Origin: Bedellia somnulentella
Lineage: Eukaryota > Arthropoda > Insecta > Lepidoptera > Bedelliidae
Direction: 5' to 3'
DNA length: 64,000 nucleotides
Assembly (NCBI GenBank): GCA_963576735.1
Contig: OY755177.1
Span: 3,658,001-3,722,000 of the forward strand
The notes under the pieces: generated by a model
Database searches by the model: none
Seen by the model: only the letters and a program-made list of their open reading frames with translations
Told to the model about the DNA's origin: nothing
Shown here: positions 1-64,000 of the stretch, one piece after another
Numbering within the stretch: position 1 is the stretch's first letter
Layout of the letters: every line of letters starts with the position of its first letter
Made by a program: the position numbers and the translations under genes

Positions 1-328
1 TCATATGTTACTCTATTTTACTTCTTGACCTCAATTCTGATTGAAGAATAAAGAAAGGAAAACGCTAGAACAAAATTGAGACTTTGGAATTTCACATATT
101 CTTGATACGAGAAAGCAAACAATATCGTTTTAGTTTTCTCTTATATAGGATACAGAATCCTATTTTGTCAGAAAGTGTGTTCAAGAAAATCGATTATATC
201 ATGCCATTTAGAGTAGCATTTTTGGTACGCACTTCTCGTAAAAAAATAATAATAATAGGTTGGTAGGAATAGAATACGTTATAAACTCTAACCACCACAG
301 TAAAAACATTCATACACCATTATTTTGC

Positions 329-568
329 TGTGTAGTGTCGGCTTAGAATAGCACTACCCCATTTCTTCCGGTGGGTGTACGTAAGAGGCGACTAACGGTA
401 TTGGGGCTTTTAAGGGATTTTTGGGCGATGCGGTTGGAGACCCATCACCAACAACCTTTATTTTACCATCTTTTCCCCACCCAACTTCCAAAAGTGGCTG
501 AGGAATTTCTAATTCCTGAGCTCTGGCTACCCCTTCTAGGGATTTATAGCCGTGAGTATATGTATGTA
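329..568 (+). mobile_element. SINE family A, near full length
   Basis: This is the best left-hand example of the commonest repeat in the window, about 240 bp long. It starts with gtagtgtcggcttagaatag, has a pol III B-box-like ggttggagacc in the middle, and ends in cccttctaggg followed by gccgtgagtatatgtatgta. The B-box consensus GGTTCGANNCC is matched except at one base. There is no coding potential, and the short ORFs across it are incidental. Calling it a SINE is inference from size, B-box-like motif and TATG-type tail. Confidence 0.75.
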
Positions 569-1731
569 CCATTATTTAGAAATAAAATGTTAACATACCA
601 ATAGTTTAGGCGCATGGAGAGAAGGATGGCCATGAAGAACATACTTGTGTTAAATAAAACTGTTCTGAAGTGACATGAATAAAGGGTAAAAAGAAAAGAT
701 TTAGAAATATAAACGAGGAGCGAAAGGTTGACCAAGGTGGTGCTCTGCAGGAGCAGCCATGGATTAAGTGGCTCTGTCTACCTTATTAGATGTGGACGGG
801 GACGGCATGAGTAAGTATGAAAATACGATTTATTTTAACGGCCCTTAAAACATAGAACACTGTTTTTATTCTGGGGTCCATCTATAAAAAAGGGTTTATA
901 CCATTTTTCTGTTCATATAAATGGCAGACATATATTCTCGAGCAATGATCATTTTTGCTGTTGATATTACTACTTATTTATAGTTGTATTGCTTTAGTTG
1001 AAGCATATTTTCCCAAAAGGCCCCGTTCTGTATCAACCCTCTCGGCTATTTACGATGAAAAAGGTTTAGAAGGTATTGGCTCGTTAAAATTTATGTTATG
1101 ATAGCTTACGTAAGGATTCCTACTCAATATTGTCTTAGGAAATGAAGCGGTTGAGACCCCAGTTCCTTAGAGCCATTTCTAATAAAACAATTCTATTTCA
1201 CACATTTCAGCAATCTGAAAAGCTGTCTATCCTCTTCTTTTCTATTTTATTAGAAGGAGATAGACATATATATTGGAAAATGGCTCTACATTGAGGGAGA
1301 AGGAAATATATTCAGGTTGTAAGAGATATTATTTATGACGTACACTTTAGTTAAACGTTTTGGCCAGATGTTGGATATCTACAAGTATTTCAAGATTCAA
1401 GGATGTTGTAGAAATGAAATCATATTTGAAAGCAACTTCCGTTAATTCTGGTTTACCAGAATTTCATTTATTTTAGCACCCAATCTGAGGATAAGCGTTT
1501 TGGAAATAAACGTTTTTCACTGCATATTGAAACAAAACATTGTGTGTAAAGACAGTTGTATTAATGCAATATTAAAATAATAAATAGTGTATATTTCTGG
1601 CTTGAATGGTGATAACTTCATTATCACCTGGTGTTTATGTTACCAAACTATTAGCTGAAAAATGTACCCACGTGATAGGATGTAAATATCTAAATATACA
1701 TACATACATACAATATGTCTGCTATATGTAA
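569..1731. other. No gene recognised
   Basis: AT-rich sequence between two SINE A copies. A short segment near 757-816 encodes an EF-hand-like string in one frame but carries a stop codon, so I do not call an exon. Nothing else is recognisable. Confidence 0.5.
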
Positions 1732-1988
1732 GCTGTGTAGTGTCGGTTTAGAATAGCACTACCCCATTTCTTCCGGTGGGTGTACGTAAGAGGCGACTAA
1801 CGGACTTGGAGCTTTTTAAGGGATTTTTGGGCGATGCGGTTGGAGACCCATCACCAACAACCTTTATTCCACTATCTTTTCCCCACTCAACTTCCAAAAG
1901 TGGCTGAGGAATTTCTAATTTCTCAGCTCTGGCTACCCCTTTTAGGGATTTATAGCCGTGAGTATATGTATGTATGTGTATGTATGTA
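1732..1988 (+). mobile_element. SINE family A, full length with TATG tail
   Basis: Nearly identical to the copy at 329 and in the same orientation. It has the same gtagtgtcgg start, ggttggagaccc box and gccgtgagtatatg end, followed by a longer (TATG)n tail. The similarity of copies only 1.4 kb apart suggests recent family activity. Confidence 0.75.
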
Positions 1989-2192
1989 CATACAATATGC
2001 TCACGCCATAAACTTATAAATTTCTCTAGCTAAATCATGAATAAGTTAACTGTGTTTTTTTTACAGAGCTATTTGTTGCTGTTGCCGAAACTAAAGAAGC
2101 AGCTTTATTTTTTATAGAAAGCCTATATTTTGTAAAGTCTACATTAATAAAAGCTTATAAAGCTCAACAAATAACTGACTTTGCATTTCCTA

Positions 2193-2337
2193 ATACATAC
2201 ATACATACTTATACTCACGGCTATAAATCCCTTAACGGGGTAGCCAGAGCTTTGGAATGAGAAATTCCTCAGCCACTTTTGGAAGTTGATTTGGGAAAAG
2301 ATGGTAGTATAAAGGTTGTTGCTGATGGGTCTCCAAT
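2193..2337 (-). mobile_element. SINE family A, 5'-truncated
   Basis: On the minus strand it keeps the 3' half (tail, hairpin, gccgtgag end) up to the B-box-like motif. It then stops abruptly at the boundary of the next repeat near 2338. Confidence 0.6.
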
Positions 2338-2392
2338 TGACCTCTCTACAGATTTATTATAAGCATAGATTATAATAAATCTGTAGAGAGGT
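2338..2392. repeat. Short inverted repeat
   Basis: The arm acctctctacagatttatta is followed after a few bases by its complement taataaatctgtagagaggt, giving a perfect short hairpin at the junction of a SINE A copy and the repeat at 2388-2785. Confidence 0.6.
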
Positions 2393-2785
2393 CAATTCTG
2401 TACATGAAATATATTTTCAAAATAACTATCAGGGGGTGATTAGGGATCGATACTGATGCCAAAAAAACAATCAGTAAAATTTTTGTCTGTCTGTGGGTTT
2501 GTATGTTCCTTATGGAAACAAAAACTACTCGACGGATTTTAACGTAACTTGGCACAATTACTCTTCATACTCCTGGGCAGGTTATAGTATACTTTATATA
2601 CTCAGCAGAGTAGTGAAGGGGAATTCGGGGAAATTTTGGGAAAACGGAAAAAGTTACTCCATTTTTTAAGCTTCCGTCGCGTGTGCAGCCTTAATGGTTA
2701 AACTTACATAGAAATCATGTATGACGGAAATATTTTTCATAAAATTATCTAAAAAAAATCCGCTATCTTTTATGGTTGACTCACA
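2388..2785 (-). repeat. Interspersed repeat family D
   Basis: This segment is the reverse complement of 57178-57612, with substitutions and small indels. Shared landmarks are the tgtctgtctg tract, the tcagtatcgatc block, and caccccctgatagttatttt. The similar short ORFs in both copies are non-coding shadows of the repeat. The class is not decided, and I see no clear terminal repeats. Confidence 0.6.
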
Positions 2786-2956
2786 ATAACACGTGTAATT
2801 CCTGATAGCTTAGCAATTCGGAACATTCTGGTTATATTTGTTTACTCTTACGTTTGTAAAACTCTCACATTCATCCCTAATTTAAAAAAGGTAACATTAT
2901 TACCTATTCAATAAATTTAGAATCATAGAAATCGGTACAGAAATACCAAAATAAGC

Positions 2957-2961
2957 CATCG
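2957..2961 (+). repeat. 5-bp target-site duplication of Transib (left)
   Basis: CATCG directly precedes the left terminus and recurs at 5834-5838. The paralogous repeat copy at 55620-55998 carries this site once, uninterrupted. Confidence 0.85.
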
Positions 2962-3000
2962 CACGGACATAGATTTCGTCTATTTAGGCGGCCAAAAACC
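2962..3000 (+). repeat. Left Transib terminus, RSS-like
   Basis: Heptamer-like CACGGAC at 2962-2968, spacer of exactly 23 bp at 2969-2991, nonamer-like CCAAAAACC at 2992-3000. The vertebrate RSS nonamer consensus is ACAAAAACC, so eight of nine bases agree. The spacer contains tagatttc and atttaggcgg, which are shared with the right end. Confidence 0.85.
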
Positions 3001-3232
3001 GGTTTTCCGAAAATCAATCTAATGACAAATTAACCATTTACTCACGTAGTACACAGTTCTAGGAAAGCAACGGTACCCGTCCCAACGTCCAGTGACGCGC
3101 GAGAGTCTACCCTCAGGTAGTCGGAATTCGATAGTCGCTTAACGTGCACGTGTCTGTTCTCGACGCTCCTAAACTTACAACTTTTGTAAAGTGTGTATTT
3201 GTTTTTAAAACAATTATTTTCGTGTGACAGTG

Positions 3233-5576
3233 ATGGATTGCAATACTTCAGGTAAGAATTTATGTATTTCAACAGTAATTTACTTGGTTTTCATTTTCCT
3301 TATCATACTTTTGACTTGTCAAAGATTGCTCTAACAAAAATGAAATATTTTTGTATTTTTAATTTTAATGAAGTCTTTTAACTAACTTCAGGGTTCGTCC
3401 GAGCAATGATTTCTATATTTTTCAATACCTTACATATTTTTCTTTGTAAAAACAAAACAAATAGCCGCGGAAACCCGCGCTTTTAAAAAATATGGGCATT
3501 TGAATATTTTGAGTCAAATTAAATCTTTTTGTTTTTGTTTTAGGTGCGTCTGGTGCCTCGGGTACTAAAGTAGTGACACGAAAATACTTGTTTGACCAAA
3601 TACAATGCCAAAATTTACCAAGTTTTAGTGAAAAAGTAGATTGTTATGAAGATTTTCTTTTGATTCGTTATGGAGACACAGAAATTGCTAAAAAGTGTTT
3701 GAAGAAAAGGTTTTCATATATGAAAACTGAATTGAAGAAAAGATGGACGAAAGCTAGTAAACACGAAGAAGTTTTCCTAAAAAACAACCGAGATTGGTTA
3801 GAAGGAACTTTTGAGATTCCAATAGAGTTGTGCTCTTCTCGAGGGAGACCACCTAAATCTTTTGAAGACTTAAGTGAGCGCAGCAAAAGAAGGAAAACGG
3901 AAGAAGTCCGCGCAACTTTGGGCCCTGACGTCATTATCCACGCTGCACAATCGGTTTTACAAAGTACGGGGCACAGAGATGCTTCAAAAGTTCTTAAAGA
4001 AATCACCAATTCGCCTACACGAGCCAGCAAATATAGAACTGCCTATTTGAAAGTCAACAACGACGACGAAGTATCACCTCCACTGACGCCTCTGCAAGCG
4101 CTCCAAATGTTCGTTGAAGCCGATCTTTCGAGACGGCAATACGAAATAATAAGGGCAACAAACCCAAAACATTTCCCTTGCTATGATCTCTTGCTAAAGG
4201 TGAAAAAAGAATGTTATCCGCCAGAGGAATCCATGAGTGTAACGGCTACTTCCGCAGAGAGCAACATACAATGTCTAATGGACCTTACTGTGACACGCTT
4301 ATCAATATTCCTAGAAGAGGTACTAATTACCCTTAATGAGGTAGAACGGAAATCGCTAACAATTATCTGTAAATGGGGTTGTGACGGCTCCCAGCAATCT
4401 AAGTTCAAACAAAATTTTGATAATGATACGGATTCTGATGGAAACATATTCTTGAGTTCTTTCGTACCATTACGCATTGTTTGTGGAAAAGAAAATGGTA
4501 AAATAATATGGCAAAACCCAACACCATCCTCGCCGCGATTTTGTCGTCCTATCCGATTTCGGTACTCGAAAGAGTCTACAGATGTTACGAAAGAGGAGAT
4601 AAGTTATGTGCAGGAATCAGTAAGTTTGCTAAATAGTACCAAAGTCATTTTACAGGACAAGGAATATGAATTTGAGCATATAATGAAAATGACAATGGTA
4701 GACGGAAAGGTGTGTAACGCAGCCACAGGCACAAAATCAACCTCGCGGTGCTACATCTGTGGAGCTACGTCGAAAAGCTTCAACGATTTAAAGAGCAAGA
4801 ATGAAGTGAGCCCCCAAGCTCTAGAATTCGGCTTGTCTGTATTGCATGCTAGAATTCGGATTTTCGAAAGCATACTTCATCTAGCGTATAAATTACCCGT
4901 AAAGAAATACGGAGAGAGGAGAACCACAGAAGAAAAGGCACTGGAAGGACAACGAAAGTCTGAAATACAAAATAGATTTCGCAATGAAACTGGACTGCTC
5001 ATAGATATGCCAAAAGCTAACTTTGGCAATACTAATGATGGCAACACAAGCAGGAGATTCTTCGAAAATCCTGAACTGGCATCAGAGATCACAGGAATTA
5101 GCTTTGAGCTTATCTACAGGTTCAAAGTTATATTGGAAACAATATCAAGTGGTCACGAAATTAATGTCACAAAATATGATCAATATGCTTATGATACTGC
5201 AAAATTGTACGTTGACCTGTATGGATGGCATCCAATGACACCGACAATACATAAAATATTGATGCATGGTGGGCAAATCATAAGCAATTCACTACTTCCT
5301 ATTGGCCAGTTATCTGAGGAGGCAGCAGAAGCCCGGAACAAGCATTTTCGGTCATACCGACTTAACTTTGCTAGAAAGTTTTCTAGAAAGGAATGCAATT
5401 TAGATGTATATAATAGGCTTTTATTAACATCTGATCCCTTCATCAGCTCCAGGAGAAAAATTAAGAAACCTTCTCGCAAAGTTTTCCTTCCTGAAACCAT
5501 AGAAATGTTGGTGTCTGCTAAACCCAATAGAGAGACAATAATGGAGGAATGCTCTCAAAGTGAGAATAATATTTAA
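3233..5576 (+). CDS. Transib transposase (RAG1-core homologue), two exons
   Basis: Exon 1 is 3233-3251 (ATG plus six codons and one base) with donor gtaagaa. Exon 2 is 3544-5576 after acceptor ttttag. Splicing gives one 683-residue frame. Family signature: KWGCDGS (D287, first catalytic Asp), MVDGKVCNA (D393, likely second), zinc-binding-type CYIC (C409, C412), HKILMH (H576, H581) and SEEAAEARNK (E602, likely catalytic Glu). The spacing and the SEE-x-x-EA-x-NK motif match those of the RAG1 core, whose Zn site is also CxxC plus HxxxxH. Also seen is the Transib-typical string GNTSRRFF. The protein should bind and cut the CAC-starting ends of its own element in the nucleus. The start is chosen because exon 1 splices in frame; without it exon 2 would lack a nearby ATG. 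Catalytic assignments are by alignment from memory. Confidence 0.88.
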
Positions 5577-5793
5577 GTAGTTTTATTTTTGTTATCATTT
5601 TAGATAATTTTATTATATTTAAATATATTTCTTTATATATTATTGATACATACTTTGATAATTCCATTTTTGTGAAAATTATTATATGTTCAAGTGTAAA
5701 AATGTTGTTCAAAATGAATAAAAAATATTGTTTTGTATCAAAAATGGTTTATTTTAATTTAATATTGTACTTTTAACTCATTTCAAACCAAAA

Positions 5794-5833
5794 ATATTTT
5801 TGGCCGCCTAAATGGTTGAAATCTACGTATGTG
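5794..5833 (-). repeat. Right Transib terminus, RSS-like
   Basis: Read on the minus strand from 5833: heptamer-like CACATAC, a 23-bp spacer, then CCAAAAATA. It shares TAGATTTC and ATTTAGGCGGCCAAAAA with the left end at the same spacing. A CATCG duplication follows at 5834-5838. Confidence 0.85.
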
Positions 5834-6170
5834 CATCGCGACCGTGACCAAAACCAAATCTTTACTAATTTACATATAACATACTAGATGGCGCCAGTAG
5901 TTGCATCCTCATCACGTAATGATTTCTTTTTTAGATTGTTATAAATACTTCATAGCGTTTTATTCCAAAATTTGCTAATAAACGGAAATACTGAACCGTT
6001 CATAAAAGCGCATTCAAAATCAACAAACTACACTGTTTAGGGAGTGCTATAAATTTAATAAATTGAAAACATTGCGCTAAATTTCACAATGCTTGAGCAT
6101 TGACTGAAGAAAGTAACCTCAGATATTTAAAAAACAACTCCACCCGTGCGAAGCTGGGCCGATCCACTAG

Positions 6171-6306
6171 TAATAAATGTTTTCGGTGACGGGTCTCCAA
6201 CCACATCGCCCAAATATCACTTAAAAAGCCCCTATACCCTTAGTCGCCTCTTACGATCACCCACGGGTAGAAATGGGGTAGTGTTATTCTAAGCCGACAC
6301 TAAACG
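6171..6306 (-). mobile_element. SINE family A, 3'-truncated by Helitron-like end
   Basis: On the minus strand it contains the 5' half of SINE A, from the gtagtgtcgg-type start to just past the B-box-like motif. It ends exactly at the ctag/t terminus of the Helitron-like repeat at 6170. Confidence 0.65.
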
Positions 6307-6381
6307 GGATTTCCTAACCATTCCAAAAAAGTTCAAGCTCCAGATTACCGCTGCTATTATTCAATAATCGACCCTGAGTTT

Positions 6382-6634
6382 GCCGTGTAGTGTCGGCTTA
6401 GAATAGCACTACCCTTTTCTACCCACGGCTGTCGTGAGAGGCGTCTAAGGGTATGGGGCTTTTTAAGTGGTTTTTGGACGATGCAGTTGGAGACCCATTA
6501 CCAACAATACTTCATTTCTACCATCTTCTCCCCTATCAAATTCCGAATGTGGCTGAGGAGTTTCTAGCTCTGAAGCTATGCCTACCCCTTTTAGGGGTTT
6601 ATGGCCATGAGTATATATATACTGTATGTATGTA
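6382..6634 (+). mobile_element. SINE family A, full length, diverged
   Basis: Recognisable from gccgtgtagtgtcggc to the ccatgagtatata tail, with more substitutions than the copies at 329 and 1732. Confidence 0.65.
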
Positions 6635-6810
6635 GTTTTTTATGATCATAAATAGAGTTAACCGTTCCGTAAACAGCTGGTTTTATTATTTATTTATTTT
6701 AATAAGACTGTAACGAGGTCAAAACTGTACATTGAAGAAAAAAAAATAAAAACCGGTGGAATATGTTTTATTTTCGATACTGAAGCCAAATTTACTATTT
6801 TTGAAAAAAA

Positions 6811-6852
<42 letters not shown>
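6811..6852 (+). repeat. (TCTG)n microsatellite
   Basis: About ten uninterrupted copies of the tetranucleotide tctg within a Helitron-like repeat. Confidence 0.95.
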
Positions 6853-6853
<1 letters not shown>

Positions 6854-7189
6854 ATGTCCGTTCATCACGTTAATTCTACCGGACCGATCTTGATCAAATT
6901 TGGCATGAATGTAGGTTATACACCTGGCCAACATATAGGATATAATTTATCCCGGATTTCGCAAGGGTTCCCACAGGAGCATAAAAAAACATAACTTTTA
7001 TATGGTTCCCCATATTTACACGATTATTTTTTTCATCGACCGACTTTATCGGACTCTTCATTAATAGTCTTTTTGGAAAAAATAAGGGTTTCATCCATTT
7101 TCATCAAAATAATTGTTTATTTAATTGTTTGTCAATAGTATGACTACTAGATATATAGGATATCACAAATTTGAGTCGTACACAGATGT

Positions 7190-7265
7190 CTGCGTGGCGT
7201 AGCGGTACACCGTTTAGTAAACACAAAGTACAAAAGACCTAGGTTCGAATCCCAGGTGGTCAAAG
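7190..7265 (+). other. tRNA-like segment in Helitron-like element
   Basis: An A-box-like tggcgtagcggt and a perfect B-box ggttcgaatcc lie about 48 bases apart, but the arms do not form a clean cloverleaf. A related segment sits at about 45725-45812 on the minus strand, inside another element with the same 3' terminus. I read it as a tRNA-derived insert, not a working tRNA gene. Confidence 0.5.
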
Positions 7266-7974
7266 TCTTTTTGACGTATTTTTTTTTTGCTTTTGTGTTA
7301 GGTTAGAATAATGATAGAATAATAATAATAAATTAGAATGCACTAATCCTTCTTTTTCACATTCAACTATGCGAATATGTATGAATAAAGATAATTGAAA
7401 GCATATTGTATGAAGTTTGCGTATTCATTTGGTAGGTTTGAGAATATGTTTATAACTTTTGTTTATTTAATTATTTTTAACTAATATTCTCATAGATATA
7501 TTATACTTTACTTACGCATAAATTAATATTCTGTTTAAGCCTCAGAATGCATAGTTTGTAAATAAATAATAGTAAATATCTCAATTTTAATTCAGTACCC
7601 CCATCTATTGGCCGATGATTGCAATCTCTCTCACATCACCAACTTATTGCTCCCCATATTTACACGATTTTTTTTTTCTAAACTGGATGCAAAAAATGTA
7701 GTCCACGCGGACGTAGTCGCGGGCAAAAAGCTAGTTAGTTAATAATTTTCTTACTCTTGTAGTGCTTGTATCGAAAATATCTAAATCTACTATTGATTCA
7801 TTAAATTTAGTACATGCACGTAATAGAAATGAGTTACGTACGCCTATATTTTAGGTATAATATAGTAAATTTATAGGTAAGTGTGTTATTATTGCGAGGT
7901 TTTACAGAAGAAGCTGTGGATTAATATTGAAAAATAAACAATAATACCCCTCGCTAACAACCCCTCGGTAATAG

Positions 7975-8210
7975 CTCTGTAGTGTCGGCTTAGAATAGCA
8001 TTACCCCATTTCTTTCGGTGGGTGTACGTAAGAGGCGACTAACGGACTTGGGGCTTTTTAAGGGATTTTTGGGCGATGCGGTTGGATCTGCAACAACCTT
8101 TATACTACCATCTTTTCCGCACTCAACTTCCAAAAGTGGCTGAGGAATTTATTATTTCTCAGCTCTGGCTACCCCTTTCAGGGATTTAAAGCCGTGAGTA
8201 TATGTATGTA
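7975..8210 (+). mobile_element. SINE family A with internal deletion
   Basis: Starts at gtagtgtcggcttagaatag and ends in gccgtgagtatatgtatgta. About 20 bases around the B-box-like motif are missing. Confidence 0.65.
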
Positions 8211-8249
8211 TAAAGGCGTGAGCATTTGTGTGTATGTTATGTAATGTAT

Positions 8250-8310
8250 GGATTTCATAGCTTTGGCAACCCCTTTTTGAAATTTTTAGCCATGAGTATA
8301 TGTTCGTATA
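8250..8310 (+). mobile_element. SINE family A 3' fragment
   Basis: Only the 3' end (gctttggcaacccc to ccatgagtatatg) remains, just downstream of the copy at 7975. Confidence 0.4.
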
Positions 8311-8734
8311 TTAAAGGTAAAGTCTTTTCTCTTGTTTATCTTACTTTATCAGTGTCCCTTATTATGTTAACAAAAACTCAGGCTTTTGTAAATTTTATAC
8401 CAAAGGGTATTCCATATTTTGAAAAAAGCTAATATTATCGCTTTGACATCATACTTTTATCTACCGAATCTCGTTAAGCTAGGTATGACATCTATGTTTT
8501 TAGCGTAAACATTCCTGTGTACAACTGCTTTGTAAGTAAAATAGAAACAGGTTAATCCCATTTCCGCTAGATGTCTCTTTTAATCTGCAACCGCAAAGAA
8601 ACGTAAGGTATCAACGTGGATACAAAACTTAAGCAACCACTTGGCTAGTCTGCGACTGCGACATCTAATGATATGATTTAGTGTTTATAGTAAAAGATTT
8701 ATCCAGAAGAGAAGACTAGTGTTGGCTAGCTATC

Positions 8735-8858
8735 GGAAAATAAGAAATTCTCAGCTACTTTTGGAAGTTAGTTAGCGAAAAGATAGGCTCTCCAAACGAA
8801 TCGCCCAAAATCCGTTAGAGCCCCAATAGGGTAGTTCTATTCTAAACTGACGTGCAGT
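8735..8858 (-). mobile_element. SINE family A, degraded
   Basis: Minus-strand copy with many substitutions and a deletion in the 5' half. The ttttggaagtt and atcgcccaaaa landmarks are still visible. Confidence 0.45.
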
Positions 8859-9239
8859 CCATTAATTATTACTTTCTATTTTGTACGTCAACTATGATGA
8901 AGGCGCTGGATTTATACATAATACGCATGGTTATCTAAAATTCCGTATACCTAGAAAACTAGAAACTATTAGCTTAGGTACTCTTTAAAAAAAAAAGTAA
9001 CACGCGGTTCACCGAACGATACTAATGTAGCGTATACTTATGCATAAATGTACTACCATAGATCAGCATAGAAACTAGAACCAGTGCAAATCATTGATAT
9101 TCAAACGTCTTCAGATAAATCTGGCCCAACATCGCACTGTCAACAAAGTTTGTTTAAGTATAATGAAAAAAATATTCATTACATCTCAACCAACTCTCCA
9201 AGTTTGCAAATTATTTCACTTATTTGACTTTTTTAACCT

Positions 9240-9555
9240 CTTAAGACAATTCCATATTTTATCATACCATCCTCTCTCTAAAAAACCATTATCTTAGTTT
9301 TGCCCACATTCACCGTCATCCCTTACGTTTGAAATTGCACATGAACATTTCACAATATCGTAATATGGAACTCATTCACCGTTGACGCAAGTAATTTCCA
9401 ATAGATAATCATTAGAGCTTCGTTTCGATATATCCAAGCATCCATTCGAAACATTGGATCCGAGATAATCAAATGAGTTGATATTTGGATTTAGTTTACT
9501 TGATAAATGTAAATCCTGCTTCTTTTTTATATCAAAGATCGAAGTTATCGCCATT
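9240..9555 (-). pseudogene. Rearranged LINE reverse-transcriptase fragments
   Basis: Minus-strand translation near 9310 reads GMTVNVGKTKIMVF, and near 9480 reads NSFDYLGSNVSN. Both resemble the region after the YADD box of non-LTR reverse transcriptases (compare VNVDKTKTMVF and FVYLGSLF in the LINE at 32298). Their order is reversed relative to an intact LINE, and stop codons interrupt. This suggests a broken, rearranged remnant. Weak call. Confidence 0.35.
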
Positions 9556-9747
9556 ACGCCTACCTACATCAAGAAAAACTGTTTGAAATCATGTCAAGTA
9601 CCTCCATCATTGCTTTTCTTTGATTTCAGAAAATCAAATGTTTACCTTTCCCAGTAAAGTAAATTGTCTTTTATTAGAAACTTCACTTTAGTGTCTTTTT
9701 AATCTGAAAAAAGGAATACATTCATTCAAAAATTTAATGTTTATTTT

Positions 9748-9953
9748 CAGCTTAAAATAGCACTGACCAATTTATAACCGTGGATGCCGTACGAGGCCAT
9801 TGAATGCTTGGGGATTTTAAGTAAATGAGGCTCTTCACCAACACTTCTTATATTCTAATGTTCATTCCTTTGAACTTTCAAATCTGGCCGAAGAATTTCT
9901 AATTGTGAAGCTCTTGGGCTCCTTTTAGGTTTTGGGTTTTTGCGTAAGCATAA
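9748..9953 (+). mobile_element. SINE family A, old copy
   Basis: Heavily diverged. The order of landmarks (aatagcact, ggggattttaag, ttcaccaac, tttctaatt, gctcttgggctcc) is preserved over about 200 bp. Confidence 0.4.
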
Positions 9954-11402
9954 ATAAGTTTCACAAATATTTCTAACATCAGCCAATGTCTAAAATAAGA
10001 AATACCCTAGCAGATTTTGTAAATTGATTTCGTGAGGCAAATATTATAAAATAAACTCCAGCCACATCGTCAAATAATACCCACGGGCAGAAATGGGTCG
10101 TTGCTAGTCTAATCTAACGCTAATAATATTAATTTTATAATTCTTCCTTACCGTGAATTTTGTACAGACAGACTTGTTCATTCTAATGTACAAATTATAT
10201 GAAACGTACAACACTATAGCTGTCAAAATTGGCGTATTCTCGTGGTAAGCAAAAATATTACCCGACGTATTTCAAAAGTTGCCAAATATTTCTTTTTCTC
10301 TTTAAACTTATATCCTTTTTGTAAAATCGACTTACCTTAACCCGGCAGCAACCTAGAACTGCTTGAAGATATCTTATAAATAGAATTCATGTATTTTCTC
10401 ATTTCTGTGGATTTGTGACGTGTTATCAGTACCAATAGTTCAATAAATAGTATCACCGGATTATATGTTAAAGGGTTTTGTTTATTAAGACTAACTGAGG
10501 CGAAGGAGGAAAAATACTGTAATGTTTAAGACTTTGTTAAACTCCGTTATAACTCAAGCTTATTGTCAAGAGGTGGGTAAGTCTTCTTAATTAAAACCAG
10601 TAGTTTCGTATTAGATAAGAAACTAAATTTTGCTAAGTATTTCGCAGAAGTTGCTGAGATATTTCGTGCTATATCCCCATGACCTTCATATGACTGTAAT
10701 ATAACTATGACCCTCAAAAAACATGACATAACATTATCGATACTATCTTTACGATCTAAATTATAAATTCTTCTTAATTAAGATAATTTGCAACTTCCTA
10801 TCCGACAAAATTAATATCAGATCAGAACTTTTAGGTTATGTTTGAACTAGTTTAGTGAATATCAAGGACATTTTTGTCATACTTATTGTCCCGTATTATA
10901 TTCTTATTATTGATAAACTATATACTAAATACTACATCATTGTTTTCATGTGGAAGCTACAAGTATATGTCAGACAAGATTACATATGACAATATGTTCA
11001 AAGTAGGTAAATATATTATATGTCTGAAAGAAGCTAAGCCATCTGTGTGAAACCAAATTCCCCACAAAGGGTATATCAAAATCAATTATTTGAAGTTTTC
11101 AAGTTATACCTCATATATCATTATTCCACTCCATCAGTTGATGCATCTGATAAGTAGAGAGACAGCGTCAGCACAAATCAATTGTTATGTATGGTTTCTT
11201 TTCTTAAAATGTTATGATATAGAATATGAATAAACAAACAAATATTTTGTTAATGTCTGGGAAATTTATAAAACAACTCACTCAACTCTTGTCTCTAACA
11301 GTTACAACTTTTTACAAGATCTAACAATATGTACGTATATTTTTTTTTACAACACATATTAATTATGAGTTACTATAATAATATAATGCTGTTTTAAAAG
11401 TC
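9954..11402. other. No gene; AT-rich intergenic
   Basis: Contains a short minus-strand SINE A fragment at about 10060-10128. Otherwise there is no ORF, exon signal or repeat that I can recognise. Confidence 0.5.
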
Positions 11403-11520
11403 TGGTATTGGGGCTTTTAAGAGATTTTTGGGTGATGCGGTTGGAGACCCATGGAGACCCTTAGCTCTGGCTACCCCTTCTAAGAATTTATAGCTGTGAG
11501 TATATGTGTGTATGTATGTT
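11403..11520 (+). mobile_element. SINE family A, internally deleted
   Basis: Keeps ggtattggggcttttaag through gcggttggagaccc, then jumps to the 3' end (ctctggctaccccttcta, tgtgagtatatgtg). Confidence 0.55.
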
Positions 11521-11739
11521 TAAAAGTCATTTGTTTGTAGTAACTATCTGTAACAAAATAAGTAGCAATTTACTTGCTATAATATACACATTAAGGTACA
11601 GCATGCGACAGTTAGTAATAAACATACATCTATAAATCCCAGTGAGGTTTGACCCTCATCAAGAATTCTCCTCATTTATAGTAGTGAAATGTAAACAAAA
11701 AGTTATGGCTAAGAATATTGTTTATGTAGAATATCACCA

Positions 11740-11890
11740 ACCCTATTTCCACCCATGGTTGTTTGTAAGAAGGCATTTAGGGTATTGGGGCCTTTTAAGT
11801 AATTTTTGGGCAATGTGTTTGGAGACCCATCACCACACTTTATATTACTATCTTATACCCGCTCAACTTCTGAAATGTGGCTAAGGAATT
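11740..11890 (+). mobile_element. SINE family A, both ends truncated
   Basis: Central part of the SINE from the ccacccatggttg region to gtggctaaggaatt. The TATG tail is missing. Confidence 0.5.
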
Positions 11891-12501
11891 TGTTTTCCGG
11901 AATATTATTTCCCCACCCATAACTTATGTGTCTTTTTTTGTGATTTCCTTGACAACACCTGCACAAGTCTCTAGCCAATGTGTTGTTAACATATATTTGG
12001 CAGGTACGGTGTATCTGTTTTGACCAAGCCCTTGTTTTACTTGACCTGCCAAACAACCATATTTGTTAGCAACTGAAATGTTACTACTGTAAATATAGAG
12101 ATATGAAATGAACTTGCAGATTATCAGGTGTCATTAATTGTATTTAAAGATTTGTTGTCGTTGAGTTAATTGTACCCCTGTCAATTGTATGCTGTATTGT
12201 ATACTGTATGACCCACACAACTTTGCTGCATTGCATACTTTATTAACCCTTTATGAGGCAAGGTATGATCAAAAATTCATTGTATTTCGCTTCTATTTGA
12301 TGCTAGGTAAGGTTGAAATTATGGTGGTTGCTATTTGGCCACTGCCTTATAAAGGGTTAATATAACGAATTATATGGGGTAAGACCAATTTCTCAGTATA
12401 TATCTTCCTTGTTACATATTTGGTACCAAATTTACTGCTGGTTTGGTTTTGATGTACCCTTCCAGAAATTTTTCAAAACAAGAATTTTTACCAGTTGTTT
12501 A

Positions 12502-12753
12502 GGGCCGGCGCTCACTGCCGGCATGGCATGGCAAAGGATTTCGGTACAGATATAGCATTTTTAATGTTATTACCATGAGTATAGAATTCATTTTACTTTA
12601 TTTTGACACAACGATGCCGACGTTCTGTCCTACCGCGGCCTCCCTCGGCATCGTTGTGTCAAAATGAATTCTATACGCATGGTAATAAGATTAAAAATCC
12701 TATATCTGTACCGAAATCCTTTGCCATGCCATGCCGGCAGTGAGCGCCGGCCC
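12502..12753. mobile_element. Foldback MITE, 252 bp (copy 1)
   Basis: The ends are perfect inverted repeats starting gggccggcgctcactgccgg, and similarity between the arms extends about 110 bp inward (landmarks: catggcatggcaaaggattt, gacacaacgatgccga). It is flanked by TTA on both sides (12499-12501, 12754-12756). A 3-bp TTA duplication is typical of the PIF/Harbinger superfamily, so a Harbinger-driven MITE is likely. It is non-coding, and a second copy lies at 41163. Confidence 0.8.
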
Positions 12754-12756
12754 TTA

Positions 12757-14176
12757 ATAGTAGCTCTGCTTTGAGGGGTAGACGTCTTTCAAAATGATTG
12801 GAAAATAGAACTTAATTCATTGAGTGGTATAAAACATTAAATTTAAATAGGTTTCCATATACATTCATGCAATGATAATACAATTCACTTAGTATCCTCA
12901 CGATATAAATTAAATTATTCATACTAAGATACAATTGATTAAGAAAGAATTCGGTATGCAGAGTTTTTTTTTGTATTTATTTAATATTTTTATTTGATAG
13001 TGAACACGAAAATAAAATACTGATTTGAATATTTTTCATTTAAAATGACTAATTGTTAAGTTATGATTCTTTAAAGATAGTTCAATTAATGTTTTTAGTG
13101 ACGTCAGCGATCGAAAGAATCACGTAGCGACATGCAAATGAAGTGAAATGTTTAGTAAAAAATTTGCTGATTCCAAATCATGTTACGAATTTGTAATCTC
13201 AAATGAAATTATTACGATATTACACTAAGCAAACCTATGATTTTCGATATTTTATTAATAAACTGCAAAAACGAATGTCTTTGAAATGACATTGAAGGTC
13301 AAACATTGTAACTGTTTTTTGATAAAATAACTGTCACCTTAGCTTTTTTTCATTAAATTTCAAGAAAATATTGTTTAAAAACATTATATCTCGAAATGGT
13401 TTCGAAATGAGCATTACTTTTGTAAAACTTTGCATACTGAATTGACTTTAAATGTACAATATTTGAAATCCTCTACTCATTCTTTTGGTTTTCTGTAACT
13501 AAGTTACAAGTTACGTAGATTTAATTCTACTATTAATTTTATTTGTACTTGAAAGAAAGAAAGAAGAAGAATGTGCTAATGGTAAATGAAATATGATAAA
13601 ATTATAGATAGATTATACATAAATATTTTTTGCCACATGCCATAGCCCAACTAGCACTTAAGAAACAAGAAGGGAAATTATTTTGATAATATAATTTATC
13701 ATATTTGCTAGAGGTGAGGGAAAACATCGTAACGGAACCCACATAGCTAAGTTACGTCACGTGACAGTGTATTCGTACAAAATATCAATAAGCCTGTCCG
13801 TGGGTACTCTGAACACCAGGTGAGTATTAGTACCTCTGTTAACCCCTTCGGCGATATTCAGCGTGAACATTTGAGTCTTGTCTCATGGATATAATTTAGA
13901 ATATTCATTTTCTCAAGTTCTCCCACACTTTTAATAACGTGATACGTGTGTTCGTATGTATACATAGTAATTAGACCGGTTGTTTATGTCACCAGGGTTA
14001 TGAAGGTGACTTATATTGCATGTTATATGATGGTTTTAACTTAACGTCGGTGGTATTGAACTTGAGCCACACGTTGTCACATACATATATAACGTTATAA
14101 AAAGTGAGGGTTTCATACTTGCAGCTTTGAATTTCAAGAAGGGGTGTCAGAGCTTCACAATTAGATATTAGTTAAT
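12757..14176. other. No gene; one partial SINE B
   Basis: AT-rich sequence. A partial SINE family B copy lies at about 13711-13880 (gtgagggaaaacatcgta to cggcgatattcagcgtgaac). No exon is recognised. Confidence 0.5.
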
Positions 14177-14523
14177 ATAAAGGATTGTTGGTGATGGGTC
14201 TCCAGCCACAATATCCAAACAACAGCCAACAGCCTTAAAGAACACCGGGGTACCCTAAGTCACCTCGTATGCCATACGCGGAAAGAAAGGGGATGGAGCA
14301 TCTTAGTCCCTGATTTTATGCATTGCACCGTCCTTCCTACTTATACTTTGCTAGAGAAAACATAATCAAGCTTTGGAATCGAAAACGTACTACAACTTCG
14401 CGTTAGGATAAATATTTTTTAGATCCACAACACTTCTCAATGATAAACTTTGACACAGTTTGAAGAATGTCTTGTTAATTATTAGGTAATTTTATTTCTT
14501 TAAACATTGAGAATTATACATCA

Positions 14524-14697
14524 CATACATACATATAATAACGGCCATAAATCCCAAAAATGGGTAGCTAGAGCTTTAGAGCTAGAAACACCTCAGCCAC
14601 ATTTAGAAGTTGATACGGGACAAGATGGTAGGAATAAAGTATCGTAGATGATGGGTCCACCACATCGCCCATAGTAAAAGGTAGTGACATTCTCAGC
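14524..14697 (-). mobile_element. SINE family A, older copy with 5' deletion
   Basis: Minus-strand copy with a deletion between the B-box-like motif and the 5' end. It lies 40 bases from a younger copy in the same orientation. A further degraded copy is visible at about 14177-14330. Confidence 0.5.
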
Positions 14698-14738
14698 CGG
14701 TACTTTTATATAAAATGATACTTTAACATGAATATCAT

Positions 14739-14988
14739 ACATATACATACATATACTCACGGCTATAAATCCCTTAACGGGGTAGCCAGAGCTTTGAAAT
14801 GAAAAATTCCTCAGCCACTTTTGGAAGTTGATTGGGGAAAAGATGGTAATAATAAATGTTTTGGTGACGGGTCTCCAACCACATCGCCCAAAAATCACTT
14901 AATAAGTCCCTATACCCTTAGTCGCCTCTTACGATCACCCACGGGTAGAAATGGGGTGGTGTTATTCTCAGCCGACACTACACGGCTA
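14739..14988 (-). mobile_element. SINE family A, full length
   Basis: Complete minus-strand copy from the catacatacatatactcac tail to the gccgacactacacgg start. Confidence 0.75.
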
Positions 14989-15802
14989 TATGAATAACTA
15001 AACATGCATTTTGAAATATAGATCCAGTGGAAAAGTACAATGTTATGACGTTACAATAACAATCACAAAATAATACGTGTAGTTACTCTGCTATCAACTA
15101 ATTGAAACTCAATGATGCTGATGTAAGTTTCGTCATTCATCAATTGTGTCTCTACTTAGTCTCGACAAACAGAACAACTTAGTATAACATATCCAAGAAA
15201 TTTGTAGTACTAATATAATTCTAACTCACAATAAAAGCGTAGTCCACTCGTAGAGATGAATGTTTAGCTTACACTTCAAGTGACATAATTAATAATGGCC
15301 GGCCATTGTAAGTGTTACGTCAAATCTTATCACATATTATCAGTCAAGTATACTCCGCCTCAGTAGTTATATCTCTGAGCAACCATAATGACTGCACGGC
15401 GGGTAATTTTATTTATTTTAAAATAGTATAACGTAGTTAAAACTTCGAAATGTTGTGCCTGTATCTGTGTTTGAATGTGAAATGGTTCTTTTAGTGGGAC
15501 AAGTGGTTGAAGGATTTTATTGGATGACACGTTTGGTATTGTAAACTTATTTGTCATTTAAGGAGAGGAGAGGTTGTATTCAATAATGATATAAATACCC
15601 TAAATGTGTCCTTCATTTGACATTGTCTTAGTATACTAGATTTGTGATATTTTGGTTGCTATTTCGTAATAAGAGTTTTTGAGAGTAATTTTGAGACGAC
15701 TTTATGTCATTGCGATATAGACTATATTAGCGTGTCTCGTAAAACTACAAGCGCATGGCAACATTAATTAATAAGTGGATCGTCTATTGCGCAAATTACA
15801 TA

Positions 15803-15940
15803 CGCCCGATTTCTGAATTGAGTATTCCAGCTGAGAACAACTTAAGTATCGTTCTGTCTCATTCAGTTGTTCAAATTTCAATGCGACAAAACGATACATA
15901 AGTTGTTCTCAGCTAGAATACTCAATTCAGAAATCGGGCG
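15803..15940. mobile_element. 138-bp foldback MITE (copy 1)
   Basis: The ends are inverted repeats of about 55 bp beginning cgcccgatttctgaattgag. ATA flanks both sides. A second copy of exactly the same length lies at 51259-51396. Non-coding. Confidence 0.75.
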
Positions 15941-16063
15941 ATAGTTTTAAAGACATTCATCATACTGACTTACTCTTCAAACAACATTTTTTTTCAATCG
16001 TTTTAGCGATATTTCTATATGTATACATTTATTTTATTTAATGTATTTTTATTATTTAAACAG

Positions 16064-16084
16064 GCCCACTACGGAGGACTTCAC
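16064..16084 (+). CDS. Possible 21-nt microexon of Aralar
   Basis: A stretch encoding AHYGGLH is bounded by acceptor tttaaacag and donor gtacgtaa. It is a multiple of three and in phase with the first proven Aralar exon (18038). In related carriers only about 10-30 residues precede this point, so a short upstream exon is expected. There is no transcript or homology support, and no ATG-containing exon was found. Chance is a real alternative. Confidence 0.25.
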
Positions 16085-17109
16085 GTACGTAAATATTGTC
16101 CCCTTGTCCTTATTCCTGAATGGAAAGTTAACAACTTGAAACATATGTTATGACTTGGTTAACATACGATTTCTTTTCCTATTAGTTGAACTGTTTGTCT
16201 TTGTAATAACGATAATGCAAAGTCATCATTATCGTGTTCTTCACTGTAAATTATTCCACGCCTGATTTTTCTGAATTTGTATGGCGCCCTGCCTGTTCCA
16301 ACCTTGATTGATGTTATCTGAAAGAGTGCCCTTTAGTAATTAATTTAACAAACGTTCATTTATAACAAGTAAGAACGTAGTAGTACGCGAAGTAAGAATA
16401 GTGTTGATTAATGTTCATGTTTTACTGTACAATAGTTACCATTTACCCATTTAATTGTACTGGTAAACACGGAGACGATTGACAAACTTCAACGTGATGT
16501 AAAGCACATGTAGACAGAACCGCAATTGGATAATTACCGAGGACAAAATATCCTACCAAAGGCACAGATTATTGCCAAAGGCCAAAAAGTCCGAAGTATG
16601 AACAATAAAAAAAAAAATATAGGCTTGCCAGGATCATAAAAAAGGTGGCAGTTCATAGTCTCTTAATTTAATAAATTTAAAAAGACAGAGAAGAATATAT
16701 TTATTTTTTAAACTATTTGAGTAAATTTTGAGTTTACACAGTTTTGATTTCGTCAAATGTTCGGAAATGTGTTATTCTTGATTGAATGAATTGCATTTAT
16801 GGAATCGTAATCATGCCGAAACAACGTGATATGAGTTTTGGACGCTTATCGTTCAAAACTCATCAATCATGATAAGTCGTAAAAATATTGACTTGCATTG
16901 AAGCGCCTGTTGAGTTTGGTCGTGGAAACAGTTTTACCAAGAACCTTCATCTAACTTCAACTACTTAGCTACTACATTTCACATCTTTTACAGTGTTATA
17001 AGCTTACTTAGACCCACTCAGGCGCACATTAGACTTTCAACTCTTTGTACCATGTCAAGAAATAGCCACTTAATGCAGGCTTACGTTCACTTCGATTCTA
17101 AACACATCT

Positions 17110-17427
17110 AATAGTATAAGATCCCGCTGCTAAATCTCTACGTTCATAACGTACAAAGTCGCGGCCGAATTTGCAACGGCGGCACCTATGGATTTTTATA
17201 TTCTTTATTACACTGCTATGATGGGGATGTTATTATATTTCGAAAACAAGTGAACGAAATTTGTCTGCGAAAAATAATAAACATTAATTAAATTAAAATT
17301 ACTTGCGGCCACTTTTGCCTGGCTGCGTCTTGTCAGTGTATTCTCCTATTCATAAACTTATGTTAAAATGTGTGTTTGACTTAGTACGTTATGAGCGTAG
17401 AGATTTAGCAGCGGAATCTTATACCAT
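17110..17427. mobile_element. MITE with about 42-bp inverted repeats
   Basis: tataagatcccgctgctaaa at the left is answered by tttagcagcggaatcttata at the right. The arms continue inward to gtacgttatga. The element is about 318 bp and non-coding. The target duplication is not clear. Confidence 0.65.
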
Positions 17428-17800
17428 AATAAGCGAACGTATCTAAAGCTAGAGGAAGCACGATATTGTATTCGAAAATGTGATGGTTCATGATTTGCTT
17501 TAGATCTTATGTAGAATGGCAAGATCACGAATACCCGGCAAGAAACTGTCTAGCGTAGTGACTTTCAATCGAAATAAAGCATGGTAATTTTTCACACATC
17601 ATAATGAAAATGCGCATTGTGAGATCAAGATAAGATAATATAGATGTGATTTATTTGTGTATTATATCTTGACGTTATCTATAATTTTATCAATGGTATG
17701 GTATTTGTTAAATAGTACAGCAAAACAATGATAGGAAACGTAAAACCCCTACTACTATTCGATGACGCTAACACCGAGTTTCAAATCTTTATACCTTCGC

Positions 17801-17957
17801 CCTAATTACGTATCTTTAGCGACCGCGATTGTGACACAAGTTGCTTAATTGTCGCTGTCAAAAGTGTCAAAACGCATACAAATTTATGACATTGACAGCG
17901 ATAATCGTGCAACTTGCGACACAATCGTCAGTTGCAAAAGATACGTAATCAGGGGGA
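17801..17957. mobile_element. 157-bp foldback MITE
   Basis: The arms start ccctaattacgtatcttt and end aaagatacgtaatcaggg. They pair over about 60 bases with some mismatches and meet around gtgtcaaaacgcat. The element lies 80 bp upstream of the first proven Aralar exon. Confidence 0.65.
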
Positions 17958-18037
17958 TAACAACTAACTAAGCGCGGTAACCAAATCAAAAATTCAAACT
18001 AAAATTTTTTTCTTAAGTAGTTTGTTTGTCATTTCAG

Positions 18038-18176
18038 GGGGCTGGTTACTTAAAACGAGCTGACACAGATAAGCTCCATGAGATATTCCTGAAGTTCGCC
18101 ACCGTCGACAAAAATGGGGAGAAGTTCATCACCAGTGAAGACTTTGTCCGGAAGTTTCTTGGATTATTCGATGAAG
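18038..18176 (+). CDS. aralar1: Aralar exon ([12 protein letters not shown]...), first proven
   Basis: Acceptor atttcag, donor gtttgt. Encodes 46 residues starting [20 protein letters not shown] and including the degenerate EF-hand 1. Ends in phase 1. Confidence 0.93.
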
Positions 18177-21100
18177 GTTTGTTTAATATATACCAGCTAG
18201 AATAAGTAAGCCTTAGAAACAGACCTTCGCGTAAGATGCGCTCCCATGATCCATAGGCTTCCTGCGACTTTCACCAAGGCGTCGCGTCGGTCCACCTATA
18301 GGTGACAAATCTGATAATAAGTTAATTACAGCATTATTACATTATTATTTAGAACATCTGACTGCGGTTACCGAATTACCAGTAAGACTCGTTATTATGA
18401 CATGATGCTACTCTTTACCCTTTTCGTCATCATATTACGCACCACTTATCTTTGCCTCGTAGATATACCATCAAAGAAATTATTATTATTTTAAAAAACT
18501 CACTTTATTTATTTTCCAACATGTGAACACAGCTAATTATCCCAAAAAAAAATCTGCCTGCAAATATTTTAAAATTAAACATAGCTGGTGATTCTCCACG
18601 CAACGCCCAACATATACTTAAAAAGACCCATTACCCTTAGTCCCCAAGTACAACACCCAATGTAAGAAACTCTGTAGTTCCATTCAAATTCCCTCTAAAT
18701 CTTTAAATAATTCTTCCAGATGACTACAACAAAGAGTCAGTCAAGCTCATCGCCGGCATCGTGGACATGGACAAGAACGGGCTCATCTCGTTCTCTGAGT
18801 TCCAAGCGTTCGAGGGACTGCTCTGTGTCCCGGACGCGTTGTACAAGACTGCTTTCCAACTGTTCGATACTAATGGCAATGGACTTGTCGCTTTTGGTAA
18901 GTTGTTGTGTAACTAAGTGATTGCAGGAATAATCAGATTTGTTTTAAGCATTCATTGTAGATAAGACGGTAATTTGATCCATTTAAGCTTCTTAATTATG
19001 AAGTCCTTGGGATCGCCTCAGCTTCGCATAGATATTGCTATTTATCAGACATCTTAATATTTACAAATATTAATAAGTTACTTCGCTTAATTCCGCTAAA
19101 TACCTGCAGTCTTCATGCGGCATGTGCACCGCCCGTCTTCTCACTTTCGAGAAATCGAAAAGCAGACAGTGCACCACACACAGCCGCAAGCGATAGCCAC
19201 AAGCAACCAAAAAAACCGAAACGCGTCACATATTTATGGTTGCCTGTTGCTTTTCGCTTGTGGGTGCGTGTGGTGCGAGGTGCTTAGCGGAATTAAGCGA
19301 AGTAACTTATTAATATTCGTATTCCTATAGATTTCCGAAAAGTAAAGCCTGATTCAATCCAATATCTTAAGATCTCTTTCTCAACCGTTATAAAATTACA
19401 GCCTATGTTTCCTCTGAGTCCTGAAAATTTATATTCATAATGTGTGTATTTTTTCCCTCAATCAAGCGTACAAATAAATATCTCCCCTTTATTAAAGTAT
19501 AGATAGAATGATTTAAACCTAACTAACATATCAATACCAAACCCTCCAGACGAATTCGCCGAAGTCATGCGCAAAACGGTCCTGCACAAGAAAATGCCAT
19601 TTAATATGGAAAGCACATTCGTCCGCCTCTACTTCGGCAAGGACAAGAAGCGATTAGTCACTTACCCGGAATTCAGTCAGTTCCTTCACGATTTCCATGA
19701 AGAGTATGGAGTAGAAGCATTCAAGAAGTGCGATAGTGAGGGAACGGGATTTATTTCAGCTGGCAATTTTAAGGATATCATGCTGTCTGTTAAAAGCCAT
19801 CTGCTGACTGATGAGTTGAAGAATAAAGTTGTTAATGTAAGTATATTTAGTATCTAACAACTTAAGTCATTATTTACTATAGTGTAGGGTTGGCGTATAA
19901 TTAGAGTAAATTCGTCAGCACTCGTTTCTAACGCACATTTCTAATTTGGAACAAGTAATAGGGTGTTTAAAACATAAATCTAAAGTAATTTTTGATTCTT
20001 ATTCCGCTGTCCTTCACCTATATTTGTAATCCTCCGTAGCATGCGGCATTTAAAAGAGAGTATGTTACGTTTTTGTGCAATAGGTCGCTAATATTCTTAT
20101 TAAACCTGAGTTTTCACACATGCCTCATGCGGGGTGCATAACATAAAAAATCTAGCGTTTAGTCTCTGTTTAGATTCTTTGTCCAATACCACAATTAACA
20201 CAACACATCATTAGTTTATTTATTCTTCTATAGATTTAAAGTAAACAATATTGAATACCCAGTTATAGTACTAAATATAGATGATACTACAAAGAAAATG
20301 GTTAGCCAATGAGTTATCATTACATTTTGTTTATTTTTAGGCTTCAGGCTTCCCTCAAGGCTCAAGGAAAATTAGTTTCCCATACTACATGGCATTCAAT
20401 TCCCTTCTAAACAACATGGAGTTAATAAAACGTGTATATTTGAATGCGACCAACGGACATAGAACTCAGGAAGTTACGAAGGAAGAATTCTTGCATTCGG
20501 CACAAATGATGAGTCAAGTCACTCCGCTCGAAGTTGATATATTGTTTAGTTTGTGTGATCAGCTGCATAATACTAATGGGTGAGTTGATTTCGCGTATTT
20601 CAATAGAATAGAAACTCCTTATATCATCACGTTAAATAATTTTAAATCATATTCTAACACAGGCGTTATTTACGTAGTGTAGGCTACGTGACCCATTTCT
20701 TTACACGTTGTACGAGGCGACTATTGCAGCTGTTTTAAGTATTTCTTGGACGGTGTGGCTGAAGACTAAAAAGCCTATATTTTAGATTAACTCAAATCCA
20801 CCAACATAAGTGGTTGAGGAAATTTAATTGTGAGATAGAAGCCGTGTAGTGCCGGTTTAGAATGTCGCTACCCCTTTTTACCCACGGGTGTCGTAAGAGG
20901 CGACTAAGGGTATTGGGGCTTTTTATTGGATTCACGTGCGATACGGTTGGAGACCCATCACCTTTAATTTTACCATCTTTTTCCCACTCAACTTCCAAAA
21001 GTGTCTGAGGATTTTATAATTACTTAGCTCTGGCTACCTCTTCAAGGGAAATATAGCCGTGAGTAAATGTATGTTTGTATGTATGTAATTGTGGGATCTT

Positions 21101-24100
21101 GTTATCTCTTTTTGGTATTTATAGCCTAATCATTCTATAAAGGTGAATATCGGGGATAGTTGTTAATTATGATCATATCTACGACTTGGTTAAGTTAAAA
21201 GGTAAAGTATTTTTTGCATAACGATAATTCATCTTATCTTCTTTTCAGTCGTATAGTCTACAATGATTTGAACTCTATAACCCCAGAGCAATATTTCAAA
21301 ATCGTAACTAGGAGATTAGCGGAAATAAAAGCTGTAACTGTAAGTATTTTCATATACATTATAATGACACTGAAATAGATGTGTAAGAAGTTTTTATTTC
21401 TAAAATAAAAATAAAATTGGGTTTTCTCCTATTCATTGAAATAAAAAATTAAGCGGATAATTGCTTTGGTCGCGAAGGCTTACTCTTATAAACTTGTAAT
21501 TCAAAATATTCTGCCATAATGGTTGATAATCTCTTGATTGTCAGTTTTAGTCATTTCAGTGTAAACAAATCTTTCTTTTTTTTAAATTAAAAAATGTCTG
21601 CTAGCAATGATTATCGGATAAAATGTTTATCTTGAAATGAAAACTTCTTAATATCAATTTAAATATTTTAGTATTTCTATATACTTTTGTAAAACAGCAA
21701 TTCTGTCCAAGCAAAACGTGGGTACTCTGAACATCATGTGACATTATTGCATTAGTACCTCTGCCATCCGTTCAAGGATATACGGCGTACGTTTAGTTCA
21801 GTATAAAACTATCAAGATTAAGAATCTATTGTATTACATAGTGGGCCTTAAATTAGTGTTTTTTTTCTTTCCCACTCTGCTTAAAAGGATGAGGGAATAT
21901 TAAGAATACTTCATTGTCGTGTTATAGCTAACAAACAGTTGCTGGTAAGTGATTCGTCTACTAGTCTTTGTATCTCTTTTTCTCTTATCTTTATTGGTGA
22001 GATTTTTGTGTGAAAATTTAAGCCATCATTGTCTTGTCTGGAATGTACACGCACACACACACAATTATATTTTTTGGTCTTAATGTACCTCAAAATATTG
22101 TGACGTATCGTTGAATGCTTACCGTCTCTGTGCGTGGCTGTCTTAAGCGACTTAGATTGAAAGAAAGAATTAAGATTAGTCTCTAACTACGAAATTACTT
22201 AAAATAACCAGTCGATCTACTTGTCACTTCGTACCGCACGTTTTCTTTTATAATTAGATACACTTGAATATTCAAATTTTCAATTGAAATCTTTAAACAC
22301 CTTAGAATGACCAAAATTGTGATGTATATAGCGTCTTTCTCAATTTATATTTAGTTTTAAATGAACGCTTATATTTATTAGTTATTTGAATAAATGTTAA
22401 ATTTTTTCTTTTAATTTTTACCAGACAGGGGTTTTGCTTGATAATTGTTTTGGGTGAAGCCACATACACAAAAACCTCACTACACCTTTTATATCACTTC
22501 CATTCCTTCTTTAGCACATAAGCTAAACTATTCAAAAGAAAACACCTGAAAGTATCTGAACCAATCTTTCTTCTAGCTACAAGGTAAGTATTACCTAAAT
22601 TAGCTTCAAACATAATAAAAAATACGGCTAAATAAAGTCAACAACGTCAACTGAAGGAGAATGATTTTAAAACACCGTTAATTGAAATTAGAATGATTTT
22701 AAAAAAGTTGTAATAGATCGGAAATCATTAAAACATTTTCGCGGGCATTACATAGCAGCACATTTCACCTAAACTTTTGGGTCGGATTTTAATTTTATAT
22801 CAGTTAACACATCGAAGCATGCACCTCGAAATCATCGTCCTTAACCGTTACAATCATTGCTCTACTCACTAACAGGAGTAACTAGGAGTCCCTTAAGCCA
22901 ACAGTAATTCAGCATTTAATTTTTCGTAAGTTTCGGAACGAAAAAGTTACAACGAACCAGGTTTTTACACATGTTTTGAAAGAGAAACATACATACATAC
23001 ATATTCTCACGCCGTTAGTTCCCATTGGGGTAGGCAGAGACTATCGATCGCCACCTTGTACGATCCTGGCAAACCTCTCTAGCTTCGTTTACATCCATCA
23101 ATCTTTTCATACATGCTCTTTTATTCTTCATACTGCGGACACCTGCCTTTTTGAGCACATTTTCTATTTGATCCAAATGTGTCCTCCGAGGTCGTCCTCT
23201 ACTAACATTACCTTCCATCTTGAAAGAGAAAGAGTCTTGTAATCCATGGACACCCTTGGATAGTCGGAATCGACTAATCACATATCCTTTTCTAATATTG
23301 AAAATACTTCAATCACACGATAACAAGTTACATAATTATTATTTAGTTCAAAACTTACAGTACTAAATAGTTGTATATTTTTATTGTTTGTTTCAGAGTC
23401 CAGAAGACCGAAGTGTATTTATTCAGATATTAGAGAGCACATATAGGTTTACCCTCGGTTCTATTGCTGGAGGTACGTATCCTGTTGTTTTTTTAAGACC
23501 GTGATGAATTATTAAAGTTAATTGCACCTTAAAGTTAACTTATTTAAGTAGAGACTATCGATCTGCCTACCTAACATAAGTAAGTAAGTAAAAGTGAATA
23601 TAACTTCAGATAAAATAAACACTACCGTTGACACTGTCAATGTAAACGTCTGAATTGTCATAGTGTATATGCCTCCCACAATATTTTCAATCTAAATATT
23701 TTTTTACCCAAATTTTCTTGTTTTCAGCCGTTGGTGCCTCAGCCGTTTACCCAATAGATTTAGTAAAGACTCGAATGCAAAACCAGCGTTCAGGCTCGTT
23801 CATAGGTGAAGTGGCTTATAGGAATTCTTGGGACTGCTTCAAGAAGGTCATAAGACACGAGGGTTTCTTTGGACTGTATAGAGGATTGGTGCCACAGCTC
23901 ATTGGGGTAGCCCCTGAAAAGGCTATTAAACTTACTGTAAGTATATTATGAAATCACCCCAACTATCTATTTATGTGTATAAATTCATTAAAGTAGGCTA
24001 CAAATCCAGAAAGAAGTAACCAAGTTAAGTTGAGTGGAGAAATAATTGAGAAGATGGTTTGTGTTTGAAATTCAGTTATTACATCGATCAATAATTTAAA

Positions 24101-27100
24101 AAGCCCCAATAGGATACTAAGTCGCCTCTTACGGTCGTATGACACTCACGCTAACGAATGAGTTAGCACTATTATGAAGGGCAAGCACGAGCGCTATTTT
24201 ATCGACATGATAACGGTTAGAATGAGATGTCATTATACGATACTAAGTAAGTGCGTAAGAGATGACTGCTTTATCCGCGATAACTAGTTTAAACATGGCT
24301 GTTGTGACAATAGGCATGATGACAAATTTTGAGAAACTATTCTATAATATTTGGTAATATATATTAATTATAATAAACATAATATTTCTGCGAAAAATTT
24401 AGGTTTAGTACTTAAAAAATAGTTTTTGATTCATAAATTTAAAATTTGCACGAAAACGCGTCAAAGTGTCATGGCGTCGCTTTCTTACGTCACTAAAGAT
24501 TACAAGAAACAGTGTGACCATTTGTGGCAGATTTCTGCCATTTTGGCTGATTTGGACCCAAAATTTAAGCCCATAATAAAATGACAATATCTATGTATCA
24601 GCAGATCAGGCGGGATATCCCCGTGTAATCTGGGTATCAGCAAAGACGTAGGAACAAAGGTTGCCAGATTTGGAATAAATTTTCTAGTAAATATTTTCTA
24701 ATTACCTTACTTAAATTATTTATTGTTCATTTTCATGCAATTTTATTTAAAATTAGCATGATTTTATTAAAACCTTTGATATCTGCCAAAATCTGCCACA
24801 TTTTGAAATCGTTAGCATAATATGCCACAGCTTAAATTTTGGGTCCAAATCTGCCAAAACGGCGGAAATCTGCCACAAATGGTCACACTGGCTCAAACGT
24901 GACGTCATGCGCTCAGATTGGCGTTCAACATCTCATGGCGGATTGCCGTATTTAGCGATTTTATTTAATCGATTATAATATTCATCTTGCTTTTAATTAT
25001 GAAAAGAATCAGAGTTTTAGAATTAGGAATTTTGAAATAATATACACACAAATTATTTCAATGAAATTTACTTGTTGTCATCATGCCTATTGTAACATAA
25101 AAAATAAAATAATCATGAAAACAATACTTTATGCCATATCATATTTGTTCTAAAAATACATTTTATTGTTTACCTATGTTACTTAAAAGTTTTTTTTTCA
25201 CTTACAGGTAAATGACTTAGTTCGTGATAAATTAAGTGACAAAAACGGCAACATACCAATGTGGTCAGAAATTTTGGCTGGAGCTTGTGTAAGTTATGCC
25301 AATAAATATATTTTTTTTAAGTATAAATACATAAACGGTTTCCTCTGTGGTCTAAAAGTTAGAGTGTTTGGCTCACAAGTCGGAGGTAACGGTGTCGATT
25401 TTAACCAAATTGGTAGGATATTGCAGTTTAAGTCTTCAGATAAGATTATTAAAAAAATATTCCTTGTATAAAATTATTAAAAATTTTCATCTAAACAAAA
25501 ACTTCCTTCCTTTTTTCCAGGCGGGAGGGTCCCAAGTGATATTCACGAATCCCTTAGAAATAGTGAAAATTCGTTTACAAGTGGCCGGCGAATTAGCAAG
25601 CGGGAAGAAAGTTCGGGCTTTAGCTGTTGTCAAAGACTTAGGGTTATTTGGACTGTATAAGGGTGCTAAGGCCTGTCTTTTGAGGGATGTACCTTTCAGT
25701 GCTATTTACTTCCCAGCTTATGCGCATGTTAAGGTGAGATATGAGATATTGTTATGAGAAATAAATTTGTTTTTGTTGAGAGTGATTAAAAACTGTTATT
25801 TGTTGGATTGAACACTTTGATTGTTGTTTAAAATACGTACTTATTTATATTATATTAGATTCTATATATATTAATCAGAGCCTTAACCAACTGAAGTGGT
25901 TCATTGGATTGTTCAGTGGTTCAATACGGGATCCACAAATACTTAGCCATTTTTGTTGGAAATCCTACCAAACAACTATCCACTCATTTATGCCGTCTTT
26001 ATATTACCCGAGTAGATATTAAGACACTTTGATCCATGTTGGCCTAGTGGGATGTCGTAATCAAAGTTCATATTCGATGGCATTTAAGTCAAACGTCAAA
26101 AGTGTTAACACTATCCAAAAAACTTCAAGTAATAATTCAACCGCACTTATATCACGTTCACTTGGTTATTCTAAACTTCATTTCGAAATTTAAAATTCCT
26201 CTTAAGGAGATATATAATAATAATTTAATAATTTATTCAGACCAAAATGGATCCATTGAATTAGTAACACTTAAGAGCTATATTAGTATTTAAAATTAAA
26301 ATGGAATTAAATTAACAATTACATCAAATTAAAATAAATTACGATATAAACCAAAACAAAATAAAAAGAAATTACAATTTAGATCCAATTAAAATTAAAT
26401 TAAATCAAACCTAAAACTTAATTAAACATAAATACAGTTTCGCTTATTATATGAGCAGTTTCGCTTATTATTTACGCATTAGTATGCCGTGTAGTGTCGG
26501 CTTAGAATTACACTACCCTATTTTTACCCGTGGGTGATCGTAAGAGGCGACTAAGGGTATAGGGGCTTTTTAAGTGATTTTTGGGCGATGTGGTTGGAGA
26601 CCCGTCACCAAAAACATTTATTATTACCATCTTTTCCCCAATCAACTTCCAAAAGTGGCTGAGGAATTTCACATTCCAAAGTTCTGGACTACGGACACGG
26701 CTATAAATCCCTTAACGGGGTACGTTAAGGGATTTATAGCCGTGAGTATATGTATATATGTATTAGTATATAAGCTTAAAAAATATGTGTAATGTTGCCA
26801 GGCAAAATTCGCGGACGAAAACGGCTACAACCATCCTCTAACATTGTTGGCTGCCGGTGCAATAGCTGGTATCCCCGCCGCGTCGCTGGTCACACCCGCT
26901 GACGTCATCAAGACCAGGCTGCAGGTCAGTTATTTATTTATTAAGATGCAATTACAGAGCCTTACTGCCAACCCCTTCGGGTATATACGGCGTGAACGTT
27001 TGAGTGAGTTCAGTTTGTTTATTGGTTTTAATACACATAAAAGACTCATAGCTTGTGTTTTACGTGATGAAAACTGGGACAAATGACAGTGAAAAGAACG

Positions 27101-29061
27101 TCACAAAGTATTGAAGGGAACACTTAATTATACTAAATATTTTGGAAAAACTTCATAATTTATGCACGCAATATATCCGGAATTGGCCTAGACCTCGCTT
27201 TTTTAACATACCCTTTTTATATTATAAATCGATAAAGGACATCAAACTTAACAACTTTGCCTATGGAATGCCTATCTAAAATATTGTAATTTTCAAAAAA
27301 TAATAATAATTAAAAATTGTCGTACCTAGTTTAAACTGAGAATGTATAGAATGAGATTCCTTGCTTCAGTGAAAATAAGAAATTAAAAAAAAACATCTGA
27401 TCTATGCTTTTTGCTCTGTAAACAAAAACACAACTTCTTTCTGTATTTTCCAGTTCAATCGCTCGCTTACCGGTTTATTTTCATGATATTATTTTTCAAC
27501 GACGATCAATACAACTGGGAAATACCGAAAGAAGTTATATTTTTGTTTACAGAGCGAAAAGCATAGATCAAATGTTTTTTTTTAATTTCTTATTTTCACT
27601 GAAGCAAGGAATCTCATTCTATACATTCTCAGTTTGAACTAGGTACGACAATTTTTAATTATTATTATTTTTTTGAAAATTACAATATTTTAGATAGGCA
27701 TTCCATGGGCAAAGTTGTTTAGTTTGATGTCCTTTATCGATTTATAATATAAAAAGGGTATGTTATAAAAGCGAGGTCTAGGCCAATTGTAAAACTGTTA
27801 CATTCCTATTTATAACATCAACCCGTTTACTGCAGGTGGTGGCCAGATCAGGCCAAACGACGTACAACGGCGTGCTGGACGCAACTAGGAAAATATACGC
27901 AGAGGAAGGTGCTAGAGCTTTCTGGAAAGGAACTATAGGTAATTATGTTATATTTAATGACTCTAATATTTACTATAAGGAAAGTTGGAAATATTTGATC
28001 TCTTATTTGTTAAAACGACTTCATAGTTGTTTCAGTCTCGTCTTTTATACTTTTAATTTGGAATAATCTTGTATTTATATATATTTGATTTTATCTTAGT
28101 ACGTCACTTTTAAATTATATTAGGTGATATTTAAATAATTTCACTAATATACTCAATTAAATTAAAACTCATTTAGATCATCAAAAAAAGTTGTTAGAAT
28201 TTTTGAGCACATTTGCCTTAGCTAAAGATAACGTTCCGCAATTCAATAAACAATTATTTAATTTAATTTTATTACGTTTCAGCTCGTGTTTTCCGATCAT
28301 CACCGCAATTCGGTGTGACGCTGGTCACATATGAAATACTGCAACGTCTATTTTACGTTGATTTCGGTGGAACGTGAGTATTCCATTTAACTACTTTTAA
28401 ATTTGCTGTGTAGTGCTGGCTTAGAATAGCACTACCCCATTTCTTCCGGTGGGTGTACGTAAAAGGCGACTAACGGTATAGGGGTTTTAAAGGGATTTTT
28501 GGACGATGCGGTTGGAGACCCATCACCAAGAACCTTTATTTCAACAATCCCCACGTAACTACCAAAAGCGGCTGAGGAATTTCTAATTCCTTAGCTCTGG
28601 CTACCCCTTCTAGGGAAATATAGCCGTGAGTATATGTATGTATGTATGTAAATATTTAAAAAAACTTACAAAATATCAGCCTCCATATAAAACCTTTATT
28701 AAAATATTGCTTGTACAACTTTTAATCAATGATAAAAATGCGGATACTACACTTTAGTTTAAACCATTCAGAGTTTTATGCTTAGCCGATTTAGCAGCAA
28801 CATCAACAGAATGATCTGCTCTTTCAACTTACAAAAGTAATTTAAAGTAAAATAATTTCTAATATCTATAATTTACTAATCCAAACATATATTTCTAGAC
28901 GTCCATCCGGTTCCGAGCAACAAGTAGCAATGTCAATGGCGGAACAACCAAAGAAAGCGCACCATATCGGAGGCTACCAAGTGGCGATACCAGTTTTAAC
29001 GGGACTGGAAACCAAATTTGGTATATCACTACCGAGATTCTCCTACCAGAAGACCCAGTAG
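18038..29061 (+). CDS. aralar1: Mitochondrial aspartate/glutamate carrier (Aralar/citrin), 5' end missing
   Basis: Calcium-regulated inner-membrane carrier that exchanges matrix aspartate for cytosolic glutamate plus a proton, part of the malate-aspartate shuttle. Thirteen exons join in frame to about 663 residues; family members have about 675. The N-terminal half has EF-hands: a degenerate first one near [13 protein letters not shown], a canonical [13 protein letters not shown], a third [10 protein letters not shown]+DEF split across exons 2 and 3, and a weak [13 protein letters not shown]. The C-terminal half has three carrier repeats marked [18 protein letters not shown] and PADVIKTRL. 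Every splice site is GT-AG and phases agree. The first coding exon, probably only 10-30 residues, is upstream and not identified. Many introns carry MITEs or SINEs. The gene ends ...RFSYQKTQ then TAG. Identity is secure; the symbol follows the insect orthologue. Confidence 0.95.
18720..18896 (+). CDS. aralar1: Aralar exon, EF-hand 2
   Basis: Acceptor ttcttccag, donor gtaagt. Encodes [20 protein letters not shown] and onward with the canonical loop [12 protein letters not shown] and the start of EF-hand 3. Ends in phase 1. Confidence 0.94.
19066..19317. mobile_element. 252-bp MITE in Aralar intron
   Basis: The outer inverted repeats run from aatattaataagttacttc inward to ttaattccgcta. A second internal inverted repeat is built from gtgcaccacacacagccgc and gtgggtgcgtgtggtgc. 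The 71-codon ORF across it is incidental. Confidence 0.7.
19550..19836 (+). CDS. aralar1: Aralar exon, EF-hands 3-4
   Basis: Acceptor ccctccag, donor gtaagt. Encodes [20 protein letters not shown] through [12 protein letters not shown], including the weak fourth hand [13 protein letters not shown]. The [19 protein letters not shown] segment is family-typical. Confidence 0.95.
20341..20579 (+). CDS. aralar1: Aralar exon, end of regulatory domain
   Basis: Acceptor tttttag, donor gtgagt. Encodes [20 protein letters not shown], then [14 protein letters not shown] and [13 protein letters not shown], conserved in citrin/Aralar. Confidence 0.95.
20844..21085 (+). mobile_element. SINE family A in Aralar intron
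   Basis: Full-length copy in gene orientation from gccgtgtagtgccgg to the tatg tail. An older degraded copy precedes it at about 20675-20830. Confidence 0.65.
21249..21339 (+). CDS. aralar1: Aralar exon, linker
   Basis: Acceptor cttttcag, donor gtaagt. Encodes [20 protein letters not shown] and [11 protein letters not shown], joining the regulatory and carrier domains. Confidence 0.9.
21712..21800 (+). mobile_element. SINE family B 3' fragment
   Basis: Truncated copy: aagcaaaacgtgggtactct, then tagtacctctgcca and a diverged hairpin and gcgtacgttt end. Confidence 0.45.
21801..22981. other. Intron sequence without recognised elements
   Basis: AT-rich Aralar intron. No conserved exon, repeat or structure is seen apart from a short cacacaca run near 22050. 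Confidence 0.5.
22983..23220 (-). mobile_element. 5'-truncated copy of the LINE 3' end
   Basis: Minus-strand translation is nearly identical to the last 70-odd codons of the reverse transcriptase at 32298-33937, through [12 protein letters not shown] and its stop, followed by cggcgtgagaatatgtatg and a TATG tail. Only the extreme 3' end was inserted, which is typical of LINE 5' truncation. Confidence 0.85.
23397..23472 (+). CDS. aralar1: Aralar exon, start of carrier repeat 1
   Basis: Acceptor tgtttcag, donor gtacgt. Encodes [20 protein letters not shown] and GSIAG, the first transmembrane helix start. Confidence 0.93.
23728..23936 (+). CDS. aralar1: Aralar exon, carrier repeat 1 signature
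   Basis: Acceptor ttttcag, donor gtaagt. Contains [16 protein letters not shown], the first mitochondrial-carrier signature, and [20 protein letters not shown]. Confidence 0.97.
24301..25097. mobile_element. DNA element with short inverted ends, carrying a nested MITE
   Basis: acaataggcatgatgaca at the left end (from about 24306) is answered by tgtcatcatgcctattgt at the right end (to about 25093), about 800 bp apart. A different inverted-repeat element (24510-24890) sits inside. No transposase coding was seen. Confidence 0.5.
24510..24890. mobile_element. 381-bp MITE, nested
   Basis: Ends cagtgtgaccatttgtggca and tgccacaaatggtcacactg are exact reverse complements. The arms continue with mismatches through ggacccaaaatttaagc, about 60 bp. 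Non-coding. No target duplication is evident. Confidence 0.7.
25208..25288 (+). CDS. aralar1: Aralar exon, between repeats 1 and 2
   Basis: Acceptor cttacag, donor gtaagt. Encodes [20 protein letters not shown] and EILAGAC; 27 codons, phase 0 at both ends. Confidence 0.95.
25521..25733 (+). CDS. aralar1: Aralar exon, carrier repeat 2
   Basis: Acceptor ttttttccag, donor gtgaga. Contains [16 protein letters not shown] and [20 protein letters not shown]; 71 codons. Confidence 0.97.
26486..26763 (+). mobile_element. SINE family A directly before an Aralar exon
   Basis: Gene-sense copy whose TATG tail ends about 38 bp before the exon at 26802. Near its 3' end the hairpin region is duplicated in inverted form (cggctataaatcccttaacg, then cgttaagggatttatagccg). 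Confidence 0.7.
26802..26924 (+). CDS. aralar1: Aralar exon, carrier repeat 3 start
   Basis: Acceptor gttgccag, donor gtcagt. Encodes [20 protein letters not shown] through [12 protein letters not shown], the third signature. GC-richer than its surroundings. The usual pyrimidine tract is weak because a SINE sits just upstream. Confidence 0.96.
26953..27010 (+). mobile_element. SINE family B 3' end fragment
   Basis: Only the hairpin and tail region remain: ccaaccccttcgggtatata, then cggcgtgaacgtttgag. Confidence 0.5.
27181..27788. mobile_element. 608-bp foldback element in Aralar intron
   Basis: Starts aattggcctagacctcgctt and ends aagcgaggtctaggccaatt, exact reverse complements. The arms pair almost perfectly for about 270 bp each around a central spacer near 27450-27520. 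No coding. The near-identity of the arms implies a young element or gene conversion between arms. Confidence 0.8.
27836..27938 (+). CDS. aralar1: Aralar exon, repeat 3 middle
   Basis: Acceptor tactgcag, donor gtaatt. Encodes [20 protein letters not shown] through ARAFWKGTI. Confidence 0.95.
28283..28373 (+). CDS. aralar1: Aralar exon, last transmembrane segment
   Basis: Acceptor cgtttcag, donor gtgagt. Encodes [20 protein letters not shown] then [10 protein letters not shown], the family-typical end of the sixth helix. Confidence 0.96.
28405..28650 (+). mobile_element. SINE family A in last Aralar intron
   Basis: Full-length gene-sense copy with a clear (TATG)n tail, starting only 32 bp after the preceding exon. 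Confidence 0.7.
28899..29061 (+). CDS. aralar1: Aralar terminal coding exon
   Basis: Acceptor atttctag. Encodes [20 protein letters not shown], then [20 protein letters not shown], and ends SYQKTQ-TAG. The HIGGYQVA...[11 protein letters not shown] motif is conserved in the C-terminal extension of this carrier. Confidence 0.94.
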
Positions 29062-31075
29062 TAAGTTAGTAGTAGATAGGCATAATTGTAAGGTTATATA
29101 CGTTTTTTTTTTGTAAGGTTTCGTTTCTGGAAAAGCTTTTTGGTGGATCCTGATTTTGACGTCTAAGGATATAAGTTTTTTTTGTTACTGTAAACTTATG
29201 TTTTAATGCTGATTTGACGTACAATTACAGCCGATTTGTTTTATAAAATTACTCTAGAGATTGAGATGTTAAATTATAGTTTAAGTAATGAATGGATGGT
29301 GGCAGAAAAGTAGTCTGGAGATAAACCTTAAGTTTTTCGATCACTCAAACTATAGTTGCCCAAGAAATTTAAGACTTTCTCGATGTGTCATTTTTTACAT
29401 GATTCAGTACGAATTTACCAGACTGCATTATATTTTAAACTTTTCATATCTTTTCTTTTCAATTTGTTATCGAAAATCTATTCAATAATTTAAATTTCGG
29501 GATCCATCCTTTATATGAATAGTGAGTTTCGTAACTTGAATCACGTTGACATTCTCAGAATTCTGATCATTTACTTAATATTTAATTTAACAAAGTTTTC
29601 AACATATTTTACTAAATTACGTAAAACAAGCTAACGAAATCTTACTTTGCAATCTCACGAAATTTTGTAAGAAATATATGACAAAGGTACATTGTGATTA
29701 TTTGATGTTCCTTAAAGAGTAACAGAATGACCCAGGGCATCATTATTTTTTTAAAGCTTCAAAAGCTTGTTTATGAGATTTTAATTGTTATTTGATCTGA
29801 AATTATTCTATTTAAAAATAGTTTAAAAAGATCTTAATAAGTACGAAAATATGTACCAGTTTTAGAGATAAAAAACTTTTTGCTATTTTTAGTGATTTTT
29901 GCCTCTATCAGTATGATGATAAAAAAAACTTCTTAAAAAGATAAAACTATTCTTTACTATTTTCTTTTGCAATATATTTTTTTAGTATTTTTATTATTAA
30001 TATCTAAGTCTTGTTTTTGTTAAAATTGTTATTTAAACTTTTCACCGTTATCTTCTATTCATAATCATCTTTATCTGTTCAATTTATTCTTAAGTTGTTT
30101 AAACAATTGGAAATAGGTTTTATTGCCAAAATTGTATTTATAGCTAAAATTGTATACTCGATCTATTTTATAACAAAGTATTTTTAAACAATGCACAATT
30201 TTATTAATAAATACTTTTCAATAACATATCATATTTTACTGAAACAAGTGAAAATATTTTACAGTTCTTAAGCATCCGATGTTCTGTTTAAATAAGTTTG
30301 ATAATAAAATACATATTTTACTAAGTAAATAAATATTTGGTATGTTACCTTCCGTAACAACAAGGATTCGAATATACTGTCCTTACAATCCGTAAAGCTG
30401 TATATTTGTTGTTATCTGATGAAAAGTGGAACTCCTCTATGAGAATATTTGGTGTTCTCAGGATTAGTATTTAGGAGTTCGAGGTTTGATTACTGTATTG
30501 GGCAAAAACGATAAAAGATGACGCTACAATTTTGTAACTTTCTCAGGTACCTTCAAAGCCTAGTTCAAATAAAAAATACTATAAGATTTGTTCCTATGAC
30601 AAATTTGGTTATGACTTGTGAGCTTTCGTCATTTAAAACTAGGTATTTAATATTCAACTTTTTAATCATAACGGAACTGTGTTTAAAGATATGTATAATT
30701 ATATTTTATATCATTGTCAAAACATGTAAGCAATATTATGTTGTAATTTACTTTTAAAGCAATATTGTTTTGCTCAATTGACAACACAATTTTTTCTATT
30801 ACATTTTCCTATACGAAGCTGATTTGGTATTTGTAACTTATAAAGTATCAATAAAACCATATAAGTATTCATATTTCATGGTATTTGCCAGCACTAAAGT
30901 TCAAAATAAATCTTTTGAACATCTTTATTTGTCAGTGTATAAAGAAGACGTAAATCATATTAGTACAATGTTGTCGGTAATCGTTGTGTGAGAGATAGTC
31001 GCATTGTGACTATTCATATTTATATTGATGTATATTTTTGTGTTATAAATAAATGAAATTTGATCGAAGTCTAAT
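29062..31075 (+). other. aralar1: Probable Aralar 3' UTR
   Basis: About 2 kb of AT-rich, repeat-free, non-coding sequence follows the stop codon and ends near an aataaa at 31048-31053. The next SINE starts at 31211. Lack of repeats over 2 kb is unusual in this window and fits transcribed sequence under constraint. The true poly(A) site cannot be set by reading. Confidence 0.5.
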
Positions 31076-31210
31076 TTTATTTTGTTTTCTATGAGCCTAC
31101 CTAGATTTTAAGAAACTACATGGTTACGAGTTTTTGCTGCTGTGTCTGTTTTTCTTACTACCCCATTTCCTTCCATTGGCTGGAGACCCATTGTAAAATT
31201 AATAATTTAT

Positions 31211-31457
31211 TGCCATGTAGTGTCGGCTTAGAATAACACTACCCCATTTCTACCGGTGGGTGATCGTAAGAGGCGACTAAGGGTATAGGGGCTTCATACA
31301 TGATTTTTGGGCGATGTGGTTGGAGACCCGTCACCAAAAACATTTATTTTTTATTACCACCTTTTCCCCAATCAACTTCCAAAAGTGGCTGAGGAATTTC
31401 AATTCAATGCTCTGGCCCCGTAAGGGATTTATAGCCGTGAGTATATGTATGTATGTA
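31211..31457 (+). mobile_element. SINE family A
   Basis: Near full length, with a small deletion before the hairpin region and a gccgtgagtatatgtatgta tail. Confidence 0.7.
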
Positions 31458-32020
31458 ATTTATTGCTATTATTTTCTACCGCTCCCCAATCATATTTCAA
31501 AAGTTGTTTGAGCTTTTAATTCTAAAGTTCTGGGTACCCCTTCGTGGGCTTAAGTATAAGTGTCTACAAAAATATATCTGATTTCGAGAACTGTGCAAAT
31601 TAAATACATTCTTAGTCACCTGCCGGATCGAGGTAATTTTTTCCGATCATAAGTATGTTTATTCATTAATTAATCTCTTACATAAAACAGGTTCACCGGT
31701 TGTGAAAAATGCGGTGTTAGATCTGTGAGTCTAGTAAGTGAGATATGTGCCTGGAGCACGGATAGTACCATCTCTAAATATGTATTCATCATCAGTCACA
31801 CCATCACACACGTATACACATCATTCACTATAATTCCCCCATCAAACCTTTTAATTGGTCTAGGTTTCAGTTTCGCCCCACCACTTGCACTTATGACGCA
31901 GTATCTACAATCTCCATATGAAATTGCTTATATTGTATTGCGTATATCAAATAAAATTTTAAGAGTATAAGCAAAATTGCAGCTTTTCTCTTCTTACAAA
32001 AAATTTCTCCATACTAATAT

Positions 32021-32272
32021 TACATACATACATACATATAGTCACGGCTATAAATCCCTAGAAGGGGTAGCCAGAGCTAAGAAATTAGAAATCCCTCAGC
32101 CACTTTTGGAAGTTGCGTGGGGAAAATATGGTAAAAATAAAGTTTATTGGTGATGGGTCAACAACCACATCGCCCTAAATTCCTTTAAAAAGCCCCAATA
32201 CTGTTAGTCGCCTCTTACGTACACCCACCGGAAGAAATGGGGTGGTGCAATTCTAAACCGCCACTACACAGC
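32021..32272 (-). mobile_element. SINE family A next to LINE insertion
   Basis: Full-length minus-strand copy. Part of its antisense sequence forms the first codons of the long ORF that starts at 32237, so those residues are not part of the LINE protein. Confidence 0.75.
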
Positions 32273-32280
32273 ATACTACT

Positions 32281-32297
32281 ACATACTAATATTATAA
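32281..32297 (+). repeat. 17-bp LINE target duplication (left)
   Basis: acatactaatattataa occurs here and again at 33970-33986, immediately after the LINE's TATG tail. Confidence 0.75.
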
Positions 32298-33969
32298 TAC
32301 ATACTAATTCATCCATTTCTTCGCCAATCAGCAGTAATGTTGATTGGAACGTCGTTATGGGTGACTTTAGTGACAGTGAGATCAGTATGGAAGAAATAAT
32401 GAAAGCAATGAAAAGTATGAAACTAGGGAAAGCGGCAGGGTATGACAGGATAAACACTGAAATGCTGAGGGCTGGTAAAGGGGTGGTGGCTTCCTGGTTG
32501 TACTTCCTTTTCCAAAAATGCTGGTCGAGTGGCAAAGTGCCACAAGACTGGTGCAAAGCGGTGATTGTGCCTTTATATAAAGGAAAGGGGTCACACCAGG
32601 AGGCTAGAAACTACCGTGGAATTAGCCTACTCAGAATTGTCGGTAAATTGTATGCAAAGGTTTTGATTGAAAGAGTGATGAATGAAACGGATGATAAAAT
32701 TTGGGATGTGCAAGCAGGATTTAGAAAGGGAATGGGATGTATGGACCAAATCTTCTCTTTAAGGAGCATCACCGAAAAGTTCTTAGCTAAGAACCGAAAG
32801 GTGTATTGCTCCTTCATTGATTTAGAGAAGGCGTATGATAGGGTGGTTAGAAAGTGTTTATGGGAGGTGTTATCCAAGTTCGGTTTGGGGAGTCGACTTA
32901 TACGTGCACTGGTATCACTCTATGAGGATTCCAGTGCATGTGTGAGAGTAAACGGGGAAAATACTGACTGGTTCGGGATCTCTCGGGGTGTCCGACAGGG
33001 TTGTGTAGCTTCCCCGTGGCTCTTCAATTTGTTCATGGATGACTGTTTAACAGAGTTGCGTGAAAGTGATTATGGATTGAGAATGGGTGGATTCATCATC
33101 AAATGCCTCTTATATGCCGACGATCAAGTGCTACTTGCATCATCGGTGGAAGAGCTGCAAGAGATGATGAATATTGCATGTGCGTCTTTTGAAAAAAAGG
33201 GAATGAGGGTGAATGTGGATAAAACAAAAACTATGGTTTTTGAGAGAGAGGTGAATATGACCGAATGCGTGATTGAGATTAATGGTAAGAAAGTGGAACA
33301 AGTGAAAGAGTTTGTATATTTGGGAAGTTTGTTTACTAGGGATGGAAAGTGTGATGAAGATATCGAGAGAAGAGTGAAAAAGGGTAATGCGGTAAATGGA
33401 GCGCTGGATAGTCTAATGTCTAGTCAGTCGGTGTCTGAAAAGGCCCGAATGGCTGTGCATGGTGCTGTCCTCGTTCCTACGCTTATGTATGGCAGTGAAT
33501 GTTGGGTGTGGCAGAAGAAGCATGAAAGTAGAGTGAATGCAGTAGAAATGAGATCCCTCAGAAAAGTGTGTAATGTAAGGTTATGTGATCGTGTGAGGAA
33601 TGATGTGATTCGTGAAAGGTGTGGTGTAAAAGATGATATTGTAAGAAAGATAGAAAAAGGAATGTTGAGATGGTTTGGGCACATAGAGAGGATGGATGAC
33701 AGTAAATTGGTGAAAGAGATATATAGAGCCAATGTGGAAGGTAATGTTAGTAGAGGACGACCTCGGAGGACACATTTGGATCAAATAGAAAATGTGCTCA
33801 AAAAGGCAGGTGTCCGCAGTATGAAGAATAAAAGAGCATGTATGAAAAGATTGATGGATGTAAACGAAGCCAGAGAGGTTTGCCAGGATCGTACAAAGTG
33901 GCGATCGATAGTCTCTGCCTACCCCAATGGGAACTAACGGCGTGAGAATATGTATGTATGTATGTATGT
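32298..33969 (+). mobile_element. 5'-truncated LINE with intact reverse transcriptase end
   Basis: Non-LTR retrotransposon of 1672 bp. It lacks the endonuclease region, has a 17-bp target duplication and ends cggcgtgagaatatgtatg with a TATG tail. A second, much shorter copy of the same 3' end is at 22983-23220. The absence of stop codons or frameshifts indicates a recent insertion. Confidence 0.9.
32330..33937 (+). CDS. LINE reverse transcriptase, N-terminally truncated
   Basis: Non-LTR reverse transcriptase that would copy element RNA at a nicked target. Visible blocks in order: GKAAGYDRINTEMLRAG, ARNYRGISLLRIVGKLYAKV, FIDLEKAYDRV, GVRQGCVASPWLFNLFMDD, catalytic LLYADDQVLLA, MRVNVDKTKTMVFE, FVYLGSLFTRDG, and a C-terminal MLRWFGHIERM and [12 protein letters not shown] stop. 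An open frame extends upstream to 32237 but its first 20 or so residues come from antisense SINE and flanking DNA. No endonuclease domain is present, so the copy cannot move alone. The clade (RTE-like versus jockey-like) is not settled. Confidence 0.88.
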   Translation, partial: SSNVDWNVVMGDFSDSEISMEEIMKAMKSMKLGKAAGYDRINTEMLRAGKGVVASWLYFLFQKCWSSGKVPQDWCKAVIVPLYKGKGSHQEARNYRGISLLRIVGKLYAKVLIERVMNETDDKIWDVQAGFRKGMGCMDQIFSLRSITEKFLAKNRKVYCSFIDLEKAYDRVVRKCLWEVLSKFGLGSRLIRALVSLYEDSSACVRVNGENTDWFGISRGVRQGCVASPWLFNLFMDDCLTELRESDYGLRMGGFIIKCLLYADDQVLLASSVEELQEMMNIACASFEKKGMRVNVDKTKTMVFEREVNMTECVIEINGKKVEQVKEFVYLGSLFTRDGKCDEDIERRVKKGNAVNGALDSLMSSQSVSEKARMAVHGAVLVPTLMYGSECWVWQKKHESRVNAVEMRSLRKVCNVRLCDRVRNDVIRERCGVKDDIVRKIEKGMLRWFGHIERMDDSKLVKEIYRANVEGNVSRGRPRRTHLDQIENVLKKAGVRSMKNKRACMKRLMDVNEAREVCQDRTKWRSIVSAYPNGN

Positions 33970-34215
33970 ACATACTAATATTATAAATGAGGAAGTGTGT
34001 GTGTTTGATTGTCCTTCTTTCACGCAAAAACTACGCAAAGGATCAAGTTGATTTTTTGCATAGGGATAGAATACGCGCTGTAGTTTATCCCCATGTTCCC
34101 GAGCAATCGCTGCAAACTCTCCCACTATCACCAACGGTCAGTGTAGGAGGCAGCACTAAGCCGCCGCCGCCGCAGCGCCAAACTAGGTACTATCTGTACT
34201 TACTAATCCGTACCA

Positions 34216-34468
34216 TCCTATTAATATTATAAATGTGAAAGTTTAGATGTTTGTGTGTTTGAGGCAAAAAGGCTCCTCAAGTACATAATGTATATGAATA
34301 AAATTTGGCAGAATGCTAGATAGTGACTCAAATTGTAACATAGGATACTTTTAATCCCGGAAAAAAATGCCAATAAAATATTCACGCCTGATTGAACTAA
34401 GAGTACCGGAAAAACGCCTCAAGCTTTGTCATAAGCAAATTTGACAGTACGAAGTACGGGTCAGCTAG
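34216..34468 (+). mobile_element. Non-autonomous Helitron, 253 bp
   Basis: Begins TC (tcctattaatattataaatg) after an A and ends CTAG before a T, which is exact Helitron placement between A and T without target duplication. A gtac-gaa-gtac hairpin lies about 7 bases before the end. Confidence 0.75.
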
Positions 34469-34504
34469 TATAATATAATACTAGGCGTCCCAGTCATACT
34501 TATG

Positions 34505-34862
34505 CGAAATTTGGATGCCCGAGATTATACAATGGGACGAGACTTCGTGTCACACAACTTTGCCGCAATATCATTAGCGCCACTATCTTAACCGGCGGGG
34601 CGTAGGAAAAGGTGAAAATGTAATGATCCTGCGAATCCCAATTATTCCCACAGATATCCCGTTCAAGTTTAAAAGGCTACAATTTCCCCTTAATCTTTGT
34701 TTCGCTATGACTACGAGTATAAACAAAGCGCAAGGACAAACGTTAAAGGTGGCTGGATGAACTTAGAAAAGCCGTGCTTTTCCCATGAACAACTATATGT
34801 AGCATGTTGGCTTGTGTCCAATGCCCAGAATCTTTACATTCTTCTGTCCCCTAATGTATAAT
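34505..34862 (+). pseudogene. Helitron Pif1-like helicase fragment
   Basis: Translation gives GENVMILRIPIIPTDIPF, FKRLQFPLNLCFAM, INKAQGQTLKVAG and, after a stop and frame change near 34756, MNLEKPCFSHEQLYVACW. This is the C-terminal end (motifs V-VI) of the Pif1-family helicase carried by autonomous Helitrons. Two stops and a frameshift show that it is dead. Confidence 0.75.
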
Positions 34863-35164
34863 ATCGTCTATAGTAGCGTTTTAAAATAATGTTCTGTTCT
34901 GCCTTAACTTTTTGCTGTAAAATCATGAAAGGAGAACCGTTTTACCAAAATTTTAAAGTGAGCGAAGCCGCGGGTAAAAGTTAGTCTCTGATAAAAGAGA
35001 AAATAATTGACAGTAGAATTTACTATCTTAATGAGAGTTATGAAAAAGATTTTATACATCTTTTTTCAAGGATAGGTCGCAGCAGCCCCATTTGAAGCAG
35101 GTTTTTTTATCACACACGTACAACCTCATAAATAAAAGATGTTATTAAAGGAAAGAAAAATTTC

Positions 35165-35237
35165 GACACTGGCGGGGTTCGAACCCGCGACCTTCGGGTA
35201 TACGCCCCCGTCGCTCTGCCAACTGAGCTACAGTGTC
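35165..35237 (-). tRNA. tRNA-like gene or tRNA-derived head
   Basis: Read on the minus strand, a 73-nt sequence folds with a 7-bp acceptor stem (gacactg/cagtgtc), a D-arm with A-box tagctcagttgg, and a perfect T-arm gcggg-ttcgaac-cccgc containing the B-box. The anticodon arm is abnormal (only cggg/cccg with an 8-base loop ggcgtata), so no anticodon can be read. Its outer flanks are mutually inverted (aaggaaagaaaaatttcg versus cgaaatttctctatcctt). I favour a tRNA-derived repeat over a working tRNA. Confidence 0.45.
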
Positions 35238-35396
35238 AGTTGGCATCCAGCGCGAAATTTCTCTATCCTTTGTTTCTTTTTTACACGTTCAAGTAGTGTT
35301 TGCGTTTCCTACCTGCGAATTTTAACTAATTCGGACGGCCACTTGTCTACCTTTTCAGATAAAATGCAAATGTTGGAAACGCCTAACTATCACATA

Positions 35397-35597
35397 ATTT
35401 AATGTTTTTTTTGACATGAATTCTTCATGTGGGGATTATTACTCATAAATAAAAGATGTTATTAAAGGAAAGAAAAATTTCGACACTGGCGGGGTTCGAA
35501 CCCGCCAGTGTCGAAATTTTTCTTTCCTTTAATAACATCTTTTATTTATGAGTAATAATCCCCACATGAAGAATTCATGTCAAAAAAACATTAAATT
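35397..35597. repeat. Near-perfect 201-bp palindrome centred on a tRNA T-loop
   Basis: Arms of about 97 bp pair perfectly except for one T/A length difference, around the 7-base loop gttcgaa (35494-35500). The inner arm sequence cgacactggcggg equals the acceptor and T-arm of the tRNA-like unit at 35165. The left arm duplicates 35125-35187 in direct orientation. Confidence 0.85.
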
Positions 35598-36300
35598 ACA
35601 CGTACAACCTGTTCAGAAAATTTCTTCGAGATCACCATTCCACCTCTGTGTGGTACAAAACAGTTTTTGATTTTGCATTAGGTTAGTTGGCAAAATAAAA
35701 AAAACATGCTTTGAAGAGTCTCGACTTTGTAGCAGTTACCACGTGAGTTTCTTTATGTCAGTACGTCTCTCAACGTGCTTAGCAAATTTTATGTGAGTGA
35801 CTTCAACCGCCATGGATAGCGGTGTATCAGACAAGGATAAGGTAATACTATAAGATACCCCAAGAGCATCATTTTTTACAAGAGTTGAAATTGAGAGCGG
35901 ATTCATTTCATGAAAAGCCCCGTCTAACGTCTACTACACTCTAATCACGTAGTACATTAAGGTGCCGTTAGTGCAGCGAACAGAGTTTTTGAAACATTAT
36001 AATGCGTATGTTTATAACAATATGGTTTTGAAAAAAATACATCAAAATCTTGAGGCTTTTCTGCTGTAAAATTGGCGATTCGAAACATGATTAATACATT
36101 TTCGCTCGATAGAAAAAAATCGCCAACATACCTCTAATTACACTCTTTAAAATGGTTTTATATTTTATTTATTTTACCTACTTACATATAACTTGCATCA
36201 TAATTTGAGCATTTGTATTTCTAATAATAATTGGCGATTAGTTTTCTTTTTTAATAAATTCAATAAAACAAATATTTTAAAAACATCGATATCCGCAGTC
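35598..36300. other. Intergenic, nothing recognised
   Basis: AT-rich sequence without exon or repeat signal that I can name. Confidence 0.5.
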
Positions 36301-36500
36301 CTACTCGTGACCGAGCGCCGCCCGCCGCCCGCTCAGTGCTCGGCGAGCTGCTTTAGGGCATGGACCTATGTCGCGCGCGCCTTGTGTTACAGATCTTACA
36401 AATTACGCGCGTGCGGCGCCGTTAGTGTGCGAGTGACCTATCTGTATACGATGCGCGTCAATGTAGGCGTGAGAGTGACCGTGCGTACGGTTAGCATTAG
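36301..36500. promoter_or_regulatory. CpG-rich block 1
   Basis: About 200 bp of strikingly GC- and CpG-rich sequence (gccgcccgccgcccg, cgcgcgcgcc, gcgcgtgcggcgccg) in an AT-rich setting. No conserved protein is encoded in any frame. It could be a promoter, the 5' exon of a non-coding gene, or part of a foreign repeat. Confidence 0.3.
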
Positions 36501-36656
36501 CAAATATAAAAGAATTCATTCAATTCATAGATTGCACTCATTTTTATATTTTATTGTTTAATTTATTAGGAATGGGAAAAAGAACAAAACCGTTAAAGTA
36601 ACTTCTGATTTCAATTAATAATATTAAATAGTTACAGGTGTAAACTGAAAATTATA

Positions 36657-36895
36657 AACATACATATACTCACGGCTATAAATCCCTTAACGGGATAGCC
36701 AGAGCTTTGGAATGAGAAATTCCTCAGCCACTTTTGGAAGTTGATTTGGGAAAAGATGGTAATAATATATGATTTCGGTGACGGTTCTCTAACCACATCG
36801 CCCCAAAAATCACTTAAAAAGCCCCTATACCCTTAGTCGCCCCTTACGATCACGGGTAGAAATGGGGTAGTGTTATTCTAAGCCGACACGACACG
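36657..36895 (-). mobile_element. SINE family A
   Basis: Full-length minus-strand copy, with tail side at 36657 and gccgacacgacacg at the 5' end. Confidence 0.7.
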
Positions 36896-36983
36896 ACAAA
36901 AGTTATGAAATTATCACTGTAATAATTTTGTTAAACTGACAGGGGTAGACAAATCTATCGTATCATTATATTTTATACGATGA

Positions 36984-37350
36984 CGACATGATAGTCCAGT
37001 GGGTAGAACACCCGCCCGAAAACAGAAGGGCGTGAGTTCCAATCCTAGGTCGGGCCTACACCAATTTGTCTTTTCTTAAGTCATATGTGTGGTTAATTTA
37101 TCATGGTTGTTAACGGTGAGGGAAAACATCGTGAAGAAACCCACATGGCTGAGTTGTACTTAGTCATGTGACAGTGTATTCGTACAAAACGGCGATAGGC
37201 CTGCCCCCTATCACGTGAGTACACTGTCTAAGCAAAACGTGGGTACCTTCTCTGGACACTAGATGGCGCTGCCATGAGAGTTCAGAAGTATTTAGTACCT
37301 CTGCTAACCCCTTCGGGGATAAACGGCGTGAACGTTTATGTTTATGTTAT
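36984..37350 (+). mobile_element. SINE family B with tRNA-derived head
   Basis: The head is tRNA-like: A-box-like atagtccagtgggtagaaca and a decayed B-box gagttccaatcc. The body follows with ggtgagggaaaacatcgtga and gaaacccacatggctgag. The 3' end is accccttcggggataaacgg, then cgtgaacgtttatg and a TTATG-type tail. This is the most complete copy in the window. Confidence 0.8.
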
Positions 37351-37574
37351 ATTGTAAACGGCCATGGTAGAAACTATTTTTGAAATTGATAACCTAGGGT
37401 AAGCGATACAGTTTTCGTCACCCTGACTGTTATAACCATTCGTAAATATTTTAGAAAGAAAATGTAAATAATCATAAACAAATGTCCGAACCCATACCAT
37501 AGAAAATATTTGCGAGTGGCTAAAACAGTCGAGTTGACAATAACTGTATTGCTTACCCTACTGTATGTTTTTAA

Positions 37575-37690
37575 AACGCGCGCACGCGGCGTTGCGTCGA
37601 GGAGACGGCCGCTCGATCGGCGCGTAGGCGCTTCCCCGCGCCCGCGGGGGCAGCACCCCCTCAGATGATATTTTTCGCTGAACCAACGGC
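37575..37690. promoter_or_regulatory. CpG-rich block 2
   Basis: A second GC-rich stretch (cgcgcgcacgcggcgttgcg, cggccgctcgatcggcgcg, cccgcgcccgcggggg) 1.1 kb from block 1, separated by SINE insertions. The two may once have been one CpG island. No coding was seen. Confidence 0.3.
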
Positions 37691-37793
37691 GCCTTAATAC
37701 GTAGGAAACTCTTATCCGTTTTCATTGATAAATTACTTTAGAATACGTTATCTTTCATAGTACAATCCGAATAAATAGATGTCTTTGCTACCC

Positions 37794-38046
37794 CGTACAT
37801 ACATACATACATATACTCACGGCTATAAATCCCTTAAAGGGGTAGCCAGAGCTTTGGAATGAGAAATTCCTCAGCCACTTTTGGAAGTTGATTGGGGAAA
37901 AGATGGTAATAATAAATGTTTTTGGTGACGGGTCTCCAACCACATCGCCCAAATATCACTTAATAAGCCCCTATACCCTTAGTCGCCTCTCACGATCACC
38001 CACGTGTAGAAATGGGGTAGTTTTATTCTAAGCCGACACTACACGG
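37794..38046 (-). mobile_element. SINE family A
   Basis: Full-length minus-strand copy, close in sequence to those at 14739 and 36657. Confidence 0.75.
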
Positions 38047-38333
38047 CACGGTTAGCCCACGTGAAATAGTCGATTTGCCCCTGCAATGTGTAATTACCCC
38101 CAGGTTAGGAACCCAGGTACTATGTGCTCGCAAATCAGTGTTGTGAGGTACTCATAACGATAATGCTGACTCAGCTTCAAAATTCGTTGCTACTCCGCAG
38201 GTTATACGGCAATTGTTTTCTTTTTTATCTTGGCATCAGTGTATATGATATTGTTTTTTCATTATTATTTTCTGTGTTTGTATATATTTTTTGTACTATG
38301 TGTCGTTTTCTCTTTATTGCACATCAAACACAA

Positions 38334-39444
38334 AGGAGATTGACCATTTTTGTATGAACGTTGGACCAAGTGCTGCCCAACATTGAATGATGGTACATAA
38401 TGTTACTTAGACTAATATCAGACTGTAACCCAAAGCGCTTTAGAATCTATCCGAGGAGTACTGAGAAAAAAAATATTTTTCATAGGATTTACATTGACGA
38501 TAAAATCATCATAACCAACAGCTGTTTTTTTAAAATAAAACACGGTATATTGTGAACAATGGATTATTTATTACTATTAAAACACTTGTTAAGTATAGTG
38601 CTTTAATAAATCAATCATTTATTCGTTACATGATCATGATGTAAACATTAATGATACCTAATCAATCATCCTCATCGTCATCTATGATTATTGAATCTAA
38701 CAATAAAGAAGCCCGCCTCAAAACGTCTTCGTGCCTAGCTCACCCCAAAAATCTAACTAGGCAAACAACGTGAGCACAACTGCCGATCGTTCACCGCCCA
38801 GTAAAACACGAACAGCAATAATGATTAATTGAACGGAGCCCATGATTGTTCTCGTCAAGTAAAAAATGAATAGCCGGGTCGATAAGTTATGCAGATACGA
38901 TAGTCCAAAAGTAATGCCGGGTAGTAAGAAAATAAGGAGATAAGTGCACAGTACGATTCACGTCAAAGAGTGGTGATAGACTGCGATACAAACAAAAGGG
39001 CGCGCGTGCAAGCAGGTACAGAGTTACAGGTATACATACACATCTGAATATGAGGAAGCAAGACTTTTGATTTCTCTCAAATCTCGCTGTGATTTTGTAC
39101 CGTACCGTTCGATCAACTTGTCTTGGAATTGAAAAAAGACACAGCGCTATACAAAGCTGTCAACGTACAAAAAACTTGCTTTGCGATACTAGCGAGGTCG
39201 GGACCTGACTACAGGAAGAATAAATAAGATAATAATATTAAACAACAACGTAAATATTATAAAAAAATGAAATATCAAAAGTTAAAGTGCTACGAAAACC
39301 ATAAGGTATATTATCGGGTAGTACACAACCTCGTGGATGTTGTTTTTTTTAATTATTATTCTTAAATACCCTTTTATGTAAGGTAAAATAAAAAACTATT
39401 CCCACGCCTGGGCAGCATTTGGTCCAAAATGGTCAATCTCCTTT
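38334..39444. mobile_element. 1.1-kb element with inverted ends
   Basis: aaaggagattgaccattttt at the left is answered at the right by aatggtcaatctccttt, and the next blocks (ttggaccaagtgctgccca / tgggcagcatttggtccaa) also pair. The interior shows no intact ORF. A short minus-strand acidic string near 38690 is too weak to call a transposase. Probably a non-autonomous DNA transposon. Confidence 0.55.
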
Positions 39445-41162
39445 ACAAAAATAATAATGTGATCAAACAGTTTACAGTGAGGTACTATTGGCGGTCTTAT
39501 TGCTAAAAGCGATCTCTTCCAGACAACCTTTGGAAGGTGAGATCGATAAATTAATTATTTGGGTAGATGCAGAAAACAAGGCCAAAAAAAAACATGTGTG
39601 TAATGTAATGTAGCAGCAAATTAATGTTCTTTTTTCTTCTTCTTTCTTTCTTCATTTTGCTATTAAGCATGCGAAATAAGCGAAACAAAGCGGACAACAG
39701 AGCGTAAATAAATTAGTCCGGCGAATAAGTAGACTTAAGCACATCACGCTTTTTTACTACAAGTTGCCGCCATACGTCTGCGCTACGCCAATTCAGTTAT
39801 ATTGAGCTCATCTTAGATGAGCGCATGAATGATGGAAGAGCGATAAGGTTTTAGGTATTGTAGAGAAGAAATTAAATCAACAGTTTATATTCAATACTTT
39901 ATTAGCATGCCACTAACGGAACTTTTATGAAAAAATACATCTTTGTTTCGTTGACAATTTGTTGAATAAAGTTAATTTTAAAAACACATCATATATTTCA
40001 AAAAGTCGATTATTATTTTAGGTTTCAACAATTGGTTGTAAACAGGTCATAATCCAGTTCTTTATCTTTGTTTTAGTATATAAAACAGAAAAACGCGCCT
40101 CAGTCCATAGGTCTCCATTAGAGTAGGCAGGAGTACAATAAATGATTGCTCAGAATAGCACATTTCATTCTAATGTAAACCTGCAATTAAACCAACACTG
40201 TATTTTTTATGTGTTTAGCTATCAAATTGTGCAGTATTCTTTCAGAAATTGAAGACATCATTCTATTTTTAATGGCAGGCATTTTGCAATTTGTAATAAG
40301 TCGTATTTTGTTGTTGGATCACTTACTTTTGTAAAAATATGCGTTATCTAGTCCAACTATTAAACATATATATAACTATTAGCTTGAGGCACATATTTTA
40401 ATATATTTTCAGCAAAAACTAAATTATTGAGTAAAATAATATACAAATAAAAGACAATCTCGTTACTTTGGTGAGTTAAGAACAAGTTAAATTAAATATC
40501 TATACACTACTTTAAACGAAAAACGTATTCGACACTACAAAGCCAGAAAATCAAAATTTACCAGAAACATATAATTGTTTCCTTCAGGATCGACATAATA
40601 GAAAACAACTGTACTTAAGCTTACAAAAAAACTAGATAGAATAGAGCAGATACATATATACTAACCCAGAAAGTTCAAGAACATGCTAAAGATTCTATTA
40701 CTCATGCCTATTAAGATATTTCAAAATAATGGAAGATTATATATTTATATATTGGTAGGCTGATAGTTATTTAGTATAATTAAATTGTATGCTAACTATA
40801 ATTTAATAAACTCTTAGGCAATAATAGCCTTTATTATTAATCACTTATTCTGCTTATTTGATAGCTGAATTCAACGAATAAATCATTCTGCCATAAAGAC
40901 AGTTATCGCTTAATTTATTGCATATTTAACTCACAGGCATTTGGAAGAAAGTACTATGCTGGTATTTTTGGCATTTCAACTTAAAATAAAGGTGGAAAAT
41001 TTTTGAAATTAGATTTTTTTTGTGTGGATTAGGAATATAATGTACATTATTCATACAACCACTTCTTGTCAGATTAACATGGCAGGGTGCACAATACACA
41101 ATCCAGATAAATAAATAAAACATATGACCACAGATAACTTAGCTAAATAGAGAAGAAACTCA
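39445..41162. other. Intergenic, nothing recognised
   Basis: AT-rich sequence. No ORF with family resemblance, no clear repeat and no terminal-repeat structure. Confidence 0.5.
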
Positions 41163-41414
41163 GGGCCGGCGCTGACTGCCGGCATGGCATGGCAAAGGAT
41201 TTCGGTACAGATATAGCATTTTTAATCTTATTACCATGCGTATAGAATTCATTTTGACACAACGATGCCGAGGGAGGCCGCGGTAGGACAGAACGTCGGC
41301 ATCGTTGTGTCAAAATGAAGTAAAATGAATTCTATACTCATGGTAATAAGATTAAAAATGCTATATCTGTACCGAAATCCTTTGCCATGCCATGCCGGCA
41401 GTCAACGCTGGCCC
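41163..41414. mobile_element. Foldback MITE, 252 bp (copy 2)
   Basis: Same family and exactly the same length as 12502-12753, inserted in the opposite orientation as judged by the asymmetric centre. Flanks are TCA and TTA, one substitution from the TTA duplication of copy 1. Confidence 0.8.
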
Positions 41415-42049
41415 TTAGGGTGTCAATATCTGTAAGTGGTTCAGTGTATTTCCACTGGTGCGAAGCAAATGTATAAGCAACAAACTTCAGAACATTTAAT
41501 AAACCAATCAGGGTGTAAGGACAAAGTATTTAGACAATATTTTTTTAGCGGAATTAATTTAGCAATTTTTGTACCGGACTACCTTTGTTTTCCGCTCTAT
41601 TTACTTAAGTCCTTTATGCACACGACGCATAAAAATACACAATGGTTAGAACTCGGACCATGAACATTTGAGCAAACTGTATATAGGGTTGGTAAACATA
41701 TTTATTTATCAAAAGCTAGTCATATAGGTACTGCTAGAAGCAGTCCAGATTTAATTGTTAAAGCTTTGACTGCGTTGTAAATTACAGTCTACAAAATAAA
41801 ATGAACTGTTGAATTGTGTTTGTGGTGATCATAGTAATGTATAGGGGGCTCTTAGATAGTGACATTAGCTTAATAAGACGCCATCTTGAGATGAAGACGC
41901 CATTTTCTATAATTCATTTAATACAAAAATTCGCTTCACCCCCATGAGTATGAATGTAATGTGATGAAATAATTGATTAGAATTTATATTTTAGATCTGA
42001 CTAAGCGTAGTGCAACTTATTTGTCAGTAAATTAAAAACCCATTACATT

Positions 42050-42165
42050 TATAAATAAAGGAAAGAAAAATTTCGACATTTTTATTTCGATTTATTTATC
42101 CTTCATTTATTAGTAACAATCCCTACATGAGGTTTTCATGAACAAAAACTTCCTAATTACCCACT
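42050..42165. repeat. Diverged member of the tRNA-arm hairpin repeat
   Basis: taaaggaaagaaaaatttcgac, shortened here as aaggaaagaaaaatttcgac, is followed by a collapsed centre and then sequence like the right arm of the palindrome at 35397 (ttcatttattagtaacaatc, ccctacatgaggttttcatg). The family is therefore dispersed. Confidence 0.5.
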
Positions 42166-42311
42166 ACATTAAGTTCAATCAAATTTTATGACTAACGAGT
42201 CATGAATTAAATAACTAAAGATGGCAGCTGGTTAAATTCAAGGCTTCATTAAGACGATAAAAAGCATTTCATTGTGGTTTTGGCAGCTCGCTTTAAATGA
42301 ATCAGGTATTT

Positions 42312-42573
42312 ATTTATCATGGTTGTTAACGGTGAGGGAAAACATCGTGAGGAAACCCACATGGCTGAGTTGTACTTAGTCATGTGACAGTGTATTCGTA
42401 CAAAACGGCGATAGGCCTGCCCCCTATCACGTGAGTATACTGTCCATGCAAAACGTGGGTACTCTGAACACCAGGTGACAAAGTCACGTGATGTTCAGAA
42501 GTATTAGTACCTCTGCCAACCCCTTCGGGGATATTCGGCGTGAACGTTTATGTTATGTTATGTTATGTATGTA
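42312..42573 (+). mobile_element. SINE family B, head missing
   Basis: Body and 3' end are highly similar to 36984 and 60307, ending ttcggggatattcggcgtga and a TTATG/TATG tail. Confidence 0.7.
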
Positions 42574-43169
42574 TTTAACCGGAGGCAGATTGGTACAAAA
42601 CTTTAGTATTGTGATTTAAAACTTCTTTAGCCTTTAGAAAGCCGAAGTATAATCGAACTTTCACTGTCCTTAACGTCTTTTTGCTACTGCCTCTATTGTA
42701 CGCAGAGTCAGAGAAATGGCAATTGACACATTTAATACATAAAAATATACGCACTTCTGGTCTTGGTACTTTGTACATGTGTATAAAAAGCATTTAAGAT
42801 TTAGAAACCAGCATCTATATTTACATGTCATTTAAGATTTAGAAACCAGCATCTATATTTACATGTCATTTCTTTTTCTCACCACAAATAGTATGCTTTC
42901 TTTAATTACTGAAGTTTTTTACCTCATCTACCCATTGGAGTCAAAACATAAAGTTGCTTTTCATATCTTTTGTAGTTTTGCATTCCATTCTATATATTTT
43001 GTAGCTTCGTATAACAAATGTACAAATATCTCACCAATCTTGACAATAAGCTGATATCGTCAACAATTTTTCGTTTAAATTAGGCACAAAGGATATAAAT
43101 GAGTTCTCCCAAACTAAGTTAAATATAATTTAAGTGTTACATCTAGTTGTTAACCTAATTGTGTCCATG

Positions 43170-43231
43170 CTACACTTCTCCGAAATTTGTGTGGTGCGTT
43201 TCTTTCGCGTGTTTTTGAGCTTCAACTTGAC
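43170..43231 (-). CDS. Yod1: OTU1 exon 5, end of zinc finger
   Basis: Acceptor attttcag. Encodes QVEAQKHAKETHHTNFGEV then TAG. The HTNFGEV terminus is the family hallmark and confirms the exon, although it is only 62 nt long. Confidence 0.93.
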
Positions 43232-46200
43232 CTGAAAATGTAATGTTTTCTTAAAAATGGATAAAGGACAAGGGTAGGAAATAAAATCAGAAAGGTGAGA
43301 TGCAGTAATTTGAAATGTCAAAGAGAGCAAATTTTATATTAGAAGAACTTTCTATAGACCTATATCCTATGAAGTTAGGTATTTGCTTCCATGGTCTAGA
43401 GATAAAGAGCTTGCCTTCAAATTCAGAGGGCTTCTCGGGTTTGGTCCCATGGATAGGTGAATTTTCATTTTGACTTATATGACTTAACTCAGTTTATAAA
43501 GATATTACATACATACATATACTCACGGCTATAAATCCCTATAAGGGGTAGCCAGAGCTAAGGAATTAGAAATTCCTCAGCCACTTTTGGAAGTTGCGTG
43601 GGGAAAAGATGGTGAAATAAAAGTTGTTGGTGATGGGTCACCAACCACCTGTCGCCAATACTGTTATGTAAAGATATTGCAGGCTTGAATCACTTGATTA
43701 TCCAAAAAAAAAAGAGGATCCATGCTTCAGAAGTATGTTAGTAGTAACTATCACGGTAGTAGTCATCTGCCAACCCGCACTTGTCTAGTGTGCTCAAATA
43801 TGGCCAAATCATCCTATAAAAGGTAGTCTTGAGGGCCTTGTAGGCACATATATGGGCTGTGATAAAATAATATAAATAAAATTACCTGTGAGTAACTTAT
43901 CACATTCCATGCATTTGAGTGTGAATTTATTTAAATCAGTGAATTGCCGTGCTGATTTAGCTTCCTTTGCAAGCTGCTCTGCTTCTCTATATATTTCTAC
44001 ATCCTCAGTAGGAAATATTGTTTGGCAACCACCCTGGAATAATTACGGTTTAGTTTGCATGCTGTTTGTAATTTAAATGTTTTTTAAATGTTCCTTAGTA
44101 TTTAGGCAGCATTTGAAGAATAATTTTAACTGCTCTAGCAATCACTTGGAGTATAATACATACATAATGGCCAGAAATAAAAATATGTGGTAACGTTAAA
44201 AATTTAAAGTTGATCACATAGAAGAGCGCGTACCCTTTCCTTTCTGCCGGTGGTATCCTAGTGGTGAGTTAGAGTTTTTGACTATATGGTTGGGCTCATC
44301 ACCAACACCCTAATTTTATAATCTTTTCACCATTTAATTTTTAAAGGTGGCTGAGGAATATCTTATTCTAAATGCCTTGGGTACTCTTTCTAGGAATTTA
44401 TAGATGTATAGGTTAGTGTTAACTCTGTATAAGTACCTTAAATTCTTTTACAATATCCTGACTGGGTTATTTTTATTTTTGATTATCCGATTAGTAATAT
44501 AATAAATACACTTACATCAGACTGTTCCAAGTATAAAGGATCATAATGTACACCATCAAATAGTAAGAACACTCTCTGCCCATAGTTTTTGTCTTCTCCA
44601 AATCTATTGATAATTGCATTTAATGTATCTACCACAGCCATCTCCACACCATAGAAATGGGATAATATTGCTACCTGGAATGTAAAACACATGAGCTTCA
44701 ATTAAAAGTATAATTATGTATTATTATTTCTACACCTGAACCGGGTCGGGCCTACACCAATTTGTCTTTTCTAAAGTCATATGTGTGGTGAATTTATCAT
44801 GGTTGTTAACGGTGAGGGAAAACATCATGAAGAAACCTACATGGCCGAGTTATACTTAGCCATGTGACAGTGTATTCATACAAAAACGTGGGTACCTGCT
44901 TTAGACACTAGATGGCGCTGTCATGTAATGTTCAGATATATTGGTACCTCTGCCAACCCCTTCGAGGATAAACAGCGTGAAAGTTTATGATATACTAGCT
45001 TTTTGCCCCGCGACTTCGTCCGCGTGGACTTCATTTTTTGCATCCAGTTTACATAATACCAAAATACCGAAACACTATCTCAACTTCTGTTTTTTATATT
45101 TATAATCCCGCGGGCATTGTAAATGACATAAAGGACATTGAGGCTTTTTAAGTGATTGTTGGGCGATGCAGTTTGTGACCCATCACTAACAACCTTTATT
45201 AACCTATCTTTTATCAATATATTTCCAAAATTGGATGAAGAATCTCCGAAGCTATGGCTACCCTTTTATGGAATTTATGGTTGTTAGCATATATTCATGA
45301 ATGATTGATAGATGGATTTCATAAATTCAATCGCACCAAGTAATGTAAATGTAAAAAAACTCTATATTAACTTTCATTTGCTATATCAACCCGTTAGGGG
45401 TTGAGTTCCAAAAATTCCTTTTTAATTGTTCATAAGAATCATGAAACAAATATACCAAGTTTTTATGTTCAGAAATGAGAATATCTTTAGTAAGTACAGA
45501 TACGGATAGTAGTTTGGCGCTGCGGCGACGGCCCGGTGCTGCCCCCTACACTGACCGTTGGTGATAGTGGGAGAGCTTGCAGCGATTGGTCGGCAATATA
45601 GGGATGATTAGTGGTGGATCTCCTTCCAAAATAATCGCTAAATTGAAGGGATAGTGCTTGTTATTATTATATATAGTGTTATTTTAAGCTAACAAAACAT
45701 TTTTTTACAAAAAGATTGAATTACCTGAGATACGAACCCGGGACGATTGATTCATAATAGTTCTAATTAAATATTCATAGTAGTTAGTTATACCGCTACG
45801 CCACGGAGACGTTACCGGGGCGGTGTCAAATTTTTATTACGCTTTATTTCATATTAGTCTTACTATTGATAAACAAATTTGTCATTTAAATTGATGAAAC
45901 CCCTTCATCTTTCCAAAATGAACATTAACAAAGTGTCTGATGTGAATTCCATCGATGATAAAAATAATCGCTGCAATATTTTGAGCCATATATGAGTTAA
46001 GGTTTTTTGATGTTCCTATGAGAACTCTTGCGGATTCCTTAGTTTCAAGGAATCGTCGTCGTTTCATTTAGCTTCTAAATTTACATGTTAATATTCGTTT
46101 GCAATATAAGTAGATGTAAAAAAAAAAGTATACGATAAAAAAATAGTACATTATCCCTCGGGAGTTCCTTATTTTCGGGGATCCATTACCGTACCATTAA

Positions 46201-48821
46201 GCTTCTAAATTTTGATTTTTATATTAGTTTACAATATTTTACGTTGTTTTAAACGATGCACATGCACAGCGCCATCTCCAATGCATTTAGTAAGCAAACA
46301 ATATTTTTGATTTCCCATGGGAACATATTTTTTCGGGGATAAAAAGTACCCTATTATTTAATTTAGACTTCTAACTACACGTCTGAAAAATTTCAAAGCA
46401 ATCGGTTCAGTATTTACGGCGTGAAAGCGGAACAAACAAACAAACAAACTCACTTTCCCATTTATAATATTAGTATGGATTATGTTATTATTATTTATTT
46501 CTCATGAATAGTTTAAGATGAACCTAGGTAGCTCAGTGGGAAAGAACCCTCACTGTGATAGAGAGGTTAGAATTCTGCGCTAATCCTACATCTGTATTTT
46601 TATTCATATATGCTGAAGTGGAGTGTGTCCATCAAGATCCCCCAGTTCAATCCCCTAGGGGATCCTAGTGAACTTGTTGGTTCATCAGGATCCCCTCAAA
46701 TTAAATCAAAGTAAAGGTGCTTTCATACATTGCCTTATTTCATTGAATAAGTCTAAGGAGGTATACTCTAAAAAAAATATTTTTTAATAACCCATTAAAA
46801 AAAAATTCAAGAACCAGATGTAAAAATTTGCTATTTTCATTTTAAGAAAAACGTCAAAAAAAAGGGGGAAAAACTCAAGTTGTCAAAAAATAAATATACC
46901 AATAGAATAATCATGTTATGTTGCACACTTCCATTATTGGCTCACAATGATATTACTGAGGGTTGGCCGTATATCGATAAATACATAATGAGCATGAGAG
47001 ATACATGCAATTTTGGCTAAAAAACGGAGAAAATCAGTAAATGTGGTCGGTATATATTGAGAGGCATCGGACCAATAATTGTTGTGAAAGCTGGAACTCT
47101 GCTTTAATAAAAATGATTGGTCGCAAACGGCCCAATATATTACAGATGTTGAATGCACTCAAAAAAGATGTTGAACAGAAGCTGTGACAGGAAAAGAAAA
47201 CGCGTGAAAAAAAATATATCTATTGATAAGTTTATTCAAGAAACACAGCTGGCATTGATAATTTTTTTAAGGGGATCCTAAAGAACCAACAAGTTCACTA
47301 GGATCCCCTAGGGGATTGAACTGGGGAATCCTGATGGACACACTCCTGAAGTGCTGTGACTTTGGGATTACATGCCTCAATTTCTTAAGACATTAGTTAT
47401 ATGAGCTGGTAATATCAGGAAAGCAACCATGCTAATATCAGGAAAGTTACAAGGTATAGATCAGAAGTTCTGAGGTATAGATCAATGGTCTTTAGTGCTC
47501 GTATGAATATAAAGTTGAGTTTTGTTTTTTGCATTTCTTTTATCATCATTTAAGATGGCGTGATAGAGCAGTGGGTAAAACACCGCTTATTGTGCAGAAG
47601 TGTTCTAATCCTGGGTCGGGCCTACAACAATTTGTCTTTTCTAAAAACATATGTGAGGTTAATTTATGTGAGATGAGGGAAAACATCGTGAGGAAATCCA
47701 CATGGCTAAGGTGTACTTAATCATGTGACACAGTGTATTCATACCAAACGCCTATAGGCTTGCCCCCTATCACTTGAGTACACTGTCCAAGCAAAACATG
47801 GGTACTCTGGACACTAAGTGACAATTTCACGTGATGTTTAGAAGCATTAGTATCTCTGCCAACCCCTTCAGGGACATTCGTCGTGAATGTTTGAGTCTTG
47901 ATTGTGTATTTGATTTGTTTATCAAACTTGTTGATTTTCTAATACCAACCTCTATAGCTCCTCCCCATGAGCTGGGTTGTTGAATCCAAACACAATAGTC
48001 AGCATTGGGCTTCCCGAGCATTCCTTCATTGTAAGTTTCTAGATCACTGGCTACCTCCATTGCTATTATTTGTCTCATTAGAGTATGAACTGTTGTATCT
48101 ATTTTACCATTGAGCACAAAACCTGAAATTATGATTACTTGGTACATTATTTTATTGTATTTGGATTGACACAGGTATTTATATATTACTTTGGTATATC
48201 AAAGAGTAATCAGCATCTTTATAGGTGGAATTCCGGGTTTCTTAATTCAGGGCTTGCAATTTTACAACAATCAACAAGTTATTGAAAGGAAATTTTGAAA
48301 ATGTTAGGTAACACATAAGCTATAGATCATTTATTCAAAATCAAGGTTCTTTAATTAATAAAATATATTTCTAATAATACATTAAGTCATACCTATCCAG
48401 AGAAATAAAGATTATAAGAGCACTTACCAATACTAGTAAATAGACATGAATTATCAGAAGGGACAACTTTTTTCATGAGTATTCCAGGTCGGCATGGACC
48501 TATGGTTTCGTGAGACTTCACACCATTTTCTACAGGCTTAGGATCAGGCTGGACTTCTTGTTTTATCACTACAGGAGCTGGCTTCTCCTCAACAATCAGG
48601 GTTTCACCGGATTTGAGACCTATCTCACTCAATTTTTTTTCGTCATTTGCGATCTCTAATGGTTTGGGAGGGAAACCACATAGAACGCTAATTCGATCTA
48701 CATTAATTTCGGTTAAGCTGAACAAGAAAATCTTAAGTTCACCGACTGTGTTGTCAGAGGTCAAATCCTTCAAAATATGCTGACCGTTCTTGCTTTTCAC
48801 TTTTAAAGCCAAAGCAGACAT
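43170..48821 (-). CDS. Yod1: Ubiquitin thioesterase OTU1 (YOD1), complete
   Basis: OTU-family deubiquitinase that, in characterised relatives, works with p97/VCP in ER-associated degradation. Five exons (48428-48821, 47950-48122, 44516-44674, 43886-44033, 43170-43231) join in frame to 311 residues. Residues 1-80 form the UBX-like ubiquitin fold (KSKNGQHILKDLTSDNTVGE...). The OTU domain follows: PSDNSCLF with D123 and nucleophile C126, SWGGAIE, and FDGVHYDPL with catalytic H232. The C-terminus is a C2H2 zinc finger (FTLKCMECDKLLTG + KHAKETHHTNFGEV) split between the last two exons. Start: the ATG at 48821 opens MSALALKVKSKNG, and no upstream in-frame coding is seen. Intron 2 (3.3 kb) is almost entirely mobile DNA. 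Human YOD1 is 348 residues, so this is a slightly shorter full copy. Confidence 0.95.
43507..43672 (-). mobile_element. SINE family A, 5'-truncated, in OTU1 intron 4
   Basis: Same orientation as the gene. Keeps the tail through the B-box-like motif and stops near gccaatactgttatg. Confidence 0.65.
43705..43830 (+). repeat. Interspersed repeat family E
   Basis: The blocks cacggtagtagtcatctgcc and aacccgcacttgtc resemble 59860-60010 (ccggtagtagtcgttagtca, aacctgcacttgcc). The class is unknown; it may be the 3' end of a LINE or SINE. Confidence 0.4.
43886..44033 (-). CDS. Yod1: OTU1 exon 4
   Basis: Acceptor attattccag, donor gtaatt. Encodes GGCQTIFPTEDVEIYREAEQ through FTLKCMECDKLLT, including the two zinc-finger cysteines. 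Confidence 0.95.
44516..44674 (-). CDS. Yod1: OTU1 exon 3, catalytic His
   Basis: Acceptor cattccag, donor gtaagt. Encodes VAILSHFYGVEMAVVDTLNA through LLFDGVHYDPLYLEQSD; H232 is the catalytic histidine. Confidence 0.96.
44745..44990 (+). mobile_element. SINE family B, head truncated
   Basis: Begins inside the tRNA-like head (gggtcgggcctacaccaatt) and ends cagcgtgaaagtttatga, directly against the Helitron 3' end at 44995. Confidence 0.65.
44995..46479 (-). mobile_element. Helitron, both ends identified
   Basis: On the minus strand it starts TC (tccatactaatattataaat) after an A and ends gcaaaaagCTAG before a T, the exact Helitron insertion rule. The 3' end carries a GC-rich hairpin region (cgcggacgaagtcgcggg). 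Length is 1485 bp. It contains an older SINE A (about 45138-45305), a GC-rich block shared with 34080-34200, and a tRNA-like segment (about 45725-45812). No helicase coding was seen, so it is non-autonomous or decayed. Confidence 0.75.
46515..46612 (+). mobile_element. tRNA-derived repeat, split by hAT-like element
   Basis: Head with A-box-like taggtagctcagtgggaaag and gaggttagaattctgcgcta in B-box position. The sequence resumes after 47353 with ctgtgactttgggatt. Confidence 0.45.
46621..47345. mobile_element. 725-bp DNA transposon, hAT-like, non-autonomous
   Basis: Exact 8-bp duplication CTGAAGTG (46613-46620, 47346-47353) flanks inverted ends gagtgtgtccatca / tgatggacacactc. The arms stay similar for about 75 bp, including the internal palindrome cccctaggggatcc. 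An 8-bp duplication is typical of hAT elements. No transposase was recognised inside. Confidence 0.8.
47553..47898 (+). mobile_element. SINE family B with tRNA-like head, in OTU1 intron 2
   Basis: Head atagagcagtgggtaaaaca and tgttctaatcctgggtcggg, body gaaaacatcgtgaggaaat, 3' end aaccccttcagggacattcg then cgtgaatgtttgag. Its tail ends only about 50 bp from the exon at 47950. It is antisense to the gene. Confidence 0.7.
47950..48122 (-). CDS. Yod1: OTU1 exon 2
   Basis: Acceptor ataatttcag, donor gttggt. Encodes FVLNGKIDTTVHTLMRQIIA through WIQQPSSWGGAIE, the middle of the OTU fold with the substrate-loop WGGAIE motif. Confidence 0.95.
48428..48821 (-). CDS. Yod1: OTU1 exon 1, UBX-like domain and catalytic Cys
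   Basis: ATG start, donor gtaagt. Encodes MSALALKVKSKNGQHILKDL through VVPSDNSCLFTSI. A proline/glutamate-rich linker (about residues 80-110) separates the UBX-like and OTU domains. Confidence 0.96.
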
Positions 48822-49168
48822 TTTAAAATATATAATGCCTACTTTAATTGTTTAAATGATAGAAATTATTTAAAATACAAGTTTTTAGAATAAAATATCA
48901 TAAATAAATAAATTTACGATACATAACGCTCAAATAGCTGTATTGCTTTGCTTGCTTGACAGACATGACATGACATGACACTGACAGAACTGACAGTTTA
49001 TTTGATTGGGCAAAGCGGTGATGGGTTGTCCAGAATGCATTTTTGGTTTAGGCTTTAGGTGACGTTTGTATATGCATTTTCTATAAAGTATACGCCTTTG
49101 GAAAACATTCCTTGTGAGCCAAATCTCTACACTTACCACCGATTTATAAGGTTAACTTTTAATCAATA

Positions 49169-49586
49169 TGAATGAGAGGTTTTCCTTTTTTTCTTTTTTT
49201 CTTCTTCCCTGTTCTCAGGATAGATGGCGCCAGATTTGCTATGTTACAGGTAGGAACGGAACGTCACACCGTTTTTCACACTTGGATGTAATGATATCGT
49301 CTAAGTCTATATAAATATCAGTTTAAGTCAAGATAGCTTAAAAGTAAATAAACAAAGACGGTATTTATATTTAAAATTCGTTTTGTTGTTTTTACTCGCC
49401 AAAAAGTTACTCTATGGTGATGTGACACATGTTTTTAAAGTTGAGATTGGCGAAATTATTGTGGCAACACGATTGAGGCCACGAGGAAAAAAATTAGGTA
49501 AGTAACGTAGTTACATCAACGCCATCTACAGAGCTCTAGGAAACTATGTTGTTTATTTATTTCTCAAAAAGAAAACCTCTCATTCA
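49169..49586. mobile_element. 418-bp MITE upstream of OTU1
   Basis: Ends tgaatgagaggttttc and gaaaacctctcattca are reverse complements. The interior is asymmetric and non-coding. It lies 350 bp upstream of the OTU1 start codon, so it may border the promoter. Confidence 0.6.
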
Positions 49587-49754
49587 ATCTCAATGACTTG
49601 TCACATTTTATGCGAATATTCGTTTTCTAATCGGCTCAGTCGTTAGTTTACCTCACCAATGAACATATGAACAAAAACTGCCATTGTTAACCAGCCTACG
49701 TTAATATAAAGCGCAATACACATTGAGTCCGCCGGCCCGGCCGCCGCTCCGAAG

Positions 49755-49872
49755 TATCGTTGGTGATGGGTCTTCAATCCCATCACCCAAAAACCACTTA
49801 AAAAAGCCCCATACCCTTACGACACCCGTAGGTAGAAAGGGGTAGTGACATTCTAAGCTGGCACTACACGGC
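49755..49872 (-). mobile_element. SINE family A, 3'-truncated
   Basis: 5' half only, beside a short GC-rich tract (ccgccggcccggccgccgct) at about 49730-49749. Confidence 0.6.
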
Positions 49873-51258
49873 GAATAGTTTAAGACCATATTGTTAAAAA
49901 AAAAATTTCTACATCGCGGTAATGAATCCAATTCAAAGTATTATATTAATTCAAATATGTGAAGCTTGGTGCATAAATATAATTTTTTGAAAGTCAAATA
50001 ATAATAATTAAATTTACTGACTTTATTGTTGCTTCGGAAGGTGTTTGTAGAGAGAAGATGTCTCGAGAAAATTCATGTCATTCATATTTTGTATTTTTTT
50101 TTATAATATAATTTATATAAGTTATGCGTATATACAATTAATTCAGAGTCGAAACTTCTGCATAGGTACATAACTTTTTTTTAAAATTCATTCAAATTTC
50201 AAATTCAAATTTATTTATTTGCTATGTAGGACATGGTACATTTGATGGCACATGATGGCTTCTATGGCTATATTTTTGCCGCCAATAACCTTCAACCTAG
50301 AGCCTTCACCATTTATCGACATGTTGGTAGGCTGTAAGCATAGATTAAAAAACGTTAGATAGGTCATTTACGAGGAAACCGGCGCTTACGAGTGGCACCG
50401 ATTGCGGCAGATGAACGCACACCACTAGAAATATATCCAAACAACACACCAAGAAATACATTTGAAATGTAGGTGTGTATATTTTCTCTGTACCGTCGTG
50501 AAATATGACACTAAGACGACCGTTTGACAAAGAATAATTAAGACCTACAAAACGTTGTAAATTTATATTATGATAGATAGAAATGATAACTAACCTCATC
50601 ATTTTAGTAGTTTTTCTACTATAGTTTGTGCAAAATCTCATCACACACGACGGCATTCTCGATTATTTTGATAAACAAACACGCCAAAGCAGGTGAACGA
50701 TTGCGACGGCAGCTAGTGCGCGACTGAAGTCAGATGAGCCATTTAGCCTGTCTTTTAAGTGCCACTTATGAGCGCGCATGACTTATCTACGGTTTTTTAT
50801 TAGTACATCTATGGCTGTAAGCTTGATCAAGGCCAGGATGTATCTTGACCATCATTGCACCTATGCATAACTTAATTGCTTTCGGATCTGCTTTCTTGTT
50901 TTGTCTTTTCTATACCCCTTTGCGACAACCGACTTTGTAGTCGGTCAAATTATAGTAATTTTTATTAAAACAATAAGGGAACAGTTTACTTAATATATTC
51001 AAAAAAGAAAATACGGTTACCAAATCACTTTATTGAAAAATATTGTACTACATACTTTCATATTGTGAGTAAACTTATGAATAAAACTATAGCTACGAGA
51101 TATGCAACATATGGCACGTAATTCTTAAGATACTTATTAATGTACTATTTTAACAATTTGTTAAAGTTTAGTATCCTAAATTATATAGAGAGAACTACGT
51201 AAGTACAAAATTATAATGTTCTTTTGAGACATCAATGTGAAATTGCTTTGGTCACTAA
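49873..51258. other. Intergenic, no gene
   Basis: Region between the OTU1 5' end and the tolloid 3' end. A repeat-like stretch (attcaaatttatttatttgc, about 50205-50300) is familiar from insect genomes, but nothing is coding. Confidence 0.5.
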
Positions 51259-51396
51259 CGCCCGATTTCTGAATTGAGTATTCCAGCTGAGAACAACTTA
51301 AGTATCGTGCTGTCGCATTGAAATCTTAACAACCGAATGAGACAACAGGATACTTAAGTCGTTCTCAGCTTGAATACTCAATTCAGAAATCGGGCC
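51259..51396. mobile_element. 138-bp foldback MITE (copy 2)
   Basis: Same length and ends as 15803-15940. The loop region is in the opposite orientation. Confidence 0.75.
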
Positions 51397-53166
51397 TTAG
51401 TCAATTGATTACGTTAAATATTTGTTGTGATATAAACGATACTGATTTAATAAGTATTTCACCACGTAAATGGGATAAAAGAATACTTTGAAAAATTCTC
51501 ATGATTTTATTTTTAAGTTTAGATTTCACTACAAAAGTAGGTAATTATGTCAAAAAAATGAGTTTTTTGAACCATATATGAATTGAATACGTTATTTTTT
51601 CTACATTAACTGCAAAACTGACATGACCAATATTCCTTCTACGTTAGTATCAATTTGATATAGATGAATTTAAGTTCTGAAAATGTAAGTCCCATATGTT
51701 GAGTCCCTAAGAAACCTATAATATTTACAAACCCTAAATAAATAACTAGTATTTACTATTATAAGTATGAATTGGTTTGGCACTGAGTAGATTTTATACA
51801 AATACCAGTTAATTACTACTTAACAACTAAAATATTGTCCATTATTTATTTGAGTATTATAAAACTACTGAACTTTGCCTACACAACATCTTATTTATGT
51901 ATCTATTTGAATTTTAAAGAATAAAAGTCCGTTTTCTAAGTTGATGAAGTATTTTCTATCATAAATGAAAGAAAGACATAATAACATCTTGCGCAAAAAA
52001 CTGATAATATTATACACAAGTATAGCATAATATATCTATGGATAATAAATACGAAGAAAATACAGCCGACTGTTTCAAAAACTAAAAAAGCAAGCGTAGA
52101 CAAAGCAAAGATTATTTAAAAACTAATATTATATGTGGATTTATTAATACAAAATAATTATTAATAGGCAGCGAATATAAAAAGTATAATGTATGTATAA
52201 ATTTGATTATGAAGAAATTAGGGCAATTCCTTCAAAATTTAACATTATAAAAATAAGTTTTAAATACTTAGTCTAATTATTTTTATGATAATATGGCACT
52301 ACGTTATATAGAGAAACAAGAAAATGCTTTGATAAAAAAAGCCTTAATCGTAGTCTGTAATACAATTTTGATTTATTAAAATATTAATATTCTACCATTA
52401 AGTATCATAATGGCTGTGTCTTATGTTTGAAAAATTTAAACTTGGGAACTTAAACATAACTATAAAATATTAAACATTTTAGTTAACAGATAACCATTTT
52501 AGTTCCACGAAAATAATTTAGAAAATATTAGTAATATAAAATGTCTTGCAAGACCTCACTAGTTTTTATGTACTAAAAAAATAAATAGAACCGAAAATAT
52601 ATGAGATGCCCAATTTTGCACTACTTTGGTATGTTCAATAAATCATTTAACTGTTTATATTTCTTTGGTGAGATTTCATTTGTAACTCTATTGACTAAAT
52701 TAACTTAAAGATAATTATAACAACTAAAGATAATGATTTGCTATGTTAAATTGCGTACGGAGTGTGAATAGAATATATATACATTTATATATTCTGATGT
52801 ATTTTTGAAATCAATCTTCTAATCAAAGGTCAAACGACTCATAAGTAACTAAAACTCTATTCAAATTGAAATACAATGTAGAAGTATAACCCAATAATAT
52901 ACTTTTTTAATATCATTACCGACAGTAAAGCCTATGTTTGATTTTAACTTAACAAAGGTTTTTAATTACCACAAACAACATTACCGGAACAAGAGTCCTG
53001 TACACTAATGTTACTAAAAACCTTTGTTAAGTTAATATATAATTCAAAATAATGCAATGAAGTGTTAGTGGAAAATTAATGGTATTTTTTAGTATCGGTT
53101 GATGCGTGAGTACTTTTTGGCATTGCGATGTGGCCTATGTTTGGGATGCCGAGGAGACGACCATCG
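51397..53166 (-). other. Tolloid 3' UTR and downstream sequence
   Basis: AT-rich, repeat-poor sequence downstream of the tolloid stop codon. A foldback (ttaacttaacaaaggttttt at about 52943 against aaaaacctttgttaagttaa at about 53017) could form a hairpin in the 3' UTR. The poly(A) site was not determined. Confidence 0.4.
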
Positions 53167-53412
53167 TCACGCGGGCCGACGAACAAATCTAGGCAAAGAC
53201 GCTCTCAATCCTCTTCTTCCCACCACCAAAGGAGGCATTCTCTCATCTTCTTCTTCATCCTCATCTTCACCACCTTCGGTACTGTCTTCGGAACTCCAAA
53301 TTTCGGGTTCCACGGCAACGTAGGATGCGGAGAATCCTTTGAACACAACGGAGTCGTCTGTGCGGAAGCGTACCAGTAATGCTTCCGAGGTTGATACTAT
53401 TTCTGGTGGCAT
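53167..53412 (-). CDS. tld: Tolloid last exon, CUB5 end and acidic tail
   Basis: Acceptor tttccttccag. Encodes [40 protein letters not shown], then [18 protein letters not shown] and a basic end [16 protein letters not shown] with TGA. The acidic stretch is longer than I expect for the family. Confidence 0.88.
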   Translation of the reverse strand: MPPEIVSTSEALLVRFRTDDSVVFKGFSASYVAVEPEIWSSEDSTEGGEDEDEEEDERMPPLVVGRRGLRASLPRFVRRPA

Positions 53413-56400
53413 CTGGAAGGAAAACACAGCAAATTTAATTTAAGTATTTTTACAACCCTTTACAACGAATATTTTTAACCAACGCTTCCGTGTCTTCGGG
53501 ATCGTTCATTTATCTGTATTTAAACTAGTGATGGCAAATCACATGGGTCTATTTATTTTAAGTAACATAATTGTTTGTCAGTATAATCAAGCAATAATAG
53601 TTTTTTTTACATTTCCCAATCAGGTGAATATCCAGTAATAGCCCTAATAATTTTCATAATTGCTGATAAAACTAGCTACATCGGCACAACTTCCCAAATA
53701 CACACTTTTAAACACCTAAAAACTTGTGTCACTATAGTAATTTCTTACCTTAGTCCCACAAAACATGCCATTATAGGTCGAGCTGCCATATGACCCTCCG
53801 AATATGTGTCTCAGTTTCCAACTTGAACGCCAGGAAGGTCAGTTGCTCGAACCAGCCTCTCGGAGAGACGATCAGTACACAAAAGCTCGTTTTATCAGTC
53901 ATTACTTACCTTAGTCCCACAAAACGTAACATAATTATTAAAACTGCCATCAAGCCCCCCGAATATCTGCGCATAATCGTATCCAAAATTCGCCTCTGGT
54001 TCCAGTTCAAACGACAGGAAGGTCAGTCGCACGAACCAGCCTCTCGAAGCGAAGATGCTACAGATCTGGCTTCGTAGGAATCGTCGCCGTAGCGAGCGTG
54101 AGAGTAAAGAAGAAATTACACAATAATACTAATAAGACACAAAATACATGTAAATACACTCTTTAAAGCACCTAACTCCTCACCTTAGTCCCACAAAACG
54201 TGCCATAATTAGTCGAACTGCCATCCAATCCACCAAATATCTGCACATAATCATATCCACAATTGGCCTCTGGTTCCAACTCAAACGTCAAGAAGGTCAG
54301 ACGCACGAACCAGCCTTTCGGAGCGATGAAGCTCTGGTCATAGTCAGATCTGGCTTCGTAGGAGTCAGTAGCGAGCCTGAGAGTACAGAAGAAACTCCGG
54401 CACAAAATGCACACTTTAAAGCACCTAATTCTTACCTTAGTCCCACAAAACGTGACATAATTCGTCGAACTTCCATACAAGCCCCCGAACATTTGCACAT
54501 AATTGTATCCACAATTCGCATCTGGCTCCAACTCGAACATCAGAAACGTGAATCGCAAGAACCAGCTTCTCGGAGCGACAACGAGTTTACAAAAGCTTGT
54601 TTTATCAGTCATTCCTTCTCCGAATATGTGCATCAGTTTCCAACTTGAACGCCAGGAAGGTCAGTTGCTCGAACCAGCCTCTAGGAGAGACGATCAGTAC
54701 ACAAAAGCTCGTTCTATCAGTCATTACTTACCTTAGTCCCACAAAACGTAACATAATTATTAAAACTGCCATCAAGCCCCCCGAATATCTGCGCATAATC
54801 GTATCCACAATAGGGGAGATGACTGATTTTTGTTTCTTTCACCATTAGATAGTTTATTAAAAACTATTGAACACGTATTTTTTCTTTTTTATTATACTCA
54901 AACAATTACCGAGATATTTAGAGTTGAAATTACGCATGACGTCACACTGTGGTACGATTTCTACCTAGTTGTGACGTATTTAGCCCCCACTATTAAACTT
55001 TAACGCCTTATAACTAAGTGATTATTCATTAATTTCGTAAAATAAAAAATACGTGTCTAATATTTTTGCTTTATCTTATTAACGGACTAATTAGAATTTC
55101 GTATTTTTGACCCATGCATCTCGCCTATTCGCCTCTGGTTCCAGTTCAAACGACAGGAAGGTCAGTCGCACGAACCAGCCTCTTGGAACGACTATCAGAG
55201 TACACAAAAGCTTGTTTTATCAGTCATTTCTTACCTTAGTCCCACAAAAAGTGCCATAATTAGTCGAACTGCCATCCAATCCACCAAATATCTGCACATA
55301 ATCGTATCCACAATTGGCCTCTGGTTCCAGTTCAAACGTCAGGAAGGTCAGTCGCACGAACCAGCCTCTCGGAGCGACGATGCTCCAGTCACAGTCGGAT
55401 CTGGCTTCGTAGGAATCGTCGCCGTAGCGGGCGTGAGAGTAAAGGTGCTTTACTTGGTCGGTTGCAGCTAGGTAGCCTCCGCAGGCTGGAATTAGATATA
55501 GAAGGATATGACGGATAATTTGGTATTTTAAACACAATCAGAATGCAAATTTGTCAGACCTACTATGCAGCATGTATAAATAAAAAATAACAATAATAAA
55601 ATAAACATTTATTTTTAAACTAGTGGATCGCCCCAGCTTCACACGGGTAGCGTTGTTTATTTTATATCCGAGGTTTCTTCAATCACTGCTCAAGCTTTGT
55701 GAAATTAAGTGCAATGATTACTACTTAGAGCACTCCTGAATATTGTAGCTTTGTGATTTCTGTGAAAGCGCCCATATCATGGCTTAGCATCTCCGAACAT
55801 AAGCAAATTTTTAGAATGAGTTGAGTAAAACGCTATGAAGTACGTATAACAACTACAACTACTGGCGCCATCCAGTATGTAATATGTGATTTAGTAATTA
55901 TTTGGTTTGGGTAACGGGCGCGATGGCTTATTTCATGTGTAATTTCGGTGTTTCTCTACCGATTTCTATGATTATTTTTTTATTGAATAGGTAATAATGT
56001 CAACTTTTTTTATATTAGGGATTACTGAGAGTATTATGAACGCAAGAGTAATCAAATATGATCAGAATGCTCCGAACTCCAAAGCTATCAGAACAGAAGT
56101 AACACGTGATATTGCAACTAGACTCAGAAAACTAGTTTATATTTTCAGCAAGCTTCGCCGCGTCTCAGACAAAAGACTATTATTAAGTGTATATTTGGCG
56201 CTTTGTCAGTCACTACTAATATACTGCATTTCTACTTAGGGGCGCAGCCAAAACTTTTATACTGCCCGTCGAACGTGCACAAAGAGCAGTTATCAAAGTT
56301 ATGCTCCACAAACCCCGGCTATTTCCAACTAAACAGCTTTACACGGAATGCAAGTTACTAACTGTGCGCCAGCTTTTTATTCTGCATACATTACTGCGAC

Positions 56401-56746
56401 AGCATTCTCTTACAACACACACGAGCTCCCTTTCATCTCGGTCTACCAGAAACCCACTTATTGCCCCGCCAGCCCGGCTTAAAACACAATTTACAAACCA
56501 CTTTTTCTGTTTCTTAGGCCCATTTTTGTATAACAAATTTAATGAAATAATCCCCATATTAGACCTCTGCCTGCACCTACAGTCTTAAGAAAAAAGTTAC
56601 TGAATGGCTAAATACGCTTGACTTATGACTCAACAGAACTTTTCCTAAAATATATAACGTAGTGTTTTAATTCTTCTTATGTATTACACAACCACACTCA
56701 TTCACCAACATCCACACACGCACATACCCACTCACACACACTCACA

Positions 56747-56781
<35 letters not shown>

Positions 56782-59700
56782 TCAAACACACAACAAACGC
56801 ATGTGTTAAAGGAGAGATTTTCTTTCACATATTTTCATTGTATAATTTTTCATTTTTTTATTTTTTTCCATTAGTCTTATATTTGTTTTTGTTTCCTGAG
56901 TAACAACTTGTTGATTTTGATTTTAATTTGTTCCAGTGAATGTTGTAAATTTTCCTTTGGAAATGGGCGTCCATAGCACAGGCTCGACCTATTATCGCGT
57001 CAATGACCCTACTTAAATATGCCTAACCTGGAACTTTGCTTTTGTTGTAAATTTTAGCTATGAAATGTATTAGGCATCTTGGAGAAATAAAAAAATATTA
57101 TTATTATTCTGTATCTTTTTGTTATTCTGTAGTTATATTATTATTCTGTATCTTTTTGTTATTCTGTATGTTATTATTATTATATTGTGAGTCAACCATA
57201 AGAGATAGACATTTGCTGTTGCATATTTTGTTGTCAATTTTATGAAAAATATTTCATTCATACATGATTTCTATGTAACTTAAACCATTGAGGCTATACA
57301 CGCGACGAAAGCTTAAAAACGTAGTAATTTATACCGTTTTCCCAAAATATCCCCAAATTCCCCTTTACTACTCTGCTGAAAAGTATACTTTAACCTGCCT
57401 AGGAGTATGAAGAATAATTATGCCAAGTTTCGTTAAAATCCGTAGAGTAGTTTTTGTTTCCATAAGGAACAGACAAATCGACAAACAGACAAACAGACAG
57501 ACAAAAATTTTACTGATTGCATTTTTGGCATCAGTATCGATCACTAATCACCCCCTGATAGTTATTTTGAAAATATATTTCATGTACAGAAATGACCTCC
57601 CTACATATTTATTATAAGTACCTACAGATTAAAAGTGAAACTTTGGGTTTTAATGCCAAATTGTGACTTAACAATAATGTTTAGATATACTTCCAATTCG
57701 GAAGGTGTACTGTTGCGTTGTGAGAAAAACCCGTAAGAAACTCATCAACACACTATTTTTTATAAAGTTTATTTTCTTTTCCTTTTTGGAAGCTACGTGG
57801 GAAAATTATAGTAAAATAAAGCATAAATGGTTATGGATTTCCACCCACGAAGCCCTAAAAATATTTTAAAAACTTGAGGTACAATATAAAGTTTCAACAT
57901 CTATGTTTTATTTTTACATGTCAATGTTCTTCCGAAAAGGTCATTTAAGATATTGAATTTTGAAATTTTGATTATTTATAATCAAATTTTTATTTTAACA
58001 GATTGCCTTAATCCACCTTGGTTACTCAGAGGTGTAAAAACTATAAATTAAAAAATACACTCATAACTCACCAGTAGAATGTGTCGCAAGGAATCCTTTT
58101 CTCTGCACAGATGCGTCAGATTTGAATACCACATACATTTGGTTTTGAGAGGCGAAAACTATATCAGGCAGTTTACTTCCGCAGAATTTTCCCAACGTTT
58201 TATCATCAGCGGATGACCCATCGTAGATTGCTACGTGGTCGTATGCGCATTCCTGTAGAATAGTTTGTCAATGTTAGGATAAAATGTTTTGACTCGCATT
58301 TTTGCAGTGTAGCATATATCATGCATAGTCTTGATGCACGATGATGGTTGAACGAGGTGACTGGAGACTCAGTTCCCCTTTTGGTAGTGATAGCAGTTAG
58401 TGTACGAATTAAAGTTCTTCAGCCAAGTTTGGAAGTTGGTTAGGGACAGCATGGTAATAATTTAGCATTTTTGGGAATTGATCTCCAGCCACATCGCCTA
58501 GTCGACCCCATTCCCTTCGTACGCACACACAAGAAAGTGATTATGACTTAAGGGCCTCCCCGCATTTTGCAGCTATTGCGCTCACTCTTACGTCAAATTT
58601 ACTGAGAGTGACAGGGACGGAAAAAACGCGCGCGCAGGATAAATGTAGTTTATTTAGTTTTATTGAATAACTATAATGTTTAAATGAAAAGTTAAACATC
58701 AAAGTTACAGATCTTAAAGCTACGCGTATATAGAATAGACACATAATGAGTTCACATGTATGTTATGCCAGTGGAGCCTATACGGTTTTTATGAAAACAA
58801 AGCATGTTCCAATTAAATTTTTTTCATCATATTTTGCAACAAATTATTAAAATTTTAAACATCAAATTTTAAAACCATGAACTAATCACCAACATATATT
58901 TTATTCATGTCATATCAATATCATCAAATCAGACTTTATAGAATTTCCAAACAATCAATATCAACCTATTTTTCCGGGGACGCCCTTAATAGGAGTAAGT
59001 GCTATTTTATGTTACACGTTTTACGACACTATACAGCTTAAAAGGAAAAAGATAGTAAAAGGAAAGTTATAAATAGTTATAATGTAAGGATTACCTGATG
59101 AGGCTCAAGTTCGAAGACATTAAATATCAGCTTGATGCGGTGGCCAGGAGTGGTGGAGAATTGCCAAACACAGTCTTTCCTTGATGGGTACGAGTCGGGA
59201 TAGTTTGGACTGAAATGAGATTCGGAAATATTAAAAAAATACAATGATGCATTTGTATGAATGTAACGAGTAATCTGAACTGTAATCAGGAAACTAAACA
59301 AAATTTAACATCCTTAATTCAGATTTACCAAAAAGTTATGCAAGCTGAAGTGTATCAATTTATATTTGAAAATTGTGCATGGAGGAGTTTTTTGTTGAAA
59401 CTTCTTTTTAAAAACATCCTAAAGTGTATTCGAAAATATGCGTACCTTTAACAACATGTGGGTATCAAATAAAAAGCTTTGCGAGAAGTTCATAAAACTG
59501 TGTAATTTTGAATACTATGAATGAATAATTAAAAAAAATACCTACCTTACAATTGTTCCGTGGGGCTGTGTAACGTCATTTTTACATCCTCCCTCCTTGC
59601 AATCGTGCTTATTTGGATGTAACGTAAAGCCGCTGTGGCAGGCACATTCGTAACCTGAGTATATAATATATAAATCAATGACGTATGTTCTTATAGGTAA

Positions 59701-62294
59701 TAGTACATTACTTTTCCTACATTCCTCAATAAAACTATCTTCCCCTTTGAAGTCCAAAAGCAGGTGAGAAATTGTTAATTCTCAGGTTATCATTTAGTTT
59801 TGAAATTATAGCCTTTGGAAATATAGCTATGAATAAAGAATATGTATAAAGAAACTTCAGAACGCACTTAAAGCCATCGGTACCGGCTACTATTCCGGTA
59901 GTAGTCGTTAGTCAGTCAACCTGCACTTGCCCAGGTGGACTATGGTGAACTATTTCCACATTACCGTTTACAGCTGATAGGCTCGAACCCTTCGGTAGGG
60001 ATAGATTCATATTATTACCTATAATAATAATAATTATTTACTCAACAACCAACATTTACTAGACTAGATAGTTTACAACATAATTACCTCCCAGCGTATT
60101 ATGGCAGTCATGCTGACAGCCCCCGTTGTTCTCCGCGCACTCGTCAACGTCGATGTAGTACACGGCCGCGAAACCTGTGCGGTGGACTGACGCGTCTGAT
60201 GTGAACTGTTAAAAGGGAATTTAGTTTGAGTTGTATGGAAATAATGTTCGCAAGTATAAAATGAGGTTAATAAACAGGTTTTCATTTTTTTAATTTAAAT
60301 TTTCAATTTATCATGGTTGTTAACGGTGAGGGAAAACATCGTGAGGAAACCCACATGGCTGAGTTGTACTTAGTCATGTGACAGTGTATTCGTACAAAAC
60401 GGCGATAGGCCTGCCCCCTATCACGTGAGTACACTGGCCATGCAAAACGTGGGTACTCTGAACACCAGGTGACAAAGTCACTTGATGTTCAGAAGTATTA
60501 GTACCTCTGCCAACCCCTTCGGGGATATTCGGCGTGAACGTTTATGTATTATGTTATGTATTATGTTAATAAACAGGGCAAGTGCAAAAAATGCAAGCTT
60601 TTATTTAAATTAAGTTTTAGATAGCAATAAAAACAACAAGTAAGAAGTTATAAGTAACTAAAGCCTCTGTTTTTACTAAATACTAATAACATCCTTGCGA
60701 CACCTATCATAAATTACAAACAAAATGCGATAAACAATATAATGATCTGGATTACTATGCACTTTTGCTCTTGTCCAAAATACCCAGTGGGTAAGAGGTC
60801 CCTAAATATCATTAAATTTTTACCCCGATCACTAGACACTCTTACCCAAAGCACCCAGTCAGAAAAAGCGCCTGAAAACACAGGAAAATTATATGTATGA
60901 GTGTAATGAAGCTATTGATAAAATTGAGTATTGGATAGCAAATACATCGAAATATATTTAAAATAAATTATTAATAACAAACAAATGTGTGCACTTTTGC
61001 TAAAAGTACCTAGTGCGTAAAAGATGTCTAAATATCGATAAAATTTCATCCAGATCACCGTAACCAGAATACCGACTCAGTAGTTTTAATTTAGAAAGTT
61101 CTTTATTAACACAATTTATAAATTACGTAAATTCACCTTCACTACGAAGTACATAGGTGTTAAGTAACAATAATTTCTACAATATATTGTCAGGCTTATT
61201 ACTTTTTTAAGCTTACAAAGCAAAGTATTTAAATCACCTAACTATATAAAAGAATTCGTTTCGTTCGAATTCGGGGCGTTTCTCTAAAAACAAGTAAAAA
61301 GCGCTAAACCAATATAGCGACCTGACAGTAACCAGGAACTCCTAATAGTCTAGATCTAGAGGATTAGACTATTTCACTTTTACTCAAAGCACCCCGTAAG
61401 AGCGCCTAACTACATAAAACACGTATATCTCACCTGCACTCTCAGCACGGAGCCGTCGGAGGTGACGGGCGGGGGCAGCGCGGCGCCGCAGTACGCGCCG
61501 TGGCGCCGCAGCACGTTGTCCGCCAGCCGCGAGTGCACCGTCACGCTGTCGTACTCGCACTCCTGGTATATCACATTATTATAATATACAATACATACAT
61601 ACATATACTCACGGCAATAAATCACATGAAGAGGTAGCCAGAGCTAGAGAATTTAAAATTCCTCAGCCAATTTTGGAAGTTGCGTGGGGAAAAGATGGTG
61701 AAATAAAGGTTTTTGATGATGGGTCTCCAACCGCATCGCCCAAAAATCCCTTAAAAGCCCCAATACTGTTAGTCACCTCTTACGTACACCCACCGGAAGA
61801 AATGGGGTAGTGCTATTCTAAGCGGACACTACACAGCAAAATATAGAACTGAAATTATTACTACCGTTTACATCGTCTCAACACGTTGTCGGCTAGATGA
61901 GACTGTACATAGAATTTTGTATAGAACTAGTATTTTGACTAGATACGGTAGGTAGTTTTATAGGCAGGCCAAAACTGTTAGACAATTTGGACACCGATCA
62001 TAAGCCATCATTTATTTAAAATTTATTCTCCACTCAACTTCCAAAAATAACAAAGGAAATCCTAATTCTGATAATTTGCTACCCTCTTAACTTTAAATAC
62101 GAAGAACATCTAATCCCTCACCTGTTGATACATAACATTTCCCTCTAAATCAAATCTGGTGAAGTTCAAAGTGATCCGGTGCTGCGGTGGCGCCACTATC
62201 TCCCACAAACAGTTCTTGGAGGGTGGGTAGAGATCGGGAAATGAAGGGGAGGTTATTGTTCCGTTGGGGCCGTATAGGACTCCGCCACAGGCAT
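53167..62294 (-). CDS. tld: Tolloid/BMP1-family metalloprotease, C-terminal part
   Basis: Secreted astacin-family protease that, in known members, cleaves Chordin/Sog and matrix proteins to control BMP signalling. Eight exons encode about 440 residues here. CUB3 starts [23 protein letters not shown]2 is [16 protein letters not shown]+[19 protein letters not shown] with a calcium-binding DVDE start. CUB4 starts [17 protein letters not shown]5 runs [11 protein letters not shown] to [12 protein letters not shown]. It ends in a tail rich in acidic residues and then basic ones (EDEDEEEDE ... RRPA stop). The order CUB-EGF-CUB-CUB matches the end of tolloid. The protease domain, CUB1, CUB2 and EGF1 are beyond 64000. 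Exon phases agree throughout. Tolloid versus tolkin (tok) cannot be decided here. Confidence 0.93.
53747..55225 (-). pseudogene. Tandem array of broken CUB5-exon copies
   Basis: At least five to seven partial copies of the exon at 55235-55485 lie head to tail in the next intron, with splice donors (rc of cttaccttagtcccacaaaa) near 53755, 53911, 54186, 54440 and 54733. The best copy (about 54188-54410) reads [20 protein letters not shown] but has lost a CUB cysteine (C to Y). Others lack the 5' half or have frameshifts. Blocks 53790-53990 and 54612-54810 are near-identical, so duplication happened in at least two rounds. These look like dead exons, although donors survive. Confidence 0.8.
54811..55127. 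mobile_element. 317-bp MITE inside one duplicated CUB exon
   Basis: Starts taggggagatg and ends catctcgccta, near-exact inverted 11-bp ends. It splits one pseudo-exon between tccacaa and ttcgcctctgg. The sister copy at about 53975 is uninterrupted and shows the empty site. No target duplication beyond the terminal ta is visible. Confidence 0.7.
55235..55485 (-). CDS. tld: Tolloid exon, CUB5 main part
   Basis: Acceptor tctaattccag, donor gtaaga. Encodes [60 protein letters not shown] and YGTFCGTK, with the four CUB cysteines intact. It is the parent of the broken array downstream. Confidence 0.94.
55620..55998 (-). mobile_element. Helitron-like repeat, truncated (empty-site paralogue)
   Basis: Minus-strand copy of the repeat that hosts the Transib element. 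It ends ctag before t at 55620 and carries an uninterrupted ataagccatcgcgcccg, which defines the Transib empty site. Confidence 0.6.
56005..57110 (+). pseudogene. LINE remnant: C-terminal reverse transcriptase end
   Basis: Translation gives [39 protein letters not shown], a stop and frame shift near 56238, then [20 protein letters not shown] and [19 protein letters not shown]. This is the thumb and C-terminal region seen in jockey/CR1-type non-LTR elements, unlike the LINE at 32298. The 3' side runs to a ggagaaataaaaaaatatta end. Stops mark it as dead. Confidence 0.7.
56741..56785 (+). repeat. (CA)n microsatellite
   Basis: A run of ca dinucleotides with a few interruptions inside the LINE remnant and tolloid intron. 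It produces a spurious His/Thr-rich ORF. Confidence 0.9.
57178..57612 (+). repeat. Interspersed repeat family D (copy 2)
   Basis: Opposite-orientation relative of 2388-2785. Landmarks gtgagtcaaccataa, gtataggag-like and caccccctgatagttatttt occur in the same order. It is preceded by duplicated attattctgtatctttttgt blocks. Confidence 0.6.
58072..58252 (-). CDS. tld: Tolloid exon, CUB4 second half
   Basis: Acceptor attctacag, donor gtgagt. Encodes [20 protein letters not shown] through [17 protein letters not shown]. Confidence 0.94.
58253..59094. other. Tolloid intron with degraded SINE A
   Basis: A very old minus-strand SINE A is traceable at about 58367-58520. The rest is unremarkable. Confidence 0.45.
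59095..59209 (-). CDS. tld: Tolloid exon, CUB4 first half
   Basis: Acceptor tcatttcag, donor gtaatc. Encodes [20 protein letters not shown] then [16 protein letters not shown]. Confidence 0.94.
59546..59654 (-). CDS. tld: Tolloid exon, EGF2 end and CUB4 start
   Basis: Acceptor atactcag, donor gtaggt. Encodes [20 protein letters not shown] then [15 protein letters not shown]. Confidence 0.94.
59860..60010 (+). repeat. Interspersed repeat family E (copy 2)
   Basis: Related to 43705-43830. Includes ccggctactattccggtagt and ggctcgaacccttcggtagg. Confidence 0.4.
60088..60205 (-). CDS. tld: Tolloid exon, CUB3 end and EGF2 start
   Basis: Acceptor ttttaacag, donor gtaatt. Encodes [20 protein letters not shown] then [19 protein letters not shown]; the DVDE start marks a calcium-binding EGF. 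Confidence 0.94.
60307..60572 (+). mobile_element. SINE family B, head missing
   Basis: Almost identical to 42312-42573 except near the tail (cggcgtgaacgtttatgtat, then TTATG units). The close match suggests recent activity. Confidence 0.7.
60573..61433. other. Tolloid intron, nothing recognised
   Basis: AT-rich, with repeated phrases such as cttacccaaagcacccagt and tttactcaaagcaccccgt that hint at an internally repeated, undefined sequence. Confidence 0.4.
61434..61562 (-). CDS. tld: Tolloid exon, CUB3 second part, GC-rich
   Basis: Acceptor gatataccag, donor gtgaga. Encodes [20 protein letters not shown] through [14 protein letters not shown], 43 codons. Third positions are almost all G or C, unlike neighbouring exons. 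Confidence 0.94.
61591..61837 (-). mobile_element. SINE family A
   Basis: Full-length copy in gene orientation, with its tail side ending about 30 bp upstream of the exon at 61562. Confidence 0.75.
62122..62294 (-). CDS. tld: Tolloid exon, CUB3 first part
   Basis: Acceptor actttcccag, donor gtgagg. Encodes [40 protein letters not shown] and [14 protein letters not shown]. The first codon is shared with an exon beyond the window. Confidence 0.94.
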
Positions 62295-62429
62295 CTGGGA
62301 AAGTACATAGATAGTTTAATTAAGATTATGTAAGCTTGACTTTACATATTAAAAACGGACCATTATCTGAGATAAAAACAGTGTGTCAGATTTAAAAATG
62401 TGTCTTTATACTTTTCGGATTTGTGAGAT

Positions 62430-62677
62430 TGTTGCCAGATTTAATATTAACCACAAATTGAAATATTTTTATAACTGTACGAGCGAGCCGTACATTTGTA
62501 TTGTAACTATAAAATATTATGCTGACCGTTGATTTTATACTTTACGTGAAACAGTGGCAATTAAACATTCATTACGATCGCACGCGTCACTCTTTTACTT
62601 AACATTCCTAAACAAGTAACCTTCCGTGCATCGATACAACTACATCCGTAGGGACATTCCACTAGAGTGCCCCTACA
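62430..62677 (+). repeat. Putative 5' LTR of BEL/Pao element
   Basis: About 248 bp starting tgttgccaga and ending cccctaca (TG...CA). It is followed by ttttggtccttcgaaaca, which resembles the junction after the LTR in BEL elements. The 3' LTR is outside the window, so the boundaries are inferred. Confidence 0.5.
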
Positions 62678-64000
62678 TTTTGGTCCTTCGAAACATTTTG
62701 TGAAGTGCAAGTTTGTTTTTGGGTGATTTCCTGTAATCGACTAAGCGATCGGTTTGACGAGCACATCGGACTGAGACAGCGCTCTCGGGTTACAGCATAG
62801 CAACTCAGCCACGTGTACTTCGCCACGTTCCGGCCCTACATACATCCAACGCTTTTATGAGCTAACAACATTAACATCAATCAAATTTGAACATAACTCC
62901 TGGTTGATTTATCTTCGTGATGGAGTCAACGTTTGAAAGACAACAAGAAATTACCGCTGCTTCTACAAGATAATCGGCAACTTTAAAAAGGATTCGGCAT
63001 CTCGAAAAACCGCTGAATATCTTAAAAAGAGAGTTGAGACCCTAAGAAACTTGTGGAGTGAATACGAGTCCAACAACACAATCCTACAACTGGAAGAAGA
63101 CAAGACAGATGAGTATTTCACTACCAACCAGTTTAACACCTCAAAACAAATATACGAAAATGGTCTCCACCTTATACTATCAACAAAACCGTATACCAAG
63201 CCCGGCGGAGATGACGTTTCCGGCTGCGGTACATTTGGTAGTACGGGATCTCCATCCAAGTCGGATGAACTTATCAATCAACAAAAAACTAACTTTCGAG
63301 CCTTACTTCGGGTGACGAAAAACATTCACATCGACAATTTGACTGAAGGTTGGGAGATTGAAGATAAACTACAATCGCTGCAGTCCCGTTGGAAGCCAAT
63401 CGACGACCTACATTGGCAAATTGACAACCTGCTGGCAGGTACAAACACAACATACGAAGAGGATTTTTCTACCTATGAAACCCTGTTCGAAGACATTAAA
63501 ACAAAACTACACCGCAGGTTGAACGCCGTGAAACATCGACAGGACGCTACCCCACACGTGGAGATACCGACATTCGCGGGTAACTACGTTAACTGGCCTG
63601 CATTCTCGGATCTTTACAGTGAAGCGATCCACAACAACCCTACATTGAGCAAAACGCAAAAAATGCAACATCTCAAGGGGAAACTGAAGGGCGAAGCTGA
63701 GCGTCTCGTCCAACACCTCACAATTTCTTCGGAAAATTACGACACCTGTTGGGACATACTTAACCGCAGGTACAACAACATTCAACTGCTATTTACTAAG
63801 CTCATGCAAACTTTCATGAACCAACCCACTATGCAGAAACACTCATCCTACGAGATTAAACGGCTTCATGACGTCAGCATGGAAACGGTCCACGCCATAC
63901 ACAACCTTGGAGTGGACACATCAACGTGGGATCCGATCTTGGTGCACATCATCACCGAAAAGATGGATTCTGAAACATACACAGCATATATGGACGCACG
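62678..64000 (+). mobile_element. BEL/Pao retrotransposon, 5' part
   Basis: Leader plus gag-region coding, cut off by the window edge. It sits in a tolloid intron, antisense to the gene. Confidence 0.8.
62920..64000 (+). CDS. BEL/Pao gag-like region, early frameshift, partial
   Basis: An ATG at 62920 opens a short frame that stops within 20 codons. The matching downstream frame is open from about 62937 to the window end with NFKKDSASRKTAEYLKKR, VEIPTFAGNYVNWPAFSDLY, KMQHLKGKLKGEAERLV and YDTCWDILNRRYNN, typical of the BEL/Pao gag-like domain preceding the aspartic protease. A shift near 62955 separates start and body, so this copy is broken at its start unless frameshifting or an assembly error explains it. 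In the family this region forms the particle core. Confidence 0.75.

Follow-up and report, generated by a model that had tools for sequence, protein, structure and literature searches.

The 64,000-nucleotide stretch of the Bedellia somnulentella genome analysed here (hereafter the window; C8:3658001–3722000) carries, at positions 2962–5833 of its forward strand, what we take, with a probability of about 0.93, to be a complete and seemingly autonomous element of a distinct Transib family with a recent history of spread; the estimate covers both the identity of the element and the recent mobility of its family. RAG1, the recombinase of antibody genes, is believed to descend from elements of the Transib group. 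The window family has clearly been active in the recent past, since it comprises young, near-identical copies with intact frames and target site duplications (TSDs). The suggestion of the preliminary description that this could be a living element is thus upheld as far as recent activity is concerned, copy number and TSDs being records of past transposition; activity at present is possible. The family appears to be a new one within a known superfamily, ordinary in kind and well preserved. No description of it was recognised in the literature searched, which is no proof of novelty.

The element is 2872 bp long and, in agreement with the inverted CAC-starting ends described at the outset, opens with CAC at 2962 and closes with GTG at 5833. 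Its 5' (2962–2998, plus strand) and 3' (5797–5833, minus strand) terminal inverted repeats (TIRs) are identical at 31 of 37 nt; none of 20,000 random pairs of 37-nt segments drawn from the window reached 31 matches, the top score being 24. The left end starts with the heptamer-like CACGGAC (2962–2968), followed after a spacer of 23 nt by the nonamer-like CCAAAAACC (2992–3000, plus strand), while the right end, read on the minus strand, starts with CACATAC and has the nonamer-like CCAAAAATA (5795–5803, minus strand) 23 nt behind it. Relative to the nonamer of recombination signal sequences (RSSs), the 23-nt spacing fits the left end with eight of nine positions matching and gives six of nine at the right end. 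A possible polyadenylation signal, AATAAA, can be read directly within the element at 5717–5722 (plus strand).

The exact 5-bp duplication CATCG, also part of the preliminary description, is present at 2957–2961 and again at 5834–5838. When the flanks were joined through a single CATCG, the resulting sequence proved to be a dispersed repeat, and all 40 places scored among 783 first-look candidates crossed the junction at 88–90% identity. Three of these junction-crossing copies were read base by base; two carry CATCG once and the third TATCG. Because the related uninterrupted repeats carry the five base pairs once, the element inserted precisely and duplicated these 5 bp. The CAC-starting inverted ends and the CATCG duplication agree with what is known of Transib elements, the TSDs of which are given in a passage of PMC7764229 as 5 bp of the pattern CNNNG. 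The dispersed repeat that hosts the element occupies window positions 2872–2961 and 5839–5938, and is without 12 bp shortly to the left of the insertion when compared with the three repeat copies read.

Several other features of the window were noted by eye. A long open reading frame (ORF) at 32189–33937 (plus strand) reads as the reverse transcriptase of a non-LTR retrotransposon, and exon-like ORFs read as a mitochondrial carrier of the aralar/citrin type (25356–25757, plus strand), a YOD1/OTU-type protease (48393–48851, minus strand) and a CUB-domain protein (54172–54660, minus strand). In addition, a tRNA match of 55.1 bits lies at 35164–35237 (minus strand); ARAGORN assigned it an anticodon of four bases, and it may be either an intact tRNA or the head of a tRNA-derived SINE.

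A single predicted GT-AG intron of 292 nt (3252–3543, plus strand) separates exon 1 (3233–3251), which encodes MDCNTS and the first base of codon 7, from exon 2 (3544–5576, stop included), to which residues 7–683 are assigned by translation and protein match. Spliced together, the two amount to 683 codons and a stop, and the uninterrupted frame of 683 residues reported earlier is thereby reproduced. The residues that had been singled out, D287, D393, C409/C412, H576/H581 and E602, were likewise recovered from the spliced translation, where the motifs CDG, VDG, CYIC, HKILMH and SEEAAEARNK start at residues 286, 392, 409, 576 and 597, respectively. The catalytic core, from D287 to E602 and including the zinc ligands C409, C412, H576 and H581, is encoded by positions 4383–5330 (plus strand). 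Comparative evidence supports the predicted intron: the acceptor AG lies at the matching place and in the same codon phase in all eight loci compared (L027 and L029–L035), which belong to three other Transib families. A simple pattern search found no exon 1 in these three families. A lack of essential N-terminal sequence relative to other copies, named in advance as grounds for refutation, was not seen, exon 1 being of equal length in eight of eight aligned copies of the window family.

The window copy is 46 bp shorter than most of its sisters. Among the eight aligned copies, it alone has lost 34 bp from the intron, following 3517, and 12 bp from the 3' UTR, following 5604. Over its 2872 bp it displays three private substitutions, two of which are coding: one at position 4048, in the codon of residue 175, and one at position 4793, in that of residue 423.

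In a search against proteins of solved structure, the transposase matched HzTransib (6pqn) with an E-value of 2.9e-116 over residues 187–663, with five further HzTransib entries also among the matches; HzTransib was the only Transib transposase returned. The two proteins are identical at 204 of 464 aligned residues (44%), and all seven key residues (D287, D393, E602, C409, C412, H576 and H581) face the same residue in HzTransib. RAG1L and RAG1 were detected weakly in the same search (RAG1L, E=5.7e-06; RAG1, E=0.0012). The Pfam match to RAG1 (E=0.00033, 19.4 bits) lies under the cut-off of 25, and the RAG1 non-core region is absent from the Pfam matches of the transposase. The Transib identity proposed from the motifs is therefore confirmed, and the comparison with Transib and RAG1 that had been suggested as a check places the protein inside Transib.

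Copies of the element were sought in 548.9 Mb of genome sequence (486 contigs), in which a search with the whole element gave at least 57 matches (40 of 101 candidates scored). Other copies with near-identical ends and duplications of their own, the search for which the preliminary description had named as a check, do exist. For the 39-nt 5' end, 25 occurrences were counted at no more than three mismatches, 20 of which are exact, and none for the reversed control. The outer ends of 20 copies were inspected, and 16 of these copies are bordered by an exact 5-bp TSD, the four without one being L004, L014, L016 and L020; this set of 20 does not include L007, L009 or L023–L028 (the last being fragments or loci of more distant kinship). 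By position, the 16 exact TSDs have C (12/16), G (12/16), any base, C (10/16) and G (14/16). Two copies with exact TSDs are altered in other respects: the first three bases of the left end are changed in L011, and L021 is internally rearranged. Substitutions separate the window copy from L002–L007 by 0.22–0.38% and from the older L010 by 2.06%. Among viral contigs, the search patterns found no match.

The full 683-codon frame is retained in three of the eight aligned copies, namely the window copy, L004, which has an intact frame but no TSD, and L007. The protein search listed five loci of the family, L008 and L009 included, with stop-free frames of 687–707 codons. L008 and L009 (C7:13210918 and 13215318) are near-identical, lie 4.4 kb apart and have a common left flank, the right end of L009 being beyond the stretch examined; their sequences suggest that they are probably one tandem duplication that includes the element. 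L007 was considered as a 5'-truncated copy, a reading that was rejected: the copy is whole, with CACCG on both sides, and is split by an inserted CACAGTG-type element of ~1475 bp. This insertion (L045; C16:13891000–13894700, complement) lies in the 5' UTR, outside the coding region, has the TSD CAACG and is younger than the copy that it splits. An internally deleted form without element bases 1302–2099 occurs at eight loci (L014–L018 and L020–L022), five of which (L015, L017, L018, L021 and L022) have an exact TSD, and presumably moved in trans. Such a shared deleted form is what a declining family would show, and counts against the reading that we prefer, as do the broken coding regions of five of the eight aligned copies, the absence of a TSD from L004 and the two private coding substitutions of the window copy.

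Two alternative identities may be considered. The long intact frame might be that of a host gene domesticated from Transib, an explanation that we regard as very improbable: domestication should leave a lone copy devoid of transposon ends, whereas here both TIRs and an exact TSD are in place and many near-identical copies, some of them broken, are dispersed through the genome. Just as improbable is a RAG-like (RAG1L–RAG2L) transposon, to which the weak RAG1 and RAG1L matches could be taken to point. HzTransib is closer, its E-value being lower by some 110 orders of magnitude, and no kelch-type RAG2-like gene was seen in the window copy. The transposase is the sole ORF of at least 130 aa within 2962–5833, in keeping with a passage of PMC4411706 according to which Transib elements carry a single gene, the transposase; since no second ORF of that size lies inside the ends, the element is assigned to Transib and not to RAG1L–RAG2L elements.

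A more serious rival, to which we give somewhat under even odds, shares the Transib identity and differs in present function only. It holds that the window copy is a recently dead member of its family, the frame of which is open owing to the shortness of the time elapsed, and which is unexpressed or does not work; the changed residues 175 and 423, the shortened intron or silencing would be possible causes. The coding region is already broken in five of the eight aligned copies, and the two non-coding deletions and two coding substitutions private to the window copy speak for the same explanation. Against it, nothing is broken in the frame, the splice sites, the seven key residues or either end, and three private substitutions are few for an element of this length. 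The chances that the window copy still makes a working protein appear to be close to even. The reading that we prefer, of a complete and recently spread Transib element, would entail the following course of events. A spliced mRNA, its transcription and splicing being predicted, would encode the 683-aa DDE transposase, which would pair both CAC-starting ends and presumably cut at the CAC border through the nick-and-hairpin mechanism common to RAG and Transib enzymes. The free 3' ends would then be joined 5 bp apart in the target, giving rise to a duplication of the CGNCG type.

The window family is one of several Transib families in this genome. With the core protein as query, and 89 of 909 candidates scored, at least 91 matches were obtained at 41–100% identity, many being free of stops; among the 91 listed, at least 29 have a stop-free frame of 735 codons at 45–47% identity. 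The earlier statement that intact copies are uncommon is consequently wrong for this genome. Synonymous differences between the window family and two of the others are saturated (pS 0.80 and 0.81), as against pN values of 0.26 and 0.28, from which it follows that the protein was kept by selection between families. Two of the loci with 735-codon frames were read, L036:920–3820 on contig C19 (TSD TGCTG) and L037:946–3846 on contig C7 (TSD AGTAG); they represent a family with CACAGTG ends and are 99.8% identical over 2902 bp. The outermost 27 nt, common to both ends of this element, have 302 exact occurrences in the genome (156 forward and 146 reverse; control 0), a number suggesting ~150 elements, full-length or shortened. 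The CACAGTG-ended family looks to be more active than that of the window.

The heptamer consensus of vertebrate RSSs is CACAGTG, and the original paper on the likeness of Transib ends to RSSs is reportedly that of Kapitonov and Jurka (2005). The resemblance is noted in passages of PMC8355894 and PMC7204232, and a legend in the former describes symmetric spacers of 20–22 bp, with 12/23 asymmetry in some elements. In the CACAGTG-ended family, the best nonamer fit is shifted by one base at the left end and lies elsewhere at the right end. A possible reader of such ends is an N-terminal module, at about residues 107–165 (3843–4019, plus strand), which consists of a GRP motif and a basic stretch and which is similar to the nonamer-binding domain (NBD) of RAG1 in its position and its first 25 residues. 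GRP is invariant in the eight aligned proteins (that of the window and seven others from the same genome), and the module was also seen in L027.

Comparison of the module with the RAG1 NBD gave weak statistics. It aligned in order to the NBD in two RAG1 chains at insignificant i-Evalues of 59 and 35, and RAG1 was not among the matches at E≤10 to a 127-position profile built from the module and the first part of the core. Pfam scans of the eight aligned proteins gave no NBD-like match and yielded matches at chance level, each in one member (for example Myb/SANT-like, E=0.39). Profile-profile comparison resulted in P=0.019 for the module, with 2 of 200 shuffles scoring higher, and in P=0.051 for a longer stretch (5 of 200 shuffles). 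Alignment-free structure predictions were uninformative, both for the N-terminal fragment (mean pLDDT 49.7, pTM 0.26) and for the exon-2 product (pLDDT 33.4, pTM 0.20). A GRP-bearing equivalent of the NBD has been reported in Transibs of Subgroups I and II (PMC9435367). In view of the weak statistics and of this published equivalent, the notion of a newly seen RAG1 NBD homologue was dropped; the module may be called NBD-like, and is at most a candidate homologue of the RAG1 NBD. A bipartite, RAG-style reading of the ends, whereby the GRP module would grip a CCAAAAA box 23 nt behind the heptamer of both ends, is in our opinion rather unlikely. If it were true, this genome, its CACAGTG-ended family included, would offer living models in which a single protein recognises 23-RSS-like ends in the absence of RAG2.

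The closest known system is the HzTransib element of Helicoverpa zea, which is described in PMC1852546 and called functional in a passage of PMC8355894. Both elements have TIRs and a 5-bp TSD, which is GCTCG for HzTransib, and their proteins share the catalytic and zinc residues at a core identity of 42–44%. In a separate piecewise comparison, identity to HzTransib was 42% for the window copy and 34–60% for nine other loci of the genome; these values set the window family apart from HzTransib. The elements differ in length (2872 bp versus 3518 bp), and the window protein has 186 residues ahead of the stretch that matches the solved HzTransib chain. The other Transib families of the genome (L027–L041) share the DDE core with the window family at a core identity of 42–74%, and their ends start with CAC in the loci read (L030–L033 and L035–L039). 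The heptamers differ, being CACGGAC/CACATAC in the window element and CACAGTG in L036 and L037. In RAG1 and RAG1L the DDE core follows the same order as in the window transposase, and a passage of PMC7204232 ascribes to elements of this type a CAC start and mostly 5-bp TSDs, whereas by sequence they are weakly detectable from the window family. What is known of the origins of RAG is unchanged by the window element. As an intact relative that shares 44% identity with HzTransib, has its N-terminal region in full and its ends defined, and is accompanied by young sister copies, it provides a practical second system for work on RAG1-type end reading, for which the CACAGTG-ended family is at least as attractive.
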